This document shows positions 1 through 64,000 of a DNA stretch of 64,000 nt, one piece after another. The position numbers and the translations under genes are program-made. The stretch is from the NCBI RefSeq assembly GCF_011516735.1, contig NZ_WOSX01000010.1, positions 1 through 64,000 on the forward strand, read 5' to 3'. The DNA is from Acetobacter fallax. GTDB lineage: Bacteria; Pseudomonadota; Alphaproteobacteria; Acetobacterales; Acetobacteraceae. Numbering within the stretch: the first letter of the stretch is position 1; each line of letters begins with the position of its first letter. The notes below the pieces were generated by a model. The model ran no database searches, was not told the origin of the DNA, and saw only the letters and a list, made by a program, of their open reading frames with translations.

Positions 1-67
1 GATACTGCGCTCGGGTGATTTCAGTCCAGGCCATCTTGATCTCATCAGGTTATCGCAAACCCATGAA

Positions 68-556
68 TCATAACCCGCTGAAATCACTCAACTCATTTTC
101 GGTCAGACACTGAGACCTGCCAAACAGCGACATCCCCACAAATCCACGCACAACAAGTTTCTGGCCACCATCTTTAAGTCTCATGCTGCAATCATAGACT
201 TCACCACTTGCCGGATCGAGAATATTGCCACCTTCCCAGTGAGACCCATCCTTTTTCATGCCTCTGATAATAGGTAATCCTGTCAGCAACTGATCTTTGC
301 GCTCATCCTTACAGGCCGTGCATCGCCGGTCAGGCGGAATGGCCGGATCAAGGCTCCGCACAATCTCACCGCCGAATTCACCAGATGCTGTTTCAGAAAT
401 CCTCACAATAGCTTTAGGTTTTCCTGTCCTGTCATCAATGGTCCGCCAGAGTCCGACCGGGCTCATCGCCGTGTCAGCGTAAGCAACGCTTCCCCACATA
501 AAAATCGAAAACGAAATAATCATTACAGATGAGACAAGTCTTTTCATCGTTTTCAT
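68..556 (-). CDS. DUF2147 family secreted protein
   Basis: The translated protein has a hydrophobic signal peptide (through SVAYADTA) followed by a domain beginning SPVGLWRTIDDRTGKPKAIV, the characteristic start of DUF2147 proteins, with later GG-ILDPASGEVYDC and KL-V-GF-G motifs of that family. Length (about 160 residues) matches. It carries a CTAC cysteine pair near the middle and two later cysteines, so a disulfide or metal site in the periplasm is possible. DUF2147 proteins have no settled biochemical role. Several in-frame ATG codons lie close together (574, 556 and 547 on this strand); I chose 556 because it gives a normal basic n-region. No operon partner is seen; a palindromic repeat lies directly upstream. 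Confidence 0.85.
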   Translation of the reverse strand: MKTMKRLVSSVMIISFSIFMWGSVAYADTAMSPVGLWRTIDDRTGKPKAIVRISETASGEFGGEIVRSLDPAIPPDRRCTACKDERKDQLLTGLPIIRGMKKDGSHWEGGNILDPASGEVYDCSMRLKDGGQKLVVRGFVGMSLFGRSQCLTENELSDFSGL

Positions 557-599
557 TTCCATAAAAGGGAGCATTTATACCATCCCGCATAAAGACTGA

Positions 600-760
600 C
601 CGTCATGCGAAGGCGTGCTGCGCACGACGGCCCCATCGCCCCGATCTGCTGACTAACAAAGCGGATTCCAAAGGTCTGTGACCTTTGGCGGGGTACGGGG
701 CGGAGCCCCGGGACTCTCTTTCCGTGTGTCAGCCTCAACGCCGGATGGTATTAAAGGAAA
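600..760. repeat. Modular palindromic repeat, copy 1
   Basis: Contains the module CGTCATGCGAAGGCGTGC...GCACGACG, the CCAAAGGTC-type stem-loop in degenerate form (TTCCAAAGGTCTGTGACCTTTGG), and a tail with CTCTCTTTCCG and TCAGCCTCAACGC that recurs near 18483-18572. The rest of the 575-941 gap holds no convincing gene. Confidence 0.8.
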
Positions 761-941
761 TACAGAAAATCAGACTCCGCTTCCGGACATTACATCGGTG
801 AACAAACTGACCGGGCTCAGGTTTTCAGAAAAACAGATCACCTTTCTGTCAATCAGACCACATCGACGGCAAGACGACTCTGTCACACCGGATTCATGAA
901 AATTGAACGTCCTGAAAAATATTCTCCCGATCAGTTTTCGT

Positions 942-1535
942 TCAGTTCAATGTGTTAAAATGGCGCACAATCCAGGAAACATTATAGAGCAGTGCCACTG
1001 TCACGAAAGCCATCTGAAACCGTCTGTTCGAAGACCAGGCCGCGACAGCACAGAGACAAAGATAAACAGGAACGCGAAACCAGTATTCCTCTGAAAACAA
1101 AGCATAATGCGCTGGCCCCTTGATCAGCGTATCGATCAGATCAAATACAACCGTAGCAGCCAGAACACCGAAAAACCACTTGCGCCGGGACATGAAAAAA
1201 TCCCTGTAGCCGCTGTAATCACTGATCGTGTCCGGAAACAGAAGAGCACACAGAAAAAACAGAAAAATCATGTAAACAACAAGGAACAGATAAATTTCAA
1301 ACGTCCAGTGCGGCACTTCGGCCAGCCAGCATTGCCACCACCAGAAATGCACAAGCGTCAGCAACATATTCAGAACCCAGCCGATATGCACAGCGTCAGG
1401 CCTGGCGGTCCCCGGATGCTGGATAATCTTCACAAGGCCGTTGAGAAGCCGGGTGACACTCAGGCCCAGAATCATTCCCAGAACCATCCGCACATGCTGA
1501 AAAATTTCGACGGGTGAAAGAGGCGGGGTCGTCAT
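942..1535 (-). CDS. Hypothetical multi-pass membrane protein
   Basis: A 197-residue protein with about five or six hydrophobic segments (for example VRMVLGMILGLSVTRLLNG, IYLFLVVYMIFLFFLCALLF, WFFGVLAATVVFDLIDTL, VPVYLCLCAVAAW, MAFVTVALLYNVSWIV). It starts with ATG and the C-terminus is short and polar. I do not recognise a family. The coding probability is supported by the even spacing of membrane segments and by charged loops such as MSRRKW and SSNRRF. Transcribed away from dnaB; no evident partner. Confidence 0.7.
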   Translation of the reverse strand: MTTPPLSPVEIFQHVRMVLGMILGLSVTRLLNGLVKIIQHPGTARPDAVHIGWVLNMLLTLVHFWWWQCWLAEVPHWTFEIYLFLVVYMIFLFFLCALLFPDTISDYSGYRDFFMSRRKWFFGVLAATVVFDLIDTLIKGPAHYALFSEEYWFRVPVYLCLCAVAAWSSNRRFQMAFVTVALLYNVSWIVRHFNTLN

Positions 1536-1745
1536 ACGCAGCAGCCCTTAACCAGAGGAACCAACCAGTCCATAACAGGCACACGCGGCGAACCGAGTCT
1601 GTGCGGATCTTCCTCGCATGCAGGCGGATCAGCCACAATATAGCCGTGGCATCCGGGATCACAGGGCATCGTATTCCTGTCGTTATCGTGTGACGAACCA
1701 CTTCCGGGGCTGCACCGGGATCGCATCAGATGGTAGAGAGGGGGC

Positions 1746-3284
1746 GTGAACATGATCGATTCCCCAACCCCCGCTACCGGCACCCCATCCTCTTCCCCGA
1801 ACGGTGAAACCATTCTGGGCGTCTCCCTCCGTGCGCCCCCGGCAAACGTGGATGCCGAACAGGCTCTCCTCGGCGCCCTGCTTACCAACAACCGCGCCTA
1901 TGACCGCGTCTCGGACTTCCTGACTGGCGCCCATTTCGCCAACCAGATCAACGGCGCCATCTACGACGCCATCGCGAAACGCATCGAGGGCGGCCAGCTC
2001 GCCGACCCGGTCACACTCCGCGCCACGCTGGAACACTCCGGCATCCTTGATGAAGTCGGCGGCATTCCCTATCTCGCCCGCCTGCTGACCTCGACCGTCG
2101 GCATTATCAACGCCGGCGATTACGGCCGCGCCATCCACGATGCCTGGCTGCGCCGCCAGCTCATTGACATCGGCGAAACCATGGTCAACAACGCCTTTGG
2201 CGGTGTTGATCTCGACGGTCAGGATCAGATCGCCGCCGGCGAAGAACAACTCTTCCGTCTCGCCACCGACAAAGGCCAGGATGGCGGCTTCACCGGCTTC
2301 GACAGGGCCCTCGCCAACGCTCTGGAGGTCGCCGAAAAAGCCTTCCGCAACGAAGGTGACGTCTCCGGCCTCACCTCCGGCCTGCGCGATTTCGACAAGA
2401 AAACCGGCGGCCTCCACCCCTCCGATCTTCTCATCCTCGCTGGTCGCCCCGCCATGGGCAAAACCGCGCTTGCCACCAAAATCGCGTTCTCCGCCGCGCG
2501 CTCCCTTCAGCGCAAAGCCGAAGAACAGGGAGACGGTGTCCAGCCCGAAGGCTCGGTCGCCATCTTCTCGCTCGAAATGTCCGCCGAACAGCTCGCCACC
2601 CGTATCCTCTCCGAACAGGCCGAAGTCTCCGGCGAGCGCATCCGTCGTGGTGATATCGGCCAGAAGGAATTCGACCGCTTCGTCCGCGTCAGCCGTGAAC
2701 TCGCCCAGCTTCCGATGGTCATCGACGACACCCCGGCCATCTCCCTCTCCGCGATGCGAACCCGTTGTCGCCGCCTCAAACGCACCAAAGGCCTGAGCCT
2801 CGTCGTGGTCGATTATCTCCAGCTCATGCGCCCCGCCGTCGGCACCCGCCCCGACAGCCGCGTGCTGGAAATCTCGATGATCACCCAGGGCCTGAAAGCC
2901 ATTGCCAAGGAACTGGAAGTCCCCGTCATCGCACTCTCCCAGCTCTCCCGTCAGGTCGAAAGCCGCGAAGACAAGCGCCCGATGCTCTCCGATCTGCGTG
3001 AATCCGGCTCCATTGAGCAGGACGCCGACGCCGTCATGTTCGTCTACCGCGACGAATACTATCTCCAGCAGCGTGAACCCAAAGAAACCGCCTTTGAATC
3101 GTCAGAAAAATATCAGATCGCCCTGGATGACTGGCGCCGCAAAATGGAACTCGTCCACAACAAAGCCGAGCTGATCCTGGAAAAACAGCGTCACGGCCCT
3201 ACCGGTGCCATCCAGCTCTTCTTCGAAGGCGAATTCACCCGCTTCGCCGACCTCGATACGCTCCACGAAGACTATCATCAGTGA
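1746..3284 (+). CDS. dnaB: Replicative DNA helicase DnaB
   Basis: Unwinds DNA ahead of the replisome as a homohexamer loaded at the origin. Residues about 30-145 form the N-terminal DnaB domain (NVDAEQALLGALL at the start). The RecA-like helicase core follows, with Walker A GRPAMGKT at about 233-240, Walker B LVVVDYLQLM near 355, the ALSQLSRQVE segment, and the C-terminal RESGSIEQDADAVMFVYRDEYY motif. At 512 residues it is slightly longer than the usual 470, owing to a proline/serine-rich N-terminal extension. The reading frame opens with GTG at 1746 and has ATG two codons later (1752); either could be used. No intein is present at the usual insertion sites. Confidence 0.97.
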   Translation: MNMIDSPTPATGTPSSSPNGETILGVSLRAPPANVDAEQALLGALLTNNRAYDRVSDFLTGAHFANQINGAIYDAIAKRIEGGQLADPVTLRATLEHSGILDEVGGIPYLARLLTSTVGIINAGDYGRAIHDAWLRRQLIDIGETMVNNAFGGVDLDGQDQIAAGEEQLFRLATDKGQDGGFTGFDRALANALEVAEKAFRNEGDVSGLTSGLRDFDKKTGGLHPSDLLILAGRPAMGKTALATKIAFSAARSLQRKAEEQGDGVQPEGSVAIFSLEMSAEQLATRILSEQAEVSGERIRRGDIGQKEFDRFVRVSRELAQLPMVIDDTPAISLSAMRTRCRRLKRTKGLSLVVVDYLQLMRPAVGTRPDSRVLEISMITQGLKAIAKELEVPVIALSQLSRQVESREDKRPMLSDLRESGSIEQDADAVMFVYRDEYYLQQREPKETAFESSEKYQIALDDWRRKMELVHNKAELILEKQRHGPTGAIQLFFEGEFTRFADLDTLHEDYHQ

Positions 3285-3429
3285 TCCGCAAAACCTCAGC
3301 CCCTGCGGGTTCCCGAAGAACAGCCATGTCCCCGCATCCACTTCCCGCCTGACAGCCTTTTTTGCATGGTGCCACCCGGCCAGAAAATCCTGAGCGTGCC
3401 CGGCCGCGCCAGCAAAAGGACTAAGAACG

Positions 3430-4068
3430 CTGCTTCACCACCTGGATAACCTCCTCCAGCATTACGGCTACGGCGTCGTGACCCTCATTGTCATGGCCGA
3501 AAGCATGGGCCTTCCCGTGCCTGCCGAAGCCTGCATCATCACAGCATCGCTCTACACCCTGAAAACCCACCATCTGGAAATCCAGTGGGTTGCCTTAGCC
3601 GCCATCGCGGGCGCCATTATCGGCGATAATTTCGGCTATCTTATCGGCCGCAAAGTCGGTCTGCCGCTGCTGCGGAAACACGGAAGCAAAATAGGCCTGA
3701 CAGAAAACAGGCTGATCCTCGGGCAATACCTCTTCCACCACCACGGCAGCGCAATCGTCTTCTGCGGCCGTTTCGTCTCCGTGATGCGCGTCTTCGTCGC
3801 CCTGCTCGCCGGCGCCTGCAGGATGCGCTGGCCCCGGTTCATGCTGTTTAACGCGCTGGGCGGTTCCTGCTGGGCCGGCGGCTACGCATTCGGCACTTAC
3901 ATGCTGGGTCGCAAGATCTCACAGGTCTCCGGCCCGGCCGGAATCGCCATCGGCGTTCTCGCCGCGGCCTGTATGGTCGGCACCGGCATGTTCCTGAAAA
4001 AGAACGAAAAGCAACTGACCCAAAAAGCACTAGCCGAAGCAAAAAGCGGTCAGCTCGCAGAACCCTGA
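3430..4068 (+). CDS. DedA family membrane protein, apparent CTG start
   Basis: DedA proteins are inner-membrane proteins of the VTT superfamily, linked to membrane homeostasis and lipid carrier recycling. The family signatures are present: ESMGLPVPAE near the start, GAIIGDNFGYLIGRK, FCGRFVSVMRVFVALLAG, and FNALGGSCWAGGYAFGTYMLG. The first usual start in frame is GTG at 3478, but family homology (LLHHLDNLLQHYGYG) extends upstream to about codon 3430, where CTG CTT CAC CAC aligns with the usual M-L-H-H start; AAAGGA at 3415-3420 is a well-placed ribosome site. A stop at 3391 excludes a longer form. I therefore infer initiation at CTG 3430, or decay of an original ATG. Confidence 0.85.
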   Translation: MLHHLDNLLQHYGYGVVTLIVMAESMGLPVPAEACIITASLYTLKTHHLEIQWVALAAIAGAIIGDNFGYLIGRKVGLPLLRKHGSKIGLTENRLILGQYLFHHHGSAIVFCGRFVSVMRVFVALLAGACRMRWPRFMLFNALGGSCWAGGYAFGTYMLGRKISQVSGPAGIAIGVLAAACMVGTGMFLKKNEKQLTQKALAEAKSGQLAEP

Positions 4069-4143
4069 TGCCTTACGCCTGAAGAGCCGCCATCAGATGG
4101 GCCAGACGATTCGTGACCGTACGACAGTTCAGTGCTTTTTCAA

Positions 4144-4662
4144 CGTGTTTCAGGCTCCATCAGTCATGAGTCCGACGACCGGCAGATGCTCAATGTCACA
4201 AGCACCAATTACAATCTCAATACAGGCGCCGCAGAAAGCCGGCTCAAACCGTTTAAACCAGAACAGGTCCTGACCTGCGAAGGCGGTTTCAAAACCATGC
4301 TGTTCGATCGCCACCTGCGCTTCAACGCCGCCGGATTCTACTATGACTATCGCGACCAGCAGCTTCCCGGATCCATCCCCGTACCACCCTACGATGTCCC
4401 TGGCGGCTACGTGAACGCCCCGCGCTCATACATCTGCGGCGGCGGAATTCGATATCGAAGCGCACCCCTTTCACGGCCTGACTCTGACACAGAACTTCAA
4501 CTACCAGAACGGCGCCTATAAACAGTTCCAGAGCCTCAACCGTGGCACCACAACAAGCCAGTTCGCCGCTACTGGCTTTCCGGCGGAACCCAGGCCACCT
4601 TCTACGGCGTCATGCCCGGCCTGCCCCGCTTTGTCGGCGCACGTATCAACCTGACCTACTGA
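4144..4662 (+). pseudogene. TonB-dependent receptor, decayed C-terminal fragment
   Basis: Only the last part of an outer-membrane siderophore-type receptor remains. Visible pieces in successive frames are LKPFKPEQVLTCEGGFKT and RFNAAGFYYDYRDQQ (frame of 4132), then EFDIEAHPFHGLTLTQNFNY after a frameshift near 4437-4446, then RYWLSGGTQATFYG ending in RINLTY and a stop at 4660-4662 after a second frameshift near 4565-4570. The terminal ...NLTY is a normal beta-barrel end. The plug domain and most of the barrel are missing upstream. It lies just before the dicarboxylate carrier; no function is expected. Confidence 0.85.
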
Positions 4663-4683
4663 CCGCCACCACAGGATCATCAC

Positions 4684-6000
4684 ATGACAGACATGCCGAA
4701 GACCGGAACCCCCTCACACAGGCGACTCCGCTTCGGCATTTTCCAGCAGGTCTGCGTCGCCACCATCATCGGCCTGATCCTGGGACTGGCCGACCCGGCA
4801 CTGGCAGCAGAGACCCGCTGGACAACAGACCTGTTCCTGCATCTCATCATCATGGCCGTCGGGCCGCTGCTGTTCTGCATCATCGTCACAGGCATTACAG
4901 GAGCCGGTTCGCTCAGAACCGTCGGTCGCCTCGGCGTGCGGGCCCTGATCTATTTCGAGGCCATGACCACGCTCGTGCTCCTGCTCGCCGTGGGCGCGGC
5001 CCTGCTCATCCGTCCCGGCGCCGGAATGACCTTTACAGCCACACCCGCGGACTCACAGGCCGTCGCCTCCTATGCCGGTAACGCCCACCTTCTGCACAGC
5101 CAGGGCCTGACCGGCTTCCTCATGGCCCTGATTCCCCATTCACCAGCCTCCGCCTTCGCGGAAGGCAACGTGTTGCAGATCCTGTTCTTCGCCATCCTGT
5201 TCGGATGCTGCCTGAATCAGATCGGACCAGCCGGAGCGCCCGTCGTCAGACTCGTGGAAAGCCTGTCCACGCTGTTTTCCCGGATGATGAAATATATCAT
5301 CGCGGTCGCGCCACTGGGTGTCTTCGGTGCCGTCGCCACCACCACCGCGCGCTACGGCATCGGCGCCATCATTCAGCTTGGCGCCTTCACCCTGCTCTAC
5401 TTTCTGGCGATCGCCCTTTTCGTCTTCGTCATCCTCGGAGGCTGCCTTGCCGCCTGCGGCATAAAGCCTGTGCGGTTCTTCCTTTATTTTCGGGAAGAGA
5501 TTCTTATCGTCACCGCCACAACAAGCTCCGATGCCGTCTTGCCGGTCATCATGACGAAACTTGAGGCCATCGGCGTCTCCCGACAGGTCATCGGGCTCGT
5601 CGTTCCGGCGGGATATTCCTTCAATCTCGACGCCCTCTCGATCTATCTCGGATTTTCCGTCGTTTTCCTGGCCCAGGTCACCGGAACACACCTGACCTGG
5701 ATTCAAATGGCGACAATGCTGCTCACCGCGCTCGTCACCTCCAAAGGTGCCCACGGCGTGCCCGGAATCGCCATCGTCGTCCTGGCTGCAACCCTGGCCG
5801 CCATTCCCTCCATTCCGGTCGCCAGCCTCGTCCTTCTTCTCGCTGTGGACTGGTTTATCGGAATTGCCCGCGCAGTGGGCAACCTTGCCGGAAACTGTGT
5901 GGCGCCGGTTGTCGTTGCCGCATGGGAAGGCCAGCTTGATCGCGACCGGGCAGCCGATATTCTCGGATATGCCGGGCAGGATAAGGACCAGACCGCATGA
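4684..6000 (+). CDS. dctA: Dicarboxylate/amino acid:cation symporter (DctA-like)
   Basis: Sodium- or proton-coupled uptake of C4-dicarboxylates or related acids across the inner membrane (DAACS family). At 438 residues it has the expected length. Family landmarks: the SLRTVGRLGVRALIYFE-type segment after helix 2, PGAGMTF, the re-entrant serine-rich loop TTSSDAVLPVIMTKLEA, VVPAGYSFNLDALSIYLG, SKGAHGVPG, and VDWFIGIARAVGNLAGN. The TTSSDAVLP loop corresponds to the substrate-binding TSSS motif of this family. Its stop overlaps the start of the following Ldh2-type dehydrogenase by four bases, so import and oxidation of the same hydroxyacid is a reasonable inference; the substrate itself cannot be read from sequence. 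Confidence 0.9.
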   Translation: MTDMPKTGTPSHRRLRFGIFQQVCVATIIGLILGLADPALAAETRWTTDLFLHLIIMAVGPLLFCIIVTGITGAGSLRTVGRLGVRALIYFEAMTTLVLLLAVGAALLIRPGAGMTFTATPADSQAVASYAGNAHLLHSQGLTGFLMALIPHSPASAFAEGNVLQILFFAILFGCCLNQIGPAGAPVVRLVESLSTLFSRMMKYIIAVAPLGVFGAVATTTARYGIGAIIQLGAFTLLYFLAIALFVFVILGGCLAACGIKPVRFFLYFREEILIVTATTSSDAVLPVIMTKLEAIGVSRQVIGLVVPAGYSFNLDALSIYLGFSVVFLAQVTGTHLTWIQMATMLLTALVTSKGAHGVPGIAIVVLAATLAAIPSIPVASLVLLLAVDWFIGIARAVGNLAGNCVAPVVVAAWEGQLDRDRAADILGYAGQDKDQTA

Positions 6001-7031
6001 GTGAACCAGACCGGTTTCCGGAGCCACTCCTTCGTGACCGTACCGAAGCCCTTCTGACGCAGGCCGGCGCCCGCCCCGACGACGCGCGGGACACTACCCG
6101 CGCCCTGCTGTACGCCTCGCGCATCGGCGTGGACAGTCACGGTGTCCGTCTGGCACCCGGCTATGCGGAACTGCTCCGCTCCGGCGGCTTCAACGCCTCG
6201 CCCAACTATGCGCTGCGTCACACGGCACCGGCCGCCGCCATGCTGGATGCCGATAACGGACTCGGACACCCCGCCTCCTTCAAAGCAATGAACGCCGCCG
6301 TTGATCTGGCACGGGAAACCGGTATCGCCGCCGTCGGCGTCCATCATTCCTCGCATTTCGGCGCCGCAGGCGCCTATGCCGTCGCTGCGGCGGAACAGGG
6401 CATGATCGGTCTGGTCAGCACCAATTCGGATGCCGCCGTCTGCCTGTTCGGCGGAGCCGTTCCTTTTCACGGCACCAACCCCATCGCCATGGCGGCACCA
6501 GTCCCAGACACAAATCCCTGGCTGCTGGACATGGCGACATCATCGATCCCGTTCAACCGGGTAAAACTTTACCGCTCACTGAATCAGGCTCTTCCCGCAG
6601 GTGTCGCGGTCGATGCGAACGGTCACCCGACTCAGGACCAGCATGCGGCGGCTTTCCTCCAGCCTCTTGGCGGAAAGGATTATGGCTTCAAAGGCGCTGC
6701 TCTGGCAGGCGTCGTCACCATTCTTTCCGCTGTCATAACCGGCGCAACACCCGACCCGGAAATGGTCCCCACTGACGCAACCCGCAACGCAAATACGCCA
6801 CAGAATGTCGGGCACTTTTTCATCGCCATCAATCCGGATCATTTCGTCGGACGCACCGCTTACGAAACCGCGATAACCCACTACCTCGCGCTTCTGCGAA
6901 ACTCGCCTGCCACCGATCCCGCCCATCCGGTGATGGCGCCCGGAGACCGGGAATGGAAGGAAGCGGCCGAACGGATGAAGCATGGCATTCCTGTCGATCC
7001 CGATACGATGCAGGCGCTGGGACTAAAATAA
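5997..7031 (+). CDS. Ldh2 family malate/L-lactate-type dehydrogenase
   Basis: NAD(P)-dependent 2-hydroxyacid oxidoreductase of the malate/L-lactate dehydrogenase family (a fold distinct from classical MDH/LDH). The sequence shows ASRIGVDSHGVRLAPGYAELL near residue 42, the catalytic HHSSHFGAAGAYA near 115, GTNPIAMAAP, LDMATS and GGKDYGFKGAALAG. Length 344 is typical. Substrates in the family include malate, lactate, ureidoglycolate and 2,3-diketogulonate, so specificity is open. The ATG overlaps the transporter stop (ATGA), showing translational coupling in a two-gene operon with the dicarboxylate carrier. Confidence 0.9.
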   Translation: MSEPDRFPEPLLRDRTEALLTQAGARPDDARDTTRALLYASRIGVDSHGVRLAPGYAELLRSGGFNASPNYALRHTAPAAAMLDADNGLGHPASFKAMNAAVDLARETGIAAVGVHHSSHFGAAGAYAVAAAEQGMIGLVSTNSDAAVCLFGGAVPFHGTNPIAMAAPVPDTNPWLLDMATSSIPFNRVKLYRSLNQALPAGVAVDANGHPTQDQHAAAFLQPLGGKDYGFKGAALAGVVTILSAVITGATPDPEMVPTDATRNANTPQNVGHFFIAINPDHFVGRTAYETAITHYLALLRNSPATDPAHPVMAPGDREWKEAAERMKHGIPVDPDTMQALGLK

Positions 7032-7039
7032 TACCGGCG

Positions 7040-7480
7040 GTTGTGAAGACTGACCTGTCGATGAGAAATCCGGGCTCTGCCCGGACCCGGCAGGGGTCGT
7101 CACGCGAAGGCGTGCTGCACTCCGATCAGTTGAATACAAGCCGGTTTCCAGAGGCTCTGTTGTCATTAAGTGCTGGCTCCTTCCCAGGGCTTTGCCCTGG
7201 AACCCACCAAAGGTCACAGACCTTTGGAAACCATTTTATTATGAATCAATCGGGGTGCAGGGGCCTGCGGTCCCTGCCGGGTCCGGGCAGAGCCCGGATC
7301 TGCTAACCCTTTGAAAAATAACAGATCAACACGTAACGACAACAGAGCCTTTGCCGAGTTCCAAGGCAGAAGAGCCCTGCTAATCCTGCCCTTTCCGGTC
7401 CTGCACCGGCAAGTCCTTCACCTGCCAGTCGCACACAGGTCAAAGGCCAGACCCTCTGATATAAAGCGCAGACCGCGAAC
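7040..7480. repeat. Modular palindromic repeat, copy 2 (compound)
   Basis: A compound locus. It begins with the module GGTTGTGAAGACTGACCTGT, followed by an inverted half unit (GGGCTCTGCCCGGACCCGG). Then comes a full direct unit with stem-loops CCAGGGC/GCCCTGG (7183-7200 region), CCAAAGGTC/GACCTTTGG and GCAGGG/CCCTGC. It ends with the module ACAGGTCAAAGGCCAGACCC near 7436-7456. It fills the gap between the Ldh2 gene and the 3' end of the MprF-like gene, and reaches the latter's stop codon. Confidence 0.9.
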
Positions 7481-7489
7481 AGAGCCTTC

Positions 7490-9505
7490 TCAGCCCCTGA
7501 CCGGCGGACGTCCGAACAACTTTGAACGCACCAGACCAATCTGTTCAGACGGACAGGACAGATAAGCCCCGGGCACATCAGCCAGCGGCCAGTTCACCAG
7601 CCCCATATCGGCATAAATCGGCAGAAAGGTATCGCCGGTCCGCCAGAAAACGGGCCGGTGCCCCTCCTGCAACGCCAGATCGCGCAGACGCCAGATCACC
7701 GACGCACAATCCCCGTCCTCGCCAGCCGGATCGCCAAGCCCGACCACAAAGCTGCCACGCCGGCGGAACGGAATGGCGGCACTGCCACCCTCGCCTGTAA
7801 TAAGTCCATCCGGCACAGGCCCGGGAATCTCCGGCAGAGCATGCGCAAGGCTGTGATACCAGGCGGCAGACTTCTCATCCCAGGGCCGCACGACAACACG
7901 ACCAGGCCTTGCGAGACGACCGATGACAACCAGAGACAGCAACACCGCCAGCATCACAATCCAGCGGGCATCATTGTCTTCCGGAACGAACAGTTCCCAC
8001 CAGCCCTCCGCGCCAGCCCGATGGGTCGCGATCACAACCGCGCAGCCAATCAGAAGCAGCAGAGACAGCAGGGTGGAAAAAGACAGCGGCTCGCTCAGCA
8101 GACGCGCGTGGCGATAATAACACCGGCGGAACGGCGCAATCAGAAAGGCTGAAAGCGCCAGGGCCAGCGGAACAAACGGGATATTGCCCCGAAGGAATGT
8201 CGCAACCGCCGCCAGCACCAGCAGACCAAGTGTCGCACCCCATGCCAGCGTCACGCGCTGGGAAAGCCCGATCGCCAGAGCAATCAGGGCCGCCCCAACG
8301 ACGGTGAGCACATAATCGCCCACAACATTTGAAAGAAAGCCGATGATCTTCGATCCGCCATGAGCGTGAACCGGATTTATCAGCGGCAGAACCAGCAGCA
8401 GAATCCCGCAGAAAGCGACGGTGCCGGTCGAGACAGCCACGGAGAAATCCGCTTCACTCTCGCGCACAACCTGGCTCGGTCTGATCCGGCGTGGCTCTTC
8501 AGAGCCCTCCCTGCCAGCTTTACGCGACAGCAGAACAGCGTCACCACGCAGAAACAGCTCATGCGCGGCAAACATGCCCCCGGCCAGAAAAAGCGGAATG
8601 ATATAGTAAAACAACCTGAAGACGAGGATCGCCCCCAGAATCTGCGGTGCCGGCAGATAAGGACCAAGCGCCAGCAGCATCGCGCCATCGAACACACCAA
8701 GCCCACCCGGCACGCTGGCCACGAGCCCCGCCGTGTAGGAAGCAATATAGATGGCAAGAAACGATCCATAATCCAGCGTTCCCGGCGGCAACAGCACAAA
8801 AGCAATTGCCGCGGTCGCAGCAACATCCGCGGCGGCAACCACGGTCTGAGCGACAGCCATCGGCGCAGACGGCAGTTCGATCTGCCGCCCCTTAAAGGTC
8901 AGCTCACGCCATTTCAGCGTCGCACCGATATAGGCCAGCACGCCAAGCCACAGCAAAACGCCCGCCGCCCGCAAAACCGGAACCGGCGCCCGATCGCCAA
9001 GAACCGGCAACACCCCGGGTTCGATCAGCAGCACGCTGCCGATCAGAACAGATGCCCCCAGCAGATAGGTCGCGGAACAGAAAGCAATGATCTGCGCGAT
9101 CGCAAAAGGCGGCAGTCCCCAGTTCCGGTAAAGCCGGAAGCGGACAGCAGCACCGGACACGGCTGAAAAACCGAGATTGTGCGACAGCACATAAGAACAG
9201 AACGCCGCGAACGCCGTGCGAAGAAAAGACAGGTTTTTATGCCCGACCTGAATCACCGCCAGCCGGTCGTAGAATGACAGAATGAAATAGGACAGGAACG
9301 TACAGCCAACACCGGCCAGCAGAGCCCGCCGGGAAATACCATGCAGAGCCGTGCGGATATCCGCCATGCTGAGCGTGTGCAGTTCACGCCGCACAACAAA
9401 AATCGCCGCCACCATCAGCACCAGACCAATGAGGTGGGGCGCATGACGCAGCCACCGTTTCCAGCCGGACGGCGGCGGAACGGAAGCCGGCGCATGATCA
9501 TGCAT
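7490..9505 (-). CDS. mprF: MprF-like phosphatidylglycerol flippase with shortened synthase domain
   Basis: MprF proteins attach lysine or alanine from aminoacyl-tRNA to phosphatidylglycerol (C-terminal DUF2156 domain) and flip the product (N-terminal membrane domain). The membrane domain is clear: FYDRLAVIQVGHKNLSF, SHNLGFSAVSGAAVRFRLY, SVPGGLGVFDGAMLLALGPYL, then further helices to about residue 510. Only some 130-150 residues of the synthase region follow (AIPFRRRGSFVVGLGDPAGE, PIYADMGLV), and the frame ends at ...LFGRPPVRG, well before the usual catalytic half; full-length members exceed 800 residues. The stop abuts palindromic repeats. The ATG at 9505 is preceded by GGGGGAGAG. It lies 52 bases after lysK, the enzyme that makes its lysyl-tRNA donor. 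Confidence 0.85.
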   Translation of the reverse strand: MHDHAPASVPPPSGWKRWLRHAPHLIGLVLMVAAIFVVRRELHTLSMADIRTALHGISRRALLAGVGCTFLSYFILSFYDRLAVIQVGHKNLSFLRTAFAAFCSYVLSHNLGFSAVSGAAVRFRLYRNWGLPPFAIAQIIAFCSATYLLGASVLIGSVLLIEPGVLPVLGDRAPVPVLRAAGVLLWLGVLAYIGATLKWRELTFKGRQIELPSAPMAVAQTVVAAADVAATAAIAFVLLPPGTLDYGSFLAIYIASYTAGLVASVPGGLGVFDGAMLLALGPYLPAPQILGAILVFRLFYYIIPLFLAGGMFAAHELFLRGDAVLLSRKAGREGSEEPRRIRPSQVVRESEADFSVAVSTGTVAFCGILLLVLPLINPVHAHGGSKIIGFLSNVVGDYVLTVVGAALIALAIGLSQRVTLAWGATLGLLVLAAVATFLRGNIPFVPLALALSAFLIAPFRRCYYRHARLLSEPLSFSTLLSLLLLIGCAVVIATHRAGAEGWWELFVPEDNDARWIVMLAVLLSLVVIGRLARPGRVVVRPWDEKSAAWYHSLAHALPEIPGPVPDGLITGEGGSAAIPFRRRGSFVVGLGDPAGEDGDCASVIWRLRDLALQEGHRPVFWRTGDTFLPIYADMGLVNWPLADVPGAYLSCPSEQIGLVRSKLFGRPPVRG

Positions 9506-9557
9506 TCCGGTCACAGGCCTCTCCCCCGTCGGTCCGCAGTCAGACACACCCGGAGTC

Positions 9558-11216
9558 TCAGGCCTCTGAACTCCGGACCAGCGCCGCTTCAATCAGCGCA
9601 ATCGTGCTCCGGACACCATACAACGCAATAAACCCTCCGAAACGCGGCCCCTCACTCTGCCCAAGAAGAACCTCGTAGAGACAGGTAAACCAGGAACGCA
9701 AAGGCTCGAACTTATGGCGCTTGCCAATCTCGAAAACCAGGTTCTGAAGCACCTCCGCAGAGGCCTCCTCGCCTTCATACATCCTGAGTGATTCCGCCAG
9801 ATCAGTCAGTGCCTGAAGCTCCTGCTCATCCGGCAGACGATAGCTTTTCGCCGGCCGCACGAAATCAGTATAGAAGACAACCGCCCGGTCAACGAGCGTC
9901 GCCAGCATCGGATGAGTATCCGGCGATACCGCCGCATCATAGCGTCGCAGAAAGCCCCAGAGAACATCCGGGGTCTCGGCATTCGCCACGCTCGCCAGAT
10001 TCAGCAACATGCTGAACGACACCGGACTACCGGCATGGTCGGGGATATGACCGGCATGAATAAACCATGCCGGACTGGTGCAAAGAGCCACCCGGTCCGC
10101 ATCCGCCTCAACCGCATCGCCGGCTGCAACACAGCGTGCCTGCAAAGCCGCGGCCTTGTCGACATGCGCCAGATACTCGTCCGTGCCCCTGGGAATCACA
10201 TCGAAAAACAGCCGCTTGGCACGCTCCGGGTGATTGAACATGAACTGGCTCAGGCTCTCGGGCGGCGCATAACGCAGCCATTCCTCAACCGAAAGACCAT
10301 TGCCTTTCGATTTCGAAATCTTCTGGCCATTTTCATCCAGAAACAGCTCGTAAGTCAGTCCGGCCGGCGGCGGAGCCCCCAGAATGCGACAGATCTTCCC
10401 CGACAGCCGAACGCTGTCGATCAGATCCTTGCCTGACATCTCATAATCGACACCAAGCGCATACCAGCGCATGGCCCAGTCGGCCTTCCACTGCATCTTC
10501 GCAGCACCACCCGTGACCAGCGTCTCAAACCGCTCACCCTGCTCATCCGTCCAGCAGACAGTCCCGGCAACCGGATCAACCCTGTCCATGCGAACCTGCA
10601 TCACCTGTCCGGTCTTCGGATGGATCGGCAGCACCGGCGAATACGTCTCCCGCCGCTCCGCACCGAGCGTGGGTCTGATGACCGCGACAATCTCATCATG
10701 CACTTCAAGAACACGACGCAGCGCCGCGTCAAAACGCCCGGACGTGTAGTATTCCGTGGACGAGGCGAAGTCATAGTCAAAGCCAAAGCTGTCCAGAAAG
10801 GACTGCAACCGGGCATTGTTATGAGCCGCAAAAGACCCGAACGTGCCGAACGGATCGGGAACCTTCGTCAGCGGCATTCCGATGAACTGCGTCAGCATCT
10901 CCCGGTTCGGCACATTGTCCGGAACTTTCCGCAAAGCGTCCATGTCATCCGAAAACGCCAGCAGGCGCGTCGGGCGACCTGTCAGCGCCGTATAGGCCTG
11001 ACGAACCCAGCTCGTGCGCGCCACCTCGCCGAAAGTACCGATATGCGGCAGTCCCGAAGGCCCATATCCGGTTTCCAGCAAAGCCGGCCGGTCATCGCCT
11101 TTCGTGGCAACGTGTTCAGCGAGTTTTCGCGCCTCTTCAAACGGCCACGCCTTAGGAATGGCGCCGGAGGAAATAAAAGGGCGGCGATCCGCCAGAGATG
11201 CACTGTGCTCAGACAT
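9558..11216 (-). CDS. lysK: Class I lysyl-tRNA synthetase
   Basis: Charges tRNA-Lys using the class I (Rossmann) fold, the version found in archaea and most alphaproteobacteria, unrelated to E. coli LysS. Visible motifs are the HIGH-type PHIGT at about residue 57 within GYGPSGLPHIGTFGE, and the KMSKS-type KISKSKGNG near 299. Other family segments are AFSDDMDALRKVPDNVPN and GVDYEMSGKDLIDS. Length 552 is normal. The frame opens with ATG at 11216. The following MprF-like gene is on the same strand and close behind, suggesting a shared transcript that ties lysyl-tRNA supply to membrane lipid lysylation. Confidence 0.95.
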   Translation of the reverse strand: MSEHSASLADRRPFISSGAIPKAWPFEEARKLAEHVATKGDDRPALLETGYGPSGLPHIGTFGEVARTSWVRQAYTALTGRPTRLLAFSDDMDALRKVPDNVPNREMLTQFIGMPLTKVPDPFGTFGSFAAHNNARLQSFLDSFGFDYDFASSTEYYTSGRFDAALRRVLEVHDEIVAVIRPTLGAERRETYSPVLPIHPKTGQVMQVRMDRVDPVAGTVCWTDEQGERFETLVTGGAAKMQWKADWAMRWYALGVDYEMSGKDLIDSVRLSGKICRILGAPPPAGLTYELFLDENGQKISKSKGNGLSVEEWLRYAPPESLSQFMFNHPERAKRLFFDVIPRGTDEYLAHVDKAAALQARCVAAGDAVEADADRVALCTSPAWFIHAGHIPDHAGSPVSFSMLLNLASVANAETPDVLWGFLRRYDAAVSPDTHPMLATLVDRAVVFYTDFVRPAKSYRLPDEQELQALTDLAESLRMYEGEEASAEVLQNLVFEIGKRHKFEPLRSWFTCLYEVLLGQSEGPRFGGFIALYGVRSTIALIEAALVRSSEA

Positions 11217-11371
11217 GGAGCGGGAAGCTAGAAACTGACCGGCCTCCGGTCAATCCAAATCGTACAGGACGAAATTGCACGCAGCACACGCCCGCGGGCT
11301 GTGCGACCGGGATTCGCTGGTTTAGAGTCCCGGCACTTTCAGCACGTTCAGATAAAAGAGCATCGCCCTTC

Positions 11372-12958
11372 ATGCGCCTTTCAGGCTTTCCCGCCACCCG
11401 CCGCGTCCTTGCCCTTTCACTCAGCGTCACCAGCGCCCTCTGGGTCACGACAGCACTCGCACCCCATGCCCGCGCGGCACAGGATGCCCCGCCCGCGGTC
11501 GCCCCAGTGGTCGCCCCCGCAGTCACCCCCGCAGTCACCGTGGATGCCCGCGGCGTGCCGGACAGCTTCGCGGATCTTGCCGACCGCCTGCTTCCCGCCG
11601 TGGTCAACATCTCCACCACGCAGACCCTGAAAGGCGACTCTGAAGATGAAGAGGGTGAAGAAGGACAGGGACCTCAGATTCCTGATTTTCCACGCGGTTC
11701 TCCGTTCGAAAAATTCTTTCACGACTTCATGAACCGGCAGAACACGCCAAATTCGCCGCCCCGCAAGATGCAGGCCCTTGGCTCCGGCTTCATCATCTCC
11801 GCCGATGGCTATATCGCCACGAACAACCACGTCATCCGTCACGCGGACAAAATCACCGTCACATTGCAGGACAACACCGTCCTGCCAGCGAAACTCATCG
11901 GACATGATGAACGCACCGACCTCGCCGTCCTGAAAATCAGCAGCCCCCGCCCGCTGCCCTTCGTCTCCTTTGGCGACAGTGACACCGCCCGCGTCGGCAA
12001 CTGGGTGCTGGCCATCGGCAACCCGTTCGGTCTCTCCGGCACCGTCACCGCCGGCATCGTCTCCTCCCGCAGCCGCAACATCGACCAGGGTCCGTACGAC
12101 GACTTCATCCAGACCGACGCCTCAATCAACAAAGGCAACTCCGGCGGCCCGCTCTTTGACATGCACGGCGCCGTCATCGGCGTGAACACAGCCATCTATT
12201 CCCCTTCCGGCGGCTCCGTCGGCATCGGCTTCTCCATCCCGGCCAACGAAGCAAAAGGGATCATCGAACAGCTCCGCAAAACCGGAAAAGTCTCACGTGG
12301 CTGGATCGGCGTGCGCATTCAGGACGTCACGCAGGACATCGCCGACGGCCTCGGCCTGAAACCCGCGAAAGGTGCCCTCGTCGCCGGCGTCGAACCAAAA
12401 GGCCCGGCTGCAAAAGCCCTGCTCACCACAGGCGACGTGATCCGGCAGCTCAATGGCAAAGACATCGAAGGCCGCGCACTGCCGCGTCTGATCGCCGACC
12501 TGCCCGTTGGCTCGCAGGCGCATCTCACCGTCTGGCGCAAAGGGAAAATCACAGACATCCCTGTGACAATCGGCGCCCTCCCCGAATCGAAGACCGACCC
12601 CGAGGAAAAACCCGCGAAATCCAGCGCCCCAAAGTCAGACAAAGCCGTCGATCTCGGTGCGCTCGGCTTCAGCGCCGCCTCCATCACAGACGAGTCGCGA
12701 AAAAAATACCGGCTTTCCGACGACCAGAAAGGCGTCGTGGTCACGGGCGTCGTCGATGGTGGCCCCGCCGCGGATCGCGGCATGAAGCCCGGCGATGTGG
12801 TCACCGAAGTGCAGCAGACAGCCGTGAACAGCCCGGCGGAACTCCGCAAAGGCATAGAAACAGCGCAAAAGGAAAAGCGTCATTCCGTCCTGCTCCTCGT
12901 GCACGATATGGACGGCCTGCGCTGGGTGCCTTTCCCGCTCGATGGCAGCGCGCATTAA
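11372..12958 (+). CDS. degP: DegP/HtrA-type periplasmic serine protease (Do family)
   Basis: Periplasmic protease/chaperone for misfolded envelope proteins. From ATG 11372 the protein has 528 residues, with a signal peptide ending near PHARAAQDA. The trypsin-like triad is visible as His153 (NNHVIRHADK), Asp183 (DERTDLAVLKI) and Ser257 (GNSGGPLFD). Two PDZ domains follow: the first at about 310-400 (RGWIGVRIQDV), the second at about 435-520 (GVVVTGVVDGGPAADRGMKPGD). An acidic linker SEDEEGEEGQG sits in the LA-loop position. A longer reading frame from 11198 exists but would place the signal peptide internally, so the 11372 start is preferred. Confidence 0.95.
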   Translation: MRLSGFPATRRVLALSLSVTSALWVTTALAPHARAAQDAPPAVAPVVAPAVTPAVTVDARGVPDSFADLADRLLPAVVNISTTQTLKGDSEDEEGEEGQGPQIPDFPRGSPFEKFFHDFMNRQNTPNSPPRKMQALGSGFIISADGYIATNNHVIRHADKITVTLQDNTVLPAKLIGHDERTDLAVLKISSPRPLPFVSFGDSDTARVGNWVLAIGNPFGLSGTVTAGIVSSRSRNIDQGPYDDFIQTDASINKGNSGGPLFDMHGAVIGVNTAIYSPSGGSVGIGFSIPANEAKGIIEQLRKTGKVSRGWIGVRIQDVTQDIADGLGLKPAKGALVAGVEPKGPAAKALLTTGDVIRQLNGKDIEGRALPRLIADLPVGSQAHLTVWRKGKITDIPVTIGALPESKTDPEEKPAKSSAPKSDKAVDLGALGFSAASITDESRKKYRLSDDQKGVVVTGVVDGGPAADRGMKPGDVVTEVQQTAVNSPAELRKGIETAQKEKRHSVLLLVHDMDGLRWVPFPLDGSAH

Positions 12959-13001
12959 GATCGCCTGCGGGAATCGCGCCCGCATGACGACGGAGCACTG
13001 A

Positions 13002-14036
13002 ATGCCCATCGCCATCCCCGAGCGGTCAGCCGGCACAATCGTCCGCCAGGCCATCCGCGTTCTGGTCGCCATCGGCGTATCGGAAATCCTCAGTCAGCTT
13101 CTGCGTCTGCAGGACCCGGCATGGGCGCTCATTACGGCGGCCGTCGTCACACAGACCACCATCGGCGAAACCGTCTCAAACGGACAAAGCCAGATCCTCG
13201 GAGCCCTGATCGGAGGGGCCGCAAGCCTGATCGCCATCAGCCTCCATCAGCTGGGCCTGCCCGGGGAAGCCGCCCTCTGGTCAGCCCTTATCCCCCTCGC
13301 CGCACTCGCCGCCTGGCGCCCGCAGACACGGCTCGGTCTGGTCACCGTGCTGATCGCCATGCTGTTCCCCTCCGATAACTCGCCCTTCTTCGTGCCGATC
13401 CAGCGCGTCATCTGCGTGCTGGCAGGGGTCATCGTCTCGATGGTCGTGTCCTTCGCCGTGCTGCACGAACAGACCCGGCGCGATGCCTTCCGTCTCGCCG
13501 CCGCCATGATACGCGGCATCGGCAGCATCCTCGACGGCGCGGCCCATCACAATATCGGCTGGCACGACATCCAGTCCCTGGACGACACCTGCGCCACATG
13601 CCTCCGCCGCATCGCCGCCAATGTCGGAGAAGCCCGCCGCGAACGCTGGACAAGCCTGGAAAAGCGCGACCCCATGCTGGCTGCCCTGCCCCAGGCCCTG
13701 CAACAACTTCAGACCGACGCCATGGTGTTCGCCCGGGCCGCGCTCGCCAGCCCGGTCCACGATGCTCAGGACGCCCAGACGCTGGTGCGCGGCCTCGTGT
13801 CAGCCCTGGAACAGATCGCCAGAGGCTGTGATGAACAGGCACAGGGACGCCAGCCGGCAGACGACTATACCCGCGAGGCCCTTGCCGCCATTCCACATGA
13901 TGACATCACCGCCGCACCGGAATGGCGCTTCATCCTGCGTATCCTGAGATCGGATATGACAGCCTTCATCAGCTTCCTCACCGATACCGGTGACAAAAAC
14001 CGGAACAGCACATCCGGCTCGCCGGCCAGTGCCTGA
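13002..14036 (+). CDS. FUSC family aromatic acid exporter-like membrane protein
   Basis: The N-terminal 150 residues hold about six hydrophobic segments, including DPAWALITAAVVTQTT, the conserved FUSC/ArAE stretch, then GALIGGAASLIAISL, AALAAWRPQTRLGLVTVLIAML and VICVLAGVIVSMVVSFAVLHE. The remainder (150-344) is a soluble, mostly helical domain. Proteins of this group resemble the AaeB/YccS efflux family but are half-size and are generally annotated by fold only. It follows degP by 43 bases on the same strand, without evidence of a shared function. Confidence 0.85.
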   Translation: MPIAIPERSAGTIVRQAIRVLVAIGVSEILSQLLRLQDPAWALITAAVVTQTTIGETVSNGQSQILGALIGGAASLIAISLHQLGLPGEAALWSALIPLAALAAWRPQTRLGLVTVLIAMLFPSDNSPFFVPIQRVICVLAGVIVSMVVSFAVLHEQTRRDAFRLAAAMIRGIGSILDGAAHHNIGWHDIQSLDDTCATCLRRIAANVGEARRERWTSLEKRDPMLAALPQALQQLQTDAMVFARAALASPVHDAQDAQTLVRGLVSALEQIARGCDEQAQGRQPADDYTREALAAIPHDDITAAPEWRFILRILRSDMTAFISFLTDTGDKNRNSTSGSPASA

Positions 14037-14122
14037 AAGACAGCCCGAAACGGATGATTTTCTCTCGACAGCAGAACAACAGCCGCATAGCACGACCCGG
14101 TAACAAAGGAGGCAAACGTCTG

Positions 14123-14485
14123 ATGGTGCCTGCACTGCGCCTGACCCTGCGGATCGACGTGGAGGGGCATCCAACCCTCGGCCACGGCAAAATCAGGCTC
14201 CTGGAACACGTGGCGGCCACCGGCTCCATCTCAGCGGCAGGACGCGCCATGGGCATGTCCTACCGGCGGGCCTGGCTGCTGATCGATGCGCTGAACCATC
14301 AGTTCACAAAGCCCCTGGTCGAAACAAAACCCGGCGGCGGCGGCGGCGCAAGCCTGTCAGAAACCGGCCAGGCCGTTGTTGACTGTTACCGCGCGGCAGA
14401 GAAAGAAGCGACGGCAGGAGCGAAAGCCTCGCTGGGAACGCTTGCCAGTCTGGTCAAACGCCCTGAAAAAGCCGCAGCATCGTAA
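14123..14485 (+). CDS. ModE-type winged helix-turn-helix regulator
   Basis: A 120-residue DNA-binding protein matching the N-terminal domain of ModE: LGHGKIRLLEHVAATGSISAAGRAMGMSYRRAWLLIDALN is the winged helix, followed by KPGGGGGASLSETGQAVVDCYR. The molybdate-binding MOP domains are absent, as in the short ModE-like (LysR-type wHTH) proteins common in alphaproteobacteria. Start fixed at ATG 14123 by a strong AAGGAGG at 14106-14112; a longer frame from 14054 lacks this. No molybdate transport genes are nearby, so metal sensing is not implied. It immediately precedes the periplasmic glucan genes. Confidence 0.9.
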   Translation: MVPALRLTLRIDVEGHPTLGHGKIRLLEHVAATGSISAAGRAMGMSYRRAWLLIDALNHQFTKPLVETKPGGGGGASLSETGQAVVDCYRAAEKEATAGAKASLGTLASLVKRPEKAAAS

Positions 14486-14504
14486 CAGAGTGACAATCGA
14501 AACA

Positions 14505-16085
14505 ATGGTTCTGGACAGATTCGGGAGAACAGGAAGCGTGTCATCATCAGTTTTGCGTCGCGATCTTCTGCGCACGGCAAGCGGCGCGGCCATGGCGGCC
14601 CTTGCGTCGGATCTGTTCAGCACCTCCGCGAAAGCCGCAGACGCACCCGCCGGTCCCACGCCTTTCGATAACAGCACCGTGGCACAGATCGCCCGCAAAC
14701 TGGCCGCCAGCCCTTACAGCGGCCCGGACCAGTCACTCCCCAAAGCCATCGATAATCTGAACTTCGACCAGTTCCGCTCCATCGATTACCGCCCCGATCA
14801 GGCCCTGTGGCACGGCCAGAACCTCGCTTTTGACGTCGAATTCTTCCCGCGCGGCTTCCTCTACCGCCCCCGCATCGAAATCTTCGAAGTGACAGACGGA
14901 AAATCCGCGCTGGTCCCCTACAACCCCGACCTGTTCAGCTACGGCGACCCGATGCTGCGCGTCACCGATAATCTCGGCTTCGCCGGCCTGCGCCTGCGCT
15001 ATGCGATCAACACCCCCGGAATCATGGAAGAATGCGCCGTCTTTCTCGGCGCCTCCTACTTCCGGGCCGTCGCGAAAAACCAGAATTACGGCCTCTCCGC
15101 CCGAGGCTTCGCCGACGGAACCGGTGACCCGAAAGGCGAAGAATTCGCCCTCTTCCGCTCCTTCTGGCTGGAAAAACCCCAGCCCGGCGTCGATTCCATC
15201 GTCATCCACGCGCTGCTCGACAGCCCGTCCGTCGCCGGCGCGTTCCGCTTCACCATCCGTCCGGGCGAAACAACCGTCTTTGACGTGCAGTCCACCTTCT
15301 TCCCCCGCGTGAAGATGGAAGAATCCGGCATCGCGCCCCTGACCGGCATGTTCTATTTCGATTCCAACGATCGCAACCACATCGATGACTGGCGCCCCGC
15401 CGCGCATGACAGCGAAGCCCTGCAGATCTGGACAGGCTCCGATCAGGAACTCTACCGCCCGCTGCGCAATCCGCTCGATCTCCAGTTCTCCGCCTTCACG
15501 GATGTCTCTCCGCGCGGCTTCGGCCTGATGCAACGCCGCCGCTCCTTCCACGATTTCGAAGACCTCGCACTCAATTACGAGAAGCGGCCCTCCCTGTGGA
15601 TCGAGCCAATCGGCGACTGGGGAACAGGCGCCGTCGATCTCGTCGAAATCCCGACACCCAACGAAGTCAACGACAACATCGTCTCCTTCTGGCGACCTGA
15701 AACCCCGCTCGAAGCCGGCCATGAATACAGCTACACCTACCGGATGTACTGGGGCTGGGACACACCATTCCCGACGAAACTGGCCCGTGTCGGCGCCACC
15801 CGCATCGGCGCCGTCACCGACCACAAGGACGACCGCTTCTTCGCCATCGACTTTGCCGGCGGTCCTGTCGCCAACACAGGGCCGGATGCGAAATTCCACC
15901 TGATCCCGCAGGCCTCGGCCGGCACGATCCGCAACGTCGTCGTCGAGCCTAATCCAAATATTAACGGCTGGCGCACCACATTTGAATTTGCGCCCGGCAA
16001 CGTAAAGCTGGCGGAACTCAGCGCCGTACTTGCCAATGATCAGGGACCGGTTTCAGAACGATGGGTATATCGTTGGACACCATAA
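14505..16085 (+). CDS. opgG: Periplasmic glucan biosynthesis protein OpgG/OpgD family
   Basis: Acts in the periplasm on the glucan backbone made by OpgH to give osmoregulated periplasmic glucans. The N-terminus carries a twin-arginine-type signal (VLRRDLLRTASGAAMAALAS), a feature associated with the OpgD paralogue rather than OpgG. The mature domain shows NLNFDQFRSIDYRPDQALWHG, FFPRGFLYRPRIEIFEV, LGASYFRAVAKNQNYGLSARG, FYFDSNDRNHIDDWRP and RRRSFHDFEDLALNYEKRPS, all family hallmarks. ATG 14505 and GTG 14538 are both possible starts; the signal follows either. Its end overlaps the opgH start by 25 bases, indicating translational coupling. Confidence 0.93.
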   Translation: MVLDRFGRTGSVSSSVLRRDLLRTASGAAMAALASDLFSTSAKAADAPAGPTPFDNSTVAQIARKLAASPYSGPDQSLPKAIDNLNFDQFRSIDYRPDQALWHGQNLAFDVEFFPRGFLYRPRIEIFEVTDGKSALVPYNPDLFSYGDPMLRVTDNLGFAGLRLRYAINTPGIMEECAVFLGASYFRAVAKNQNYGLSARGFADGTGDPKGEEFALFRSFWLEKPQPGVDSIVIHALLDSPSVAGAFRFTIRPGETTVFDVQSTFFPRVKMEESGIAPLTGMFYFDSNDRNHIDDWRPAAHDSEALQIWTGSDQELYRPLRNPLDLQFSAFTDVSPRGFGLMQRRRSFHDFEDLALNYEKRPSLWIEPIGDWGTGAVDLVEIPTPNEVNDNIVSFWRPETPLEAGHEYSYTYRMYWGWDTPFPTKLARVGATRIGAVTDHKDDRFFAIDFAGGPVANTGPDAKFHLIPQASAGTIRNVVVEPNPNINGWRTTFEFAPGNVKLAELSAVLANDQGPVSERWVYRWTP

Positions 16086-18265
16086 CAACAAGATCCGGCA
16101 CGGAAACCGCCAGCACGGGGGCAGCCGACATGGATGCAGTCAGTCCGCTGGCACGGTTTCCCGCCCTGCCGCCCGAAGCACCGATGCGGATGGACGCGCA
16201 GGATCTTCATGCCGCGCCTGACAGGCACGGACGCGACCATGCCCCGGAAACCGAACCCAGGCTGATCGCGCTCCGACGGTTCTCCGTGATCGGCTCCGCC
16301 ATGGCGCTGACCGCTTACGGCGCGTACCAGATGCACCTCGTGCTGGATGCCAACGGCGCCTCCGTGCTCGGCGTCATCATGCAGATCCTGTTCGTCGCCC
16401 TGTTTCTCTGGATCGCCCTGGCGTTCACATCCTCCATCGCCGGCTTCTTCTCGCTGCTGACCCGGGGCGGCCTCGGTCTGGGCATCCACGCGGACGGGCC
16501 TCTGCCCTCCCTGCGCACCCGTATCGCGCTGCTGATGCCAACCTACAACGAAGACCCGCACCGCGTGATGGCCGGTCTGCGCGCCATCCACGCCAGCCTG
16601 CGGGAAACCGGTCAGGCCGGGGTCTTCGACATCTTCATCCTGTCGGATACGACAAACCCCGATGTCTGGATCGCCGAAGAAGCCGCTTTCCTCGATCTGC
16701 GCCGCGATACAGGCGATAACACCCATATTTTCTACCGCCGCCGGGCGAAAAACATCGAGCGCAAAGCCGGCAATGTCGGCGAATGGGTCCGCCGTTTCGG
16801 CAAAGCCTACCCGCTGATGGTGACCCTGGACGCCGATTCCGTCATGGACGGCCGCACCCTCGTCCGAATCGCCGCCGCGATGGAACGAAACCCCGATGTC
16901 GGCCTGATCCAGACCCTCCCCATCATCGCAGGCGGAACCACGCTGTTCGCCCGCATGCAGCAATTCGCAGGCCGCGTTTACGGACCGCTCATCGCCCACG
17001 GCATCGCCTGGTGGCACGGCGCGGCCAGCAATTACTGGGGCCACAACGCTGTCATCCGCACAGCCGCCTTCGCCGAACAGGCCGGCCTGCCCCACCTCCC
17101 GGGACGCAAACCCTTCGGCGGCCACATTCTCAGCCACGATTTTGTCGAGGCCGCCCTCATGCGGCGCGGCGGCTGGGCCATTCACATGGTCCCCGCCCTG
17201 CTCGGCTCCTACGAAGAAAGCCCGCCCTCGCTAACCGATGTTGCCATCCGCGACCGCCGCTGGTGTCAGGGCAATCTTCAGCACTACAAAGTCGTCCCCA
17301 CAAAAGGCCTGCACTGGCTGAGCCGCCTGCACATGCTCATGGGCATCGGCTCCTATGTCACCTCACCGCTCTGGCTGGTCTTCCTGCTGGTCGGCATCCT
17401 CATCTCCCTGCAGGCCCGCTTCGTGCGGCCGGAATATTTCGGCGACACGAAAACCCTCTACCCGCACTGGCCCCAGGTCGATCCAATCCAGGCGAAATTC
17501 GTGTTCATGGCCACCATGGGCATCCTGCTGGCACCAAAGCTCTTCGCTTACATCGCCCTGATGTTCGACAGAACGACGCTCAGGGAATGCGGTGGCGCGG
17601 CCCGAACCGCGGCGTCCGTGCTGGTCGAAACGCTGATCGGCGGCCTGATTGCCCCGATCGCCATGCTCATCCAGACAACCGGCGTGATCTCCATTCTGAG
17701 CGGTCAGGATTCCGGCTGGAACGCCCAGAGACGCGATGACGGCCGTATTCCCCTGGGCATTATCGTCCGCGGCTACTGGCGGTTCACCCTGTTCGGCCTC
17801 ATCCTCGGCGCCTGCGCCTGGGCCGTCTCCCTGGCGCTGTTCCTCTGGATGACGCCGGTTCTGCTCGGTCTGGTGCTGGCAATTCCTCTGGCGGCCCTCA
17901 CGGCAAGCCGCGATGCCGGCCAGGCCCTGCGTCGCGCCGGCCTCCTGCTCGTGCCGGAAGAAACGATGCCACCGGACGTGCTGGTGAAAGCCTCCCAGGC
18001 CCTGGCCCTCCCGGAACCCGCCCGCCCGCAGGACGCTCTGGTCGCTCTGCGAACCAGTCCCTCCCTGATGGCCAGTCACCGCGCCATGCTGCCGCCGCCA
18101 CGCCAGCCCGGCGACCCGATCGATCCGGACTGCCTCGTAGGACTGCTCAAACTTCAGGAAGCCCGCTCGCTCTCCGATGCCGACGTCAGACTGACCCCAA
18201 AAGAAAAAGCCGCGGCCCTCACAGATGCCCGCAGCCTGGACCGCCTGCTTTCCCTCCCCGGCTGA
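16061..18265 (+). CDS. opgH: Glucans biosynthesis glucosyltransferase OpgH
   Basis: Inner-membrane GT2-family transferase that polymerises UDP-glucose into the beta-glucan backbone. Hydrophobic segments flank a large cytoplasmic catalytic domain with LLMPTYNEDPHRVMAGLRA, the DXD-type VTLDADSVMDG, GRVYGPLIAHGIAWWHGAASNYWGHN, GGHILSHDFVEAALMRRGGW, and the acceptor/processivity motif RDRRWCQGNLQH. Further membrane helices run from about 420 to 620. At 734 residues it is somewhat shorter than E. coli OpgH (about 850), with shorter termini. It overlaps the preceding opgG/opgD gene. Confidence 0.95.
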   Translation: MGISLDTITTRSGTETASTGAADMDAVSPLARFPALPPEAPMRMDAQDLHAAPDRHGRDHAPETEPRLIALRRFSVIGSAMALTAYGAYQMHLVLDANGASVLGVIMQILFVALFLWIALAFTSSIAGFFSLLTRGGLGLGIHADGPLPSLRTRIALLMPTYNEDPHRVMAGLRAIHASLRETGQAGVFDIFILSDTTNPDVWIAEEAAFLDLRRDTGDNTHIFYRRRAKNIERKAGNVGEWVRRFGKAYPLMVTLDADSVMDGRTLVRIAAAMERNPDVGLIQTLPIIAGGTTLFARMQQFAGRVYGPLIAHGIAWWHGAASNYWGHNAVIRTAAFAEQAGLPHLPGRKPFGGHILSHDFVEAALMRRGGWAIHMVPALLGSYEESPPSLTDVAIRDRRWCQGNLQHYKVVPTKGLHWLSRLHMLMGIGSYVTSPLWLVFLLVGILISLQARFVRPEYFGDTKTLYPHWPQVDPIQAKFVFMATMGILLAPKLFAYIALMFDRTTLRECGGAARTAASVLVETLIGGLIAPIAMLIQTTGVISILSGQDSGWNAQRRDDGRIPLGIIVRGYWRFTLFGLILGACAWAVSLALFLWMTPVLLGLVLAIPLAALTASRDAGQALRRAGLLLVPEETMPPDVLVKASQALALPEPARPQDALVALRTSPSLMASHRAMLPPPRQPGDPIDPDCLVGLLKLQEARSLSDADVRLTPKEKAAALTDARSLDRLLSLPG

Positions 18266-18289
18266 CTCCGGCCTCGGAAGCAGATCCGG

Positions 18290-18572
18290 GCTCCGCGCCC
18301 GACTTCGCCGGTCTTTCCCAGGGCTTTGCCCTGGAACCCACCAAAGGTCACAGACCTCTGGAAACCATTTATGATCAACAAATCAGGGTGCAGGGGCCTG
18401 CGGTCCCTGCCGGGTTCGGGCAGAGCCCGGTCTTCCGCCAGCCCTTTGAAAAATCACAGATCAACACGTAACGATAACAGAGCCCTTCCAAAGGCCCGCG
18501 ACTTTTGGCGGAATGGGGGGCGGAACGCCGCGGCTCTCTTTCCGCGTGTCAGTCTCAACGCTGGCGGGTATT
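18290..18572. repeat. Modular palindromic repeat, copy 3
   Basis: Contains CCAGGGC/GCCCTGG, CCAAAGGTC with an imperfect partner (GACCTCTGG), GCAGGG/CCCTGC and GGGCAGAGCCCGG stem-loops. A tail with CTCTCTTTCCG and TCAGTCTCAACGC matches copy 1. The rest of the gap to 18827 has no gene that I can support; TTGCGAATGCAAG at 18714-18726 is a weak iron-box-like half site upstream of bfr. Confidence 0.88.
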
Positions 18573-18827
18573 GGCTATCTGTGAACCGGAACCAATCCCT
18601 TCAGCACTCCGGATCATCCCCTCCATAAAAGTCGCGCAAAGAGCAAATCCCACTGCAACCAGTATCCGCACAGTCATGAAACAAACATCCATTCCCTCAC
18701 CAGTTGCGAATGCAAGTCACTTCTTGTATTACCTTGATAAAACTACATTTTTTTGATTGCGCGCACCCGGAAATCCAGTGTAGAGGCAATCCATTCCCCT
18801 TAATCCATTCCGCCAGGACGTATAACC

Positions 18828-19316
18828 ATGCCCATCAAAGACCCGAAGATCATCGAGCATCTGAACACGCAACTCACCAACGAGCTGACAGCCATCAATC
18901 AGTATTTTCTCCATGCCCGCACCCTGCGCCACTGGGGCGTGACGCTGCTCGGCAAGAAAGAATACGAAGAATCAATCGAGGAAATGCGCCACGCCGACCT
19001 GCTGATCGAGCGCATCCTTTACCTGGGCGGTCTGCCGAATGTGCAGCGGCTGAACACCATTCTGGTGGGCCAGGACGTCAAGGAAATCCTCGAATGTGAT
19101 CTCAAGCTCGAAGAAAAGGCGATCGGCGATCTGCGTGAAGGCATCGCATATTGCGAAAGCGTCCGCGATTACGTGTCGCGTGATCTTTTCGTAAAGATCC
19201 TCGAAAACGAAGAAGAGCATGAAGACTTCCTCGACCGTCAGTTCGACCTCATCAGACAGGTCGGTATCGAACGCTACATCCACCTGAACTCCGCGCCTGC
19301 TCCCGAGCAGGGCTAA
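18828..19316 (+). CDS. bfr: Bacterioferritin
   Basis: Stores iron as a 24-subunit shell in the cytoplasm. All diiron ferroxidase ligands are present: Glu19 (NELTAINQYF), Glu52 and His55 (EEMRHAD), Glu95 region (DLKLEEKA), and Glu/His in LENEEEHEDFLDRQ. Met53 supplies the inter-subunit heme ligand, marking it as a heme-containing Bfr rather than a plain ferritin. At 162 residues it has the standard length. No bacterioferritin-associated ferredoxin (bfd) is adjacent. An inverted repeat at 19331-19359 just after the stop may end transcription. The convergent neighbour has a Fur-like operator. Confidence 0.97.
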   Translation: MPIKDPKIIEHLNTQLTNELTAINQYFLHARTLRHWGVTLLGKKEYEESIEEMRHADLLIERILYLGGLPNVQRLNTILVGQDVKEILECDLKLEEKAIGDLREGIAYCESVRDYVSRDLFVKILENEEEHEDFLDRQFDLIRQVGIERYIHLNSAPAPEQG

Positions 19317-19320
19317 GTCT

Positions 19321-19977
19321 TCACACTGACTGGCCGCACGCGCCCACCGCGTGCGGCCAGAGGACATGGGTGATGCCCATGTCCTGGTCACGCCACCGCG
19401 CAAGCGTGACCAGTGAGGCCGCCGCAACAGACACATCCTCGTGATCATCACCCGGTGTCACCGCGGCGTCCCTCCGTCCTTTAGCGGACTCAAACCCCAT
19501 CACAGACGACTCTGACGGGAACGACTCAGGCCGGGCCGATTCCGCGATGCCAGTCGTCCGTCGCAGCCAGTATCCCGCTGCGGCAAGACATGCTCCCAGC
19601 TGCGTCACCGCGGCCGCAAAGGGCGCCAGCACATGATGATGTGAAAAGACCGGGCGCAGCGCAGACCTCACCGCGGACTCATCGCCCTTCTGTGCCGCTG
19701 CCGTCGCTTCAAGAAGCTGATGCTCTGTCCTGCTGATATCCCGACAGCCACGCATCCGCACATCAAGCGGCGTCATTCCCAGCCCCGAAAGACGGTCCAG
19801 GGCCATACGAAACGCTGCCCCCAGCGATTCCGCATCTTTTCGAAAGCAGGAATTATCCAGAGAGCCAAACCCCAGCCGGCAAAAGGGCCGGCCAGGCCCC
19901 ACAAAACAGCGCAGCATCCACACAGCCATCCGCTCGTCGCCGGACAGATCAGTCAGAATATCGGAAATTGCGATCAT
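19321..19977 (-). CDS. Hypothetical protein, probably iron-regulated
   Basis: A 218-residue soluble protein of unknown family. Notable stretches are ILTDLSGDERMAVWMLRCF near the start, PLDVRMRGCRDISRTEHQLLEA (a possible helical bundle), a HHHVLAPFAAAVTQLG segment, and a C-terminal DDHEDVSVAAASLVTLARWR. No signal peptide is seen. ATG 19977 is preceded by AAGGG; a TTG farther upstream (20037) falls within the operator and is unlikely. The Fur-like palindrome at 20028-20050 lies about 50 bases before the start, so repression by iron is a reasonable inference. It converges on bfr with only four bases between stops. Confidence 0.75.
   Translation of the reverse strand: MIAISDILTDLSGDERMAVWMLRCFVGPGRPFCRLGFGSLDNSCFRKDAESLGAAFRMALDRLSGLGMTPLDVRMRGCRDISRTEHQLLEATAAAQKGDESAVRSALRPVFSHHHVLAPFAAAVTQLGACLAAAGYWLRRTTGIAESARPESFPSESSVMGFESAKGRRDAAVTPGDDHEDVSVAAASLVTLARWRDQDMGITHVLWPHAVGACGQSV
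19331..19359. terminator. GC-rich inverted repeat after bfr
   Basis: An 11-bp perfect stem, TGGCCGCACGC and GCGTGCGGCCA, with a 7-base loop, 15 bases after the bfr stop. There is no T-run, so rho-independent termination is plausible but unproven. It lies inside the 3' end of the opposing gene. Confidence 0.5.
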
Positions 19978-20027
19978 GGCACCCTTCGGGCCGCTGGCCC
20001 GCTCCCTGTCGTGATGCCTCACCTTAA

Positions 20028-20050
20028 TTGCAAACAATTCTCATTTGCAA
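20028..20050 (-). promoter_or_regulatory. Fur-like operator
   Basis: Inverted repeat TTGCAAA (20028-20034) and TTTGCAA (20044-20050) around a 9-base centre. Read on the minus strand it is TTGCAAATGAGAATTG..., closely resembling Fur boxes of the GCAAATGAGAATNATTTGC type. It sits upstream of the unknown gene starting at 19977. Confidence 0.75.
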
Positions 20051-20179
20051 ATTAAAAAACACCGCCTGCTGATATTCTGCCCCGTGCCGCACAGACCTGC
20101 GGATACAAAGCAGCCTCCTCCTGGGTCCTCCCCACATCCCACCAGAGGCGCGTCTCCGGAAAGGCGCTGTTCGCGTGAC

Positions 20180-20375
20180 GTGTTGATCTGTGATTTTTGC
20201 AGAATCCGGGCTCTGCCCGAACCTGGCAGGGACCGCAGGCCCCTGCACCCCGATTGATGAATAATAAAATGGTTTCCAAAGGTCCGTGACCTTTGGTGGG
20301 TTCCAGGGCAAAGCCCTGGGAGGGAGCCAGCACTTAAGGCGAACAGAGCCTTTGCCGGATTCCACGGCAGAGCCC
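20180..20375. repeat. Modular palindromic repeat, copy 4 (inverted)
   Basis: Inverted orientation relative to copies 2 and 3, with the stem-loops GGGCTCTGCCC, GCAGGGACCGCAGGCCCCTGC, CCAAAGGTC/GACCTTTGG (one mismatch) and CCAGGGC/GCCCTGG. It separates the Fur-box gene from the 3' end of comEC. Confidence 0.88.
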
Positions 20376-20404
20376 TGCCATTCCTTCCCGATCCACGCGG
20401 AAAA

Positions 20405-22720
20405 CTACTCCTCCTGCGCCAGCGGCAGATTGGGAACCCCATGTCCCCCCGGCCGCATCACCCACAAACGTTGCCCCGACCACGACCGGTCCGACACCAC
20501 ACGGATACCCCCGGACCGCAACCAGACCGCCTGCGCCCCCTCCCGCCAGACCGTGAACCGGTCCAGGGTCCGCACTCCCGGACAGGAACGCCGCGCGGGG
20601 CTGACCGTCACAAAAAGATCCATTCCCGCACAGACGTTATCCGGCAATCGCACGTCCCCGTCCGAGTGATCCTCCGCACGCAGAAGCACAGACCAGTCCC
20701 CCCGCGAGATCACACACACACCGGGAGCACCCTCTTCCCGACAGGACACCTCACCATCCGCCGTCCCGCCACCAGCCGGCAGATCCGCCAGCGGACGCGC
20801 AAAAGCCCGCGACAAAGCATCCCGCTCAAACCACGCATCCCGCGACCGCCCCACAATCAGCAACCGCCCGCCATCACGAACCGCCACGAGGCCACCATCC
20901 GGCGCAACCACCAGATCAGGGAGGGGCGTCAGAAACGGTGACAGAAACCCGACCAGAACCGGCGCAAGACCAAGGAGACGCCAGCGCCGCGTCCAGAGAC
21001 AAAGCCAGCACAGCCCCAGTAAAAACGTGGCCAGTCCCCATCCCGGCGTCAGCGGCACCGCAATCCGCGCCGCAGGCCAGGACGCCACCTCCCGCGCAGA
21101 CCAGACAATCGCATGAATGCCCCAGCCCATCGGCACAAACATCAGGGCATCCAGATGAAACGGCATCAGCAGGAGCCCCAGCAGCCCCGCCGGCATCACC
21201 CATAAGGCCGTCAGCGGCACCGCCATCAGATTCGCAACGACAAAAAACGGCTGAATCTCCCCAAAATGCGCCATCGACACCGGTAGCGTCGCCACGCCAG
21301 CAAGAAGACTGGTCAGCGCAAGCATGACGATATGCACAAACAACCGCTGCCTCAGTCCCCCTTCGCCATACAGTCGCATCAATGGCCGACGCAGAACCTC
21401 ATAGCCTGCAATCAGCCCCATCACCGCCGCGAAAGACATCTGAAACGGAACATCCAGCAATACAGACGGCCCCGTCAGCAGCAACAGTGCCGCCGCAACC
21501 GCAAGCCCCCGCATCGACGCAGCCCTGCGCCCGGTCACAAGCGCCAGCACAACAAGCGCCGCCATCGCCAGACTGCGCAGCGCCGGCAGATGAAGCCCCG
21601 TCAGAACGACATAAATCGCTCCGCCCAGCAGCCCCGCCAGAGCGGAAATTTCCTTGCATGGCCAGCGCAGCGCCGCCCATTCCACAGACACCAGCCCATA
21701 CCGCGTGACGGCCACAATCAGCCCCACGACAATGCCAAGATGAAGCCCCGCCACAGCCAGCAGATGCGACAATCCGGAAGCCGCAAACGCATCCCTGTCG
21801 GAAGCAGGAATGGCTGCGGACTGCCCCGCCAGTAACGTCGCGCCGATCGCACCATCCGTTCCGGGCAGCACCGACATCACGCGGTCCGCCACACCCTCAC
21901 GCAGCCGTTCAAGAAACATCCGGCCAGCAGCACCATTCCGGCCACGACCGGTTTCACCCGCCGCCGGCTCCCCTGCATCTCCCTCAGCGGAAACAGCGCT
22001 TCCCTCAGGCGCAGCCCCCGCCTGATCCGCCGGAACAGTATTCTCAACCGGAGCAAACCCCGCCCGACCCAGCGCCCGACCCGTACCGGCAAGGCCGCCG
22101 AACCAGGCCTCACGCTGCATATCCCGCGTCCCGGGCATCACCGGAAAAGGCGGCGCAGACAGGAGCGCCCGCACCTGCAACCTGTCACCCGGCCCGAAAA
22201 CCAGATCGTCATCATTCCGCAACCGGATTTTCAGGGAGCGCCGAAGGGGAGCCATTCCGGCATCAAGCCAGGTGTCAAACCGCACATCACCCAGAGTGAC
22301 GCGACGACTGCCCGGATCACCCGTCGCGCGGGACGGCAGCTGATCGACCGACAGAACCCGGCCCGTCAGAATCACCCCGCGTCGCGGCAGTTCCGGCATC
22401 TGCGCCGCCCGATGCCCCTCGCTCCAGGCCGCCAGAAACCCAAGCGAAACACAGAGCAGAGCACAGCCGGCAATCCGCCCCGACAGACGCCACCAGCCAG
22501 CAAAAAGAACAGGAAAAGAAAGAAACAGCCCGATAACAGCCAGCCAGGGAGATGGCTCGTATCGGGGCTGAAACCAGGCCAGCACACCCAGTGCCAGCCC
22601 GACCGGAAGCCAGAGCGGCAACCGGTGGCGTTCGGAAAGAAGAAGCGCCTGAAAACGATCCGGCAGCGACCCACTCACCCGAATCAGCCTCCATAACCTC
22701 ATGCCCGGGCAGACAGGCAC
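20405..22720 (-). CDS. comEC: ComEC/Rec2 family DNA uptake channel protein
   Basis: Inner-membrane channel for single-stranded DNA in natural competence. The order is N-terminal membrane helices with a DUF4131/OB-like region (about 60-260), then the competence domain with the diagnostic ASGLSHLLAVAGLHLGIVVGLI and TGLHLPALRSLAMAALVVL, then a short C-terminal segment (VVAPDGGLVAVRDGGRLLIVG). The C-terminus lacks an HxHxDH metallo-beta-lactamase motif, as is common in the alphaproteobacterial form. Length 771. Starts are ATG 22720 or ATG 22702 (MRLWRLIRVSG). No other competence gene is adjacent; the preceding gene, 34 bases upstream, encodes a glycosyltransferase-associated repeat protein. Confidence 0.92.
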   Translation of the reverse strand: MPVCPGMRLWRLIRVSGSLPDRFQALLLSERHRLPLWLPVGLALGVLAWFQPRYEPSPWLAVIGLFLSFPVLFAGWWRLSGRIAGCALLCVSLGFLAAWSEGHRAAQMPELPRRGVILTGRVLSVDQLPSRATGDPGSRRVTLGDVRFDTWLDAGMAPLRRSLKIRLRNDDDLVFGPGDRLQVRALLSAPPFPVMPGTRDMQREAWFGGLAGTGRALGRAGFAPVENTVPADQAGAAPEGSAVSAEGDAGEPAAGETGRGRNGAAGRMFLERLREGVADRVMSVLPGTDGAIGATLLAGQSAAIPASDRDAFAASGLSHLLAVAGLHLGIVVGLIVAVTRYGLVSVEWAALRWPCKEISALAGLLGGAIYVVLTGLHLPALRSLAMAALVVLALVTGRRAASMRGLAVAAALLLLTGPSVLLDVPFQMSFAAVMGLIAGYEVLRRPLMRLYGEGGLRQRLFVHIVMLALTSLLAGVATLPVSMAHFGEIQPFFVVANLMAVPLTALWVMPAGLLGLLLMPFHLDALMFVPMGWGIHAIVWSAREVASWPAARIAVPLTPGWGLATFLLGLCWLCLWTRRWRLLGLAPVLVGFLSPFLTPLPDLVVAPDGGLVAVRDGGRLLIVGRSRDAWFERDALSRAFARPLADLPAGGGTADGEVSCREEGAPGVCVISRGDWSVLLRAEDHSDGDVRLPDNVCAGMDLFVTVSPARRSCPGVRTLDRFTVWREGAQAVWLRSGGIRVVSDRSWSGQRLWVMRPGGHGVPNLPLAQEE

Positions 22721-22754
22721 GGCACCCGGACAAAGAAGTTACCGCAAGGTGCCG

Positions 22755-23249
22755 TCAGGGAGCCAGCGGGCGACCTTCAAATGCGCCGAAAAACACATAG
22801 TGAAGGAACAGGTCGCCCTCATACCCGAGAAGATCCGGATTGACGGCCACGTAGGCCTTCCCGTCAAAGTGCGCATTCGGCCTGCGCCCTTCCTTGTAAC
22901 CAACCGTCCTGTAATGTGTGGCCGCGTCAACACCCGCACCCGCCACATCAGGATAAGCCGTCAGATACCATTCCGAATCAAAATACAGAGCATCACGCTG
23001 TGGCGGCACCTTCGGCCGGACAGGCTCGGCAACCTCAACAATCTCAATGATGTCATCTTCCGGCAGTGTGTCCGCTTTAACCGCACGCTTCCTGCCAGCC
23101 GCAGATTTCGCACTTCCGACAATCCCGGGCTCACCCCGGCGACCGGAAGACTTGGCTGGTGCCGGCTGCCGTGCCCCTGCATGGCTTGCTGATGTTTTCA
23201 CCCTGGCTCGTGCCACGCGTTCTTCTCCCCTAAGTCCCTGACGATCCAT
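22755..23249 (-). CDS. Short protein with FDxxYYLxxYPDV-type repeats
   Basis: A 164-residue protein with a basic, alanine-rich N-terminal half and an acidic linker (LPEDDIIEIVEVAEPV). The C-terminal half carries two related repeats: FDSEWYLTAYPDVAGAGVDA...HYRTVGYKEGRRPN and FDGKAYVAVNPDLLGYEGDLFLHYVFFGAFEGRPL. This repeat occurs beside or within polysaccharide-related glycosyltransferases in alphaproteobacteria; its function is not established. No transferase domain is present here. ATG start at 23249. It precedes comEC on the same strand and diverges from radA. Confidence 0.75.
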   Translation of the reverse strand: MDRQGLRGEERVARARVKTSASHAGARQPAPAKSSGRRGEPGIVGSAKSAAGRKRAVKADTLPEDDIIEIVEVAEPVRPKVPPQRDALYFDSEWYLTAYPDVAGAGVDAATHYRTVGYKEGRRPNAHFDGKAYVAVNPDLLGYEGDLFLHYVFFGAFEGRPLAP

Positions 23250-23360
23250 AAAAGATCACAGAGTGCAATGTTTATAGACCCGGCGGGGAAAGACAATGTT
23301 CCGCCGCAACAGATTCCCGTTAAAATACACTTAAACACAGACCCCGGAGGAAACTCTCTT

Positions 23361-24749
23361 TTGGCAAAACGTCCCGTTCACCGCTTTGTCTGCCAGACCT
23401 GCGGCGCCGTTTACCCTAAATGGAGCGGCAAATGCGAAGCCTGCGGCGAGTGGAACACCATCGTCGAAGAGAGCGTCGAACCCACAGTCTCCCGCGCCAG
23501 CCGCTCCAAAACCCGCCTCACCCTCACCGGTCTCGAAGGGCACGCGGCCCCTCCACCCAGAATCCATACCGATATCGCCGAACTCGACCGCGTCCTCGGC
23601 GGCGGCCTCGTCCCCGCCTCCGTCGTCCTCGTCGGCGGTGACCCCGGTATCGGCAAATCAACCCTCCTGCTGCAAACCGCCTGCCGCCTCGCCCGGACCG
23701 GACAACACGTCGTCTATATCTCCGGCGAAGAAGCCGTCGATCAGATCCGCATGCGCGCGCAAAGGCTGGAACTCGCCGCCCCGACCCTCCAGCTCGCCGC
23801 CTCCATCAACCTCTCCGATATCATGGCCACCCTCGACACCGAAAAACAGCTCGGCCTGGTCATCATCGATTCCATCCAGACCATGTGGCTCGACAGCATC
23901 GACAGCGCCCCCGGCTCCGTCGCCCAGGTCCGCGCCTGCGCCTTCGAACTCATCCGCCTCGCCAAAAAACGCGGTTTCGCCCTCATCCTCATCGGTCACG
24001 TCACCAAAGAAGGCGCCCTCGCCGGCCCCCGCGTCATGGAACACATGGTCGATGCCGTGATGTATTTCGAAGGCGATCGGGGCCACCAGTTCCGCATCCT
24101 CCGCGCCGCCAAAAACCGCTTCGGCGCCACCGACGAAATCGGCGTTTTCGCCATGACTGACCATGGCCTCATCGAAGTCCCCAACCCCTCCGCCCTCTTC
24201 CTCGCCGAACGACGCGGCAACATCGCCGGGTCAGCCGTGTTCGCCGGAATGGAAGGAACCAGACCCGTCCTCCTCGAAGTCCAGGCCCTCCTCTCGCCCA
24301 AAGCCGGGGACAGCAGCCCCCGCCGCGCCGTCGTCGGCTGGGACTCGGGCCGTCTCGGCATGCTCCTCGCCGTGCTCGAAACCCGTTGCGGCCTCAGGCT
24401 CTCAGCAATGGACGTCTACCTCAACTTCGCCGGCGGCCTCCGCGTCTCCGAACCCGCCGCCGACCTCGCCGTCGCCGCCGCCATCATCTCCGCCGCGACC
24501 GGCCACCCCACCTCCGCCGGCACCGTCTATTTCGGCGAAATCGGCCTCTCCGGCGAACTCCGCCAGGTCTCCCAGGCCGATCTCCGCCTCAAAGAAGCCG
24601 CCAAACTCGGCTTCAATACCGCCATCCTCCCCCGCCGCGTCGCCCGCGCCACCAACGCCACCGTCCGTCCCCCGCCAGGCCTCACCCTGAACGAACACGG
24701 ACACCTGTCAGACCTCGTCGCCATGATGACCGAAAATACGGAAGAGTGA
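23361..24749 (+). CDS. radA: DNA repair protein RadA/Sms
   Basis: RecA-like ATPase that promotes branch migration in recombination. It has a zinc finger with Cys11, Cys14, Cys25 and Cys28 (CQTCG...CEACG), Walker A GGDPGIGKST, the RadA signature KNRFGATDEIGVF, and a Lon-protease-like C-terminal domain (PAADLAVAAAIISAATGHP, FGEIGLSGELRQV). The start is taken as TTG 23361, because GGAGG lies at 23346-23350 and this gives the standard 462-residue protein beginning AKRPVHRFVCQTCG. The frame stays open upstream to 23268 but that stretch does not resemble RadA. Codons are extremely C-ending. Confidence 0.95.
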   Translation: MAKRPVHRFVCQTCGAVYPKWSGKCEACGEWNTIVEESVEPTVSRASRSKTRLTLTGLEGHAAPPPRIHTDIAELDRVLGGGLVPASVVLVGGDPGIGKSTLLLQTACRLARTGQHVVYISGEEAVDQIRMRAQRLELAAPTLQLAASINLSDIMATLDTEKQLGLVIIDSIQTMWLDSIDSAPGSVAQVRACAFELIRLAKKRGFALILIGHVTKEGALAGPRVMEHMVDAVMYFEGDRGHQFRILRAAKNRFGATDEIGVFAMTDHGLIEVPNPSALFLAERRGNIAGSAVFAGMEGTRPVLLEVQALLSPKAGDSSPRRAVVGWDSGRLGMLLAVLETRCGLRLSAMDVYLNFAGGLRVSEPAADLAVAAAIISAATGHPTSAGTVYFGEIGLSGELRQVSQADLRLKEAAKLGFNTAILPRRVARATNATVRPPPGLTLNEHGHLSDLVAMMTENTEE

Positions 24750-24879
24750 CGCCCCGGCACTGGCCGAACCCACTCACCCAGGCCGGCCTGATCATCACTC
24801 AGGGTTCGTGTCCGGCCCGCTCCCCCGATGGCGACGCCTCCTTCACTCCATATCCGAGGCAGAAATACGCAATTCAATG

Positions 24880-25265
24880 GCTCTGTTATCATTAAGGGCT
24901 GATCTGTGATTTTTTAAAGGGCTGGCGGAAGACCGGGCTCTGCCCGGACCCGGAAGGGGTTCGTCACGCGAAGGCGTGCTGTACGCGATGCCCCCTTCAC
25001 CCCGATCTGTTGATCAATTAAGCAGGTTTCCAGAGGCTCTGTTGTCATTAAGTATTGGCTCCTTCCCAGGGCTTTGCCCTGGAACCCACCAAAGGTCACA
25101 GACCTTTGGAAACCATTTTATTATGAATCAATCGGGGTGCAGGGGCCGTCGTGCGCAGCACGCCTTCGCGTGACGGTCCCTGCCGGGTTCGGGCAGAGCC
25201 CGGATTCTGCTAACCCTTTGAAAAATCACAGATCAAAACGTCATGACAACAGAGCCAGTTCAAAG
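24880..25265. repeat. Modular palindromic repeat, copy 5 (head-to-head pair)
   Basis: An inverted half unit at about 24888-25030 (GGGCTCTGCCCGG, then the CGTCACGCGAAGGCGTGC module) faces a direct full unit at about 25040-25260. In the direct unit an extra 30-base module, CGTCGTGCGCAGCACGCC...GTGACG, splits the GCAGGGGCC / GGTCCCTGC arm at 25147-25176. Nothing else is seen between radA and dgt. Confidence 0.9.
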
Positions 25266-25450
25266 CCCTGCGTGATACCCTCATCACAGGCCACGGCAGC
25301 CACGAAACCGCCAGTCTCGCTCTGAAACAGACCACGCAGGCATAACATTTCCTCCAATAGGGGATAGCCCCCGTATCCCCCAAACCTCGCCACCTCTCCC
25401 CAAACATGCTCAACTCCCCCTCGTAAGCACGACCACCACACGAGGACCGC

Positions 25451-26680
25451 ATGACCACAGCGCCGTACGCCATCCACGCACGGCCCACACGGGGCAGGCT
25501 CCACCAGGAGGCAGAATCCCCCACCCGCTCTCCCTGGCAGCGTGACCGCGACCGCGTCATCCACTCCTCCGGATTCAGACGTCTCCAGTACAAAACACAG
25601 GTTTTCATCAATCACGAAGGCGATTTCTTCCGAACCCGCCTCACCCACTCGCTGGAAGTCGCCCAGATCGCCCGGTCCATGGCGCGAAACCTCGCCGTCG
25701 ATGAAGACATCACCGAAGCCATCGCGCTGGCCCACGATCTCGGTCACACCCCCTTCGGACACGCCGGCGAAGACGCCCTCTCGCTCGCCATGGAAAGCTG
25801 GGGCGGCTTCAGCCACAATACCCAGGCCCTCCGTCAGGTCACCATCCTCGAACGCCGATACCTTCAGTTCGACGGCCTCAACCTCACCTGGGAAACCCTC
25901 GAAGGCCTCGCCAAACATAACGGCCCCGTCGATAACCCGGACGGCTGGCTCCGCGACTACGACGCCGCCCACCCGCTGGACCTGCACACCTTCGCCTCCG
26001 TCGAAGCCCAGCTTGCCGCTCTCGCCGACGACATCGCCTATCATGGCCACGACCTCGATGACGGCGTGAAATCCGGCCTCCTCGCCCTGGACGATCTCAC
26101 CAGCGTCCCCATCGTCGGCACCGCCCTCAAAGAAGCCCGCTCCCTCGCCCGTCACCTCCCGCCCCGGAGCAATCCCGCTTACGGCGCCGGAGAAACCGGC
26201 GAGCCACCAGCCGAAGGCTCTGTCGCCATCCCCGCCCTGGAACAGCGCCTGCGTCATGAAACCGTCCGCCGCGTCATCAACGTGCTCGCCACCGACGTCC
26301 TCACGCAGACAAAACGCAACCTCTTGAAACTCGACCCGCACTCCGCCGATGATGTCCGCCACGCGGATCGCCCCATGGTCGCCTTCAGCCCGAAAATCGC
26401 CGATGCCAACGCCGCCATCCGCGAATTCCTGTTCGCGAAACTCTACCGCCACTGGAAGGTCAACCGCATGACCCACAAGGCGAAACATGTCGTCGCCGAA
26501 CTCTTCTCAACCCTCGGCTCCTCCCCCGGTCTCCTCCCCGATGGCTGGCGCGATCAGGCCCTCGCCGCAACAGACGAACCCGCCAGACGCCGCGTCGTCG
26601 CCGATTATCTCGCCTCCATGACAGACCGCTTCGCCATGGAAGAACACCGGCGCCTCACCGATCTGTCTGTTCCCGGCTAA
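25451..26680 (+). CDS. dgt: Deoxyguanosinetriphosphate triphosphohydrolase-like HD protein
   Basis: Hydrolyses dNTPs to nucleoside and tripolyphosphate. The HD-domain metal ligands are visible: RTRLTHSLEVAQIARSMARNL supplies the first His, ALAHDLGHTPFGHAGEDAL the His-Asp pair, and ADDIAYHGHDLDDG the later Asp. Other family segments are WQRDRDRVIHSSGFRRLQYKTQVF near the N-terminus and LFAKLYRHWKVNRM-type text near the C-terminus. Length 409 fits the type 2 subfamily. The ATG at 25451 follows CGAGGA. Confidence 0.93.
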   Translation: MTTAPYAIHARPTRGRLHQEAESPTRSPWQRDRDRVIHSSGFRRLQYKTQVFINHEGDFFRTRLTHSLEVAQIARSMARNLAVDEDITEAIALAHDLGHTPFGHAGEDALSLAMESWGGFSHNTQALRQVTILERRYLQFDGLNLTWETLEGLAKHNGPVDNPDGWLRDYDAAHPLDLHTFASVEAQLAALADDIAYHGHDLDDGVKSGLLALDDLTSVPIVGTALKEARSLARHLPPRSNPAYGAGETGEPPAEGSVAIPALEQRLRHETVRRVINVLATDVLTQTKRNLLKLDPHSADDVRHADRPMVAFSPKIADANAAIREFLFAKLYRHWKVNRMTHKAKHVVAELFSTLGSSPGLLPDGWRDQALAATDEPARRRVVADYLASMTDRFAMEEHRRLTDLSVPG

Positions 26681-26699
26681 CGTCACGGGGGCATTTCAA

Positions 26700-26830
26700 A
26701 AAGTATGGAAATGTCCTTCGCGAAGCCTGGCCGGACGTTGCCCGGACCCGGAAAAGGTCACAGACCAGCTCAAACCATTTTATAAAACAAACCGGGGTGC
26801 GGGAGCCTGCGGTCCCTGCAGGTCTTCGTG
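26700..26830. repeat. Degenerate modular palindromic repeat, copy 6
   Basis: Worn unit: GCCCGGACCCGG, AGGTCACAGACC without its full arms, and GGGTGCGGGAGCCTGCGGTCCCTGC. It occupies most of the gap between dgt and the hydrolase gene. Confidence 0.7.
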
Positions 26831-26882
26831 GGGGCGCCCTGAAAATACCTCCGACAATTCAAATTCCGGAGCCTGCAACACA

Positions 26883-27965
26883 ATGCCTTTCGTCTTCCCC
26901 GTTTCCGACCACTGCGATGGCGAACACTTCTCCAATCTGCCCCTGCCCGCCAGCTGGCAGCCCGCCCCGCGCCCGCCCGCCTGGCCCGACGACCCCATAC
27001 CCGGCGCCGCACCCGCTTCCGGACGCAAACGCGGTGTCAGACCCGCCCTGATGCTGCGCTGGATGATTTCCATGGCCCGCGACCAGCAAAAACAGATCAG
27101 CGATCCCATCCCCACGGGCGACCCGCACGCCATCCCCGATCCCGGCACCGTCAGCGTTACCATGATCGGTCACTGCACCTTCCTGCTGCGCCTCCGCCAG
27201 AAGGATGGAAGCGTCCTCACCGCCCTGACCGACCCCATCTTCTCAGAACGCTGCTCACCGTTTTCCTTCTTCGGTCCGAAACGCCTGCGCCCGCCCGGAC
27301 GTCTCTTCAAAGATCTGCCGAAGATCGACCTCCTGCTGATCTCACACTGTCATTACGACCACCTCGATCTCCCTTCCCTCCGCTCCATCGCCCGCCGCGA
27401 TAACCCCGTTGTCATCACCCCCCTGAACAACGGCGACATCCTCCGCAAAGCCGGCCAGACCCGCATCGCCGAACAGGACTGGTGGCAATCCTCCCGGATG
27501 GGCGACACCGAAATCACCTGCACCCCGGCCCGCCACTTCTCCCAGCGCTCCCCCTGGGACGCCTCAAAACGCCTCTGGAGCGGCTTCATGCTCCGCACCC
27601 CACAACCGGACAACGCGCCGCCACTCTCCATTTTCTTCGCCGGTGACAGTGCCCACAGCCCACACTGGCAGACCATCCACGACCGTCTCGGCCCGCCCGA
27701 TCTCGCCCTGCTCCCCATCGGCGCCTACGCCCCGCGCAACTTCCTGAAAGCTGTCCACGTCGACCCCGTCGAAGCCGTCGCCGCCTTCCGCAGCCTCAAT
27801 GCCCGTCGCGGTATTCCCATGCACTACGACACATTCCCCCTGTCCCGGGAACCACCCGGCGAGGCCGAACGCTGCCTCGCAGAAACCGCCGCCTGGGCCG
27901 GCCTCGCCCCCGACGCCTTTGCCCCAATGGCGTTTGGAGAAACACAAAACATCCTGCTCCGCTAA
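26883..27965 (+). CDS. MBL-fold metallohydrolase, NAPE-PLD-like
   Basis: Metallo-beta-lactamase-fold hydrolase. The zinc motif is HCHYDHLD with His155, His157, Asp159 and His160. Upstream are GHCTFLLRL and the family segment TDPIFSERCSPFSFFGPKRLRPPG. Downstream are TPARHFSQRSPWD, FFAGDSAHSPH and MHYDTFPL. This layout is that of the NAPE-hydrolysing phospholipase D / RomA-like group, often found near or in lipid A and outer-membrane contexts, but substrate cannot be inferred here. A 360-residue protein from ATG 26883, without a signal peptide. It stands alone between repeats. Confidence 0.88.
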   Translation: MPFVFPVSDHCDGEHFSNLPLPASWQPAPRPPAWPDDPIPGAAPASGRKRGVRPALMLRWMISMARDQQKQISDPIPTGDPHAIPDPGTVSVTMIGHCTFLLRLRQKDGSVLTALTDPIFSERCSPFSFFGPKRLRPPGRLFKDLPKIDLLLISHCHYDHLDLPSLRSIARRDNPVVITPLNNGDILRKAGQTRIAEQDWWQSSRMGDTEITCTPARHFSQRSPWDASKRLWSGFMLRTPQPDNAPPLSIFFAGDSAHSPHWQTIHDRLGPPDLALLPIGAYAPRNFLKAVHVDPVEAVAAFRSLNARRGIPMHYDTFPLSREPPGEAERCLAETAAWAGLAPDAFAPMAFGETQNILLR

Positions 27966-27974
27966 GACTCTGCC

Positions 27975-28200
27975 CGTTCCAGGTGCTGGCGCCCTCTCAG
28001 GGCTTTGCTCTGGAAACCATTTTATTATTAATCAATCGGGGTGCAGGGGTCGTCGTGCGCAGCACGCCTTCGCGTGACGGTCCCTGCCGGGTCCGGGCAG
28101 AGCCCGATCTTCTTCCAGCCCTTTGAAAACTCAGGCTTCAACACGTAACGACAACAGAGCCTTTGCCGGGGGTCCATGGCAGGGCTCCGCCGTGCTTCCC
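27975..28200. repeat. Modular palindromic repeat, copy 7
   Basis: Direct unit lacking the CCAAAGGTC stem-loop (CAGGGCTTTGCTCTGG joins directly to GAAACCATTTTATTA). The CGTCGTGCGCAGCACGCC module is inserted at 28050-28079 and GGGCAGAGCCC follows. The rest of the 27966-28463 gap shows no gene that I can support. Confidence 0.85.
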
Positions 28201-28463
28201 GGAAAACCAGCGCTGCGCTTCACACCCTAAAATTGTAAATAAATGATGCTGAATATTGAGTACGAAGGCAGGAACACCGGCAATCCCGCCCGGCATTCCC
28301 GCCTCAGCCGGCATAGGAATTCGGTATCCAGACTGCGCTTACCTGCCGTCGGGAAAAGACACATTTCAGCAGGGCTGCCCATAACCGTCGCCGCCTGTTA
28401 CGAGAGCGGCAAATTTTCGCCACATCAGGGCACTCTGATGAGTCGGTAAAGAAGGAGATTTCG

Positions 28464-28946
28464 ATGTCCACTAAGATGAATCGCCCCATGGCCCTCCTTA
28501 TGGCCCTGGCGATGACGGTTGCTCCCGTCGTCGCGGCAGCCCAGCCGGGTCCGGGAGGAAGAGGGAATGATGGCGGAGGTCGTGGCGGCGGCGGTCATGG
28601 TGGAGGAGACAACGGCGGTCGTGGCGGTGGTCCGGGCCGTGGTGGCTTTCGCGGCGGCGGAGGAGGCCCGCATGGCGGTATGTGGCGCTCCGGGGACCGC
28701 TATAACGGGGGCGGCGTATACGTTGACAACTGGCGCGGATACCGTGGCCTGTCCGCCCCGCCGCCAGGGTATCGCTGGATAGATTACGGCGGCAGCTTCC
28801 TTCTCACGGCAATCACGACGGGTATCATCGCCAACGTCATCGCCGGCAGCGGATATGGCGCCGCACAGCCGGTCGCAACGCCCTATCCGACCTACGGCGC
28901 ATATCCGTCCGGGCAAGCGCCATATCCGGCATCGCCTGGCTACTGA
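28464..28946 (+). CDS. RcnB family glycine-rich periplasmic protein
   Basis: A signal peptide (MALLMALAMTVAPVVAAAQ) is followed by a low-complexity Gly/Arg/His region (about residues 28-75). The C-terminal domain is RcnB-like: WRGYRGLSAPPPGYRWIDYGGSFLLTAITTGIIANVIAG. RcnB proteins are periplasmic factors in nickel/cobalt homeostasis in E. coli; many alphaproteobacterial members, like this one, stand alone and their metal role is untested. The tail is Pro/Tyr-rich (PYPTYGAYPSGQAPYPASPGY). ATG 28464 follows AGAAGGAGA, a good ribosome site. 160 residues. Confidence 0.85.
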   Translation: MSTKMNRPMALLMALAMTVAPVVAAAQPGPGGRGNDGGGRGGGGHGGGDNGGRGGGPGRGGFRGGGGGPHGGMWRSGDRYNGGGVYVDNWRGYRGLSAPPPGYRWIDYGGSFLLTAITTGIIANVIAGSGYGAAQPVATPYPTYGAYPSGQAPYPASPGY

Positions 28947-28979
28947 TCTCACAGATAAGATAGCCCGCCAGAGGTCAGA

Positions 28980-29090
28980 ATCCTCCGGATACCGGCGTAT
29001 ATTAAATAAATCGGGATACAGGGATCTGCGGTCCCGGGGGAAGTCCAGGCAAAACCTGGACTTCCCCCGGCCCTCTGAAAAATCACACTT
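28980..29090. repeat. Degenerate modular palindromic repeat, copy 8a
   Basis: Worn direct unit: AATAAATCGGGATACAGGGATCTGCGGTCCC, then AGTCCAGGC and GCCTGGACTTCC-type arms replacing the usual GGGCAGAGCCC. Confidence 0.65.
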
Positions 29091-29100
29091 CAAACACTCA

Positions 29101-29260
29101 GAGGCTGTTTCAAAAGCCTCACCGTCGGGCGGGAACTTCCCCCTGACGGGCGTGACCGACGCGTGTTTTTGAGCACGGAAGCGGAGCAGTCGTGCGGGCC
29201 GTGAGCACCGGAGCGCAGAAAACGCGCGTCAGATCGCCGGCAGAAGGGCTTTTCAGCCTC
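29101..29260. mobile_element. MITE-like element, copy A (160 bp)
   Basis: Bounded by imperfect terminal inverted repeats, GAGGCTGTTTCAAAAGCC at 29101 and GGCTTTTCAGCCTC ending at 29260. It has no coding capacity. Its interior (GAAGCGGAGCAGTCGTGCGGGCCGTGAGC) matches the reverse complement of the element at 36568-36729 (GAAGCGGAGTGGCC, GCGGGCCGTGTTGAGC). No target duplication can be assigned with confidence. Confidence 0.65.
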
Positions 29261-29274
29261 TTAACGAAGACAGA

Positions 29275-29590
29275 GTCTCTGGAAAGGCTCTGTCTTCGTA
29301 GGTGTTGATCTGTGATTTTTCAAAGGGTTAGAAAAAGACCGGGCTCTGCCCGTACCCGAAAGGGGTCGCGGCCCCCTTCACCCCGATCTGTTTATAATAA
29401 AACGGTTTCCAAAGGTCTGTGACCTTTGGTGGGTTCCAGGCAAAGTCCTGGGAAGGAGCCAGAACTTAATGACAACAGAACCTTTGGAAACCATTCAGGG
29501 TGCAATGGCCTGCGGTCCGAGCCGGATCCGGGCAGAGCCCGGATTTCGCCAGCCCTTTGAAAAATCAAAGGTGAACACACAACACTGACA
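29275..29590. repeat. Modular palindromic repeat, copy 8b (inverted plus direct half)
   Basis: Inverted unit at about 29300-29470 (GGGCTCTGCCC, CCCCTTCACCCCGATCTGTTTATAATAAAACGG, CCAAAGGTC/GACCTTTGG, CCAGGC), followed by a direct partial unit at about 29480-29585 (GGTGCAATGGCCTGCGGTCC, GGGCAGAGCCCGG). Confidence 0.85.
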
Positions 29591-29777
29591 GAACTCTTCC
29601 GAAGACCCCCGGCCTCTGGCTGATCCAGGAACAAAGCCCCTGCCACAACACAGCCCGGAAACCGGAACCCAGCCACCACCACACATCCGGCGCCGAACGC
29701 TTCGCAAGCCGCCACCTATGCCGTAAGAACAAAAAAGCCGGAACCCGGGTCCCGGACAGCAACAGGAGGAGAATCTC

Positions 29778-30287
29778 ATGACAGACCAGGAAGACAAAAC
29801 GTTCGACCAGGCCGAAGTCGAGGCCCTGTTCCTGAACGCAGCCCGCGACGGCGAAACCGACCTCGTCAGCGAATTCATCGTCGCCGGCCTGAGCCCCGAT
29901 CTCGCTAACGACAAAGGCCATTCCGCCCTCATCCTGGCCACCTATAACGGCCACGCAGACACCGCGCGCGTCCTGCTCAACGCCGGCGCCAGCATCGATC
30001 AGCGTGACGCCAAAGGAGCCACCGCCCTCGCCGGCGTCGCCTTCAAAGGCGGCGTCGCCCTCGCAAAACTGCTTCTCGAAGCCGGCGCCACCGTCGACGC
30101 CCCCAACACCGTCGGGCGTACCCCGCTCATGTTCGCCGCCATGTTCGGCCGCAGGGACATGGTCCGCCTGCTGCTCGAAGCCGGCGCCGACCCCGCCATG
30201 AAAGACGGTGAAGGCCAGAGCGCCCGCGATCTCGCCACAGCCCAGGGCTACCCCGAAATGATCACTCTGCTCGGAGGCGACGCGTGA
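29778..30287 (+). CDS. Ankyrin repeat protein
   Basis: A 169-residue cytoplasmic protein made of about four ankyrin repeats: [86 protein letters not shown], and a final [21 protein letters not shown]. The N-terminal 30 residues ([24 protein letters not shown]) form a cap. Such proteins act as binding scaffolds; the partner is unknown. The start follows AGGAGGAGAATCTC. Its last four bases overlap hisC, so the two are translationally coupled. Confidence 0.9.
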
Positions 30288-31351
30288 GCCGCTTCTGGAG
30301 CCCCCTCGTCCACCGCCTGACCCCCTACGTCCCCGGTGAACAGCCCAGAATCACCAACATCATCAAACTCAACACCAATGAGAGCCCCTACGGCCCCTCG
30401 CCAAAGGCCATCGCCGCCATCCAGGAAGCAACCAGCGACAGCCTGCGCCTCTATCCCGACCCGGAATCCCTCGCCCTGCGCGAAGCCATCGCCGCCCGCC
30501 ACGGCCTGACCGCGCAGCACGTCTTCATCGGCAATGGCTCCGACGAAGTCCTCGCCCACGCCTTCCAGGCCCTGTTCAGTCACGGTGACCCGATTCTCTT
30601 CCCGGATGTCACCTACAGCTTCTACCCCGTCTATTGCGGCCTCTACGGACTCCCTTTCCAGACCGTGCCGCTCGACGACACCATGCGCATCCGGCCGGAA
30701 GACTACACCACCCCCAACAGCGGCATCATCATCGCCAACCCGAACGCCCCGACAGGGATTGCACTCAGCCCTGGGGACATCGAAAACCTGCTCGCCAGTC
30801 ACCCGGACCGGGTGGTTCTGATCGATGAAGCCTATGTCGATTTCGGCGCCGATTCGGCCATCCCGCTGATCGCCCGCTATCCGAATCTGCTCGTCGTCCA
30901 GACCCTCTCCAAGTCACGGGCCCTGGCCGGGCTGCGCGTCGGTTTCGCACTCGGTAACCCCGATCTGATCGAGGCCCTCGTGCGCGTCAAAGACAGCTTC
31001 AACTCCTATCCGCTCGATCGTCTGGCCCAGGCAGGCGCTCTGGCATCGATCGAAGATGAAGCCTGGTTCAGCGAATCCGTGGCAAAAATCATGGCCACAC
31101 GGACAAACCTCTCAGCCTCTCTCACAGGACTGGGATTCGAGGTCTTGCCTTCCTGTGCCAACTTTGTTTACGTTCGGCATCCTGATCGTGACGCAGCCAT
31201 GGTGGCTGCCGCGCTGAGAGAAAGGGCGATTATCGTGCGCCACTTAAAAGGCCCGCGAACGTCCCCATGGCTCAGGGTGACGATCGGCACCGACCCGCAA
31301 TGCGCGGCTCTGGCTGACGCTCTGGGGACAATCGTCCGCAGGAATACCTGA
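30284..31351 (+). CDS. hisC: Histidinol-phosphate aminotransferase
   Basis: PLP-dependent transaminase of histidine biosynthesis (imidazole acetol-phosphate to histidinol-phosphate), fold type I. The sequence shows [15 protein letters not shown] near residue 28, [49 protein letters not shown], and the Schiff-base Lys210 in [18 protein letters not shown]. Length 355 is standard. No other his gene is present in the window. GTG/ATG overlap with the ankyrin gene (GCGTGAGCC) means it starts at GTG 30284. Some members of this family accept aromatic amino acids. Confidence 0.94.
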
Positions 31352-31550
31352 CCCGGTCACACCGGAGCAGTCCTGAAAGCGTCATTTTCCGGAAACAGAC
31401 CACAAACCGGCATGCCGGCGCGGGTTGATCGGCAGGATCAGCCTTTCGCAAAGCATTGTCGGAAAATCCTGTTTCTTCGTTTTTTGTTCATGGTCTGGCC
31501 CTGTAATGGGGCCTGTCTCCTTTTGTCCTGCCTGATTGGGTTTTGAAATC

Positions 31551-31838
31551 ATGCGTGCGTTTCACGGCCAGCTTTCGGATAACCAGCCGATCCGCCGTAC
31601 TCTTGCCGAGAAGCAGAAACAGCTTCGCGACCTGAAAGAGACACTGGGGTCGATGAAGTCACACACCGCTCCCGCCCTGCGCGAGAGCGTGCGTAAGCGC
31701 ATCGCCCAGCTCGAAGCCGAACTCTCCGCCGCACCGGCCCTCAAAGCCGCCGGTGACACCAAAAACACCCGGACCACCCCACGCTCCGACGACGCCCAGC
31801 GTCGCCCCCGGAGCCGCATCCGGTCAGACGCCCTCTGA
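31551..31838 (+). CDS. Small hypothetical coiled-coil protein
   Basis: A 95-residue basic protein with a predicted helical, heptad-like central part (TLAEKQKQLRDLKETLGSMKS, ALRESVRKRIAQLEAELSAA) and a disordered Ser/Arg/Thr tail. I do not recognise it. Support for coding comes from the helix pattern and from a clear rho-independent terminator 22 bases after the stop. The start is uncertain: ATG 31551 has no strong ribosome site and a TTG lies at 31536. Confidence 0.55.
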   Translation: MRAFHGQLSDNQPIRRTLAEKQKQLRDLKETLGSMKSHTAPALRESVRKRIAQLEAELSAAPALKAAGDTKNTRTTPRSDDAQRRPRSRIRSDAL

Positions 31839-31860
31839 GCTAAGACCCGGAACCAGAAAA

Positions 31861-31894
31861 AGCGCCCGAGGGATCACTCCCCGGGCGCTTTTTT
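31861..31894 (+). terminator. Rho-independent terminator
   Basis: Stem AGCGCCCGAGGG / CCCCGGGCGCT (with slight slippage) around the loop ATCACT, followed by TTTTTT at 31889-31894. It ends the transcript of the small coiled-coil gene. Confidence 0.9.
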
Positions 31895-31904
31895 ATGCCA
31901 GAAC

Positions 31905-32065
31905 CAGCTCCGCGCCCGAACCCGGCCGGGGCCGCAGGCCCCAGTACCCCGGTTTGCTAATCATAAAACGGTTTGCAAAGGCGAGCCTTTGCCGGGTTCC
32001 AGGGCAGAGCCCTGCCCCAGCCAGTCGCACACAGGTCAAAGGCCAGACCCTCCGGTATGAACCGG
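31905..32065. repeat. Modular palindromic repeat, copy 9
   Basis: Inverted half unit (CCGGGGCCGCAGGCCCCAGTACCCCGGTTTGC, then TTCCAGGGCAGAGCCCTG) joined to the module CACAGGTCAAAGGCCAGACCC at about 32031-32051. Confidence 0.82.
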
Positions 32066-32169
32066 CTGCTGAAACAAGTTCAGCACGGTTTATTGTGCGA
32101 CTTGCCGAGGCCCGGAACCAGGAGGCGGTGATCAACGCGGTCGTCGATATCTTTTCCGGAAATATATAG

Positions 32170-32583
32170 TCAAATCCGCAAACATTTTCTCCTGAGTTAC
32201 GGGAGATACGCGTCTGCGATGCCTTTGTTGACATACGAAACCGGGACCCGACGCATCCAGATCTGAAAGGTCCCGAAATCGTCAATACCGAAATGAGAGC
32301 AGGTGATCTTCTGATCTTCATTACTCCGCCTGCGCACGGCGTTCGCCCGAATCATTCTGAAAACAGGGTTCGGATAGCACAATATATTTCAATGCATCTC
32401 GCTGAAGAAGAGAATGAAGCCGAACGACAGGAGCGTGTTCGCCTCTGGCGCGAACCGGACCATCCTCAGCGTGATGCCTTCTCCGGGGATCCCCGACAGT
32501 GGGGAAAACACAACGCTGAGACAGCATGCCTGACTGCGCCGGGTGAGAAACGTCCGGAACTGAAAGACCGGGGTGAACAATAA
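32170..32583 (+). pseudogene. Phytanoyl-CoA dioxygenase-like protein, 3' fragment
   Basis: Only the C-terminal third of a PhyH-type Fe(II)/2-oxoglutarate oxygenase remains. In frame from about 32170 one reads FVDIRNRDPTHPDLKGPEIV, then MRAGDLLIFITPPAHGVRPN, NRVRIAQYISMHLAEEENEAERQERVRLWREP, HPQRDAFSGDPRQW and TAPGEKRPEL. GDLLIF and HGVRPN contain the second metal-ligand His and the 2-oxoglutarate-binding Arg region of the family. The N-terminal half, with the HxD ligands, is absent; the frame has a stop at 32167 and repeats lie upstream. The fragment is not expected to be active. Confidence 0.8.
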
Positions 32584-32641
32584 AACCAGACAAATCCCCC
32601 CTGTCACAAATTCTCACCCCCGCAACAGGAGCACCCCGCCC

Positions 32642-33874
32642 TCAAACCCCCATCGCATGCTTCACAAAAGCCTTTCGCAGACGCGGAAACCGCTGCACCG
32701 TCGCAATCCCCATATCCCGCGCCAGCCGAAGAACCGGATTGTCATTGCTGAACAGCCTGTCCAGCATATCCGTCGCCACAAACATCAGCATGTTCGTGGG
32801 CCGGCACCGCGCCTGATACCGCGCCAGCAATGCAGGTGATCCAGGATCTTCCCCGCGCCTGTGCGCTTCGATCAGCAATTCCGAAAGCGCGATCACATCG
32901 CGGAACCCAAGATTCAGCCCCTGCCCGGCAATCGGGTGAATCCCATGCGCGGCATCCCCCGCCAGAATCAGCCGGGTCGCCGTATAACGCTGGGCATACT
33001 GTGCCGAGAGCGGATAAACCCACCGACGACCCACCGGCGTCACCTCGCCCAGACGGCTCCCCATCCGACGCTGCAACTCCCGCGCAAACTCCCGCTGCGG
33101 CAGCTCCGCAAGCCGACGCGCCATCGCATCCTTCTCGCTCCACACCACCGCCGAAAGATGAGGATACTCAGCCGTCCCGGTCATCGGAAGCTGAGCAAAA
33201 GGACCGCCCGGCAGAAAATGCTCCAGCGCACCGTTATCATGCGGAAACTCATGCGAAATCGCGCAGACAATCCCGCTCTGCCCGTAAGGCAGCTTCGTCA
33301 CCGCAATCCCGGCCTGTGACCGCGTCCGGCTGCCACGCCCGTCCGCCGCAACAAGCAGCCGCGCCCGCACCACACGACCGTCCTTCGCCGTCACCGTCAC
33401 ACCAGCCTCATTGCGCACCACAGACACCTCCGCAGGCGCCAGCAACGTCACGTTCGGAGAGGCATGCAACGTCGCATTCAGCGCAACCCGCAGCGCCCGC
33501 GCCTCGGCCATCCAGCCAAATGGCTGGGTGGCATCCTCGCGGGTAAACTCAAGCGACAAAGGAGAGGCCGGTTCGCCAGGCCGTCCGTCCGTCACCAGAA
33601 TATCCTCAATCGCGCACGGCACATGCGGCAGCCGCTCCCACACACCGGCTGCCTCCAGCAGGTTCTTCGAACCCGCGGCAATGGCATAAGCCCGGCCGTC
33701 AAAATCCGGGTGCTCCATCGGCGGCAGCGCAGCCCGGTCGACAACCGCCACGCGAATACCCTCACGCGCGAGCCTGCACGCAAGCGTCGCGCCCACAGGC
33801 CCCGCACCGATAATACAGATCCCGACGTCAGCAGCATTCGCCCCGGTCTGATCCGTCATGCCGGATGTCATCAT
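32642..33874 (-). CDS. UbiH/COQ6 family FAD-dependent monooxygenase
   Basis: Flavin hydroxylase of ubiquinone biosynthesis, adding a ring hydroxyl with NAD(P)H and O2. Seen: the dinucleotide-binding motif ICIIGAGPVGATLACRLAREG near residue 20, the middle LLVAADGRGSRTRSQAG (the DG motif), and the second FAD motif LILAGDAAHGIHPIAGQGLNLGFRDV. Length 410 is typical. Which ring position it modifies (UbiH, UbiF, UbiI or UbiL type) cannot be decided. It starts at ATG 33874. It stands alone on the minus strand opposite the PII gene. Confidence 0.92.
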   Translation of the reverse strand: MMTSGMTDQTGANAADVGICIIGAGPVGATLACRLAREGIRVAVVDRAALPPMEHPDFDGRAYAIAAGSKNLLEAAGVWERLPHVPCAIEDILVTDGRPGEPASPLSLEFTREDATQPFGWMAEARALRVALNATLHASPNVTLLAPAEVSVVRNEAGVTVTAKDGRVVRARLLVAADGRGSRTRSQAGIAVTKLPYGQSGIVCAISHEFPHDNGALEHFLPGGPFAQLPMTGTAEYPHLSAVVWSEKDAMARRLAELPQREFARELQRRMGSRLGEVTPVGRRWVYPLSAQYAQRYTATRLILAGDAAHGIHPIAGQGLNLGFRDVIALSELLIEAHRRGEDPGSPALLARYQARCRPTNMLMFVATDMLDRLFSNDNPVLRLARDMGIATVQRFPRLRKAFVKHAMGV

Positions 33875-34065
33875 GCCCGTGTCCTTTCAAAAATTGAGGG
33901 GTACGTGTCCCGCCGCCACAACCAGCCACAGGCCGCCGGATCAACCCCCGTCAGACCGGCCGGGACATGGCACGGTTTATGACAGGAGACTATCCCGTAC
34001 TAACGTGACAGCGGCCTGGCGATATGCTTCCCTGTGACAGTCATTTTGCCTGCGTATCTGAATGA

Positions 34066-34413
<348 letters not shown>

Positions 34414-34548
34414 CCCGCCTCGGGGCGCTGCCCTGAAACCGACAAAGGCCATGTTCCTCTGTGGTAGTTCAGGGCAAAGCCCCCAAAAGCACATAACAAA
34501 ACACGCATCGCTCTTCCCATCCCGCCACCGGCACCCCATTATCCTCTC

Positions 34549-34899
34549 ATGACCCAGCCGCCACGCTTCTCCGTCTCAGACGCCGCCGCCCGCCGCATCG
34601 CGGAAATCATTGCCGCGCGCGGCAATGACGAAACAGCGCCCGCCCTGCGCGTGGCCGTGTCAGCCGGCGGCTGCAACGGCTTTCAGTACGAATTCCGCCT
34701 CGACCCGGAAACCGCCCCCGATGACGCCGTTATCGAAGCCCACGATATCCGCGTGGTCGTTGACCCGGCCAGCCTCGATCTCCTCGCCGGCGCGGAACTC
34801 GATTTCGTGGATAAACTCATGGGCGCCCATTTCGCGGTGAAAAACCCGAACGCGGCCTCCTCCTGTGGCTGCGGCACCAGCTTCTCCCTCGCCGGCTGA
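34549..34899 (+). CDS. erpA: A-type iron-sulfur cluster carrier (ErpA/IscA family)
   Basis: Carries and inserts Fe-S clusters. The three conserved cysteines are Cys42 (SAGGCNGFQYEF) and Cys106/Cys108 (SSCGCGTSFS). NPNAASSCGCGTSF is the ErpA/IscA C-terminal signature, and the VVVDPASLDLLAGAELDFVD segment is conserved. 116 residues. ErpA, IscA and SufA cannot be separated firmly; there is no isc or suf operon here, which favours ErpA. It lies between the PII gene and xth on the same strand. Confidence 0.92.
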   Translation: MTQPPRFSVSDAAARRIAEIIAARGNDETAPALRVAVSAGGCNGFQYEFRLDPETAPDDAVIEAHDIRVVVDPASLDLLAGAELDFVDKLMGAHFAVKNPNAASSCGCGTSFSLAG

Positions 34900-34947
34900 A
34901 TCCCACACACCACCCACCGGGAAGCCTCACGCCAAAGCTATGCCAAC

Positions 34948-35718
34948 ATGAAAATCGCAACCTGGAACGTCAACTCCGTCCGGCAGCGCCAGACCCTCGT
35001 CCTGGACTGGCTGAACCGGGTCAGCCCCGACATCCTGCTTCTCCAGGAAATCAAGTGCGAAACCCACCAGTTTCCGACAGAAGCATTCGAGGCCGCCGGC
35101 TACACCTCCCTGGTCGTCGGGCAGAAATCCTATAACGGCGTCGCCGTCCTCTCCCGTATTCCGGTCGAACTCCGCGCCACACACCTCCCCGGCCTGCGTG
35201 ACCCGGCCCCTCCGGCCCGCTACATCGAAGTCTCCACCGGCACGCTCACAATCGGGAACCTCTATCTTCCCAACGGCAACTCCGGCGGCGAAGCAGGCTA
35301 CGAAAATAAGCTCGATTTCTTCAATGCCCTCGCACAACACGCTGAAACCATGCTGCGCGACGGAACGGACTTCATTCTCGCCGGCGATTACAATGTCTGC
35401 CCGACAGACCGTGACCTCGCGCCCGGCGCCCTGCCCCCCACAGACGCCCTTGTCCGTCTGCAAAGCCGCGCTGCCTTCCGCCGCCTGCTCTGGCTCGGTC
35501 TGACAGATGCCGTCCGCGCCCTGCACCCCAACGATCCGGCCTACACGTTCTGGGACTATCAGGCCGGCGCATGGAACCGCGACAGCGGGCTGCGGATCGA
35601 TCACGCCCTTCTCTCCCCCCGCATCGCCGAACGTCTCATCAGCGCCGACCCGGATCGTGAGGAACGCTCGCTACCCCAGCCCTCAGATCACGTGCCAGTC
35701 CTCATCACGATTAAATGA
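34948..35718 (+). CDS. xth: Exodeoxyribonuclease III
   Basis: AP endonuclease / 3'-5' exonuclease of base excision repair (endonuclease/exonuclease/phosphatase fold). Motifs: MKIATWNVNSVRQR, LLLQEIKCE with metal ligand Glu34, SYNGVAVLSRIP, ILAGDYNVCPTDRDL, YTFWDYQAGAWNRDSGLRIDH, and the terminal PSDHVPVLITI holding the catalytic Asp-His pair. Length 256 is standard. ATG 34948 lies 49 bases after the Fe-S carrier gene. Confidence 0.95.
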   Translation: MKIATWNVNSVRQRQTLVLDWLNRVSPDILLLQEIKCETHQFPTEAFEAAGYTSLVVGQKSYNGVAVLSRIPVELRATHLPGLRDPAPPARYIEVSTGTLTIGNLYLPNGNSGGEAGYENKLDFFNALAQHAETMLRDGTDFILAGDYNVCPTDRDLAPGALPPTDALVRLQSRAAFRRLLWLGLTDAVRALHPNDPAYTFWDYQAGAWNRDSGLRIDHALLSPRIAERLISADPDREERSLPQPSDHVPVLITIK

Positions 35719-35744
35719 ACGCCCGCACTCAACCGATAGCTGCT

Positions 35745-35960
35745 TCGTAAGGCTCTGTTGTCATCAAGTGCTGGCCCTTCCCAGGGCTTTGCCCTGGCAC
35801 CCACCAAAGGTCACAGACCTTTGGAAACCATTTTATTGTAAATAAATCGGGGTGCAGGGGCCTGCGGTCCCTGCCGGGTCCGGGCAGAGCCCGGCCTTTT
35901 GCTAACCCTTTGAAAAATCACAGATCAGCACGTAACGCGAACAGAGGCCGGGCAAAGGTC
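35745..35960. repeat. Modular palindromic repeat, copy 10
   Basis: A full direct unit in canonical order: CCAGGGC/GCCCTGG, CCAAAGGTC/GACCTTTGG, GCAGGG/CCCTGC, GGGCAGAGCCCGG, then CTAACCCTTTGAAAAATCACAG. It lies between the convergent xth and arfB genes. Confidence 0.92.
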
Positions 35961-36025
35961 TGCGACTTCTGGTGGTCATCACGGGCAAAACCCTGAGAAA
36001 GCGCCAGAAGCCTCGACCCCGGACA

Positions 36026-36448
36026 TCAGTCGTCCACACCAGCCCGCCGGCCCTTCTTAACACCCGCCCGATGCGCCTTCCCGTCCAGACGCCGCTGACG
36101 GGCCGCCCGCCCCGGCCGCGTCGCCACACGAAATGTCGGACGATGGGCCGCCTCACGAATCAGAGCAGCCAGACGCCCGATCGCATCCTCGCGGTTCTTC
36201 TGCTGCGTGCGAAAGTTCCGGGCGGTGATCACAATCACTCCGTCCCGCGTCGCACGACTGCCCGCCAGCCGGATCAGCCGCGCCTTAGTGCGGTCACACA
36301 AAGACGGAGACCGCACCGCATCGAAACGAAGCTGTGCCGCCGTCGCAACCTTGTTGACATTCTGACCACCGGGACCGGATGCCAGAATATAAGAGAAAAC
36401 CAGCTCTGCCTCCTGAAGAGACACGCCAGGAGCAACAGTGATAGCCAT
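36026..36448 (-). CDS. arfB: Alternative ribosome-rescue factor ArfB (YaeJ)
   Basis: Releases peptides from ribosomes stalled without a stop codon by peptidyl-tRNA hydrolysis. The catalytic GGQ (27-29) is in ASGPGGQNVNKVATAAQLRFD, typical of the short RF-like hydrolases. The C-terminal tail is long and very basic (RPGRAARQRRLDGKAHRAGVKKGRRAG), as needed to enter the empty mRNA channel. From ATG 36448 it has 140 residues, matching E. coli ArfB; an alternative ATG at 36490 would add 14 residues without homology. Confidence 0.93.
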   Translation of the reverse strand: MAITVAPGVSLQEAELVFSYILASGPGGQNVNKVATAAQLRFDAVRSPSLCDRTKARLIRLAGSRATRDGVIVITARNFRTQQKNREDAIGRLAALIREAAHRPTFRVATRPGRAARQRRLDGKAHRAGVKKGRRAGVDD

Positions 36449-36567
36449 GCGAAAAATCGGGAACCGAAAGGAAGATGAACCTGTGTTCATTCTGAACGCA
36501 GGAAATGAACGCCACTTCTAACAGGCCCTGAGGGCAGATAGCCAGCCACCTCGCCTGAACACCTCTG

Positions 36568-36729
36568 AGACTGTTTCAGAAGTCCCTCCGCCAGCACTCC
36601 GCCCCTCATTTTCCAGGTCCGACGCTCAACACGGCCCGCTGGCCACTCCGCTTCGATGCCCGGAATTCATGTCAGCCACCCCCATCGCAGGGTACTTTCG
36701 ACAGGACGAAAAACGCCTGAGACAGTCTC
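36568..36729. mobile_element. MITE-like element, copy B (162 bp)
   Basis: Terminal inverted repeats GAGACTGTTTCAG (36568-36580) and CTGAGACAGTCTC (36717-36729), one mismatch in 13. Non-coding. It is related in inverted orientation to the element at 29101-29260. The remainder of the 36491-36856 gap shows no gene. Confidence 0.65.
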
Positions 36730-36856
36730 TCAGCCAGAACACACCATCAGATGACCGGAACCCCGTTCAGTTTGCCCCACTCCGCTCCCCGTCTCTATAG
36801 TCACGGAACACACCCGCCCGCTCTGCCCTGTCGTTACGTAAAGCCACCATCATCCT

Positions 36857-37546
36857 ATGCTGTCCCCGCCTCTCTCACGACGCCGCTTTATCCAGGCTCT
36901 CAGCAGTGCCACAGCACTCACCGCCTGCACCTGGCTCGCCCGCAGCCCGAAAGCCGCCCCGCAGGCCAGCGCCTACACGCCGACATTTTTCACACCCGAA
37001 GAATGGCGCTTTCTTCACGCCGCCTGCGACCGTCTGATCCCCGAAGATGCGAACGGCCCCGGCGCTGTCGAACTCGGCGTTCCCGAATTCATCGACCGCC
37101 AAATGGCAACCCCATACGCCCATGGCGCCTTGTGGTACATGCAGGCACCCCACGTCGCCGGCCCGGCCAATCTCGGCTATCAGCTCCCCTACACACCACG
37201 GGACATCTACCGACGCGGCATCGCGGGAGCACGCAAGCTCGCCCGCCAGACGCACAATGCCGAGTTCGCGGATCTGGACGCGGACACACGCGACAGCGTC
37301 CTCACCGTGCTTGAAACCGGCGATCTCCAATTTGACGATCTGCCCGCATCAACCTTCTTCGGACATCTTCTTGGCAACACACAGGAAGGCGCGTTCTCCG
37401 ACCCGATCCACGGCGGCAATAAAGGCCTCGGCGGCTGGGCCATGACCGGCTTTCCCGGTGCCCGCGCCGACTTCATGGACTGGGTTGACCAGTACGGCAG
37501 ACAATATCCGCTCGGCTCCGTGTCGATTTCCGGAGAAACCATCTGA
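36857..37546 (+). CDS. FAD-dependent dehydrogenase small (gamma) subunit, gluconate 2-dehydrogenase subunit 3 family
   Basis: Small subunit of the three-component, membrane-bound, periplasm-facing dehydrogenases of acetic acid bacteria. A twin-arginine signal (SRRRFIQALSSATALTACTW) directs export of the folded small-large complex. The mature part has FFTPEEWRFLHAACDRLIPED, GVPEFIDRQM, and the C-terminal GNTQEGAFSDPIHGGNKGLGGWAMTGFPG, diagnostic of the gluconate 2-dehydrogenase subunit 3 family. Length 229. The next gene starts one base after its stop. Substrate may be gluconate, 2-ketogluconate, sorbitol or another polyol/sugar acid. Confidence 0.93.
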   Translation: MLSPPLSRRRFIQALSSATALTACTWLARSPKAAPQASAYTPTFFTPEEWRFLHAACDRLIPEDANGPGAVELGVPEFIDRQMATPYAHGALWYMQAPHVAGPANLGYQLPYTPRDIYRRGIAGARKLARQTHNAEFADLDADTRDSVLTVLETGDLQFDDLPASTFFGHLLGNTQEGAFSDPIHGGNKGLGGWAMTGFPGARADFMDWVDQYGRQYPLGSVSISGETI

Positions 37547-37547
37547 T

Positions 37548-39332
37548 ATGGCCACCATCACCAGAAAATCCGTGGATGTCGTCATCGTCGGAGGCGGCTG
37601 GGCCGGCTCCATCATGGCCAAAGAACTGACAGAAGCCGGCCAGCACGTCGTCATGCTCGAACGGGGCGGCGAACGCAGCACAGCCTCAGACGGCGCCTAT
37701 CCCGGCTCCCTTGATGAACTCGAAGGAAATTTCCGCTTCAAAATTTTCCAGAAACTCTCAAAAACAACAGTCACAGTAAGAAACAATATCAACCAGACTG
37801 CTCTCCCCTACCGCCAGCTCGCCGCGTTTCTTCCCGGTGAAGGTGTCGGAGGCGCCGGCCTGCACTGGTCCGGTGTCCATCTGCGCATGGCGCCGGATGA
37901 CCTGACACTGCGCAGCACAGTAATCTCAAAATACGGAAAATCCTTTATCCCGGAAGGCATGAATCTTCAGGACTATGGCGTTACCTATGCCGAACTCGAA
38001 CCCTATTTCGATAAAGCCGAAAAAGTCTTCGGCACATCCGGCGAAGCTTACAAAGTCCAGGGGAAAATTGTCGGCAACGGAAACGCTTTTGCCCCTGACC
38101 GCTCGGATGATTTCCCTCTGCCGCCGCTCAAAGACGTCACTGGCGCGCATCTCTTCCGAAAAGCTGCCGCGGAAGCGGGGTATCACCCCTATTCCATCCC
38201 GGCAGCCAACGCCTCCCGGCAATACACCAATCCCTACGGCGCCCAGATGGGTCCGTGTAACTTCTGTGGCTATTGCAGCGGTTATGCCTGCTACATGTAT
38301 TCCAAGGCCTCGCCGAACGTAAACATTCTGCCCGCGCTGCGTAAAAACCCGCTTTTCGAACTGCGCTCCAACGCAACCGTGCTGCACGTAACGCTCGATT
38401 CCACGAAAAGCCGAGCCACAGGCGTCATCTATCTCGACGAGAAAGGCGATGAGATCATCCAGCCAGCCGAACTGGTGATCCTGGCGGCCTTCCAGTTCAA
38501 TAACGTGCATCTGATGCTCGTGTCCGGAATTGGAAAACCCTACGACCCTGTCAGCAACACTGGTGTTGTCGGACGCAACTTTGTCTATCAGAATATCAGC
38601 ACGACAACCGCCTGGCTCGATCCGTCAGTCTACACCAGCCAGTTCATCGGAACCGGTGGCGGCGGCGTCGCTTTCGATGATTTCAACAGCGAAAATTTCG
38701 ATCACGGGCCGCAGGGTTTCATCGGCGGATCACCCGTCTGGGTCAATCAGGCCGGCGTCAAGGCGATCGCCGCTGCAAAAGCCGGTGGGCCGCCGGGAAC
38801 TCCGCGCTGGGGCTCCGCCTGGAAAAGCGGCATGATCGACACCTATAAACATGCCGTCCGCATGGATGCTCACGGGTCCAACATGGCTTATCGCGATGTT
38901 TTCCTCGATCTTGACCCCACCTGGAAAGATGCGTTCGGCCGTCCGCTTCTGCGAATGACGTTCGACTGGAAAGACAACGACATTCGCATGAACCGATACG
39001 TCGTCAGCAAAATCGCGAATGTGACAAAAGCCATGGGCGCCCGCAGAACCCATCTCGGAATGAAGGAATTCGGACAGCCCTTCGACACACGTTTCTATCA
39101 GACAACCCATCTCGGCGGCGGCGCCGTCATGGGCAACGATCCCCAAACCAGCGCGATCAACCGTTATCTGCAATGCTGGGACGTTTCCAACGTCTTCGTC
39201 ATCGGCTCCAATGCGTTTCCACAAGGCACAGGCTACAACCCGACCGGTATGGTCGCCGCTCTCGCGTACTGGAGTGCTCACCATATCCGTACGACTTACC
39301 TGAAAAACCCCGGCCCTCTGGTCCCGGCATGA
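37548..39332 (+). CDS. GMC-family FAD dehydrogenase large subunit
   Basis: Catalytic flavoprotein that oxidises a sugar, sugar acid or polyol in the periplasm and passes electrons to the cytochrome c subunit. FAD-binding VDVVIVGGGWAGSIMAKEL lies at residues about 7-25, followed by LPGEGVGGAGLHWSGVHLRM, the cysteine cluster GPCNFCGYCSGYACYMYSKA (a likely Fe-S binding site of this class), GRNFVYQN, and the C-terminal GSNAFPQGTGYNPTGMVAALAYW containing the GMC active-site His/Asn region. 594 residues from ATG 37548. It lacks its own signal peptide and depends on the small subunit's Tat signal. Confidence 0.93.
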   Translation: MATITRKSVDVVIVGGGWAGSIMAKELTEAGQHVVMLERGGERSTASDGAYPGSLDELEGNFRFKIFQKLSKTTVTVRNNINQTALPYRQLAAFLPGEGVGGAGLHWSGVHLRMAPDDLTLRSTVISKYGKSFIPEGMNLQDYGVTYAELEPYFDKAEKVFGTSGEAYKVQGKIVGNGNAFAPDRSDDFPLPPLKDVTGAHLFRKAAAEAGYHPYSIPAANASRQYTNPYGAQMGPCNFCGYCSGYACYMYSKASPNVNILPALRKNPLFELRSNATVLHVTLDSTKSRATGVIYLDEKGDEIIQPAELVILAAFQFNNVHLMLVSGIGKPYDPVSNTGVVGRNFVYQNISTTTAWLDPSVYTSQFIGTGGGGVAFDDFNSENFDHGPQGFIGGSPVWVNQAGVKAIAAAKAGGPPGTPRWGSAWKSGMIDTYKHAVRMDAHGSNMAYRDVFLDLDPTWKDAFGRPLLRMTFDWKDNDIRMNRYVVSKIANVTKAMGARRTHLGMKEFGQPFDTRFYQTTHLGGGAVMGNDPQTSAINRYLQCWDVSNVFVIGSNAFPQGTGYNPTGMVAALAYWSAHHIRTTYLKNPGPLVPA

Positions 39333-40705
39333 TGACAAACCGAAAAAAGATCCCGGTTAGAAACCCGGTTTTCCAGACACTGATGTTACGCAAAAAGACA
39401 TATCTGCTCGCAATTCCCGGTGCGGTCTTTGCCCTGTCCTTCGCAGGAAGCGCCACGGCAGGCGACAACGCCTCCATCGCAAAGCGCGGTGAATATCTCG
39501 CACGGGCTTCTGACTGCGCGGCATGTCACACGGTGTCCGGACACGCACAATTTTCAGGCGGCGTGCCTTTTGCCCTCCCCTTCGGGACGATTTTCTCGTC
39601 CAACATCACACCGGATCGCGATCACGGCACGGGACGCTATACGGAAGCCCAGTTCGGCCGCGCCATCCGCGAGGGGGTTCGGGCCGACGGCTCGCCGCTC
39701 TATCCGGCCATGCCTTACCCGTCTTATGCCCGCATGACAGATGCCGACATCCATGCGCTCTACATCTATTTCACGACAGCAGTCACACCATCATCCGAAA
39801 TTCCACCGGTCAATACAACAGCCTGGCCGTTGTCGATCCGGTGGCCACTGCGAATCTGGCAGGCTTTTTTCGTTCCGAAGTCAGACCAGGCGAAGAAATC
39901 AACAGAACGCTTCCCGGATGACGCCGTCATGGCCCGTGGAGCCTATCTGGTCGAAGGCCCCGGCCACTGTGGCGCGTGCCATACACCACGAGCAGCAACA
40001 CTTCAGGAAAAATCCCTAACAGCACAGGAAAGTCCGCTTTTCCTGTCAGGCGGAAGCGCTGTTGACGGCTGGACACCCACAAGCCTGCGGGGAGAAAACC
40101 GGACTGGTCTCGGCCGCTGGTCAGAGACCGATATTGTCAGCTTTCTCCGCAACGGACGTGTCGCACACGGTTCCGTCTTTGGCGGCATGTCCGGCGCTGT
40201 CGGCCACGGAACGCAATATCTTGATGACAGCGATCTCCACGCCATCGCCCGGTTTCTGAAATCTCTTCCGGCATACGATAAAGATCAGATCCCGTGGCAC
40301 TATGATGCCTCCGAAGCACAGGCGCTGCGCAATGGTGATACGTCAGCACCGGGCGCCAGACTCTATGTTGACCGATGCGCCGCCTGCCACCGGACGGATG
40401 GAGCAGCCTACCCGACAACCTTCCCGCCGCTGGCCGGCAACCCTGTGGTGATGAACCCGGCTCCGGACAGCCTGATACAGATCGTCCTCGCCGGCAGCAC
40501 CATTCCCGCAATGCGTGCCTCGCCCTCTGCATTCGTCATGCCAGGCTTCGGCAAAACAATGACCGACGAACAGATTGCGGAAGTCGTGTCATTCATTCGC
40601 GCCAGTTGGGGCAACAATACCGCTCCGGTCAGTCCCACAGATGTCGCTCGCCTGAGAAAAAGTCTGTCGACAGCAACCCCCGTGACCCCGACGCCACTCA
40701 ATTAG
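39329..40705 (+). CDS. Triheme cytochrome c subunit of the FAD dehydrogenase
   Basis: Membrane-anchored cytochrome that carries electrons from the flavoprotein to ubiquinone. Three CxxCH heme sites are present: CAACH at Cys63, CGACH at Cys214 and CAACH at Cys350, each in a cytochrome c domain with downstream Met ligands (YPAMPYPSYARM, FGGMSGAV, FVMPGFGKTM). A signal peptide (LAIPGAVFALSFAGSATAG) precedes the first domain. ATG 39329 overlaps the GMC stop (ATGA); a second ATG at 39383 would place the signal peptide more tightly. The small-large-cytochrome order is complete. Confidence 0.94.
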   Translation: MMTNRKKIPVRNPVFQTLMLRKKTYLLAIPGAVFALSFAGSATAGDNASIAKRGEYLARASDCAACHTVSGHAQFSGGVPFALPFGTIFSSNITPDRDHGTGRYTEAQFGRAIREGVRADGSPLYPAMPYPSYARMTDADIHALYIYFTTAVTPSSEIPPVNTTAWPLSIRWPLRIWQAFFVPKSDQAKKSTERFPDDAVMARGAYLVEGPGHCGACHTPRAATLQEKSLTAQESPLFLSGGSAVDGWTPTSLRGENRTGLGRWSETDIVSFLRNGRVAHGSVFGGMSGAVGHGTQYLDDSDLHAIARFLKSLPAYDKDQIPWHYDASEAQALRNGDTSAPGARLYVDRCAACHRTDGAAYPTTFPPLAGNPVVMNPAPDSLIQIVLAGSTIPAMRASPSAFVMPGFGKTMTDEQIAEVVSFIRASWGNNTAPVSPTDVARLRKSLSTATPVTPTPLN

Positions 40706-40739
40706 ACCGGAGTGACAGTCACCACATAAAAACTGACCG

Positions 40740-41215
40740 TCAAAAAGAAGGCCAGGGCTCCGACCCGGAAGGGGGCGCTGTCCCCTCACCCCGATCTGTT
40801 GAGTAATACCTGATACCAGAGGTTGTGAGTATTGACCTGTCGATGAGAATATCCGGGCTCTGCCCGGACCCGGCAGGGACCGCAGGCCCCTGCACCCCGG
40901 TCTGCTGATCATAAAACGGTTTGCAAAGGCTCTGTTGTCATTAAGTGTTGGCTTCTTCCCAGGGCTTTGCTCTGGAACTGACCAAAGGTCACAGACCTTT
41001 GGAAACATGCTTATTTATCAACAGATTGGGGTGAAGGGGTCCGCGACCCCTTCCGGGTTCGGGCAGAGCCCGATCTTTTTCTAACCCTTTGAAAAATCAC
41101 AGATCAACACTTAACGACAACAGAGCCTTTGCCGGGTTCCAGGGCAGAGCCCTGCCAGTCCTGCCCCTGCCAGTCCCGCACAGGTCGAAGCCCGGACCCT
41201 CCGGTATAATACCCT
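40740..41215. repeat. Modular palindromic repeat, copy 11 (compound)
   Basis: Starts with a worn half unit (40745-40805), then GATACCAGAGGTTGTGAG and GACCTGTCGATGAGA. An inverted unit follows (GGGCTCTGCCCGG, GCAGGGACCGCAGGCCCCTGC), then a direct unit (CCAGGGC, CCAAAGGTC/GACCTTTGG, GGGCAGAGCCC), and finally the ACAGGTCGAAGCCCGGACCC module at about 41181. It fills the gap between the cytochrome gene and the GT61 gene. Confidence 0.9.
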
Positions 41216-41265
41216 TCGGCGGAATACGGCGCGAAAGCACCCTGCCTCGCTGGCTGGTATTATTC

Positions 41266-42797
41266 TTACATCATCATAAAACCGCCAGTCGTTACCTGCT
41301 CCGTCATTTCCCGTTCCAGAAGACGCAGGGACATCGCTCTGGCTTTCACCAGCGCTGAACCGGTCAGCTCAATAAATGTGACGTATTCCCATTCACGGAA
41401 ATGCTCCGCCCCAAAAAACGCGTCCCGATCCTCCGCGCCAGGAGCAAGACTTAACCAGCGTTTTGAATCAGGCTGCCGGATGCCATACCGTATCGTATCC
41501 CCGATTGTTTCTTCGGTAACCACGCACGGAACGAAGGCGGCCAGCTGAGAGGTGGATGCTGTGGTGACGGGGAGAGGAACGGAAGACAAGGCAAACAGAC
41601 TACAGATATTCTGATCCGTAATCTGCAGAATCATGTCGCACACCTGATTATCGGCTTCTGCCGCCATGGATGAAATAAGGCGCCCATCGGAAAGACGGGC
41701 ACACAAACGTTTTCCATCCTGTCCGGTCATACGAAAAAAAAGAGTTTTTTCGGATACCGCCGGAGCACGGGCTGTTTTTCGGCTTCTTACCTCATCCCGT
41801 TTCTGAAAAAACTCTCTGGAAAATTCAGCGGCCAGCGCAACAGGATCCGAAATATGAAAAGTGCGGCGAAAGTTTTTCTGAGCCCCGACTTCATGACTTT
41901 CGTCACAGGCAACATATCGGAAATCAGCATTATTACAGCGATCAAGAAGATAAAAAGATGGCGAGATATGCAAACCAATATTCAGAACGAGACCAAACGG
42001 TTCCCTGGCAAAAATACTGGTATGCATATTGGAACCCAGAATTCCGCAGGCTCCGCCAGAATTCCTGAAAAAAGAGATCTGCTCTCTGAGATTATGCTCT
42101 TCCGGAGCGATGATCCGAAAGCCATAAGTTTCAAGTTCTGAACATAACTCAGCTTCGTTATCCCAGTTGACAACGCCATACGGAAGATTTTTTTTCGTCA
42201 GAAAAACAGGTTGATCGTTACTGTCAAAAGAAATTCTGTCACCCATCTGGTTTGTAAAATCCAGGAAAGAACGCATGACGTAATGATTCAGCTGAACGCA
42301 GGATTCCGGCACCAGAAGATGCCGGACAAGCGTGGTGGACAGCGGTGAAATCAGACAGTCTTCAGAAATACCGGCGAGTTTCATCAAATCCCGGAACCAG
42401 GGCGTCCCCAGGCCAGGACCACAATGCACGAGGATTTTAGCGTTTACCCCCATTGTGTTGCGGAGATACCAGAGACGAGGCAGGAATTCCAGGAGCGTAT
42501 GCCCATAATGGAGCCCGATCATACCCCCATAGATGGCACATTCGATTTCCGGCATGTGAATACTGTTGCGCAGACCCGGTGCAACCCATTCCTGTCCATG
42601 ACCAAGGGAATTAGCCCCTGTATAAGAGCAGCCTGCGTGTTGATACGACCATCCAGGTCATAAATGCCCCAGGGATGGGAGCCATGATGATCATTTTTCG
42701 GGTAAAAAACTGTATCCTGAACATGGCTTATCTGAGGCTTCAGATGCTTCTGTTCTGCCAGATTATCCGGAACGACGCAGTCTGTAAGCATATTCAT
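41266..42797 (-). pseudogene. GT61-family glycosyltransferase, frameshifted
   Basis: The main frame (41266-42555 and upstream in frame) carries GT61/DUF563 features: GGMIGLHYGHTLLEFLPRLWYL, FLDFTNQMGD, VFLTKKN, ELETYGFRIIAPEEHNLREQI and GSNMHTSIFAREPFG. The N-terminal part, MNMLTDCVVPDNLAEQ to PWGIYDLDGRINTQAALIQG, lies in another frame from 42797. Adding one base in the CCCC run at 42615-42618 (GGGG on the coding strand) joins them as IQG-ANSLGHGQEWVAPGLRNS-IHMPEIE, giving about 510 residues. So this is either a single-base loss or a sequencing error. Codons are less C-rich than in the first 35 kb. Confidence 0.82.
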
Positions 42798-42839
42798 CCC
42801 TGCTACCTTAGTGAATTCTGAGAAATCAACGACAACAGA

Positions 42840-43065
42840 ACGTCCGGTTATACCAGAGGGTCTGGCCTTTGACCTGTGTGAGACTGGCTGTCAGGGCCTG
42901 TCAGGGCTCAGCCCTGGAACCCCCGGCAAAAGCTCGCCTTTACAAATCGTCTTATGATCAGCAAACCGGGGTGCAGGGGCCTGTGGTCCCTGCCGGATCC
43001 GGGCAGAGCCCGGATGCTCTCATCGACAGGTCAGTCTTCACAACCTCTGGTATTATCCGGTAAAA
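42840..43065. repeat. Modular palindromic repeat, copy 12
   Basis: Begins with the GGGTCTGGCCTTTGACCTGTG module in inverted orientation, then a worn direct unit (CAGGGCTCAGCCCTGG, GCAGGGGCCTGTGGTCCCTGC, GGGCAGAGCCCGG), and ends with the inverted ACAGGTCAGTCTTCACAACC module. Confidence 0.85.
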
Positions 43066-43715
43066 AAGCTCTCATGCCGGTCACCGGCCCGATCAGACAG
43101 CCCGGATTTTCGTCAATACAAAAGAAGACACACCACACGTCACCTCTCTGCGTTAAATAGCAGAGAAAGCCGGATGAGATCAAAATTCATCCTTCAAAAC
43201 AGCACATTTTCGGAACCATCAGAATTCGATCCGGTCTGATTTCCACAGGCGACGTCCTGAGATATCCAGGCGGCCTGTCATATTCTGAAGCTGAAAACGG
43301 GCAGTCCGCAAATCACCCCGGAGGACCAGCCCGTCCCTCCCGCTCGCCATCTTTCACAAGCACTCTCCTGTTCGACCAGCAGGAATGCAGGGGCCTGCGG
43401 TTCTTATCGCAGCATCAGAGACCCCCTTCAGCTGAACCCTCGCCCCGCAACGCCCCTCGTCCCCATACAAACTGCAATCAAAAAAAACAGGCGCTGACCC
43501 GGGCTACACGAAAATTTCCATTCCAGAGTCAAAACAACAATATCCATAACTTTCTGGAATCAGACTCATTTCCGTCCCGTCTCCGAAACAGACCAATACC
43601 GTCGGAAAAAGAAAATCCCCTGGCCTCACGACACGGAGACAGACCTCCTCCCACAAACCCGATTCACCTGATCAGGGCCCATACCCATGCCGCCTTTGCA
43701 ACAGGCCCACTGTCG
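43066..43715. other. Non-coding stretch without recognisable content
   Basis: About 650 bases between the repeat and the 3' end of holA. No reading frame with family resemblance and no RNA motif were seen. A worn repeat scrap (GCAGGGGCCTGCGGTTC) occurs at about 43387. Confidence 0.6.
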
Positions 43716-44735
43716 TCACCGCCGTCGCGACGCCGCAGCCGCCTTCGCCGCGATGACCGAAAGATGTCGCCGACATAGCAGCATATCCATCGCCCCCGTC
43801 TGCTTGCAGGACAGCTCGAACGCCTGAGTCCGCTGCGCCAGTTCCGCCAGCGCCGGCAGCGACCACAGGCTGAGCGCCCGCTCGAAACTCTGCTGCTTTT
43901 TGAAAAACACTGGCGGGCGCAGTGATTTCATTGCCTCAACCCGGGATTCGCCCTGCTCCGTCGCCGCCTTCACCCGACGCAGCCGACTGATATGCCCGAG
44001 CAGAACCCGCGCCACCGCCACAGGATTAGCCCCTTCGGACAAAGCCCGCTCCAGCGCCAGATCAGTTCCGGCCCGATCTCCTTCCAGGGCGAGAAACACC
44101 GAATCATCAATCGACGCAGAGCCGGAATCCCCGATGCAAACCCGAACATCCTCAAGATCAAGCTCGTGATCCGGTCCGGCATAAAGCGCCAGCTTCTCAA
44201 TCTCGTTGCGAACTCCCGCCCGGTCTGAGCCAAGCTGCGTCACCAGCCAGCCCAGAGCCTCATTGGTAATCCTGACCTGCCTCTCTCCGAACATGCGGCG
44301 CACCGAGCCTTCAAGTACCCGCCCTTCCTCGGGATAGCAGCCGATTGACGCGGAATCCTGCCGCGCTTCAGCCAGCTTCCGCAACTTCGCCCGCGCCGGC
44401 AGAACGCCCGCCTCCACGATGATCAACGCCGAGCCCACACCATCGAGAACACTGGAAACCGGCCCGGCCAGACTGTCAGATCCCTCCCGGACCCAGACCA
44501 CCCGCTGCCCGCCATCCAGCGACAACGCCGTCGCCTCCTCCGCAAACCGGTCATGAGTCTCGCGCGTCAGCGCCGCCACCCGAAACGGATCATCAAGGGA
44601 GCCAGCCACCCGCCGTGTCAGATCGGACGCATATTCCCGAATCAGCCCGCTATCATCGCCGTGGAGCAACACAAAGCGCCAGGCATCCGGCGCGTTAAGA
44701 ACCTTACCGATCGAGCGGGCATCGATTTTCACCAT
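43716..44735 (-). CDS. holA: DNA polymerase III subunit delta
   Basis: Clamp-loader subunit that opens the beta clamp. Recognised by VLLHGDDSGLIREYASDLTRRV at the N-terminus, the weakly conserved AAA+ region (VVWVREGSDSL, LIIVEAGVLPARAKLRKL), LGSDRAGVRNEIEKLALYAG, and the C-terminal collar domain ending in AMDMLLCRRHLSVIAAKAAAA. 339 residues, ATG at 44735. It is last in the run DUF3576-leuS-lptE-holA on the minus strand, the usual order in related alphaproteobacteria. Confidence 0.93.
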   Translation of the reverse strand: MVKIDARSIGKVLNAPDAWRFVLLHGDDSGLIREYASDLTRRVAGSLDDPFRVAALTRETHDRFAEEATALSLDGGQRVVWVREGSDSLAGPVSSVLDGVGSALIIVEAGVLPARAKLRKLAEARQDSASIGCYPEEGRVLEGSVRRMFGERQVRITNEALGWLVTQLGSDRAGVRNEIEKLALYAGPDHELDLEDVRVCIGDSGSASIDDSVFLALEGDRAGTDLALERALSEGANPVAVARVLLGHISRLRRVKAATEQGESRVEAMKSLRPPVFFKKQQSFERALSLWSLPALAELAQRTQAFELSCKQTGAMDMLLCRRHLSVIAAKAAAASRRR

Positions 44736-44783
44736 GCGAGAACCAGGACTTCGGTTGTCGTGAGCCGCAGCATGACGTTGCGT

Positions 44784-45485
44784 CTATTCACCAGCCGGAT
44801 TGCTGTTCGGGTCCAGTCGCCCGGTCGCCATGGCCGGCAGACCATCATCACCGGCGCGCTCGACGGGCTGCTCCTCGCTTGAGTTGGGGATACCATTCGG
44901 GACAGGGTAATAAGCCGGCGTTTTCTTCGTGCTGGTCGCCGTCGGCGCTTTGGTTTCAAACCAGACGGAAACCTGCTGCGTCACACTTTCCGCAAGAGTT
45001 TTCGCAACACGTGCCTGAAGGGTCTCGGTGTTGAGGCTCTGAGTGAAATACTGCTCAAACGTGCCGTTCATCCCGTCCATGGTTGTCGCATCGCCCTCCG
45101 CAAGCAGTTTGGGATACTGTGCAACCGTGAAAAGACGCCAGTGCGCCCGACCGACAACACGATTACGCCCGGAGGTGTTGTCAGAGTGAATATCAATCAC
45201 TTCGTTGCTCATGGACGGGCTCACATACAGCGTAAACCCGTCGGGGTCTTCCGGCCCCGCACCGGCCATATCTTCCTGAAGAGCAAGCCGGACAAGCTGA
45301 CCATACCGGTCAGGGATGCCGGCGACATAGACACGCTTAAGCGTCTCGCTGACCCCGGTATGTTTTGCGGTATCCTCATAGAGCGGCCGGAATCCGCATC
45401 CTGAAAGGCCGACCGGCGTGGCCAGCATAAGCAGGCAGGCAGCCTTCACAAGCGGAGCGGACATACGACCACGCGTGACCCACAT
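44784..45485 (-). CDS. lptE: LPS-assembly lipoprotein LptE
   Basis: Outer-membrane lipoprotein that plugs the LptD barrel for LPS export. The lipobox LSGC is followed by the family hallmark GFRPLYEDTA; ISYN-like segments (GRAHWRLF, SQVS-type C-terminus) follow. ATG 45485 lies one base after the leuS stop, indicating tight coupling; ATG 45464 (MSAPLVKAACLLML) would also give a proper signal peptide. 233 residues. The C-terminal 40 residues are Pro/Asn-rich and likely disordered. Confidence 0.9.
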   Translation of the reverse strand: MWVTRGRMSAPLVKAACLLMLATPVGLSGCGFRPLYEDTAKHTGVSETLKRVYVAGIPDRYGQLVRLALQEDMAGAGPEDPDGFTLYVSPSMSNEVIDIHSDNTSGRNRVVGRAHWRLFTVAQYPKLLAEGDATTMDGMNGTFEQYFTQSLNTETLQARVAKTLAESVTQQVSVWFETKAPTATSTKKTPAYYPVPNGIPNSSEEQPVERAGDDGLPAMATGRLDPNSNPAGE

Positions 45486-45486
45486 C

Positions 45487-48105
45487 TTATTTCGCCACCA
45501 CGAAATTGACGATCCGGTTCGGCACATGAATGCGTTTCACGATTTTCTGTCCCTCCAGAAGCCGTGCGACATTGGGCTCAGCTTCGGCACGGGCCAGCAC
45601 CGCAGCCGGTTCCTCATCCGGTTCCGCCTCGATCGTGCCCCGGAGTTTCCCCATGATCTGCACGGCGAGATGAACCCGCGTCACCGCGAGAAGCGCCGGA
45701 TCAGCTTCCGGCCAGTTCCGCTCAGCGACAAGAGTCTGACCCGGCTCAAGCGCCGCCAGAAGCTCCTCCGCCAGATGCGGCATCATCGGCGCGACCAGAA
45801 TGGAGAGCGTACGCGCGGCCTCACGCCGGGCAAAAGCCATACCGGCTTCCTGAGCAAAGCGCTCGGCCTCTCCCAGAGCCGAAGTCAGTTCGTGAAGGCG
45901 CGCCACGGCAACATTCACGGCGAATCCTTCAAGCGCTTCCGTGACAGCCGCAATAGTACGATGCGTCGCACGCCTCAGCTTGTCAGTCGCTTCAGGCAGT
46001 TCATCTGGCAGCACAGAATCGGCAGGGCAGTCAGAGACCACACCTTTTACAATACGGAACAGCCGTTGTACGAACCGGCCCGCACCGGTTACACCAGCTT
46101 CCGTCCACTCCATATCCCGTTCCGGCGGACTGTCAGACAACACGAACCAGCGCGCCGTGTCCGCACCAAAGCGATCAATGATCGCCGAAGGCGCCACCGT
46201 GTTCCGCTTCGATTTCGACATTTTCTCAACGCGCCCGACGGTCACAGCACTGCCATTTTCGCGATGCGTGGCCCCGACCGAACTCCGTTCGATCTCCTCC
46301 GGATACAACCAGTTTCCGTTGCTGTCCTTATAGCTCTCGTGATTGACCATCCCCTGGGTGAAGAGGCCGGCAAACGGCTCCGCCACATCAAGGTGACCGG
46401 TCTCCTTCATAGCGCGGGTAAAGAAGCGGGCATAAAGCAGATGCAGAATGGCGTGCTCGATGCCACCGATATACTGGTCAACGGCCAGCCAGCCATCCGC
46501 CGCCGCCCGCACCGTCGGAGTGGGAGCATGCGGTGCCGTGAACCGTGCGAAATACCAGGAACTGTCAACAAAAGTATCGAACGTATCCGTCTCCCGTATA
46601 GCGGCATTTCCGCAGGACGGGCAGACAACATGCTTCCAGCTCGGATGATGGTCGAGCGGATTGCCGGGGCGATCAAATGTCACGTCCTCTGGCAGGACGA
46701 CCGGCAACTGGTCATCCGGGACCGGAACAGCACCACAACTCTCGCAATGAATGATCGGGATCGGGCAACCCCAGTAGCGCTGACGCGACACGCCCCAGTC
46801 ACGCAGCCGCCAGTTGACGACGCCATTGCCAATACCAAGTCCCTCAAGACGACTGATCGCCTCTTTCCGGGCTGCTTCGCAGGTCTCGCCATCCAGAAAG
46901 CCGGAATTGATCATGGTGCCTTCGGCAGTCCATGCTTTGTTCGTGATCCGGAAGCTGTCCGCCTCTTCACCCGGCGGCAAAACAACAGCTTTGAACGGCA
47001 GATCATACTTGCGGGCGAAATCGAGGTCACGCTGATCACCGGCCGGGCAGCCGAACAGGGCGCCGGTGCCATAATCCATCAGCACGAAATTGGCGATCCA
47101 TACCGGAAAGGCTGCATCCGGCAGGAATGGGTGAGCCACTTTAAGACCCGTATCGAAACCACGCTTTTCTGCTGTCTCGACAGCCTCCACCGACGTTCCG
47201 AGACGGCGGCATTCCGCGACAAATTCCGCAGCCTCAGGGTTCTTAGCCGCAATTTTGGCCGCAAGCGGATGATCCGGCGCAATGGCCAGAAAGGCCATAC
47301 CAAAAAGCGTTTCAGGCCGGGTGGTAAATACCTCAACAGAATCGAGGTTCTCGTCGAAACCTTTTGGCGGCCGGGCAAGCGAGAATCGCAGCCGGGCACC
47401 TTCCGAACGTCCAATCCAGCGCTCCTGCATGACGCGGACACGGTCTGGCCAGCGATCAAGTGTTTTGAGACCATCCAGCAGATCAGGCGCGAATTTCGTA
47501 ATACGCAGAAACCATTGAGAAAGCTGTTTTTTCTCGATCGGCGCACCGGAACGCCAGCCTTTGCCATCAACCACCTGTTCGTTGGCAAGAACAGTATGAT
47601 CCACCGGATCCCAGTTCACCCAGGATTCACGGCGATCAACAAGGCCTGCCTTGAAAAAGTCCAGGAACAGCTTCTGCTGCTTGCCGTAGTAATCCGGCAG
47701 ACAGGTAGCAATTTCACGATCCCAGTTGAGCGAAAAACCGAGACGCTGCAGCGTCTCGCGCATCGCGGCAATGTTAGCCAGAGTCCATTCCTGTGGATGG
47801 ACGCCACGCTCGCGCGCCGCATTTTCAGCCGGAAGCCCGAACGCGTCCCATCCCATCGGGTGCAGCACGGCAAACCCGCGGGCGCGCTTATAGCGTGCTA
47901 TTACGTCTCCCAGAGCATAATTCCGCACATGCCCCATATGAAGCTGCCCGGACGGATAGGGAAACATCTCCAGAACGTAGTATTTTGGCTTTCCGGCAGG
48001 AGGGACATCCGGGACTGTGAACACCCCGGCCCTATCCCATTGTTCCTGCCAGTGACGCTCCACGTTGCGGAAATCGTAATGGGTCAGAGCATCATCGGCG
48101 GTCAT
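45487..48105 (-). CDS. leuS: Leucyl-tRNA synthetase
   Basis: Class I aminoacyl-tRNA synthetase. HMGH (56-59) is the HIGH motif and KMSKSKRN near 628 the KMSKS loop. The editing (CP1) domain with TRPETLFG and [16 protein letters not shown] is present, and the zinc-like CPSCGNAAI and [18 protein letters not shown] segments are seen. 871 residues from ATG 48105 ([12 protein letters not shown]), close to the E. coli length; a longer frame from 48183 is not supported by homology. A 917-residue open frame on the opposite strand is a shadow of this gene. Confidence 0.97.
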
Positions 48106-48227
48106 AGTGGCTTCATCCAGAAAACGGGGAATATGGCCACTCTGCGCTTCAAAGAAAGCGAAGCCCGATAATGGCCGGATCATGCGACAGGGCCGTCACC
48201 ACAAAAAGCGTGACGATCCGGACGATT

Positions 48228-48740
48228 TCAGTTGTCGCGGTTTCCATTGTCGGCACGAAGTTCGCGCGCACGCGCCAGGATCTTCGAGGTGATATCCGAG
48301 GCCATGTTCGCGGCCGGCGGCGTATCGGTCCAGGCACCATCCTGATAGACCTGCCGGAACACGCTGACGCGCAGAGCGTCTGAGCGGAGGCGACGATCAA
48401 GGATATATGCCGTGATCTTGAAACGCTCACTATGCGCAGCCGGTGGTGTGAACCAGTCTGTCAGTATGAAACCGCCAACGGCATCAGCGGACGCTATGGG
48501 CATAAAAGACAGTGTATCCAGCGCGCCACGCCACAAATAGGCATTAACGCCGCCTGCCAGCTGATCGTCGCCGCCAGTTGCGCCGCGATCTTCACTGAGA
48601 AGGTGATTACGGGGGGCCGTCAGATCGCTGGCTTTGTCACCACCGGAACATGCGGTCAGCGTAAAGAGTGTGAGAACTGTGACCACACATGCTGTATGTC
48701 TGGCACGCAATGAAGTCCGGTGAACGCGAGTGGTGGGCAT
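48228..48740 (-). CDS. DUF3576 lipoprotein
   Basis: A 170-residue exported lipoprotein: lipobox LTAC after a hydrophobic stretch (VVTVLTLFTLTAC). The conserved DUF3576 domain follows (VNAYLWRGALDTLSFMPIASADAVGGFILTDWF, FKITAYILDRRLRSDALRVSVFRQ). The function is unknown; in many Rhodospirillales it sits directly before leuS, as here. Likely a periplasmic or outer-membrane protein. ATG 48740 chosen over the upstream 48764. Confidence 0.88.
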   Translation of the reverse strand: MPTTRVHRTSLRARHTACVVTVLTLFTLTACSGGDKASDLTAPRNHLLSEDRGATGGDDQLAGGVNAYLWRGALDTLSFMPIASADAVGGFILTDWFTPPAAHSERFKITAYILDRRLRSDALRVSVFRQVYQDGAWTDTPPAANMASDITSKILARARELRADNGNRDN

Positions 48741-48909
48741 GTGGTGCTGCGACTCCTGTAGCAAGACCCGCCAACTGGCCTCACCCTTTGTGAGAGCCTC
48801 CTGGTATCAGGGCGCGGTAAAATGAGGCACGACCGGGACAGTCTGCAAGTCGCTTTCATATCCCGTTGAGCAGACGCCGCCAAGCACCACTGACCTTTCT
48901 CGCCAGATA

Positions 48910-51057
48910 TTAACGTCCCTGAGAGGCGGCAGGTGCCGTTTCGGGTATTCCTGCGCTGATTAGTAGTTTAGTGAGAATTATCCGTTGCGATGCGGGAAAA
49001 TGACTGTAATGCGCCATGACCATATTCACTGACAGACACGGAGCCAGCCGGGCCAGATAGTCTTTTAAAACGTCTCTTTCGCCCTGAGTGTCTGCCGCTC
49101 CTTCACGTTGCAACTGATCCAGTGCGGCAAGGCAAAGCACAAGCATCGCTATACGGGTCGGTGCCGTGCTGAGGGATGTTTTTGCCCGCCTGACTGCATC
49201 TGATGTCCGGCCGGTCAGAAGCAACAGAAGGACAAAATCAACATCGAACAGATCCATGAACGGATGTGTCGGGTGAGATTTCATAAAAAGTTCTACTGCG
49301 TCGTACGCAGCAGCGGCATCGCCATTTGCGAGACTCGAATAAGCATCAATAGTAGCGATGACCCCACCTGAGGGAGTGACTGATTTCAACTCCTCCAGCA
49401 AGGAGCATCCATAGGTCTGATCAATCGGATTATTCAGGAGCAACCGTGTCAGAATCAGACGTCCGGTTATACTTTCCGGCATTACCCGAACAAGATGCCG
49501 CGCGGCATCTGTTGCAGCGTCAATATCCTCTTTGTACTTAACTACACTCCACTGCTCAAAGGATCTTACCAGCCGGAAAATTGCCGACACAAGAAGCAGA
49601 AACGGATGATCAGGCTCTCGCTGCAATGCTCGTTCAAGCAGCATCTGCACCTGCAAATAGCTACCTGGATCATTCCGACTGACAAGAGCGAGTGCGCGTA
49701 AACCTGCTTCGACAGGCAGGAGGTCCTCCGCTGAACGACCTGCCGCATTCCGGGCTTCCGTAACCGCGATCCGCCAGGCAATCTCTGTCGTAAGCAGAGC
49801 CGCAATATCATCAATGGTTTCGGGCGTAATATGAAAGCGATCAGCCCAGATGATGACGTTACCTCGTCGCTGATCAGTAACACGGATTGTCAGACGTGCA
49901 GCATTATCATGAGTTTCAGCGGAGAAAGTCCCCGGCAATATTGTACAGGCCTGAAATTTTGTTTCCACGAGATAATCAGGCTGTGGCAGGTTTTCAGATC
50001 GTGTCCCCTTCTCCTTGTCCGAACTGATATTACAAGGCGGGAATATGGATAAAAATCCGAATTGCACCAACTCCGCAGCCAGAAGGTCGAACAACGTCTC
50101 CACCTGCCCCGCAGAAATCGGCAGACGCGGGCCGGCCATCATTTGCAAAAAACCGACACTCGCAATATGGCCACTTAAAACACCGTGATGTTCGAAGTGG
50201 TCAGCAGACGACTGCCCTGAAGGAAGGTGAATGGCCAAATCTGAAAGTTCCGGCCTGCCAGCGTCCGGAGGTGTAGTGCCTCGTTCTAATGCTCCTTTAC
50301 CATTCACATGCTGTGCGCGAAGTTCAGAGATAACAGCCATTGTTGACGGACCCGGCTCGGCATCCAATGTCTCACGAAAAGCTGCCAGGCATTGTTCGGC
50401 AGAGAAAAGCCCGGCTCTGGTGTCATTTCTTCGTGCAAGCTCCCGAAGCTGAACTTTCCAGGCATTTTCGTTGAGCCGATCGAGGTGCAACAGGCGTGAT
50501 GCCGCAATCATCTTCTGCTCAGTCTCAGAAAGAGACAGAAGCGCCTGCTCCAGAGTAGCTATGAGATGTTGCTGCAGTCTGTTTCTTTGTGCCGCAAGCC
50601 ATTCATCAAGCGCCGGATCAACTGAATCAAGATCGGTCAGCAGCGCCGCATCTGTTCCGGGAAGTTTGAGAATACCGGATGCCGTTGCGTTCAGATACCG
50701 CTCGGCATCAACTGCCGTCAGTATCGGCTTTAGAGCAAGCGTATGCCTCTGAACGTCGAGAATATCCGTTCCCAGAGGACTCAATACGTCCGAAAGACGA
50801 TGAATTTCCTGTCGAAGTGAGGCCCGTGCCTGCTCATCCGAACGACGGCTCCAGAGGAGATGCGCAAGGGACCGACGCGTTACTGCACGCCGATCTGACA
50901 ACGCCAGTATAGCCAAAAGGCCCCGGGTCTTAGCACCCGTCGGCGTGATCAGAGAGCCATCCAGCATCTGAACAGACATTGAACCCAGAAGTTCAACTCG
51001 CAGAATCGCTGCGTCGGATTTTCTTAGTCCCGGTTTTGTTAACTCAAACAAACCCAT
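48910..51057 (-). CDS. SARP/BTAD-type transcriptional activator
   Basis: Large regulator. An OmpR-like winged helix at about residues 15-110 (VELLGSMSVQMLDGSLI, KTRGLLAILALSDRRAVTRRSLAHLLW, ARASLRQEIHRL) is followed by a BTAD domain (about 115-250; DALLTDLDSV, LHLDRLNENAWKVQLRELARR, EQCLAAFRETLDAEPG). A long C-terminal half with TPR-like helices ends the protein; a FIHTP-like adenylate-cyclase/ATPase domain is not apparent. ATG 51057 follows AGGAG; a longer TTG frame from 51168 exists. The BTAD/SARP family activates secondary-metabolite and secretion genes, so it is a candidate regulator of the adjacent Hint protein and peptide-export genes. Confidence 0.82.
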   Translation of the reverse strand: MGLFELTKPGLRKSDAAILRVELLGSMSVQMLDGSLITPTGAKTRGLLAILALSDRRAVTRRSLAHLLWSRRSDEQARASLRQEIHRLSDVLSPLGTDILDVQRHTLALKPILTAVDAERYLNATASGILKLPGTDAALLTDLDSVDPALDEWLAAQRNRLQQHLIATLEQALLSLSETEQKMIAASRLLHLDRLNENAWKVQLRELARRNDTRAGLFSAEQCLAAFRETLDAEPGPSTMAVISELRAQHVNGKGALERGTTPPDAGRPELSDLAIHLPSGQSSADHFEHHGVLSGHIASVGFLQMMAGPRLPISAGQVETLFDLLAAELVQFGFLSIFPPCNISSDKEKGTRSENLPQPDYLVETKFQACTILPGTFSAETHDNAARLTIRVTDQRRGNVIIWADRFHITPETIDDIAALLTTEIAWRIAVTEARNAAGRSAEDLLPVEAGLRALALVSRNDPGSYLQVQMLLERALQREPDHPFLLLVSAIFRLVRSFEQWSVVKYKEDIDAATDAARHLVRVMPESITGRLILTRLLLNNPIDQTYGCSLLEELKSVTPSGGVIATIDAYSSLANGDAAAAYDAVELFMKSHPTHPFMDLFDVDFVLLLLLTGRTSDAVRRAKTSLSTAPTRIAMLVLCLAALDQLQREGAADTQGERDVLKDYLARLAPCLSVNMVMAHYSHFPASQRIILTKLLISAGIPETAPAASQGR

Positions 51058-51453
51058 ACGCTCCTGCTCGACCCATATCGCCGGAATCTCACCGCACATA
51101 AGTGGCAAAGGAGCCGATGAACGGACTTTCAGATTCCCTTTGTGAGAGTTCCGGATCAGAGCCCACAACTCAGTTGAGCCGGAGTATTAAGGCAAAACAG
51201 TTTCATACGAATGAACGTTTGTTTCGGAAATGTTCCTGAACACAGGCTCCGTTACCGTCGAAACTCACAAAGCGGCAAGCCTGGATTGCCCATTCTGCCG
51301 TTTTTCGGATTATTGCCCGTGCAGCAGTTCCATCGTGATGTGAGGCTGGATTAAGGCATTATTATGAGACATCCCCGGGCAGTATCGCTTCAGAAACAGA
51401 CCTGAATCTGAAATAAACCCGACTGTATCCGTTTGGCTAAAATAGTGCAGGTA

Positions 51454-51485
51454 GAAAAAAGGAGGGCATATGCCCTCCTTTTTTC
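51454..51485. terminator. Bidirectional terminator, perfect palindrome
   Basis: A 32-bp perfect palindrome: GAAAAAAGGAGGGCAT followed by its exact reverse complement. An A-run and a T-run flank the 10-bp GC-rich stem, so it can terminate in both directions. It lies 45 bases beyond the stop of the Hint-domain gene. The rest of the 51058-51530 gap is the upstream region of the regulator and shows no gene. Confidence 0.92.
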
Positions 51486-51530
51486 TTCTCCTACCCGCTC
51501 CGGAAAGGATCGGGCCGCTATAGATTGCGA

Positions 51531-53270
51531 TCAGGCAACCTGAATTCCGGCGACATCCGAAACATCAATCAGATAAGGACCAGCAGAAAGCACTTCAATT
51601 TCAACCATTTTTGCAAACAGTCCCTCAGAGGCCAGCCCCAGTGACAGCAGAGCATCACCTGCCGTCCAGCGACCGACACCACCCTCGCTGACATGCCAGC
51701 CATCGACAGCGTCTGCATCTTTGCAGGCTGTCAGTGCATGACGCTCACGGCCGTTCGCAATGAAGATGTTACCGATTAGAACACCCAGTGTGCGACGGTC
51801 ATCACAGAAGGGACCAATCGCCTCAGAAGGGCGGGCAGCGTTCGTGACGACCCGGACAGTTTCGACACTGGCCGGAACCATGAAGCAGTAGGTCCGGTCA
51901 ATATGACGGACCGGACGAATTTCACGGCCATCTTCTGTAACAAGCCGGATGTCCGGATCCACGACAGACTGCTTTGATACTCTTGCGGCGTCCATTTCCA
52001 TGCCGAGTTGCCCGGCCCGTGTAGCAAGGTTCTTCCAGATCGGTTCAACCATGTCACGATCGGTAGTAAGCGGAGCTGCCGCATCGCTCTGCCAGTCTTT
52101 ACCACCAGCAATAACCAGACCACCAGCAAAGTGAGGGCGCATGGAACGAATGACGGAGTTCTCGAATGTGCCACGGTTGCCCGTATCGAGATAGCTTTCG
52201 CTAAGCAGCCCTTCAGACACAATCACGGCGTGCTCATCAAGCTCGACATGATAGAAGTCATACGATGTCATGCTGCGTTCAACGATGATGGACCGGCCAT
52301 TGACCAGCATGCGAACCGGGATAAAGCGGCCATCGACATACACACAATGCTCTGATGTAACGAGCAGATCACGATGAGGAGCATCTGTGCCGAAGGCGTC
52401 TTTGACGATACGGACCGGATAGGCGTCCTGATCGAAACCAAGCTTTGCGACGTCAGCATGGGAACGGCCCAGCCATGCAAGCGGACGGTAAGCAATCTCC
52501 CCATTGGTCAGAACTGCGATTTCATCGCCTTCGGAGAGGGTCTCAACCTGCTTTTCGCCATTGCGCGTCAGGATATGCGTACCGGGCAGGAAGCAGCCGT
52601 CAATCTGGCAGGAATCATTCTTATCGGTATGAAAATACGTTACCGGGCAGCCTTTCTCCACAGTCACGGGGACACCAATATAGCCCGGAGACGGATTACC
52701 CTGCGGGTTGGCTGGCGTGCCGGTGACGGGGATTGCGCTATCCTGCTTGATAATAAGCGTGGAACTGGTCGTGTCAGATCCGCCAATACCGACATTCGAT
52801 CCGTAACCACCAGGCACATTCTGCGCGCAGAGACCAGCACCGGAACCAAAATTGGCAATCGTCGCATTCTGAAGCGACGGATAAGTATAGAACTGATCAC
52901 CGCCAGCCGACAGATCTTCACCCGCCATATTGGCCTGATAAGCCCACTTGCCGCTGGTGTTTTCCAGAACAAGCGTTGACCCTGTACCGGACATGTCAAT
53001 GGTACCGGCGACATGAGCGCCCGTCTTGATGTCGAGATGGGCACCGTTGACATTAATTCCGCCGGTAGATGCCGAAGAATTGAAATCCTTCGTGACGGCT
53101 GTGCCGACCGTTACATTGTCTGGCAGAACATACCACTTACCTGATGCAAGGGTAATCGTACCAGAATTACCTTCCAGGATGTATGGATCGACCTCAGTAC
53201 CAGTGCCGCCTGAAGTAGCGGCCGTGGCAGTCAGCGCGCTGCTGGTGTTCGTTTTTGTGCTGTCGAGCAT
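51531..53270 (-). CDS. Hint-domain exported-type protein
   Basis: A 579-residue protein. Residues 1-200 are Gly/Thr/Ser-rich beta-structure (ITLASGKWYVLPDNVTV, INVNGAHLDIKTGAHVAGTIDMSG), like a beta-helix passenger. A Hint_2 domain follows at about 226-366: CFLPGTHILTRNGEKQVETLSEGDEI with the would-be nucleophile Cys226, then LLVTSEHCVYVDGRFIPVRMLVNG and YHVELDEHAVIVSEGLLSESYLDTGN. The C-terminal 200 residues are typical of this group. No classical signal peptide; TAATSGG at 17-22 is a possible double-Gly site. Hint domains can autocleave; whether this one does is unknown. It diverges from the leader-peptide gene. Confidence 0.85.
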   Translation of the reverse strand: MLDSTKTNTSSALTATAATSGGTGTEVDPYILEGNSGTITLASGKWYVLPDNVTVGTAVTKDFNSSASTGGINVNGAHLDIKTGAHVAGTIDMSGTGSTLVLENTSGKWAYQANMAGEDLSAGGDQFYTYPSLQNATIANFGSGAGLCAQNVPGGYGSNVGIGGSDTTSSTLIIKQDSAIPVTGTPANPQGNPSPGYIGVPVTVEKGCPVTYFHTDKNDSCQIDGCFLPGTHILTRNGEKQVETLSEGDEIAVLTNGEIAYRPLAWLGRSHADVAKLGFDQDAYPVRIVKDAFGTDAPHRDLLVTSEHCVYVDGRFIPVRMLVNGRSIIVERSMTSYDFYHVELDEHAVIVSEGLLSESYLDTGNRGTFENSVIRSMRPHFAGGLVIAGGKDWQSDAAAPLTTDRDMVEPIWKNLATRAGQLGMEMDAARVSKQSVVDPDIRLVTEDGREIRPVRHIDRTYCFMVPASVETVRVVTNAARPSEAIGPFCDDRRTLGVLIGNIFIANGRERHALTACKDADAVDGWHVSEGGVGRWTAGDALLSLGLASEGLFAKMVEIEVLSAGPYLIDVSDVAGIQVA

Positions 53271-53684
53271 GTAAGGTTCCTTGGGGTTCCGGACGACAGG
53301 GCATCCGTTTGGCTTTTTTTAACTTTTTATAACTTTCTCTGTCAACGAAATAAAACGTTAAATGTTTTGATTTTACAAACAATTTAGAATTAATCTTCAG
53401 ATGATTATTCAGGTTAATCCTGCAATGTTGTTGAGCTGACCAGCAATATTCCAATGCATTTCAAAATGATAAAACAAACGCAGCAAAACAATAGAACCTC
53501 TCTCATATTAATAAAGAACAATGCGATGTTACGTCTTTCGTGGCATGTCCAGCATCTGGTGCATTTATTCTCTGGAACAGGCCTCTAAAAAATATTAACA
53601 ACCTCTTAAGGCGAGGCGTTGTGGTGACATCACGCTCGTCATTGCTCATTCCGCTGAGAAATCTGACGCGGGAGGGCATAAAAT
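53271..53684. promoter_or_regulatory. Divergent AT-rich control region
   Basis: About 410 AT-rich bases between the Hint gene and the leader-peptide gene, with no coding frame that I support. A direct repeat TAACTTT occurs at 53320-53326 and 53330-53336, 50-66 bases upstream of the Hint start (AAAGTTA twice with a 10-base period on the coding strand). SARP regulators bind such closely spaced heptamer repeats, so this is a candidate target. Confidence 0.5.
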
Positions 53685-54101
53685 ATGGAGAGAACTCAGA
53701 TGCGTGAACTAACAATGATGGAACTCAATGAAGTTTCCGGGGGATGCAATACGCACCCATCCTGTAGCCCTCGGCCAGCCTGTAATCCGCACCCGTCCTG
53801 CACGCCAGGCGCTGCCTCTATCGCGGCTTATGCCGGGTATCTCGCTGGCGAATATAATGTACAGGCAGACATTTTTAATCATGCGAGTTGCTCAACAATA
53901 AGCTCAGCTCAACAGAATGTTTATACTGATACCAAAATGGGATACACGGCTGGTCTGAGCATGACAGTTTGTCAGGCAACCACCCTGCTTAACAATGTCG
54001 TTTCAGCGATTCATTCAGCTGTAAGCCTTAATCAGTGCGGCTATGTCACTGCCATGAGCACAATCGACTTCCCGCCGAATACAACTGGCAACCTGGGCTG
54101 A
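53685..54101 (+). CDS. Double-glycine leader peptide (bacteriocin-like) with tandem Cys hexads
   Basis: Small exported precursor of 138 residues. The leader MERTQMRELTMMELNEVSGG fits the GG-leader consensus (E-L-x-x-V-S-G-G) cut by C39 peptidases, with cleavage expected after Gly20. The core opens with four tandem hexapeptides, CNTHPS CSPRPA CNPHPS CTPGAA, so Cys21, 27, 33 and 39 are evenly spaced. A small-residue, partly hydrophobic region follows (SIAAYAGYLAGEYN, TLLNNVVSAIHSAVS) with Cys69, 96 and 118. ATG 53685 follows GGGAGGG; ATG 53700 is an alternative. I do not recognise the core family. Exporter genes follow on the same strand. Confidence 0.82.
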   Translation: MERTQMRELTMMELNEVSGGCNTHPSCSPRPACNPHPSCTPGAASIAAYAGYLAGEYNVQADIFNHASCSTISSAQQNVYTDTKMGYTAGLSMTVCQATTLLNNVVSAIHSAVSLNQCGYVTAMSTIDFPPNTTGNLG

Positions 54102-54157
54102 TGTTTCGAACAGGGTGCGTGCCGGAATACTGAGCGCACTGTCATTACAGATGAACT

Positions 54158-54212
54158 GACGGTCCTCCTGCCGCGCTGTGTCAGGCAGCGCGATCCGGTG
54201 GACCGTCTTTTT
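54158..54212 (+). terminator. Terminator/attenuator between peptide and exporter genes
   Basis: Outer stem GACGGTCC (54158-54165) pairs with GGACCGTC (54200-54207). An inner stem CGCGCTG (54172-54178) pairs with CAGCGCG (54186-54192). A T-rich tail TTTTTCTTTTCTTT follows from 54208. Partial read-through would give more peptide transcript than exporter transcript. Confidence 0.8.
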
Positions 54213-54291
54213 CTTTTCTTTATCTTTATCTGTATCTTTCTGTCGTTAATTTATCAGCGACACGCTCCGTACCCGAGAGATTCCTTTCTGT

Positions 54292-55602
54292 ATGTCGTCA
54301 CTTTATCGCCAGGAAGCGCTGGATGCTCGTCGCCAGGCGTGGCTCGGACAGGTGCAGGCAGCACAATCCCTGTCTGTCCGGGTTATTTCCTGGGCAACAC
54401 TCGGACTTGTCCTTCTTACAATTCTCTACCTGCGTTTCGGTATCTACACGCGCCGTGTTCATGCGACGGGACTGATGCTGCCGCCAACGGGGCTCATTAC
54501 CATCGATGCCAGCACAACTGGCATCATCAGCAAAAGACTGGCTGAAGAAGGAATGCAGGTGCATAAAAGCCAGCAGCTCTTCGTGATCGACCTTGAAGCG
54601 AGAACAACTGCTGGCGCGACACAGGAGCATGTTCTCACTCAGTTGCGCCGTCAGCGCGACTTATTTGAGAGGCAAAAAGAGATCCGGGTTGCTGATGCAC
54701 CCGTCGAGAAACAGGCTCTGGTGAATCAGATCAGGAACCTGCAGCAACAGCACGTGCTGACCGGGCAGCAGCTTGCAAATGATGCCAAAGTACTTCCTGT
54801 GGTTGAAGCTGCGGTAAGACGAATGAGGGATGCGGAAAGTGCTCATCTCGTCACCGAAACACAGTTTCAGAGCCAGCTTTATACTTATGCTCAGCTTCTT
54901 AGCAGTCACGCTCAGTTTCTTCAGAATTATACTGATACTGAAGGTAAGATTTCAGACAACACCTCGAAGCTGATGCGATATGATCGTCAGACAGCGCATG
55001 ATATCAACGACCTTGACCGGCAGATTGCTCAGATCGACCAGCAGATTGACGAGAGTGAAAGCCACCGCGAAATCATCATCGAAGCCCCGGAAGACGGTAT
55101 TCTGAGTGCCGTGCGAGGAAATCCGGGACAGCAGGTCAGTGCAGGAACACCGCTGGTAACCCTGCTTCCGACAGGTCGTACACTTGATGCCGAGCTTTAC
55201 GTCACGAGCGCTTCAATCGGCTTTGTCCGGGAAGGACAGCCGGTTCTGTTGCGTTATGCTGCTTTTCCTTATCAAAGATTCGGCCTTGCCCGGGGACGGG
55301 TAACAGAAATTACCCGTGCGCCTTTGACAGCAACGGAGCCGGGACAAGGTCAGCAACAACAGCAGAACGGCAGTTCGAAAGACCAGAAATCGTCTTCCGG
55401 ATCAGATCTGTACCGAATACGGGTCAGGCCTGATTTGCCGTATATACTGGCCTACGGACAAAAAAAGCCGATTCAGGCCGGGATGGAGGTCGAGGCAGAT
55501 ATCGCAATCGATTCGCGGCGTCTCTACCAGTGGATATTCGACCCGGTGACAAGCATGCGTGACAGTATTATGTCGGTCAGCGGCGGGCTCGTCGATAAAT
55601 GA
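54292..55602 (+). CDS. HlyD-family periplasmic adaptor (membrane fusion) protein
   Basis: Links the inner-membrane ABC exporter to an outer-membrane channel. One N-terminal transmembrane helix (VISWATLGLVLLTILYLRFGIY) is followed by the first half of a lipoyl-like domain (HATGLMLPPTGLITIDAST). A long alpha-helical hairpin follows (about 100-265, rich in Gln/Leu/Arg), then the second lipoyl half IIIEAPEDGILSAVRGNPGQQVSAGTPL and the beta-barrel region. 436 residues, within the range of bacteriocin/colicin V accessory proteins. Its stop overlaps the ABC gene start (ATGA). No outer-membrane TolC-like gene lies in this cluster, so a general TolC would be needed. Confidence 0.92.
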   Translation: MSSLYRQEALDARRQAWLGQVQAAQSLSVRVISWATLGLVLLTILYLRFGIYTRRVHATGLMLPPTGLITIDASTTGIISKRLAEEGMQVHKSQQLFVIDLEARTTAGATQEHVLTQLRRQRDLFERQKEIRVADAPVEKQALVNQIRNLQQQHVLTGQQLANDAKVLPVVEAAVRRMRDAESAHLVTETQFQSQLYTYAQLLSSHAQFLQNYTDTEGKISDNTSKLMRYDRQTAHDINDLDRQIAQIDQQIDESESHREIIIEAPEDGILSAVRGNPGQQVSAGTPLVTLLPTGRTLDAELYVTSASIGFVREGQPVLLRYAAFPYQRFGLARGRVTEITRAPLTATEPGQGQQQQQNGSSKDQKSSSGSDLYRIRVRPDLPYILAYGQKKPIQAGMEVEADIAIDSRRLYQWIFDPVTSMRDSIMSVSGGLVDK

Positions 55603-57784
55603 GCAATGCTTTCGATTCCCTTCAGTTTGGTTTCGGCAAAAAAGTGCCGGTTGTCCTTCAGGTCGAGGCGGCGGAGTGTGGTATCGCCTGTCTGGCCATG
55701 ATTCTCGGATATTACGGGCATCAGATTGATCTTGCCACTTTGCGGCGACGCTATTCGGTTTCTATCAAAGGCGTGACGCTGCGCAGCCTGGTACAGGCTG
55801 CCGATACGCTCAGTTTCACCAGTCGCGCGGTTCGTCTGGAACTGGATGATCTGCCCAGGCTGCGAACGCCCTGTATCCTCCATTGGGGGATGAACCATTT
55901 CGTGGTTCTGGTCGCTGTCAAAGGTGATCTGATCACAATCAATGATCCGGCTGTCGGACGCCGGACGGTGCCATTCGACGAAGTTTCCCGTGAATTTACG
56001 GGAGTTGCACTTGAGGTCACGCCCAACGAGACATTTGAACGTAAGGACGACCGCGAAACCATTCGGCTACGGGACATGTTTCGTCACGTTGCCGGACTGC
56101 GTGGCGCGCTCATGGGGCTGTTTTTTCTGTCGCTGGGGCTGGAAGTCATCGCGCTTATTTCGCCGATGATTTCACAGGTCGTGATCGACGAGGTGATCGT
56201 AACTGCGGATCATGATTTGCTGATGACGATCACCTTCGGTCTGGCCATGCTTCTTTTGCTGCAGATGTTCATAGGCTCGGTGCGAACCTGGGCTGTAACA
56301 TTGTTCAGCACACGGGTCGGTCTTGAATGGAATACAAGTCTTTTTGACCATCTGACCCGTTTGCCGCTCGATTATTTCAGCAAACGCCACGTCGGAGATG
56401 TTCTGTCCCGTTTTGGTTCGCTGGGATCAATTCAGCAGGCTCTGACGACTGATATGGTCCAGACTATCATGGACGGTCTGATGGGCATTGGCATGGGAAT
56501 CATGTTGTTCATTTACGGCGGCTGGCTGGGCCTGGTTGCCTGTATCGCACTGGTCCTGGATATTCTGCTCCGGCTCGTGACATATCGAACCTATCGCGAG
56601 GCTTCAGAAGAACAGATTGTCATTAATGCGCGCCAGCAGAGTCATTTTATCGAGACGCTGCGTGGTATGGCGAGCGTCAAACTGCTCGGTCTTCGGGAGA
56701 GGCGGCGCACGACCTGGCTGAACATCGTCATCGACAGTATCAACATCAAACTCAGGCTTCAGCGTTTCGACCTGATCTATGGCCGGCTTGGTGATTTTAT
56801 TTTCGGTGCAGATCGTCTGATCATGATGGTCCTCGGCGCGAGACAGGTCATGGACGGCTCCATGTCGGTTGGCATGCTGGTCGCGTTCCTGTCTTACAAA
56901 GATCAGTTCGCCAGCCGCGTCGGATCTCTTGTGGGAACCGGCTTTAAGCTACGGATGCTGAATATCCAGAGCGATCGTCTCGCTGACATCGTCATGACAG
57001 AGCCGGAGCCGGTCAGTCCGACGATTCCCGCGGAGCATCATGACGCTGCAAGCCTTGCCTGCCGTGAAATGTCTGTGCGTTACGCCGCACAGGAACCATG
57101 GATTTTCCAGGGTATCGATCTCGACATTCCGGCAGGCCAGAGCGTTGCGATCATCGGGCCATCAGGATGCGGCAAGACGACGCTGCTGAAAGCGATGATG
57201 GGGCTTCATCCTATGGATGAAGGGCATATTTTTATTGACGGTGTGGATATATCGGTTTTGTCGCTTGAGGGTTACCGTGAGCGTATTGCCGGCGTATTGC
57301 AGGATGACGGACTTTTTTCCGGGTCTGTCGCGGATAATATCAGTGGTTTTGCTGAGCAGCCGGATCAGGAACTGATCACACAATGCGCTGAAAAAGCAGC
57401 GATTCTCGATGATATTAAACGTATGCCGATGGGTTTTGAGACGCTCGTCGGCGACATGGGGGGGGCCTTTCAGGAGGACAAAAACAGCGTGTCATTCTGG
57501 CCCGCGCACTCTACAAACGGCCGCAAATCCTCTTTCTTGATGAAGCGACAAGTCATCTCGACGAATACACTGAATCGATCGTGGCGGGATCTCTTCGTGA
57601 CATGAAGATCACCCGGGTCATGGTGGCCCATCGGCCTGCGACGATCGCTCATGCTGACTATATTTATTCGTTTGAGCCGGGAGGTGTGCTGGTGTTGCGC
57701 AAGGGTCCCCGGCCGGCTCCGGCAACGGGTGGTTATGCCATTCCGGCGCAATTCGGTTCTTCCTGGACTATTTCCTCTTCGTGA
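55599..57784 (+). CDS. C39-peptidase ABC exporter (PCAT), frameshifted at a G8 tract
   Basis: Cleaves double-Gly leaders and exports the product. The C39 peptidase (1-135) has Gln21, Cys27 (QVEAAECGIACLAM), His100 (WGMNHFVV) and Asp116 (INDPAVG). About six transmembrane helices (150-440) and a nucleotide-binding domain follow, with Walker A GPSGCGKTTLL near 520. At 57458-57465 a run of eight G shifts the frame: as read, translation leaves the family and stops at 57605. With one more G the sequence continues MGGGLSGGQKQRVILARAL...ILFLDEATSHLDE to a stop at 57784 (about 728 residues). Error, mutation, slippage and phase variation remain possible. Confidence 0.88.
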
Positions 57785-57990
57785 CCGGTGGTATCATGCT
57801 GATTGCGGCCGGGCCCTAAGCGGAGGCAGTGTTTCGGCCCATATATCCGTGAGCAGAGGTCGCGGATAAGACGGGCAACTGGAAGGAATGCGTTAACACC
57901 CGGATGACAGGGGGCGATGACGTTGCTAGAACGCCCGCAACGCCCGGTTGCATGGGTGGCTTGTGGCAGTTTCACGGGAACGTCGGCCAA

Positions 57991-58923
57991 ATGAAGATCG
58001 TCGCTTGTAATAGCAATCCACCTCTGGCCGAGGCCGTTGCGGCCGAGCTTAACATGTCTCTTTGCAACGCCTCCGTTCGACGGTTTGCCGATATGGAGAT
58101 CTTTGTTGAGATCTTCGAGAATGTTCGCGGAGAAGACGTGTTTGTCGTGCAGAGCACCTGCATGCCGACCAATGACAATCTGATGGAATTGCTCATCATG
58201 CTGGATGCATTACGCCGGGGTTCCGCGCGCCGCATTACAGCTGTGATGCCATATTTCGGTTATGCCCGTCAGGATCGCAAATCCGGGCCACGCACACCGA
58301 TCAGCGCAAAACTGGTAGCTAATCTCCTGGTTGAGGCTGGTGCCGACCGAATTCTGACAATGGATCTGCATGCGATGCAGATTCAGGGTTTTTTCGATAT
58401 TCCTGTCGATAATCTTTATGCGGCACCGCTTTTCGTGCGCGATATTAAAGAACGCTATGGTGATCGTGATCTCATGATCGTCTCACCGGATGTTGGCGGC
58501 GTGATACGAGCCCGTCAGCTTGCGCAGCGCCTCAATATAGATCTGGCGATCATCGACAAGCGGCGTGAACGGGCCGGGGTGTCGGAGGTCATGAATGTGA
58601 TCGGCGATGTCAAAGGGCGTCACTGTCTTCTGGTTGACGATATTGTCGATAGTGGCGGGTCGCTTTGCAATGCGGCTCAGGCAATCAGCAATCAGGGTGC
58701 CGCGTCTGTGGGAGCCTATGTAACACATGGCGTGCTGACAGGCCGGGCCGTGGAGCGTATTGCCGAGTCTTCGATCGAGATGCTCACTCTGACTGACAGC
58801 ATCATGGCGACGGAGGCAGTGCGGGCTGCAAGCAACATCCGGCAGATCAGCATTGCCGGGCTGCTGGCACGGGCTATGAGAGCCGTCTCCGATGAGAGTT
58901 CTGTATCGTCACTGTTCGACTGA
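57991..58923 (+). CDS. prs: Ribose-phosphate pyrophosphokinase
   Basis: Makes PRPP from ribose 5-phosphate and ATP for nucleotide, histidine and tryptophan synthesis. The family text is clear: [89 protein letters not shown] and the PRPP loop [17 protein letters not shown]. 310 residues from ATG 57991 ([20 protein letters not shown]), the standard length; an upstream open extension to 57904 is not homologous. Confidence 0.97.
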
Positions 58924-58937
58924 GCGGGGGCTCCCTG

Positions 58938-59525
58938 ATGATGACTCCGATGCGCTACTGGTATCTCCGTCATGGAGAGACTGACTGGAATAAGCAGGGC
59001 CTTTCTCAGGGACGGACTGATATTCCTCTGAACGCGACCGGCCTTGCGCAGGCAGAAGCCGCTGGTGAGTTGCTGACCGGGAGAGCTGCAGGGGCTCTCC
59101 GGATCGACCGCATCGTGTCGTCTCCGCTCATGCGCGCGTTGAGGACAGCCGAAGTTGCGGCTGATGCGCTGGAACGCGTGGGGCCACGTCCGTCACTGAC
59201 AGTGGATCAGGGGCTGGAAGAGGTCTGTTTCGGCGAGCAGGAAGGCCAGTCAATGGGTGCGTGGTACGATGACTGGATCGCCGGTCATTACACACCGCCG
59301 GGCGCGGAGCCTTTCATGCTGTTGCGCGATCGGGCCGTCGAGGCTGTAAACAGGGCCCTCGGAGGGCCGGGCACGGTCATGATCGTGGCCCACGGGGCCC
59401 TGTTCCGGGCCCTGAGGTCCGCGATGCATCTTCCCGCTAATGTGCGGTTGCCGAACGCCACTCCGCTGGTGGCGGAGCCTCCGGCCATCACAGGCACTCC
59501 CTGGAAGCTGACTGTCGTCAGTTAG
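58938..59525 (+). CDS. Histidine phosphatase family protein (phosphoglycerate mutase-like)
   Basis: The catalytic His is in LRHGETDWNKQGLSQGRTDIPLN, the second Arg in VSSPLMRALRTAEVAA, Glu in LEEVCFGEQEGQS, and the second His in VMIVAHGALFRALRSAM. 195 residues. The family covers phosphoglycerate mutases and many small-molecule phosphatases, so substrate is open. It follows prs by 14 bases on the same strand, probably in one transcript. ATG at 58938; a second ATG follows immediately and a third at 58950. Confidence 0.9.
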   Translation: MMTPMRYWYLRHGETDWNKQGLSQGRTDIPLNATGLAQAEAAGELLTGRAAGALRIDRIVSSPLMRALRTAEVAADALERVGPRPSLTVDQGLEEVCFGEQEGQSMGAWYDDWIAGHYTPPGAEPFMLLRDRAVEAVNRALGGPGTVMIVAHGALFRALRSAMHLPANVRLPNATPLVAEPPAITGTPWKLTVVS

Positions 59526-59538
59526 AGCGCAATAATCG

Positions 59539-59568
59539 GTTATTCCGAAACGAGTCGCCCGGAATAAC
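59539..59568. terminator. Inverted repeat between convergent genes
   Basis: 9-bp stem GTTATTCCG / CGGAATAAC with a 12-base loop. It sits between the stop of the phosphatase gene (+) and the stop of the small gene on the minus strand. It has no T-run; a two-way terminator is a possibility. Confidence 0.5.
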
Positions 59569-59584
59569 GTGATCCCCGGTGAGT

Positions 59585-59824
59585 TCAGCCGAACAGATTA
59601 ACTGAAGCTGAGCTGCTCTGCTTGTCCGCTTTGTTGTGGCTTGCCGTGGTGATGACATTTCCTGTGGCATCAAGGCCGATTGAAACAGAACTGCCGTGAG
59701 CGCGTTTACCTGTAGCGGAAATATTGGTGTTTCCAAGTGCTGCGGGCGCCCCTGAGGTGCGCGCCTTATGTTGCATTGCGAGCAGGGCATAGCTGGTGCC
59801 GCTGAGATTGGAAATTGTTGTCAT
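59585..59824 (-). CDS. Small hypothetical protein
   Basis: A 79-residue, Ser/Thr/Ala-rich, mildly basic protein beginning MTTISNLSGTSYALLAMQHK and ending SASVNLFG. No signal peptide or membrane segment. ATG 59824 is preceded at good spacing by CGGAGGATACCGTC, a strong ribosome site, which is the best support for coding. I do not recognise a family. It diverges from the CHRD gene with 119 bases between starts. Confidence 0.65.
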   Translation of the reverse strand: MTTISNLSGTSYALLAMQHKARTSGAPAALGNTNISATGKRAHGSSVSIGLDATGNVITTASHNKADKQSSSASVNLFG

Positions 59825-59943
59825 GACGGTATCCTCCGGAACTGTATTCTGGAGCAAATCTGTTAGCAGGATGTAAATTGCAGTGAACGACGGACCTGCG
59901 GGAGCGTTCAGGTGCTGTCTGTTGACGCCATATGGAGGTTATA

Positions 59944-60378
59944 ATGCTCAGAATGCACAAAGCCGTTCCTTTCGCTTTTCTTGCTGCCTGTATGACGGCA
60001 GGCGTTTCACCGGCGGCGTGGGCTGCGAAAAGTCAGGTTTTCATTGGCACTTTCAGAGCAGAGCATGGGACGAACACTACGCCTTCGGGTGAAGTTCGGG
60101 CGACGCTTAATCCGGATACCAATGTGCTGAGCTATAAACTCTCCTGGAAAGGTTTGTCCGGACCGGTCAACGCTGCTCATTTTCACGGTCCGGCCTCTTT
60201 CGACCAGGACGCCGACGTGATGGTTCCTGTGGACGGCCCATATAAAAGCCCGCTCTCAGGAAAAGTAACGCTTGATAGCGAGCAGGCGAAAGAGCTGTCG
60301 GATGGGCAGGTTTATCTGAATCTGCACACGGAGGCCTTTCCAAATGGTGAGGCCCGGGCGCAGATGGTCAAACACTGA
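59944..60378 (+). CDS. CHRD domain secreted protein
   Basis: A 144-residue exported protein. A signal peptide (PFAFLAACMTAGVSPAAWA) is followed by one CHRD domain: GTFRAEHGTNTTPSGEVRATLNPDTNVLSYKLSWKGLSGPVNAAHFHGPAS...GQVYLNLHTEAFPNGEARAQM. CHRD domains are named after chordin; their bacterial role is unknown. ATG 59944 is fixed by TGGAGGTTATA just upstream. Confidence 0.9.
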   Translation: MLRMHKAVPFAFLAACMTAGVSPAAWAAKSQVFIGTFRAEHGTNTTPSGEVRATLNPDTNVLSYKLSWKGLSGPVNAAHFHGPASFDQDADVMVPVDGPYKSPLSGKVTLDSEQAKELSDGQVYLNLHTEAFPNGEARAQMVKH

Positions 60379-60574
60379 CGGCTGAGTTTTTCGTCAGCAG
60401 AGGCAGATGCCGTCAGAATGACAGCATGAGGCGGAAGTGTTCACTGCTCACATCGTGCTCTGTGGATGGTGAAGCCTGTAAAAGAGAGCAGCGGTTGCGA
60501 CATCGGTTTATTTAACGATGAGGATTACTGCTGGCTGCAGACAGTTCCTGTTCCGGGGCAGACACCTTAATAAT

Positions 60575-60602
60575 ACGGAGACAAAAATATTTTTGTCTCC
60601 GT
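60575..60602. terminator. 28-bp perfect palindrome
   Basis: ACGGAGACAAAAAT followed by its exact reverse complement, about 200 bases after the CHRD stop. The A/T-rich centre with GC-rich ends makes a cruciform or a hairpin. It could be a bidirectional terminator or a protein-binding site. Confidence 0.6.
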
Positions 60603-61054
60603 CAGTATTTTTTCAGAAAATCGCAGAGCTTTGCGTGGACGCAGTAAAAGCAGCTGCGGAATCACGAAGAGCGGGGCTGGCTGTCGGGTGGCCATGAAAG
60701 GCGCGGTTCCTGTCTGGAGTAGATGGTTTGTGACAGAAGGCACGTCTCTGCATTGTGAGGCCAGGGATTTTTCTTTGTTCTGAAGTGTTGGTCTGTTTCG
60801 GGGACGGTATGGAAGTGGGACGGATTCCAGAAAGTTGTGGACATTTTTGTTTTGAACTCAGAACATTATTTTACGGCGTAGAATGAGGAACGATAATTTT
60901 TCGGGTTGCTCTATGAATGGAGACGATCGTGATGCGCAGTGAGCAATGACCACTTTATCTGGTACTCTGATGCCGGGAAAGTGACGCGGGTAGTTATGCG
61001 GGCTGAGTAATGGAGTCGTGATCTGACTGGCGCCGGATGAGATTGTGCTCCTGC

Positions 61055-61185
61055 ATTGCGATTTAGAAATTTTTTATTTATTTTTAATTATATTATATTT
61101 GTATAAATATAATATGCTGTAATTCATGAAATTACTTAAAATGAAAAAATGAAATTTATCAAAAATTACATTACAATATGCTTTC
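61055..61185. other. Very AT-rich non-coding patch
   Basis: About 130 bases that are overwhelmingly A/T (for example TTTATTTATTTTTAATTATA), sharply different from the surrounding GC-rich sequence. No reading frame or known motif is evident. The full 60379-61450 gap has no gene that I can support. Confidence 0.6.
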
Positions 61186-61261
61186 GGGTTTCGCGAGGAC
61201 ACTGGCGAAATTGTAACGACGTTCTCCCATAAGCTTCACAAATGCCTTCGCGAAAGTCAGT

Positions 61262-61445
61262 TCGCATTATACCAGAGGTTGTGAAGACTGACCTGTCGAT
61301 GAGAGTCTCCGGGCTCCGCCCGAACCCGGAAGGGGTCGCGGCCCCCTTCACCCCGATCTGTTGATAAATAAGCAGGTTTCCAAAGGTCTGCGACCTTTGG
61401 TGGGTTCCAGGGCAAAGCCCTGAGAAGGTGGCAACACGTAACAAC
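61262..61445. repeat. Modular palindromic repeat, copy 13 (inverted)
   Basis: Starts with TATACCAGAGGTTGTGAAG and GACTGACCTGTCGATGAGA. An inverted unit follows with GGGCTCCGCCCGAACCCGG, CCAAAGGTC with an imperfect partner (GCGACCTTTGG), and CCAGGGC. It abuts the 3' end of hemN. Confidence 0.9.
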
Positions 61446-61450
61446 AACAG

Positions 61451-62815
61451 TCAGATCGCGCGGGAGTGCTGACCTGGGCCGGCGCCTGTGATGGGAAGGT
61501 AGCGGTCGAAGACGGCGGCGATGTTGCGGAGGAAAGGGCGACCGGTTTCGGTGACGCTGAGGGTGGTTTCGGTCAGTTCGACGAGACCATCGGCAGCGAA
61601 CTGTTTCAGGCGCTCGCGTTCGGCGGTGAAATCGTCGGGGCCGGTCGGGGTGAGATCGACAGGGCAGCCGCACATGATCTGTTCGATGAGGGCGGCGCGT
61701 TTTCTATCGTCTTCGGTGCAGGCGACACCGCGGGCAATGGGCAGATCAGGCGAGTCTGACAGGGCGCGGGCGAAGGCAGCGGGGCTGACGATGTTCTGGG
61801 TGAAGCCGCCGGGCAGGGACGAGACGGCGGAGGCACCGATGCCGACGAGCCATTTTGCCGTGTCGGTGGTGTAACCCTGGAAATTTCGGTGGAGAGTGCC
61901 GTCGCGTGTGGCGCGGGCCATGCTGTCTTCGGGGAGGGCGTAATGGTCGAGGCCGATGGCGGTGTAGCCTTCATCGCGCAGGACCTGATCGATCATCTGC
62001 CGTTGCGCGATGCGTTCGGGGGCGCCGGGGAGGTCGGCTTCGGGCATCAGCTGCTGGCGTTTTGCCTTCCATGGGACGTGGGCGTAGCCGAAGACGGCGA
62101 GGCGGTCCGGCCGGAGAGTCGCTGTTTGGAGGGCTGTTTCGCGGATGCTTTCGGTGGTCTGGAGCGGCAGGCCGTAGATGAGGTCGATGTTGACGCTGCC
62201 GATGCCGGCGGCTCTGAGGGCTTCGACGCAATCGCGGGTCTGGGCGAGGCTCTGGATGCGTCCACAGGCCTGCTGCACGGCGGGATCGAGATCCTGGACG
62301 CCGAGGCTGCCACGGGTGAAGCCTAGTCCGGCGAGCATTGTGGCCATGGACGGGCTGAAGTGGCGGGGATCGAGTTCGATGCTCAGCTCGGCGTCCGGGC
62401 GGATGTCGAAGAGGTCGCGGATGAGGTCCAGGACCGCATGGAAGCCTGATTCCGGGAGGGTGGTCGGTGTTCCGCCACCGAACTGAATATGGGTGAGCGG
62501 GGGCCGGCTGGCGGCTATCCGGGGGATAAGGCGGCCGGCGCGGCGGAGGTTCTCGCAGAGGAGATCCGCGTAGGCGGCGCGGGCGTTTTCCTGGCGGACG
62601 ACGGTGGTGTTGCAACCGCAGAAGCTGCACAGCTCGTCGCAGAAGGGGACGTGCAGATAAAGCGAAAGCGCCTCACCGGGAGGAATTGCTTCCAGCCAGT
62701 CAGACGCCTGCTTCGGGCCGACCGAATCCGAGAAACGGACTGCGGTCGGGTAGCTTGTATAACGCGGCAGGTTGCCGTCGTACCGCGCGAGCAGCGCCGG
62801 CAGGGCCGCGTTCAT
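61451..62815 (-). CDS. hemN: Oxygen-independent coproporphyrinogen III oxidase
   Basis: Radical SAM enzyme decarboxylating coproporphyrinogen III in heme synthesis under low oxygen. The cluster motif is Cys59-x3-Cys63-x2-Cys66 in HVPFCDELCSFCGCNTT. Also seen: PRYTSYPTAVRFSD at the N-terminus, IQFGGGTPTTLPESG, IELDPRHFS, GLPLQTTESI, IGLDHYALPEDSMA and LHRNFQGYTT, all HemN signatures. Length 454 is right for HemN rather than the shorter HemW. ATG 62815 lies two bases after the ompW stop, so the pair forms one transcript behind an FNR box. Confidence 0.95.
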   Translation of the reverse strand: MNAALPALLARYDGNLPRYTSYPTAVRFSDSVGPKQASDWLEAIPPGEALSLYLHVPFCDELCSFCGCNTTVVRQENARAAYADLLCENLRRAGRLIPRIAASRPPLTHIQFGGGTPTTLPESGFHAVLDLIRDLFDIRPDAELSIELDPRHFSPSMATMLAGLGFTRGSLGVQDLDPAVQQACGRIQSLAQTRDCVEALRAAGIGSVNIDLIYGLPLQTTESIRETALQTATLRPDRLAVFGYAHVPWKAKRQQLMPEADLPGAPERIAQRQMIDQVLRDEGYTAIGLDHYALPEDSMARATRDGTLHRNFQGYTTDTAKWLVGIGASAVSSLPGGFTQNIVSPAAFARALSDSPDLPIARGVACTEDDRKRAALIEQIMCGCPVDLTPTGPDDFTAERERLKQFAADGLVELTETTLSVTETGRPFLRNIAAVFDRYLPITGAGPGQHSRAI

Positions 62816-62817
62816 GA

Positions 62818-63615
62818 TCAGAAGCGATATTCGATACCGGCGCCGACTACGGTCGGGTCGAGGGAGTCATGCGCCTTGATGAAGGCTCCCGACCCACGGT
62901 CGTTGGCCCAGGCGTGCATGCGCATGAACATCTGCTTGACGTCGAAGTTGAAGAACCAGTTACCAACGAGCTGGTAATCGAAACCTACGTTGAAGGACGG
63001 CCCACCGGTTACGCCGACATTGAGTTTCTGCACGACGCCGCCGGCGGGGGAGACGTTGTGGAACCATGCCAGGGTTCCGCCGACGCCCACATACGGGTTG
63101 AAGCGCTTATGCGGACGGAAATGCCAGGCGAGGGTGACGGTCGGCGGGAGAACCCATGCACTGCCGACGTCGATCTTGCCGAGCGGCGTACCTTCGGCGG
63201 CGACTTCGTGGCGGGTGCTGGCGGCGATCAGGTCGATCGAGACGTTGTCGGTGAAGAAGTATTCGAAGGTCAGTTCCGGCATGACCTGACGGGTCGTCTT
63301 GATCCGGCCCGGGATGGCGTTGCCATTCAGCCAGACTTTGCTGTCACGATCTTCCGGCATCACGCCGAGGGCGGACAGGCGGATGATGAAGTCGCCGCGG
63401 CCGAGGCCGATGCGTGTGCTGGCGCAGGTCTGGAACAGGCCGCAGTGGCCGCTGTGATCAACCGGCGCTGAAACCGGAGCCGCGACCGGCGCGTTGACGT
63501 AAGCGGTTGTTGCCGGAGCCATGGCGGGGGTGGCCGTCTGGGCTTCTGCTGCGCCGCAGAATGCGCTTCCGGCGAGAAGGGCTGCTGCCAGCAGGGAACG
63601 GGACTTCCTGATCAT
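62818..63615 (-). CDS. ompW: OmpW family outer-membrane protein
   Basis: Eight-stranded outer-membrane beta-barrel. A signal peptide (SLLAAALLAGSAFCGAAEA) and a Pro/Ala-rich spacer precede the barrel: FIIRLSALGVMPEDRDSKV, TFEYFFTDNVSIDLIAASTRHEV, LPPTVTLAWHFRPHKRFNPYVGVGGTLAWF, FNVGFDYQLVGNWFFNFDVKQMFM, and the terminal VGAGIEYRF ending in the C-terminal Phe typical of barrels. ATG 63615. OmpW is often induced at low oxygen; here a perfect FNR box lies about 70 bases upstream. Confidence 0.93.
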   Translation of the reverse strand: MIRKSRSLLAAALLAGSAFCGAAEAQTATPAMAPATTAYVNAPVAAPVSAPVDHSGHCGLFQTCASTRIGLGRGDFIIRLSALGVMPEDRDSKVWLNGNAIPGRIKTTRQVMPELTFEYFFTDNVSIDLIAASTRHEVAAEGTPLGKIDVGSAWVLPPTVTLAWHFRPHKRFNPYVGVGGTLAWFHNVSPAGGVVQKLNVGVTGGPSFNVGFDYQLVGNWFFNFDVKQMFMRMHAWANDRGSGAFIKAHDSLDPTVVGAGIEYRF

Positions 63616-63682
63616 ATGTGCCACTCATCTTTCGACATCTGTAACGTTGGCCGCTGAAAACCATGCCTTATGCGGGGCGACC

Positions 63683-63696
63683 TTGATCTGGATCAA
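63683..63696 (-). promoter_or_regulatory. FNR/Anr box
   Basis: TTGATCTGGATCAA, an exact match to the FNR consensus TTGAT-N4-ATCAA. Centred about 74 bases before the ompW start and overlapping the stop of the upstream gene. Anaerobic activation of ompW-hemN is the natural reading. Confidence 0.88.
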
Positions 63697-64000
63697 TTCT
63701 TCGCAAGTTCCGGTGAGGTGAGATTTTTATGCAACAGAATCACGCCATCGGCGAAACCATCGGCGCACAGCCTTGAGATGAGCGCCTGGTCTTTCGTACC
63801 GACATGGAAACGTGTCTCGTCGCATCCCATCCGGAGGGCGATGCGCGTGCTGGCGCGGGTCAGGGCCTGCATGACCGGCCATACGGAACCGAGCATCGCG
63901 ACGGTCACCACCTCGACCGAAAGCAGGCGTTTCCGGCGCGCATTTTCGCTCCCGACGCGGTAGAATGCCGCGCCGCATGGGCCATGCCATTTCGCGTAAC
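63693..64000 (-). CDS. Hypothetical protein, C-terminal part (cut by window edge)
   Basis: The frame stays open from the window edge to the stop at 63693-63695, giving 101 residues beginning YAKWHGPCGAAFYRVGSENARRKRLLSVEVV and ending LLHKNLTSPELAKN. The middle reads ALTRASTRIALRMGCDETRFHVGTKDQALISRLCADGFADGVI. I do not recognise the family and the start is outside the window. The coding call rests on the open frame and protein-like composition; two other open frames overlap on the same strand. Confidence 0.5.
   Translation of the reverse strand, partial: YAKWHGPCGAAFYRVGSENARRKRLLSVEVVTVAMLGSVWPVMQALTRASTRIALRMGCDETRFHVGTKDQALISRLCADGFADGVILLHKNLTSPELAKN

What the first reader, a model, noticed from the sequence alone, without database searches (positions are those of the whole stretch)
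48910..57784. Leader-cleaving peptide secretion locus with a Hint-domain protein and a SARP-type regulator
The sequence shows a GG-leader precursor, an HlyD adaptor and a C39-peptidase ABC exporter in one direction. A Hint-domain beta-rich protein and a BTAD regulator lie divergently. C39 exporters are established as double-Gly leader proteases/exporters, and BTAD/SARP proteins as activators of metabolite clusters. The inference is that these form one regulated secretion system with an unfamiliar peptide and perhaps a second, Hint-processed cargo. No modification enzyme or immunity gene is recognisable.
Basis: partly seen in the sequence, partly recalled or inferred. Interest (0 to 1): 0.85.

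Follow-up and report, generated by a model that had tools for sequence, protein, structure and literature searches.

The report
One exporter, many scattered secreted peptides
An acetic acid bacterium carries a conserved gene group that appears to cut and export a family of small secreted proteins, some encoded elsewhere in its genome, next to a gene for an intein-like (possibly self-cleaving) protein and a regulator; the exporter gene is interrupted in this particular assembly.

Summary
All five genes are present at the stated place, but the exporter reads in two pieces: a frameshift at an eight-G run (57458-57465) separates the ABC signature motif from the rest. The 12 distinct related loci compared are intact. 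The order BTAD-Hint<>precursor-HlyD-C39 exporter is conserved in 10 Acetobacter genomes including this one. An 11th is split by contig ends, and two keep four genes with BTAD unlinked. Close Hint and BTAD orthologues occur in exactly the 13 of 49 genomes with the close form of the exporter. It is the only C39 peptidase in 18 of the 20 genomes that have one. A 16-residue leader profile finds up to seven leader-bearing ORFs per genome, mostly unlinked, with unrelated cores; 16 of 17 genomes with such ORFs (E<=0.02) have the C39 exporter, and the 17th is 68% complete. The window genome has two. So this is a secretion hub for a GG-leader family, with a Hint protein as a regular companion. No immunity gene was recognised, and ten of the 12 loci sit between the same housekeeping genes, so I favour secreted surface/matrix proteins over a classical bacteriocin. 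Function, Hint activity and regulation are untested.

The parts
48910..51057 (-). BTAD (SARP-like) regulator gene; ORF runs to 51168 but the conserved start is MGLF at about 51057
   Evidence: Pfam BTAD 22.2 bits against cut-off 22.1; E<=1e-180 in 13 of 49 Acetobacter genomes; start from comparison of relatives
51531..53270 (-). Hint-domain protein, 579 aa: beta-rich N part, Hint_2 domain, conserved C-terminal part; no GG leader of the family type and no hydrophobic signal seen by eye
   Evidence: PF13403 E=1e-35; model matches BIL domains and inteins in PDB; Cys226 and T305/H308 conserved
52182..52595 (-). Hint_2 domain, residues 226-363, beginning at catalytic-position Cys226
53349..53361 (-). 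motif TTAACGTTTTATT, about 90 bases before the Hint start; possible regulator site
   Evidence: at 89-98 bases in 10 of 12 clade-1 loci scored, shuffle fractions 0 to 0.027 in those ten; the word was chosen after inspection
53700..54101 (+). GG-leader precursor, 133 aa (cargo family A)
   Evidence: alignment A2 of 24 members; Bacteriocin_IIc leader match below cut-off for the 138-aa form, no Pfam match for the 133-aa form; model of three helices plus hairpin
53700..53744 (+). double-glycine leader MRELTMMELNEVSGG; next residue is Cys
   Evidence: leader profile A1
54292..55602 (+). HlyD-type membrane fusion protein
   Evidence: Pfam HlyD_3, HlyD_D23; TIGR01843 E=1e-33 but under its curated cut-off
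55599..57605 (+). C39-peptidase ABC exporter as the uninterrupted ORF reads (668 aa); last ~45 residues are out of frame
   Evidence: Peptidase_C39, ABC_membrane, ABC_tran; only C39 in this genome
55641..56030 (+). C39 peptidase domain
   Evidence: PF03412 match
57458..57465 (+). run of eight G where the exporter frame is lost
   Evidence: not present as a pure run in the relatives printed
57467..57784 (+). remaining exporter C-terminal segment (LSGGQ, Walker B, tail) in the other frame
   Evidence: 105 codons, dN/dS about 0.025 and 0.08 against two relatives

Best explanation
The locus is the only C39 (double-glycine) type I secretion hub of this Acetobacter. Shown by sequence: one exporter pair (HlyD + C39 ABC), a GG-leader precursor beside it, a second precursor of the same family on another contig, a divergent Hint protein and a BTAD protein, conserved together. 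Inferred: the C39 domain removes the shared leader of the linked and the unlinked precursors and exports the roughly 115-residue helical cores through a TolC-type outer-membrane channel encoded elsewhere; BTAD tunes expression; the Hint protein is exported or surface-placed by an unknown route and cleaves itself at Cys226. The cargos most likely act as small secreted surface or matrix proteins, comparable in logic to cyanobacterial EbfG proteins, rather than as a classical immunity-paired bacteriocin. In this assembly the exporter is frameshifted, which is either an assembly error at a homopolymer or a very recent loss.
For: Five-gene order in 10 genomes including the window; four genes linked in two more; one split by contig ends. 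Hint (E<=1e-100) and BTAD (E<=1e-180) in exactly the 13 of 49 genomes with the close exporter. C39 is single-copy in 18 of the 20 genomes that have it, so unlinked leader-bearing ORFs have no other C39 exporter there. Leader ORFs at E<=0.02 in 17 of 49 genomes, 16 with C39; Fisher P=2e-8, not corrected for relatedness. Up to seven leader ORFs per genome, with unrelated cores. Low dN/dS for all five genes against two relatives: about 0.12 BTAD, 0.07-0.15 Hint, 0.08-0.19 precursor, 0.03-0.04 HlyD and the exporter before the break (my ratios). LeuS and DUF3576 on one side and Prs on the other in the window and the nine other five-gene loci: stable place rather than a mobile island. No small ORF that looks like an immunity gene recurs around the 12 loci.
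Against: No secretion, cleavage or phenotype was measured. The leader/exporter association is confounded by phylogeny, and the 0.02 cut-off was set after seeing the list; five further genomes, all without C39, have weak leader matches at E 0.05-0.72. Several cargos carry GxxxG glycine-zipper helices like Cdz toxins. Four C39 genomes (G169, G222, G223, G225) gave no match to the leader profile; they carry a different leader (MKTLNDSEI..AGG or close). One leader genome (G232) has no C39 match, though only 68% complete. L056 and L057 lie at another place (no LeuS or Prs in 20 kb). dS is 1.0-3.0, near saturation, so the ratios are rough. A DUF4279 gene follows the exporter in L060 and was not studied. 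The window exporter is frameshifted as assembled.
Confidence: 0.5

Rival explanations
1. The cargos are Cdz-like or class II bacteriocins: helical glycine-zipper proteins exported by a C39 system, staying on the surface and killing neighbours, with self-protection encoded elsewhere.
For: Length 128-144 aa, GG leader, GxxxGxxxG in 12 of 24 family members, namely all 11 unlinked B copies and L053; small-xxx-G-xxx-G in the window copy; weak matches to Pfam MccV in 10 of 24 (best E 0.00068) and Bacteriocin_IIc in 9 of 24 (best 0.011), cut-offs not shown in that table; Cdz criteria read in passages of PMC5380434. Other leader ORFs are strongly glycine-zipper-like. In L073 a 61-aa GG peptide has a 75-aa hydrophobic ORF directly beside it (no Pfam match), a possible immunity gene.
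Against: No recurring immunity-like ORF around the 12 clade-1 loci. Ten of these 12 loci share one place and the genes have low dN/dS, whereas the Cdz paper says many Cdz-like systems appear horizontally acquired. The window precursor in its 133-aa form matched no Pfam family at E<=1.
Confidence: 0.27
2. The frameshift is real and the locus is decaying in this strain, so no secretion takes place.
For: The signature motif and Walker B are out of frame as assembled; it is the only C39 exporter in the genome.
Against: The 105 codons after the break still show low dN/dS, and both precursors, Hint and BTAD are open. The break lies in an eight-G run in a 162-contig assembly, a usual place for a length error or a very recent slip (general knowledge).
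Confidence: 0.15
3. The peptides are signalling peptides (pheromones) sensed by neighbours.
For: GG peptides exported by C39 transporters are often signals (general knowledge; start of the abstract of PMC7018657 in the listing).
Against: Mature products of about 115 residues with a confidently modelled core are large for a pheromone. I saw no receptor kinase by eye in the ORF list; this was not searched.
Confidence: 0.08
4. Hint and BTAD are chance neighbours of an ordinary peptide exporter.
For: Hint proteins are common here: seven matches in this genome, itself included, and relatives have up to 27 first-look candidates. BTAD is unlinked in two genomes. No Hint was found in 10 of 13 exporter loci of other genera.
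Against: Exact 13-of-13 co-occurrence. Hint is divergent from the precursor in a second genus and in the same 20 kb in 6 of 9 clade-2 loci. In G013 three tandem GG peptides sit beside a Hint gene about 177 kb from the sole C39 gene.
Confidence: 0.08

Closest known systems
Cdz contact-dependent bacteriocin system of Caulobacter crescentus (PMC5380434; passages read, part of the abstract among them)
   Same: Alphaproteobacterium; type I exporter with separate adaptor, no outer-membrane gene in the cluster; small leader-bearing proteins with glycine-zipper stretches in many members
   Different: Two toxin genes plus immunity gene cdzI are in one cluster there. Here there is no recognised immunity gene, cargos are scattered, a Hint protein and a BTAD gene accompany the exporter, and the window core has a Cys/Pro/His-rich N-terminal tail. 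No direct sequence comparison with CdzC/D was made.
EbfG1-4 / PteB biofilm proteins of Synechococcus elongatus (PMC4997328; abstract and start of introduction read)
   Same: Several small GG-motif proteins whose efficient secretion needs the peptidase domain of a transporter; shows that GG cargo need not be an antibiotic
   Different: No sequence relation was tested here; cyanobacterial; no Hint or BTAD companion mentioned in what I read
Hint/BIL domains (bacterial intein-like, inteins, hedgehog C-terminal domain)
   Same: PF13403 Hint_2 match; model aligns with BIL2, C. thermocellum BIL, inteins and hedgehog; Cys at the start in 19 of 20 and T..H in 20 of 20 aligned
   Different: No intein-type His-Asn/Cys end was seen by eye (motif recalled, not tested), so cleavage rather than splicing is expected; sits divergently to a GG-peptide gene
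NHLP / C39 peptide exporters (TIGR03796, TIGR01846)
   Same: C39 + membrane + ABC domain order; best NCBIfam match TIGR03796 E=1.5e-119
   Different: 400 bits against a curated cut-off of 853, partly because the frame is broken; the precursor has a short GG leader

Membership tests
C39 peptidase-containing ABC exporter | N-terminal C39 domain, transmembrane region and ABC ATPase in one chain | tested here: inconclusive
   All three Pfam domains present, but the ATPase is split by the frameshift in the window; one open frame in 12 distinct related loci
C39 peptidase-containing ABC exporter | cleaves cargo after a double glycine | not testable with these tools
   Leader conserved in 24 aligned precursors; cleavage not measured
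Cdz-like contact-dependent bacteriocin | 60-151 residues with leader ending in G[G/A/S] | tested here: met
   Window precursor 133 aa, SGG; criteria from a passage of PMC5380434
[quoted passage not shown]
   Window copy has AxxxGxxxG, no strict GxxxGxxxG; strict motif in 12 of 24 members including the own-genome paralogue
Cdz-like contact-dependent bacteriocin | immunity gene with the toxin gene | tested here: not met
   Survey of 388 ORFs of 30-220 aa around 12 clade-1 loci: the recurring ones lie, as I read their positions, in frames over flanking genes or antisense in promoter DNA; an immunity gene elsewhere, or a locus-specific one such as the DUF4279 gene of L060, is not excluded
Cdz-like contact-dependent bacteriocin | kills neighbours on contact | not testable with these tools
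   needs co-culture
Hint domain (Hint_2 / BIL-like) | sequence and fold of the Hint domain | tested here: met
   PF13403 123.7 bits against 28.4; PDB fold matches E down to 1.4e-6
Hint domain (Hint_2 / BIL-like) | catalytic-position Cys and TxxH conserved | tested here: met
   Cys 19 of 20, T..H 20 of 20 aligned proteins
Hint domain (Hint_2 / BIL-like) | self-cleavage | not testable with these tools
   needs expressed protein
SARP (Streptomyces antibiotic regulatory protein) family | winged-helix DNA-binding domain followed by BTAD | tested here: inconclusive
   BTAD 22.2 bits (cut-off 22.1); Trans_reg_C 17.7 bits, below cut-off 26.2
SARP (Streptomyces antibiotic regulatory protein) family | binds repeats in target promoters | not testable with these tools
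   a shared upstream motif was found, binder unknown

The most novel reading that the evidence does not exclude
Peptide ligation outside the cell. After C39 cleavage the mature cargo would begin with a free N-terminal cysteine (GG|C), and the Hint protein begins its Hint domain with Gly|Cys226, so it could form a thioester with its own beta-rich N-terminal part. The two could join by native chemical ligation, fixing the small protein covalently to a surface-placed Hint-derived domain: a natural form of the laboratory method of intein-mediated ligation. The GG|C end is present in 21 of 24 family members and in 3 of 4 of the second genus; Gly before the Hint Cys is present in 10 of the 11 clade-1 Hint proteins aligned (the L065 copy was not in that alignment). 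Against it: clade-2 cargos beside Hint begin with Thr, L056/L057 begin with Phe, and the second-genus Hint proteins have Val or Thr before the Cys.
Probability: 0.06. Interest if true: 0.92.

Novelty: new variant of a known kind. Interest (0 to 1): 0.56.

Why it matters
If right, some acetic acid bacteria have a GG-peptide secretome served by a single exporter, with many unrelated small cargos that share only a 15-residue leader. That makes the cargos easy to list (leader profile) and the whole set easy to test (one deletion). It would also give bacterial Hint_2 proteins a concrete context, as a conserved partner of secreted small proteins; a cellulose-producer paper lists a Hint domain-containing protein as of unknown function (PMC11999647, two passages). 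Acetobacter species form pellicles and live in insects and fermentations (general knowledge), so a surface or competition role would be relevant there.

Tried and rejected
Bacteriocin with modification enzyme (lantibiotic or NHLP type): I saw no modification enzyme by eye in the ORF list (not searched), and the precursor leader is short.

Anti-phage defence: PADLOC gave only ATPase cross-matches to the exporter.

Mobile or plasmid origin: no plasmid match for the precursor; LeuS and Prs flanks conserved in the nine other five-gene loci, though not in L056, L057 or the clade-2 and other-genus loci.

Known fold for the precursor core: no PDB match better than E=3.9 by Foldseek, best profile match E=0.1.

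Poly-G phase variation of the exporter: considered. The pure run is not seen in the relatives, so it is not supported as an evolved switch; it cannot be excluded for this one species.

Common regulator site for all cargos: a matrix made from 11 B promoters reached the 2% level of the random-segment control in 10 of 12 A/Hint gaps (not in the window, 0.097, nor L061), but in none of 16 other cargo promoters (best 0.022), so a regulon of all cargos is not supported. The control segments included loci that hold such sites. The word was chosen after looking at the same sequences, so its shuffle fractions are optimistic; clade-2 and other-genus promoters gave one of twelve at 0.005, the rest 0.195 or more.

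My first label for the gene at 48228-48764 (LptE) was wrong; Pfam says DUF3576.

A regular expression for GG leaders found nothing because of an error in it; it was corrected. It is crude: it found no candidate in L075, L085, L086, L091, L092 and L094, and some of its rows elsewhere are chance.

Paper searches with no hits in this library. Subscription papers are mostly not held, so absence there proves little.


Full report
What is there. The region 48910-57784 holds a BTAD protein and a Hint_2 protein on the minus strand and, divergently, a GG-leader precursor, an HlyD adaptor and a C39 ABC exporter. The window lies in a 4.2 Mb genome (G000, 162 contigs). Its closest named relative here is Acetobacter oeni: locus L012, NZ_WOTA01000010.1, matches the Hint protein over its full length at 69%.

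The exporter frame is lost at a run of eight G, 57458-57465. The next codons in the other frame give LSGGQ, Walker B and a C terminus that ends at 57784, like the relatives. The related copies printed (13 sequences, 12 distinct loci) are uninterrupted, 735-757 aa. The 105 codons after the break show dN/dS of about 0.025 and 0.08 against two relatives, so the break is an error or very recent.

Conservation of the unit. tblastn of the five proteins against fetched loci shows BTAD-Hint<>precursor-HlyD-exporter in L058 (the same locus as L012) and L059 to L066, nine genomes besides the window. L056 and L057 have the same order without BTAD; their BTAD matches are on other contigs. G205 has BTAD and Hint at the start of one contig, and the precursor end, HlyD and exporter at the start of another. 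The exporter at E<=1e-150 occurs in 20 of 49 Acetobacter genomes: 13 at 82-100% identity (clade 1) and seven at 72-75% (clade 2). Hint at E<=1e-100 occurs in 13 of 49 and BTAD at E<=1e-180 in 13 of 49 (next best 8.8e-129); these are the same 13. At E<=1e-30 BTAD matches occur in 27 of 49. LeuS and DUF3576 on one side and Prs on the other are found in the nine five-gene relatives as in the window; L056 and L057 have none of the three in 20 kb. In the relatives read, L061, L062 and L066, SbcD/SbcC-like genes (names recalled from sequence) lie between exporter and Prs; in L060 a DUF4279 gene follows the exporter. A survey of 388 ORFs of 30-220 aa around the 12 loci gave no recurring candidate immunity gene: the recurring ones lie over flanking genes or antisense in promoter DNA, as I read their positions.

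One exporter, several cargos. The precursor has a paralogue in the same genome on contig 24 (51%). In all, 11 of the 13 clade-1 genomes have such an unlinked copy (B), in the loci L042, L044-L052 and L055; G216 and G229 have none. A QueC-like protein (name recalled; cluster c1) is in 9 of these 11 loci. A profile of 18 leaders, 16 positions, run over 49 genomes finds leader-bearing ORFs at E<=0.02 in 17, up to seven in one genome; five further genomes have only weaker matches, E 0.05-0.72. Twenty regions read show small ORFs with quite different cores (Gly/Cys/Pro-rich, glycine-zipper, and others); in four of the 20 (L112, L113, L115, L116) the regular expression recovered no precursor. Pfam C39 finds 20 of 49 genomes, 18 with a single copy, the same 20 as the exporter list. 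Of the 17 leader genomes, 16 have C39; the exception G232 is 68% complete. None of the five weak ones has C39. Fisher P=2e-8 without correction for relatedness. Four C39 genomes (G169, G222, G223, G225) lack profile matches but carry a peptide with another GG leader (MKTLNDSEI..AGG or close) directly beside the exporter.

Beyond the genus. In a sample of 200 family genomes, 13 genomes of other genera have the exporter at E<=1e-180, 48-67% identity. Their loci L082-L094 show GG- or GA-type small ORFs in 8 of 13 by a crude expression, and a Hint gene in the fetched stretch in 3 of 13. C39 is single-copy in 16 of the 18 other-genus genomes counted. In 346 order genomes the precursor family is found in 17, in 4 of 77 genera: 11 of this genus, four of genus g54, and two (G288, G013) that match over positions 1-50 only. 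The four g54 genomes have exporter, HlyD and a precursor in one place (in L136 found by frame reading), and Hint is divergent in the two loci that extend far enough. In G013 three tandem GG glycine-zipper ORFs sit beside a Hint gene, about 177 kb from the only C39 gene. Hint genes are numerous, so some proximity is expected by chance: 7 in 4.2 Mb is about 3% per 20 kb, more where there are more copies. The clade-2 figure, 6 of 9 loci from seven genomes, must be read with that in mind; in L077 the Hint gene is more than 4 kb from the peptide, with other ORFs between.

The cargo. Alignment of 24 members shows a conserved leader, a variable Cys/Pro/Gly/His-rich stretch beginning with Cys in 21 of 24, then a conserved core. 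AlphaFold gives three helices and a hairpin, block pLDDT 84-89 over residues 41-120, with leader and tails of low confidence. No PDB relative was found. Strict GxxxGxxxG is present in 12 of 24 members, not in the window copy, which has Ala in the first position. Pfam MccV and Bacteriocin_IIc match some members, best E 0.00068 and 0.011; the window copy in its 133-aa form matched nothing at E<=1.

The Hint protein. I see no GG leader of the family type and no hydrophobic signal (by eye). The Hint_2 domain matches BIL domains, inteins and hedgehog by fold; only part of the model is confident (mean pLDDT 65). Cys226 is kept in 19 of 20 and the T..H pair in 20 of 20. The route of export is unknown.

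Regulation. TTAACGTTTTATT or a close form lies 89-98 bases before Hint in the ten BTAD-linked loci. A similar word lies 105-108 bases before the 11 B precursors. Eight of 12 A loci have it towards the precursor, six at 153-161 bases and two (L056, L057) at 311-313, these two also with a site at 161-163 by the matrix. The window itself is not significant on the precursor side (0.22). The word was chosen after inspection, and the 16 other cargo promoters do not share it, so this is a lead only.

How it most likely works. Shown: the genes, their conservation, the single C39 exporter, the shared leader, the frameshift. Inferred: cleavage after GG and export of linked and unlinked cargos by this exporter; a TolC-like partner; a role as secreted surface or matrix proteins; Hint self-cleavage; BTAD control. 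I prefer the surface-protein reading to the bacteriocin reading because no immunity gene is recognised, the locus keeps its place in most clade-1 genomes and the cargo has low dN/dS (with near-saturated dS). The bacteriocin reading stays open at about a quarter.

Compared with what is known. Cdz of Caulobacter (PMC5380434, passages) is the nearest system by mechanism in the class that I know; EbfG/PteB (PMC4997328, abstract and start of introduction) is the nearest by logic. The Commensalibacter genome paper (PMC10149009, one passage) notes a bacteriocin exporter gene (COG2274) in all its genomes, so the exporter type is already annotated in the family. Three full-text searches gave no paper with all their terms: Acetobacter + bacteriocin + double-glycine, Acetobacteraceae + bacteriocin + type I secretion, Hint domain + bacteriocin + type I secretion. 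The library holds open-licence papers only.

Noticed in passing
L067, L068, L069, L070, L109, L124: A different GG-leader ORF (104-108 aa, same leader type) is followed by a protein of about 440-450 aa with no Pfam match over cut-off in the two scanned; the pair recurs in six loci and might be a cargo with its own partner.
   Followed up: partly
L138 8735-11044: Three tandem GG- or GA-leader glycine-zipper ORFs beside a Hint gene, far from the only C39 gene of that genome.
   Followed up: partly
L073 13043-13452: A 61-aa GG-leader bacteriocin-like ORF directly beside a 75-aa hydrophobic ORF without Pfam match, a possible peptide/immunity pair.
   Followed up: partly
L060 14245-14706: A DUF4279 gene (E=1.5e-10) directly after the exporter in one relative; role unknown.
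   Followed up: partly
L093 5130-6926: Four GG-leader-like ORFs in a row upstream of HlyD and the C39 exporter in a distant family member.
   Followed up: no
window genome G000, contigs C14, C23, C5, C4, C16, C51: Six further matches to the Hint protein in large open frames (940-2712 codons), so Hint modules also occur in big proteins; the C14 one was confirmed as Hint_2.
   Followed up: partly
window 59932-60378: A small protein with a signal-like start that looks like a CHRD-domain protein (recalled, not searched).
   Followed up: no
L080 12947-14128: A second Hint-like gene in tandem whose domain begins with Ser instead of Cys at the aligned place, possibly inactive.
   Followed up: no
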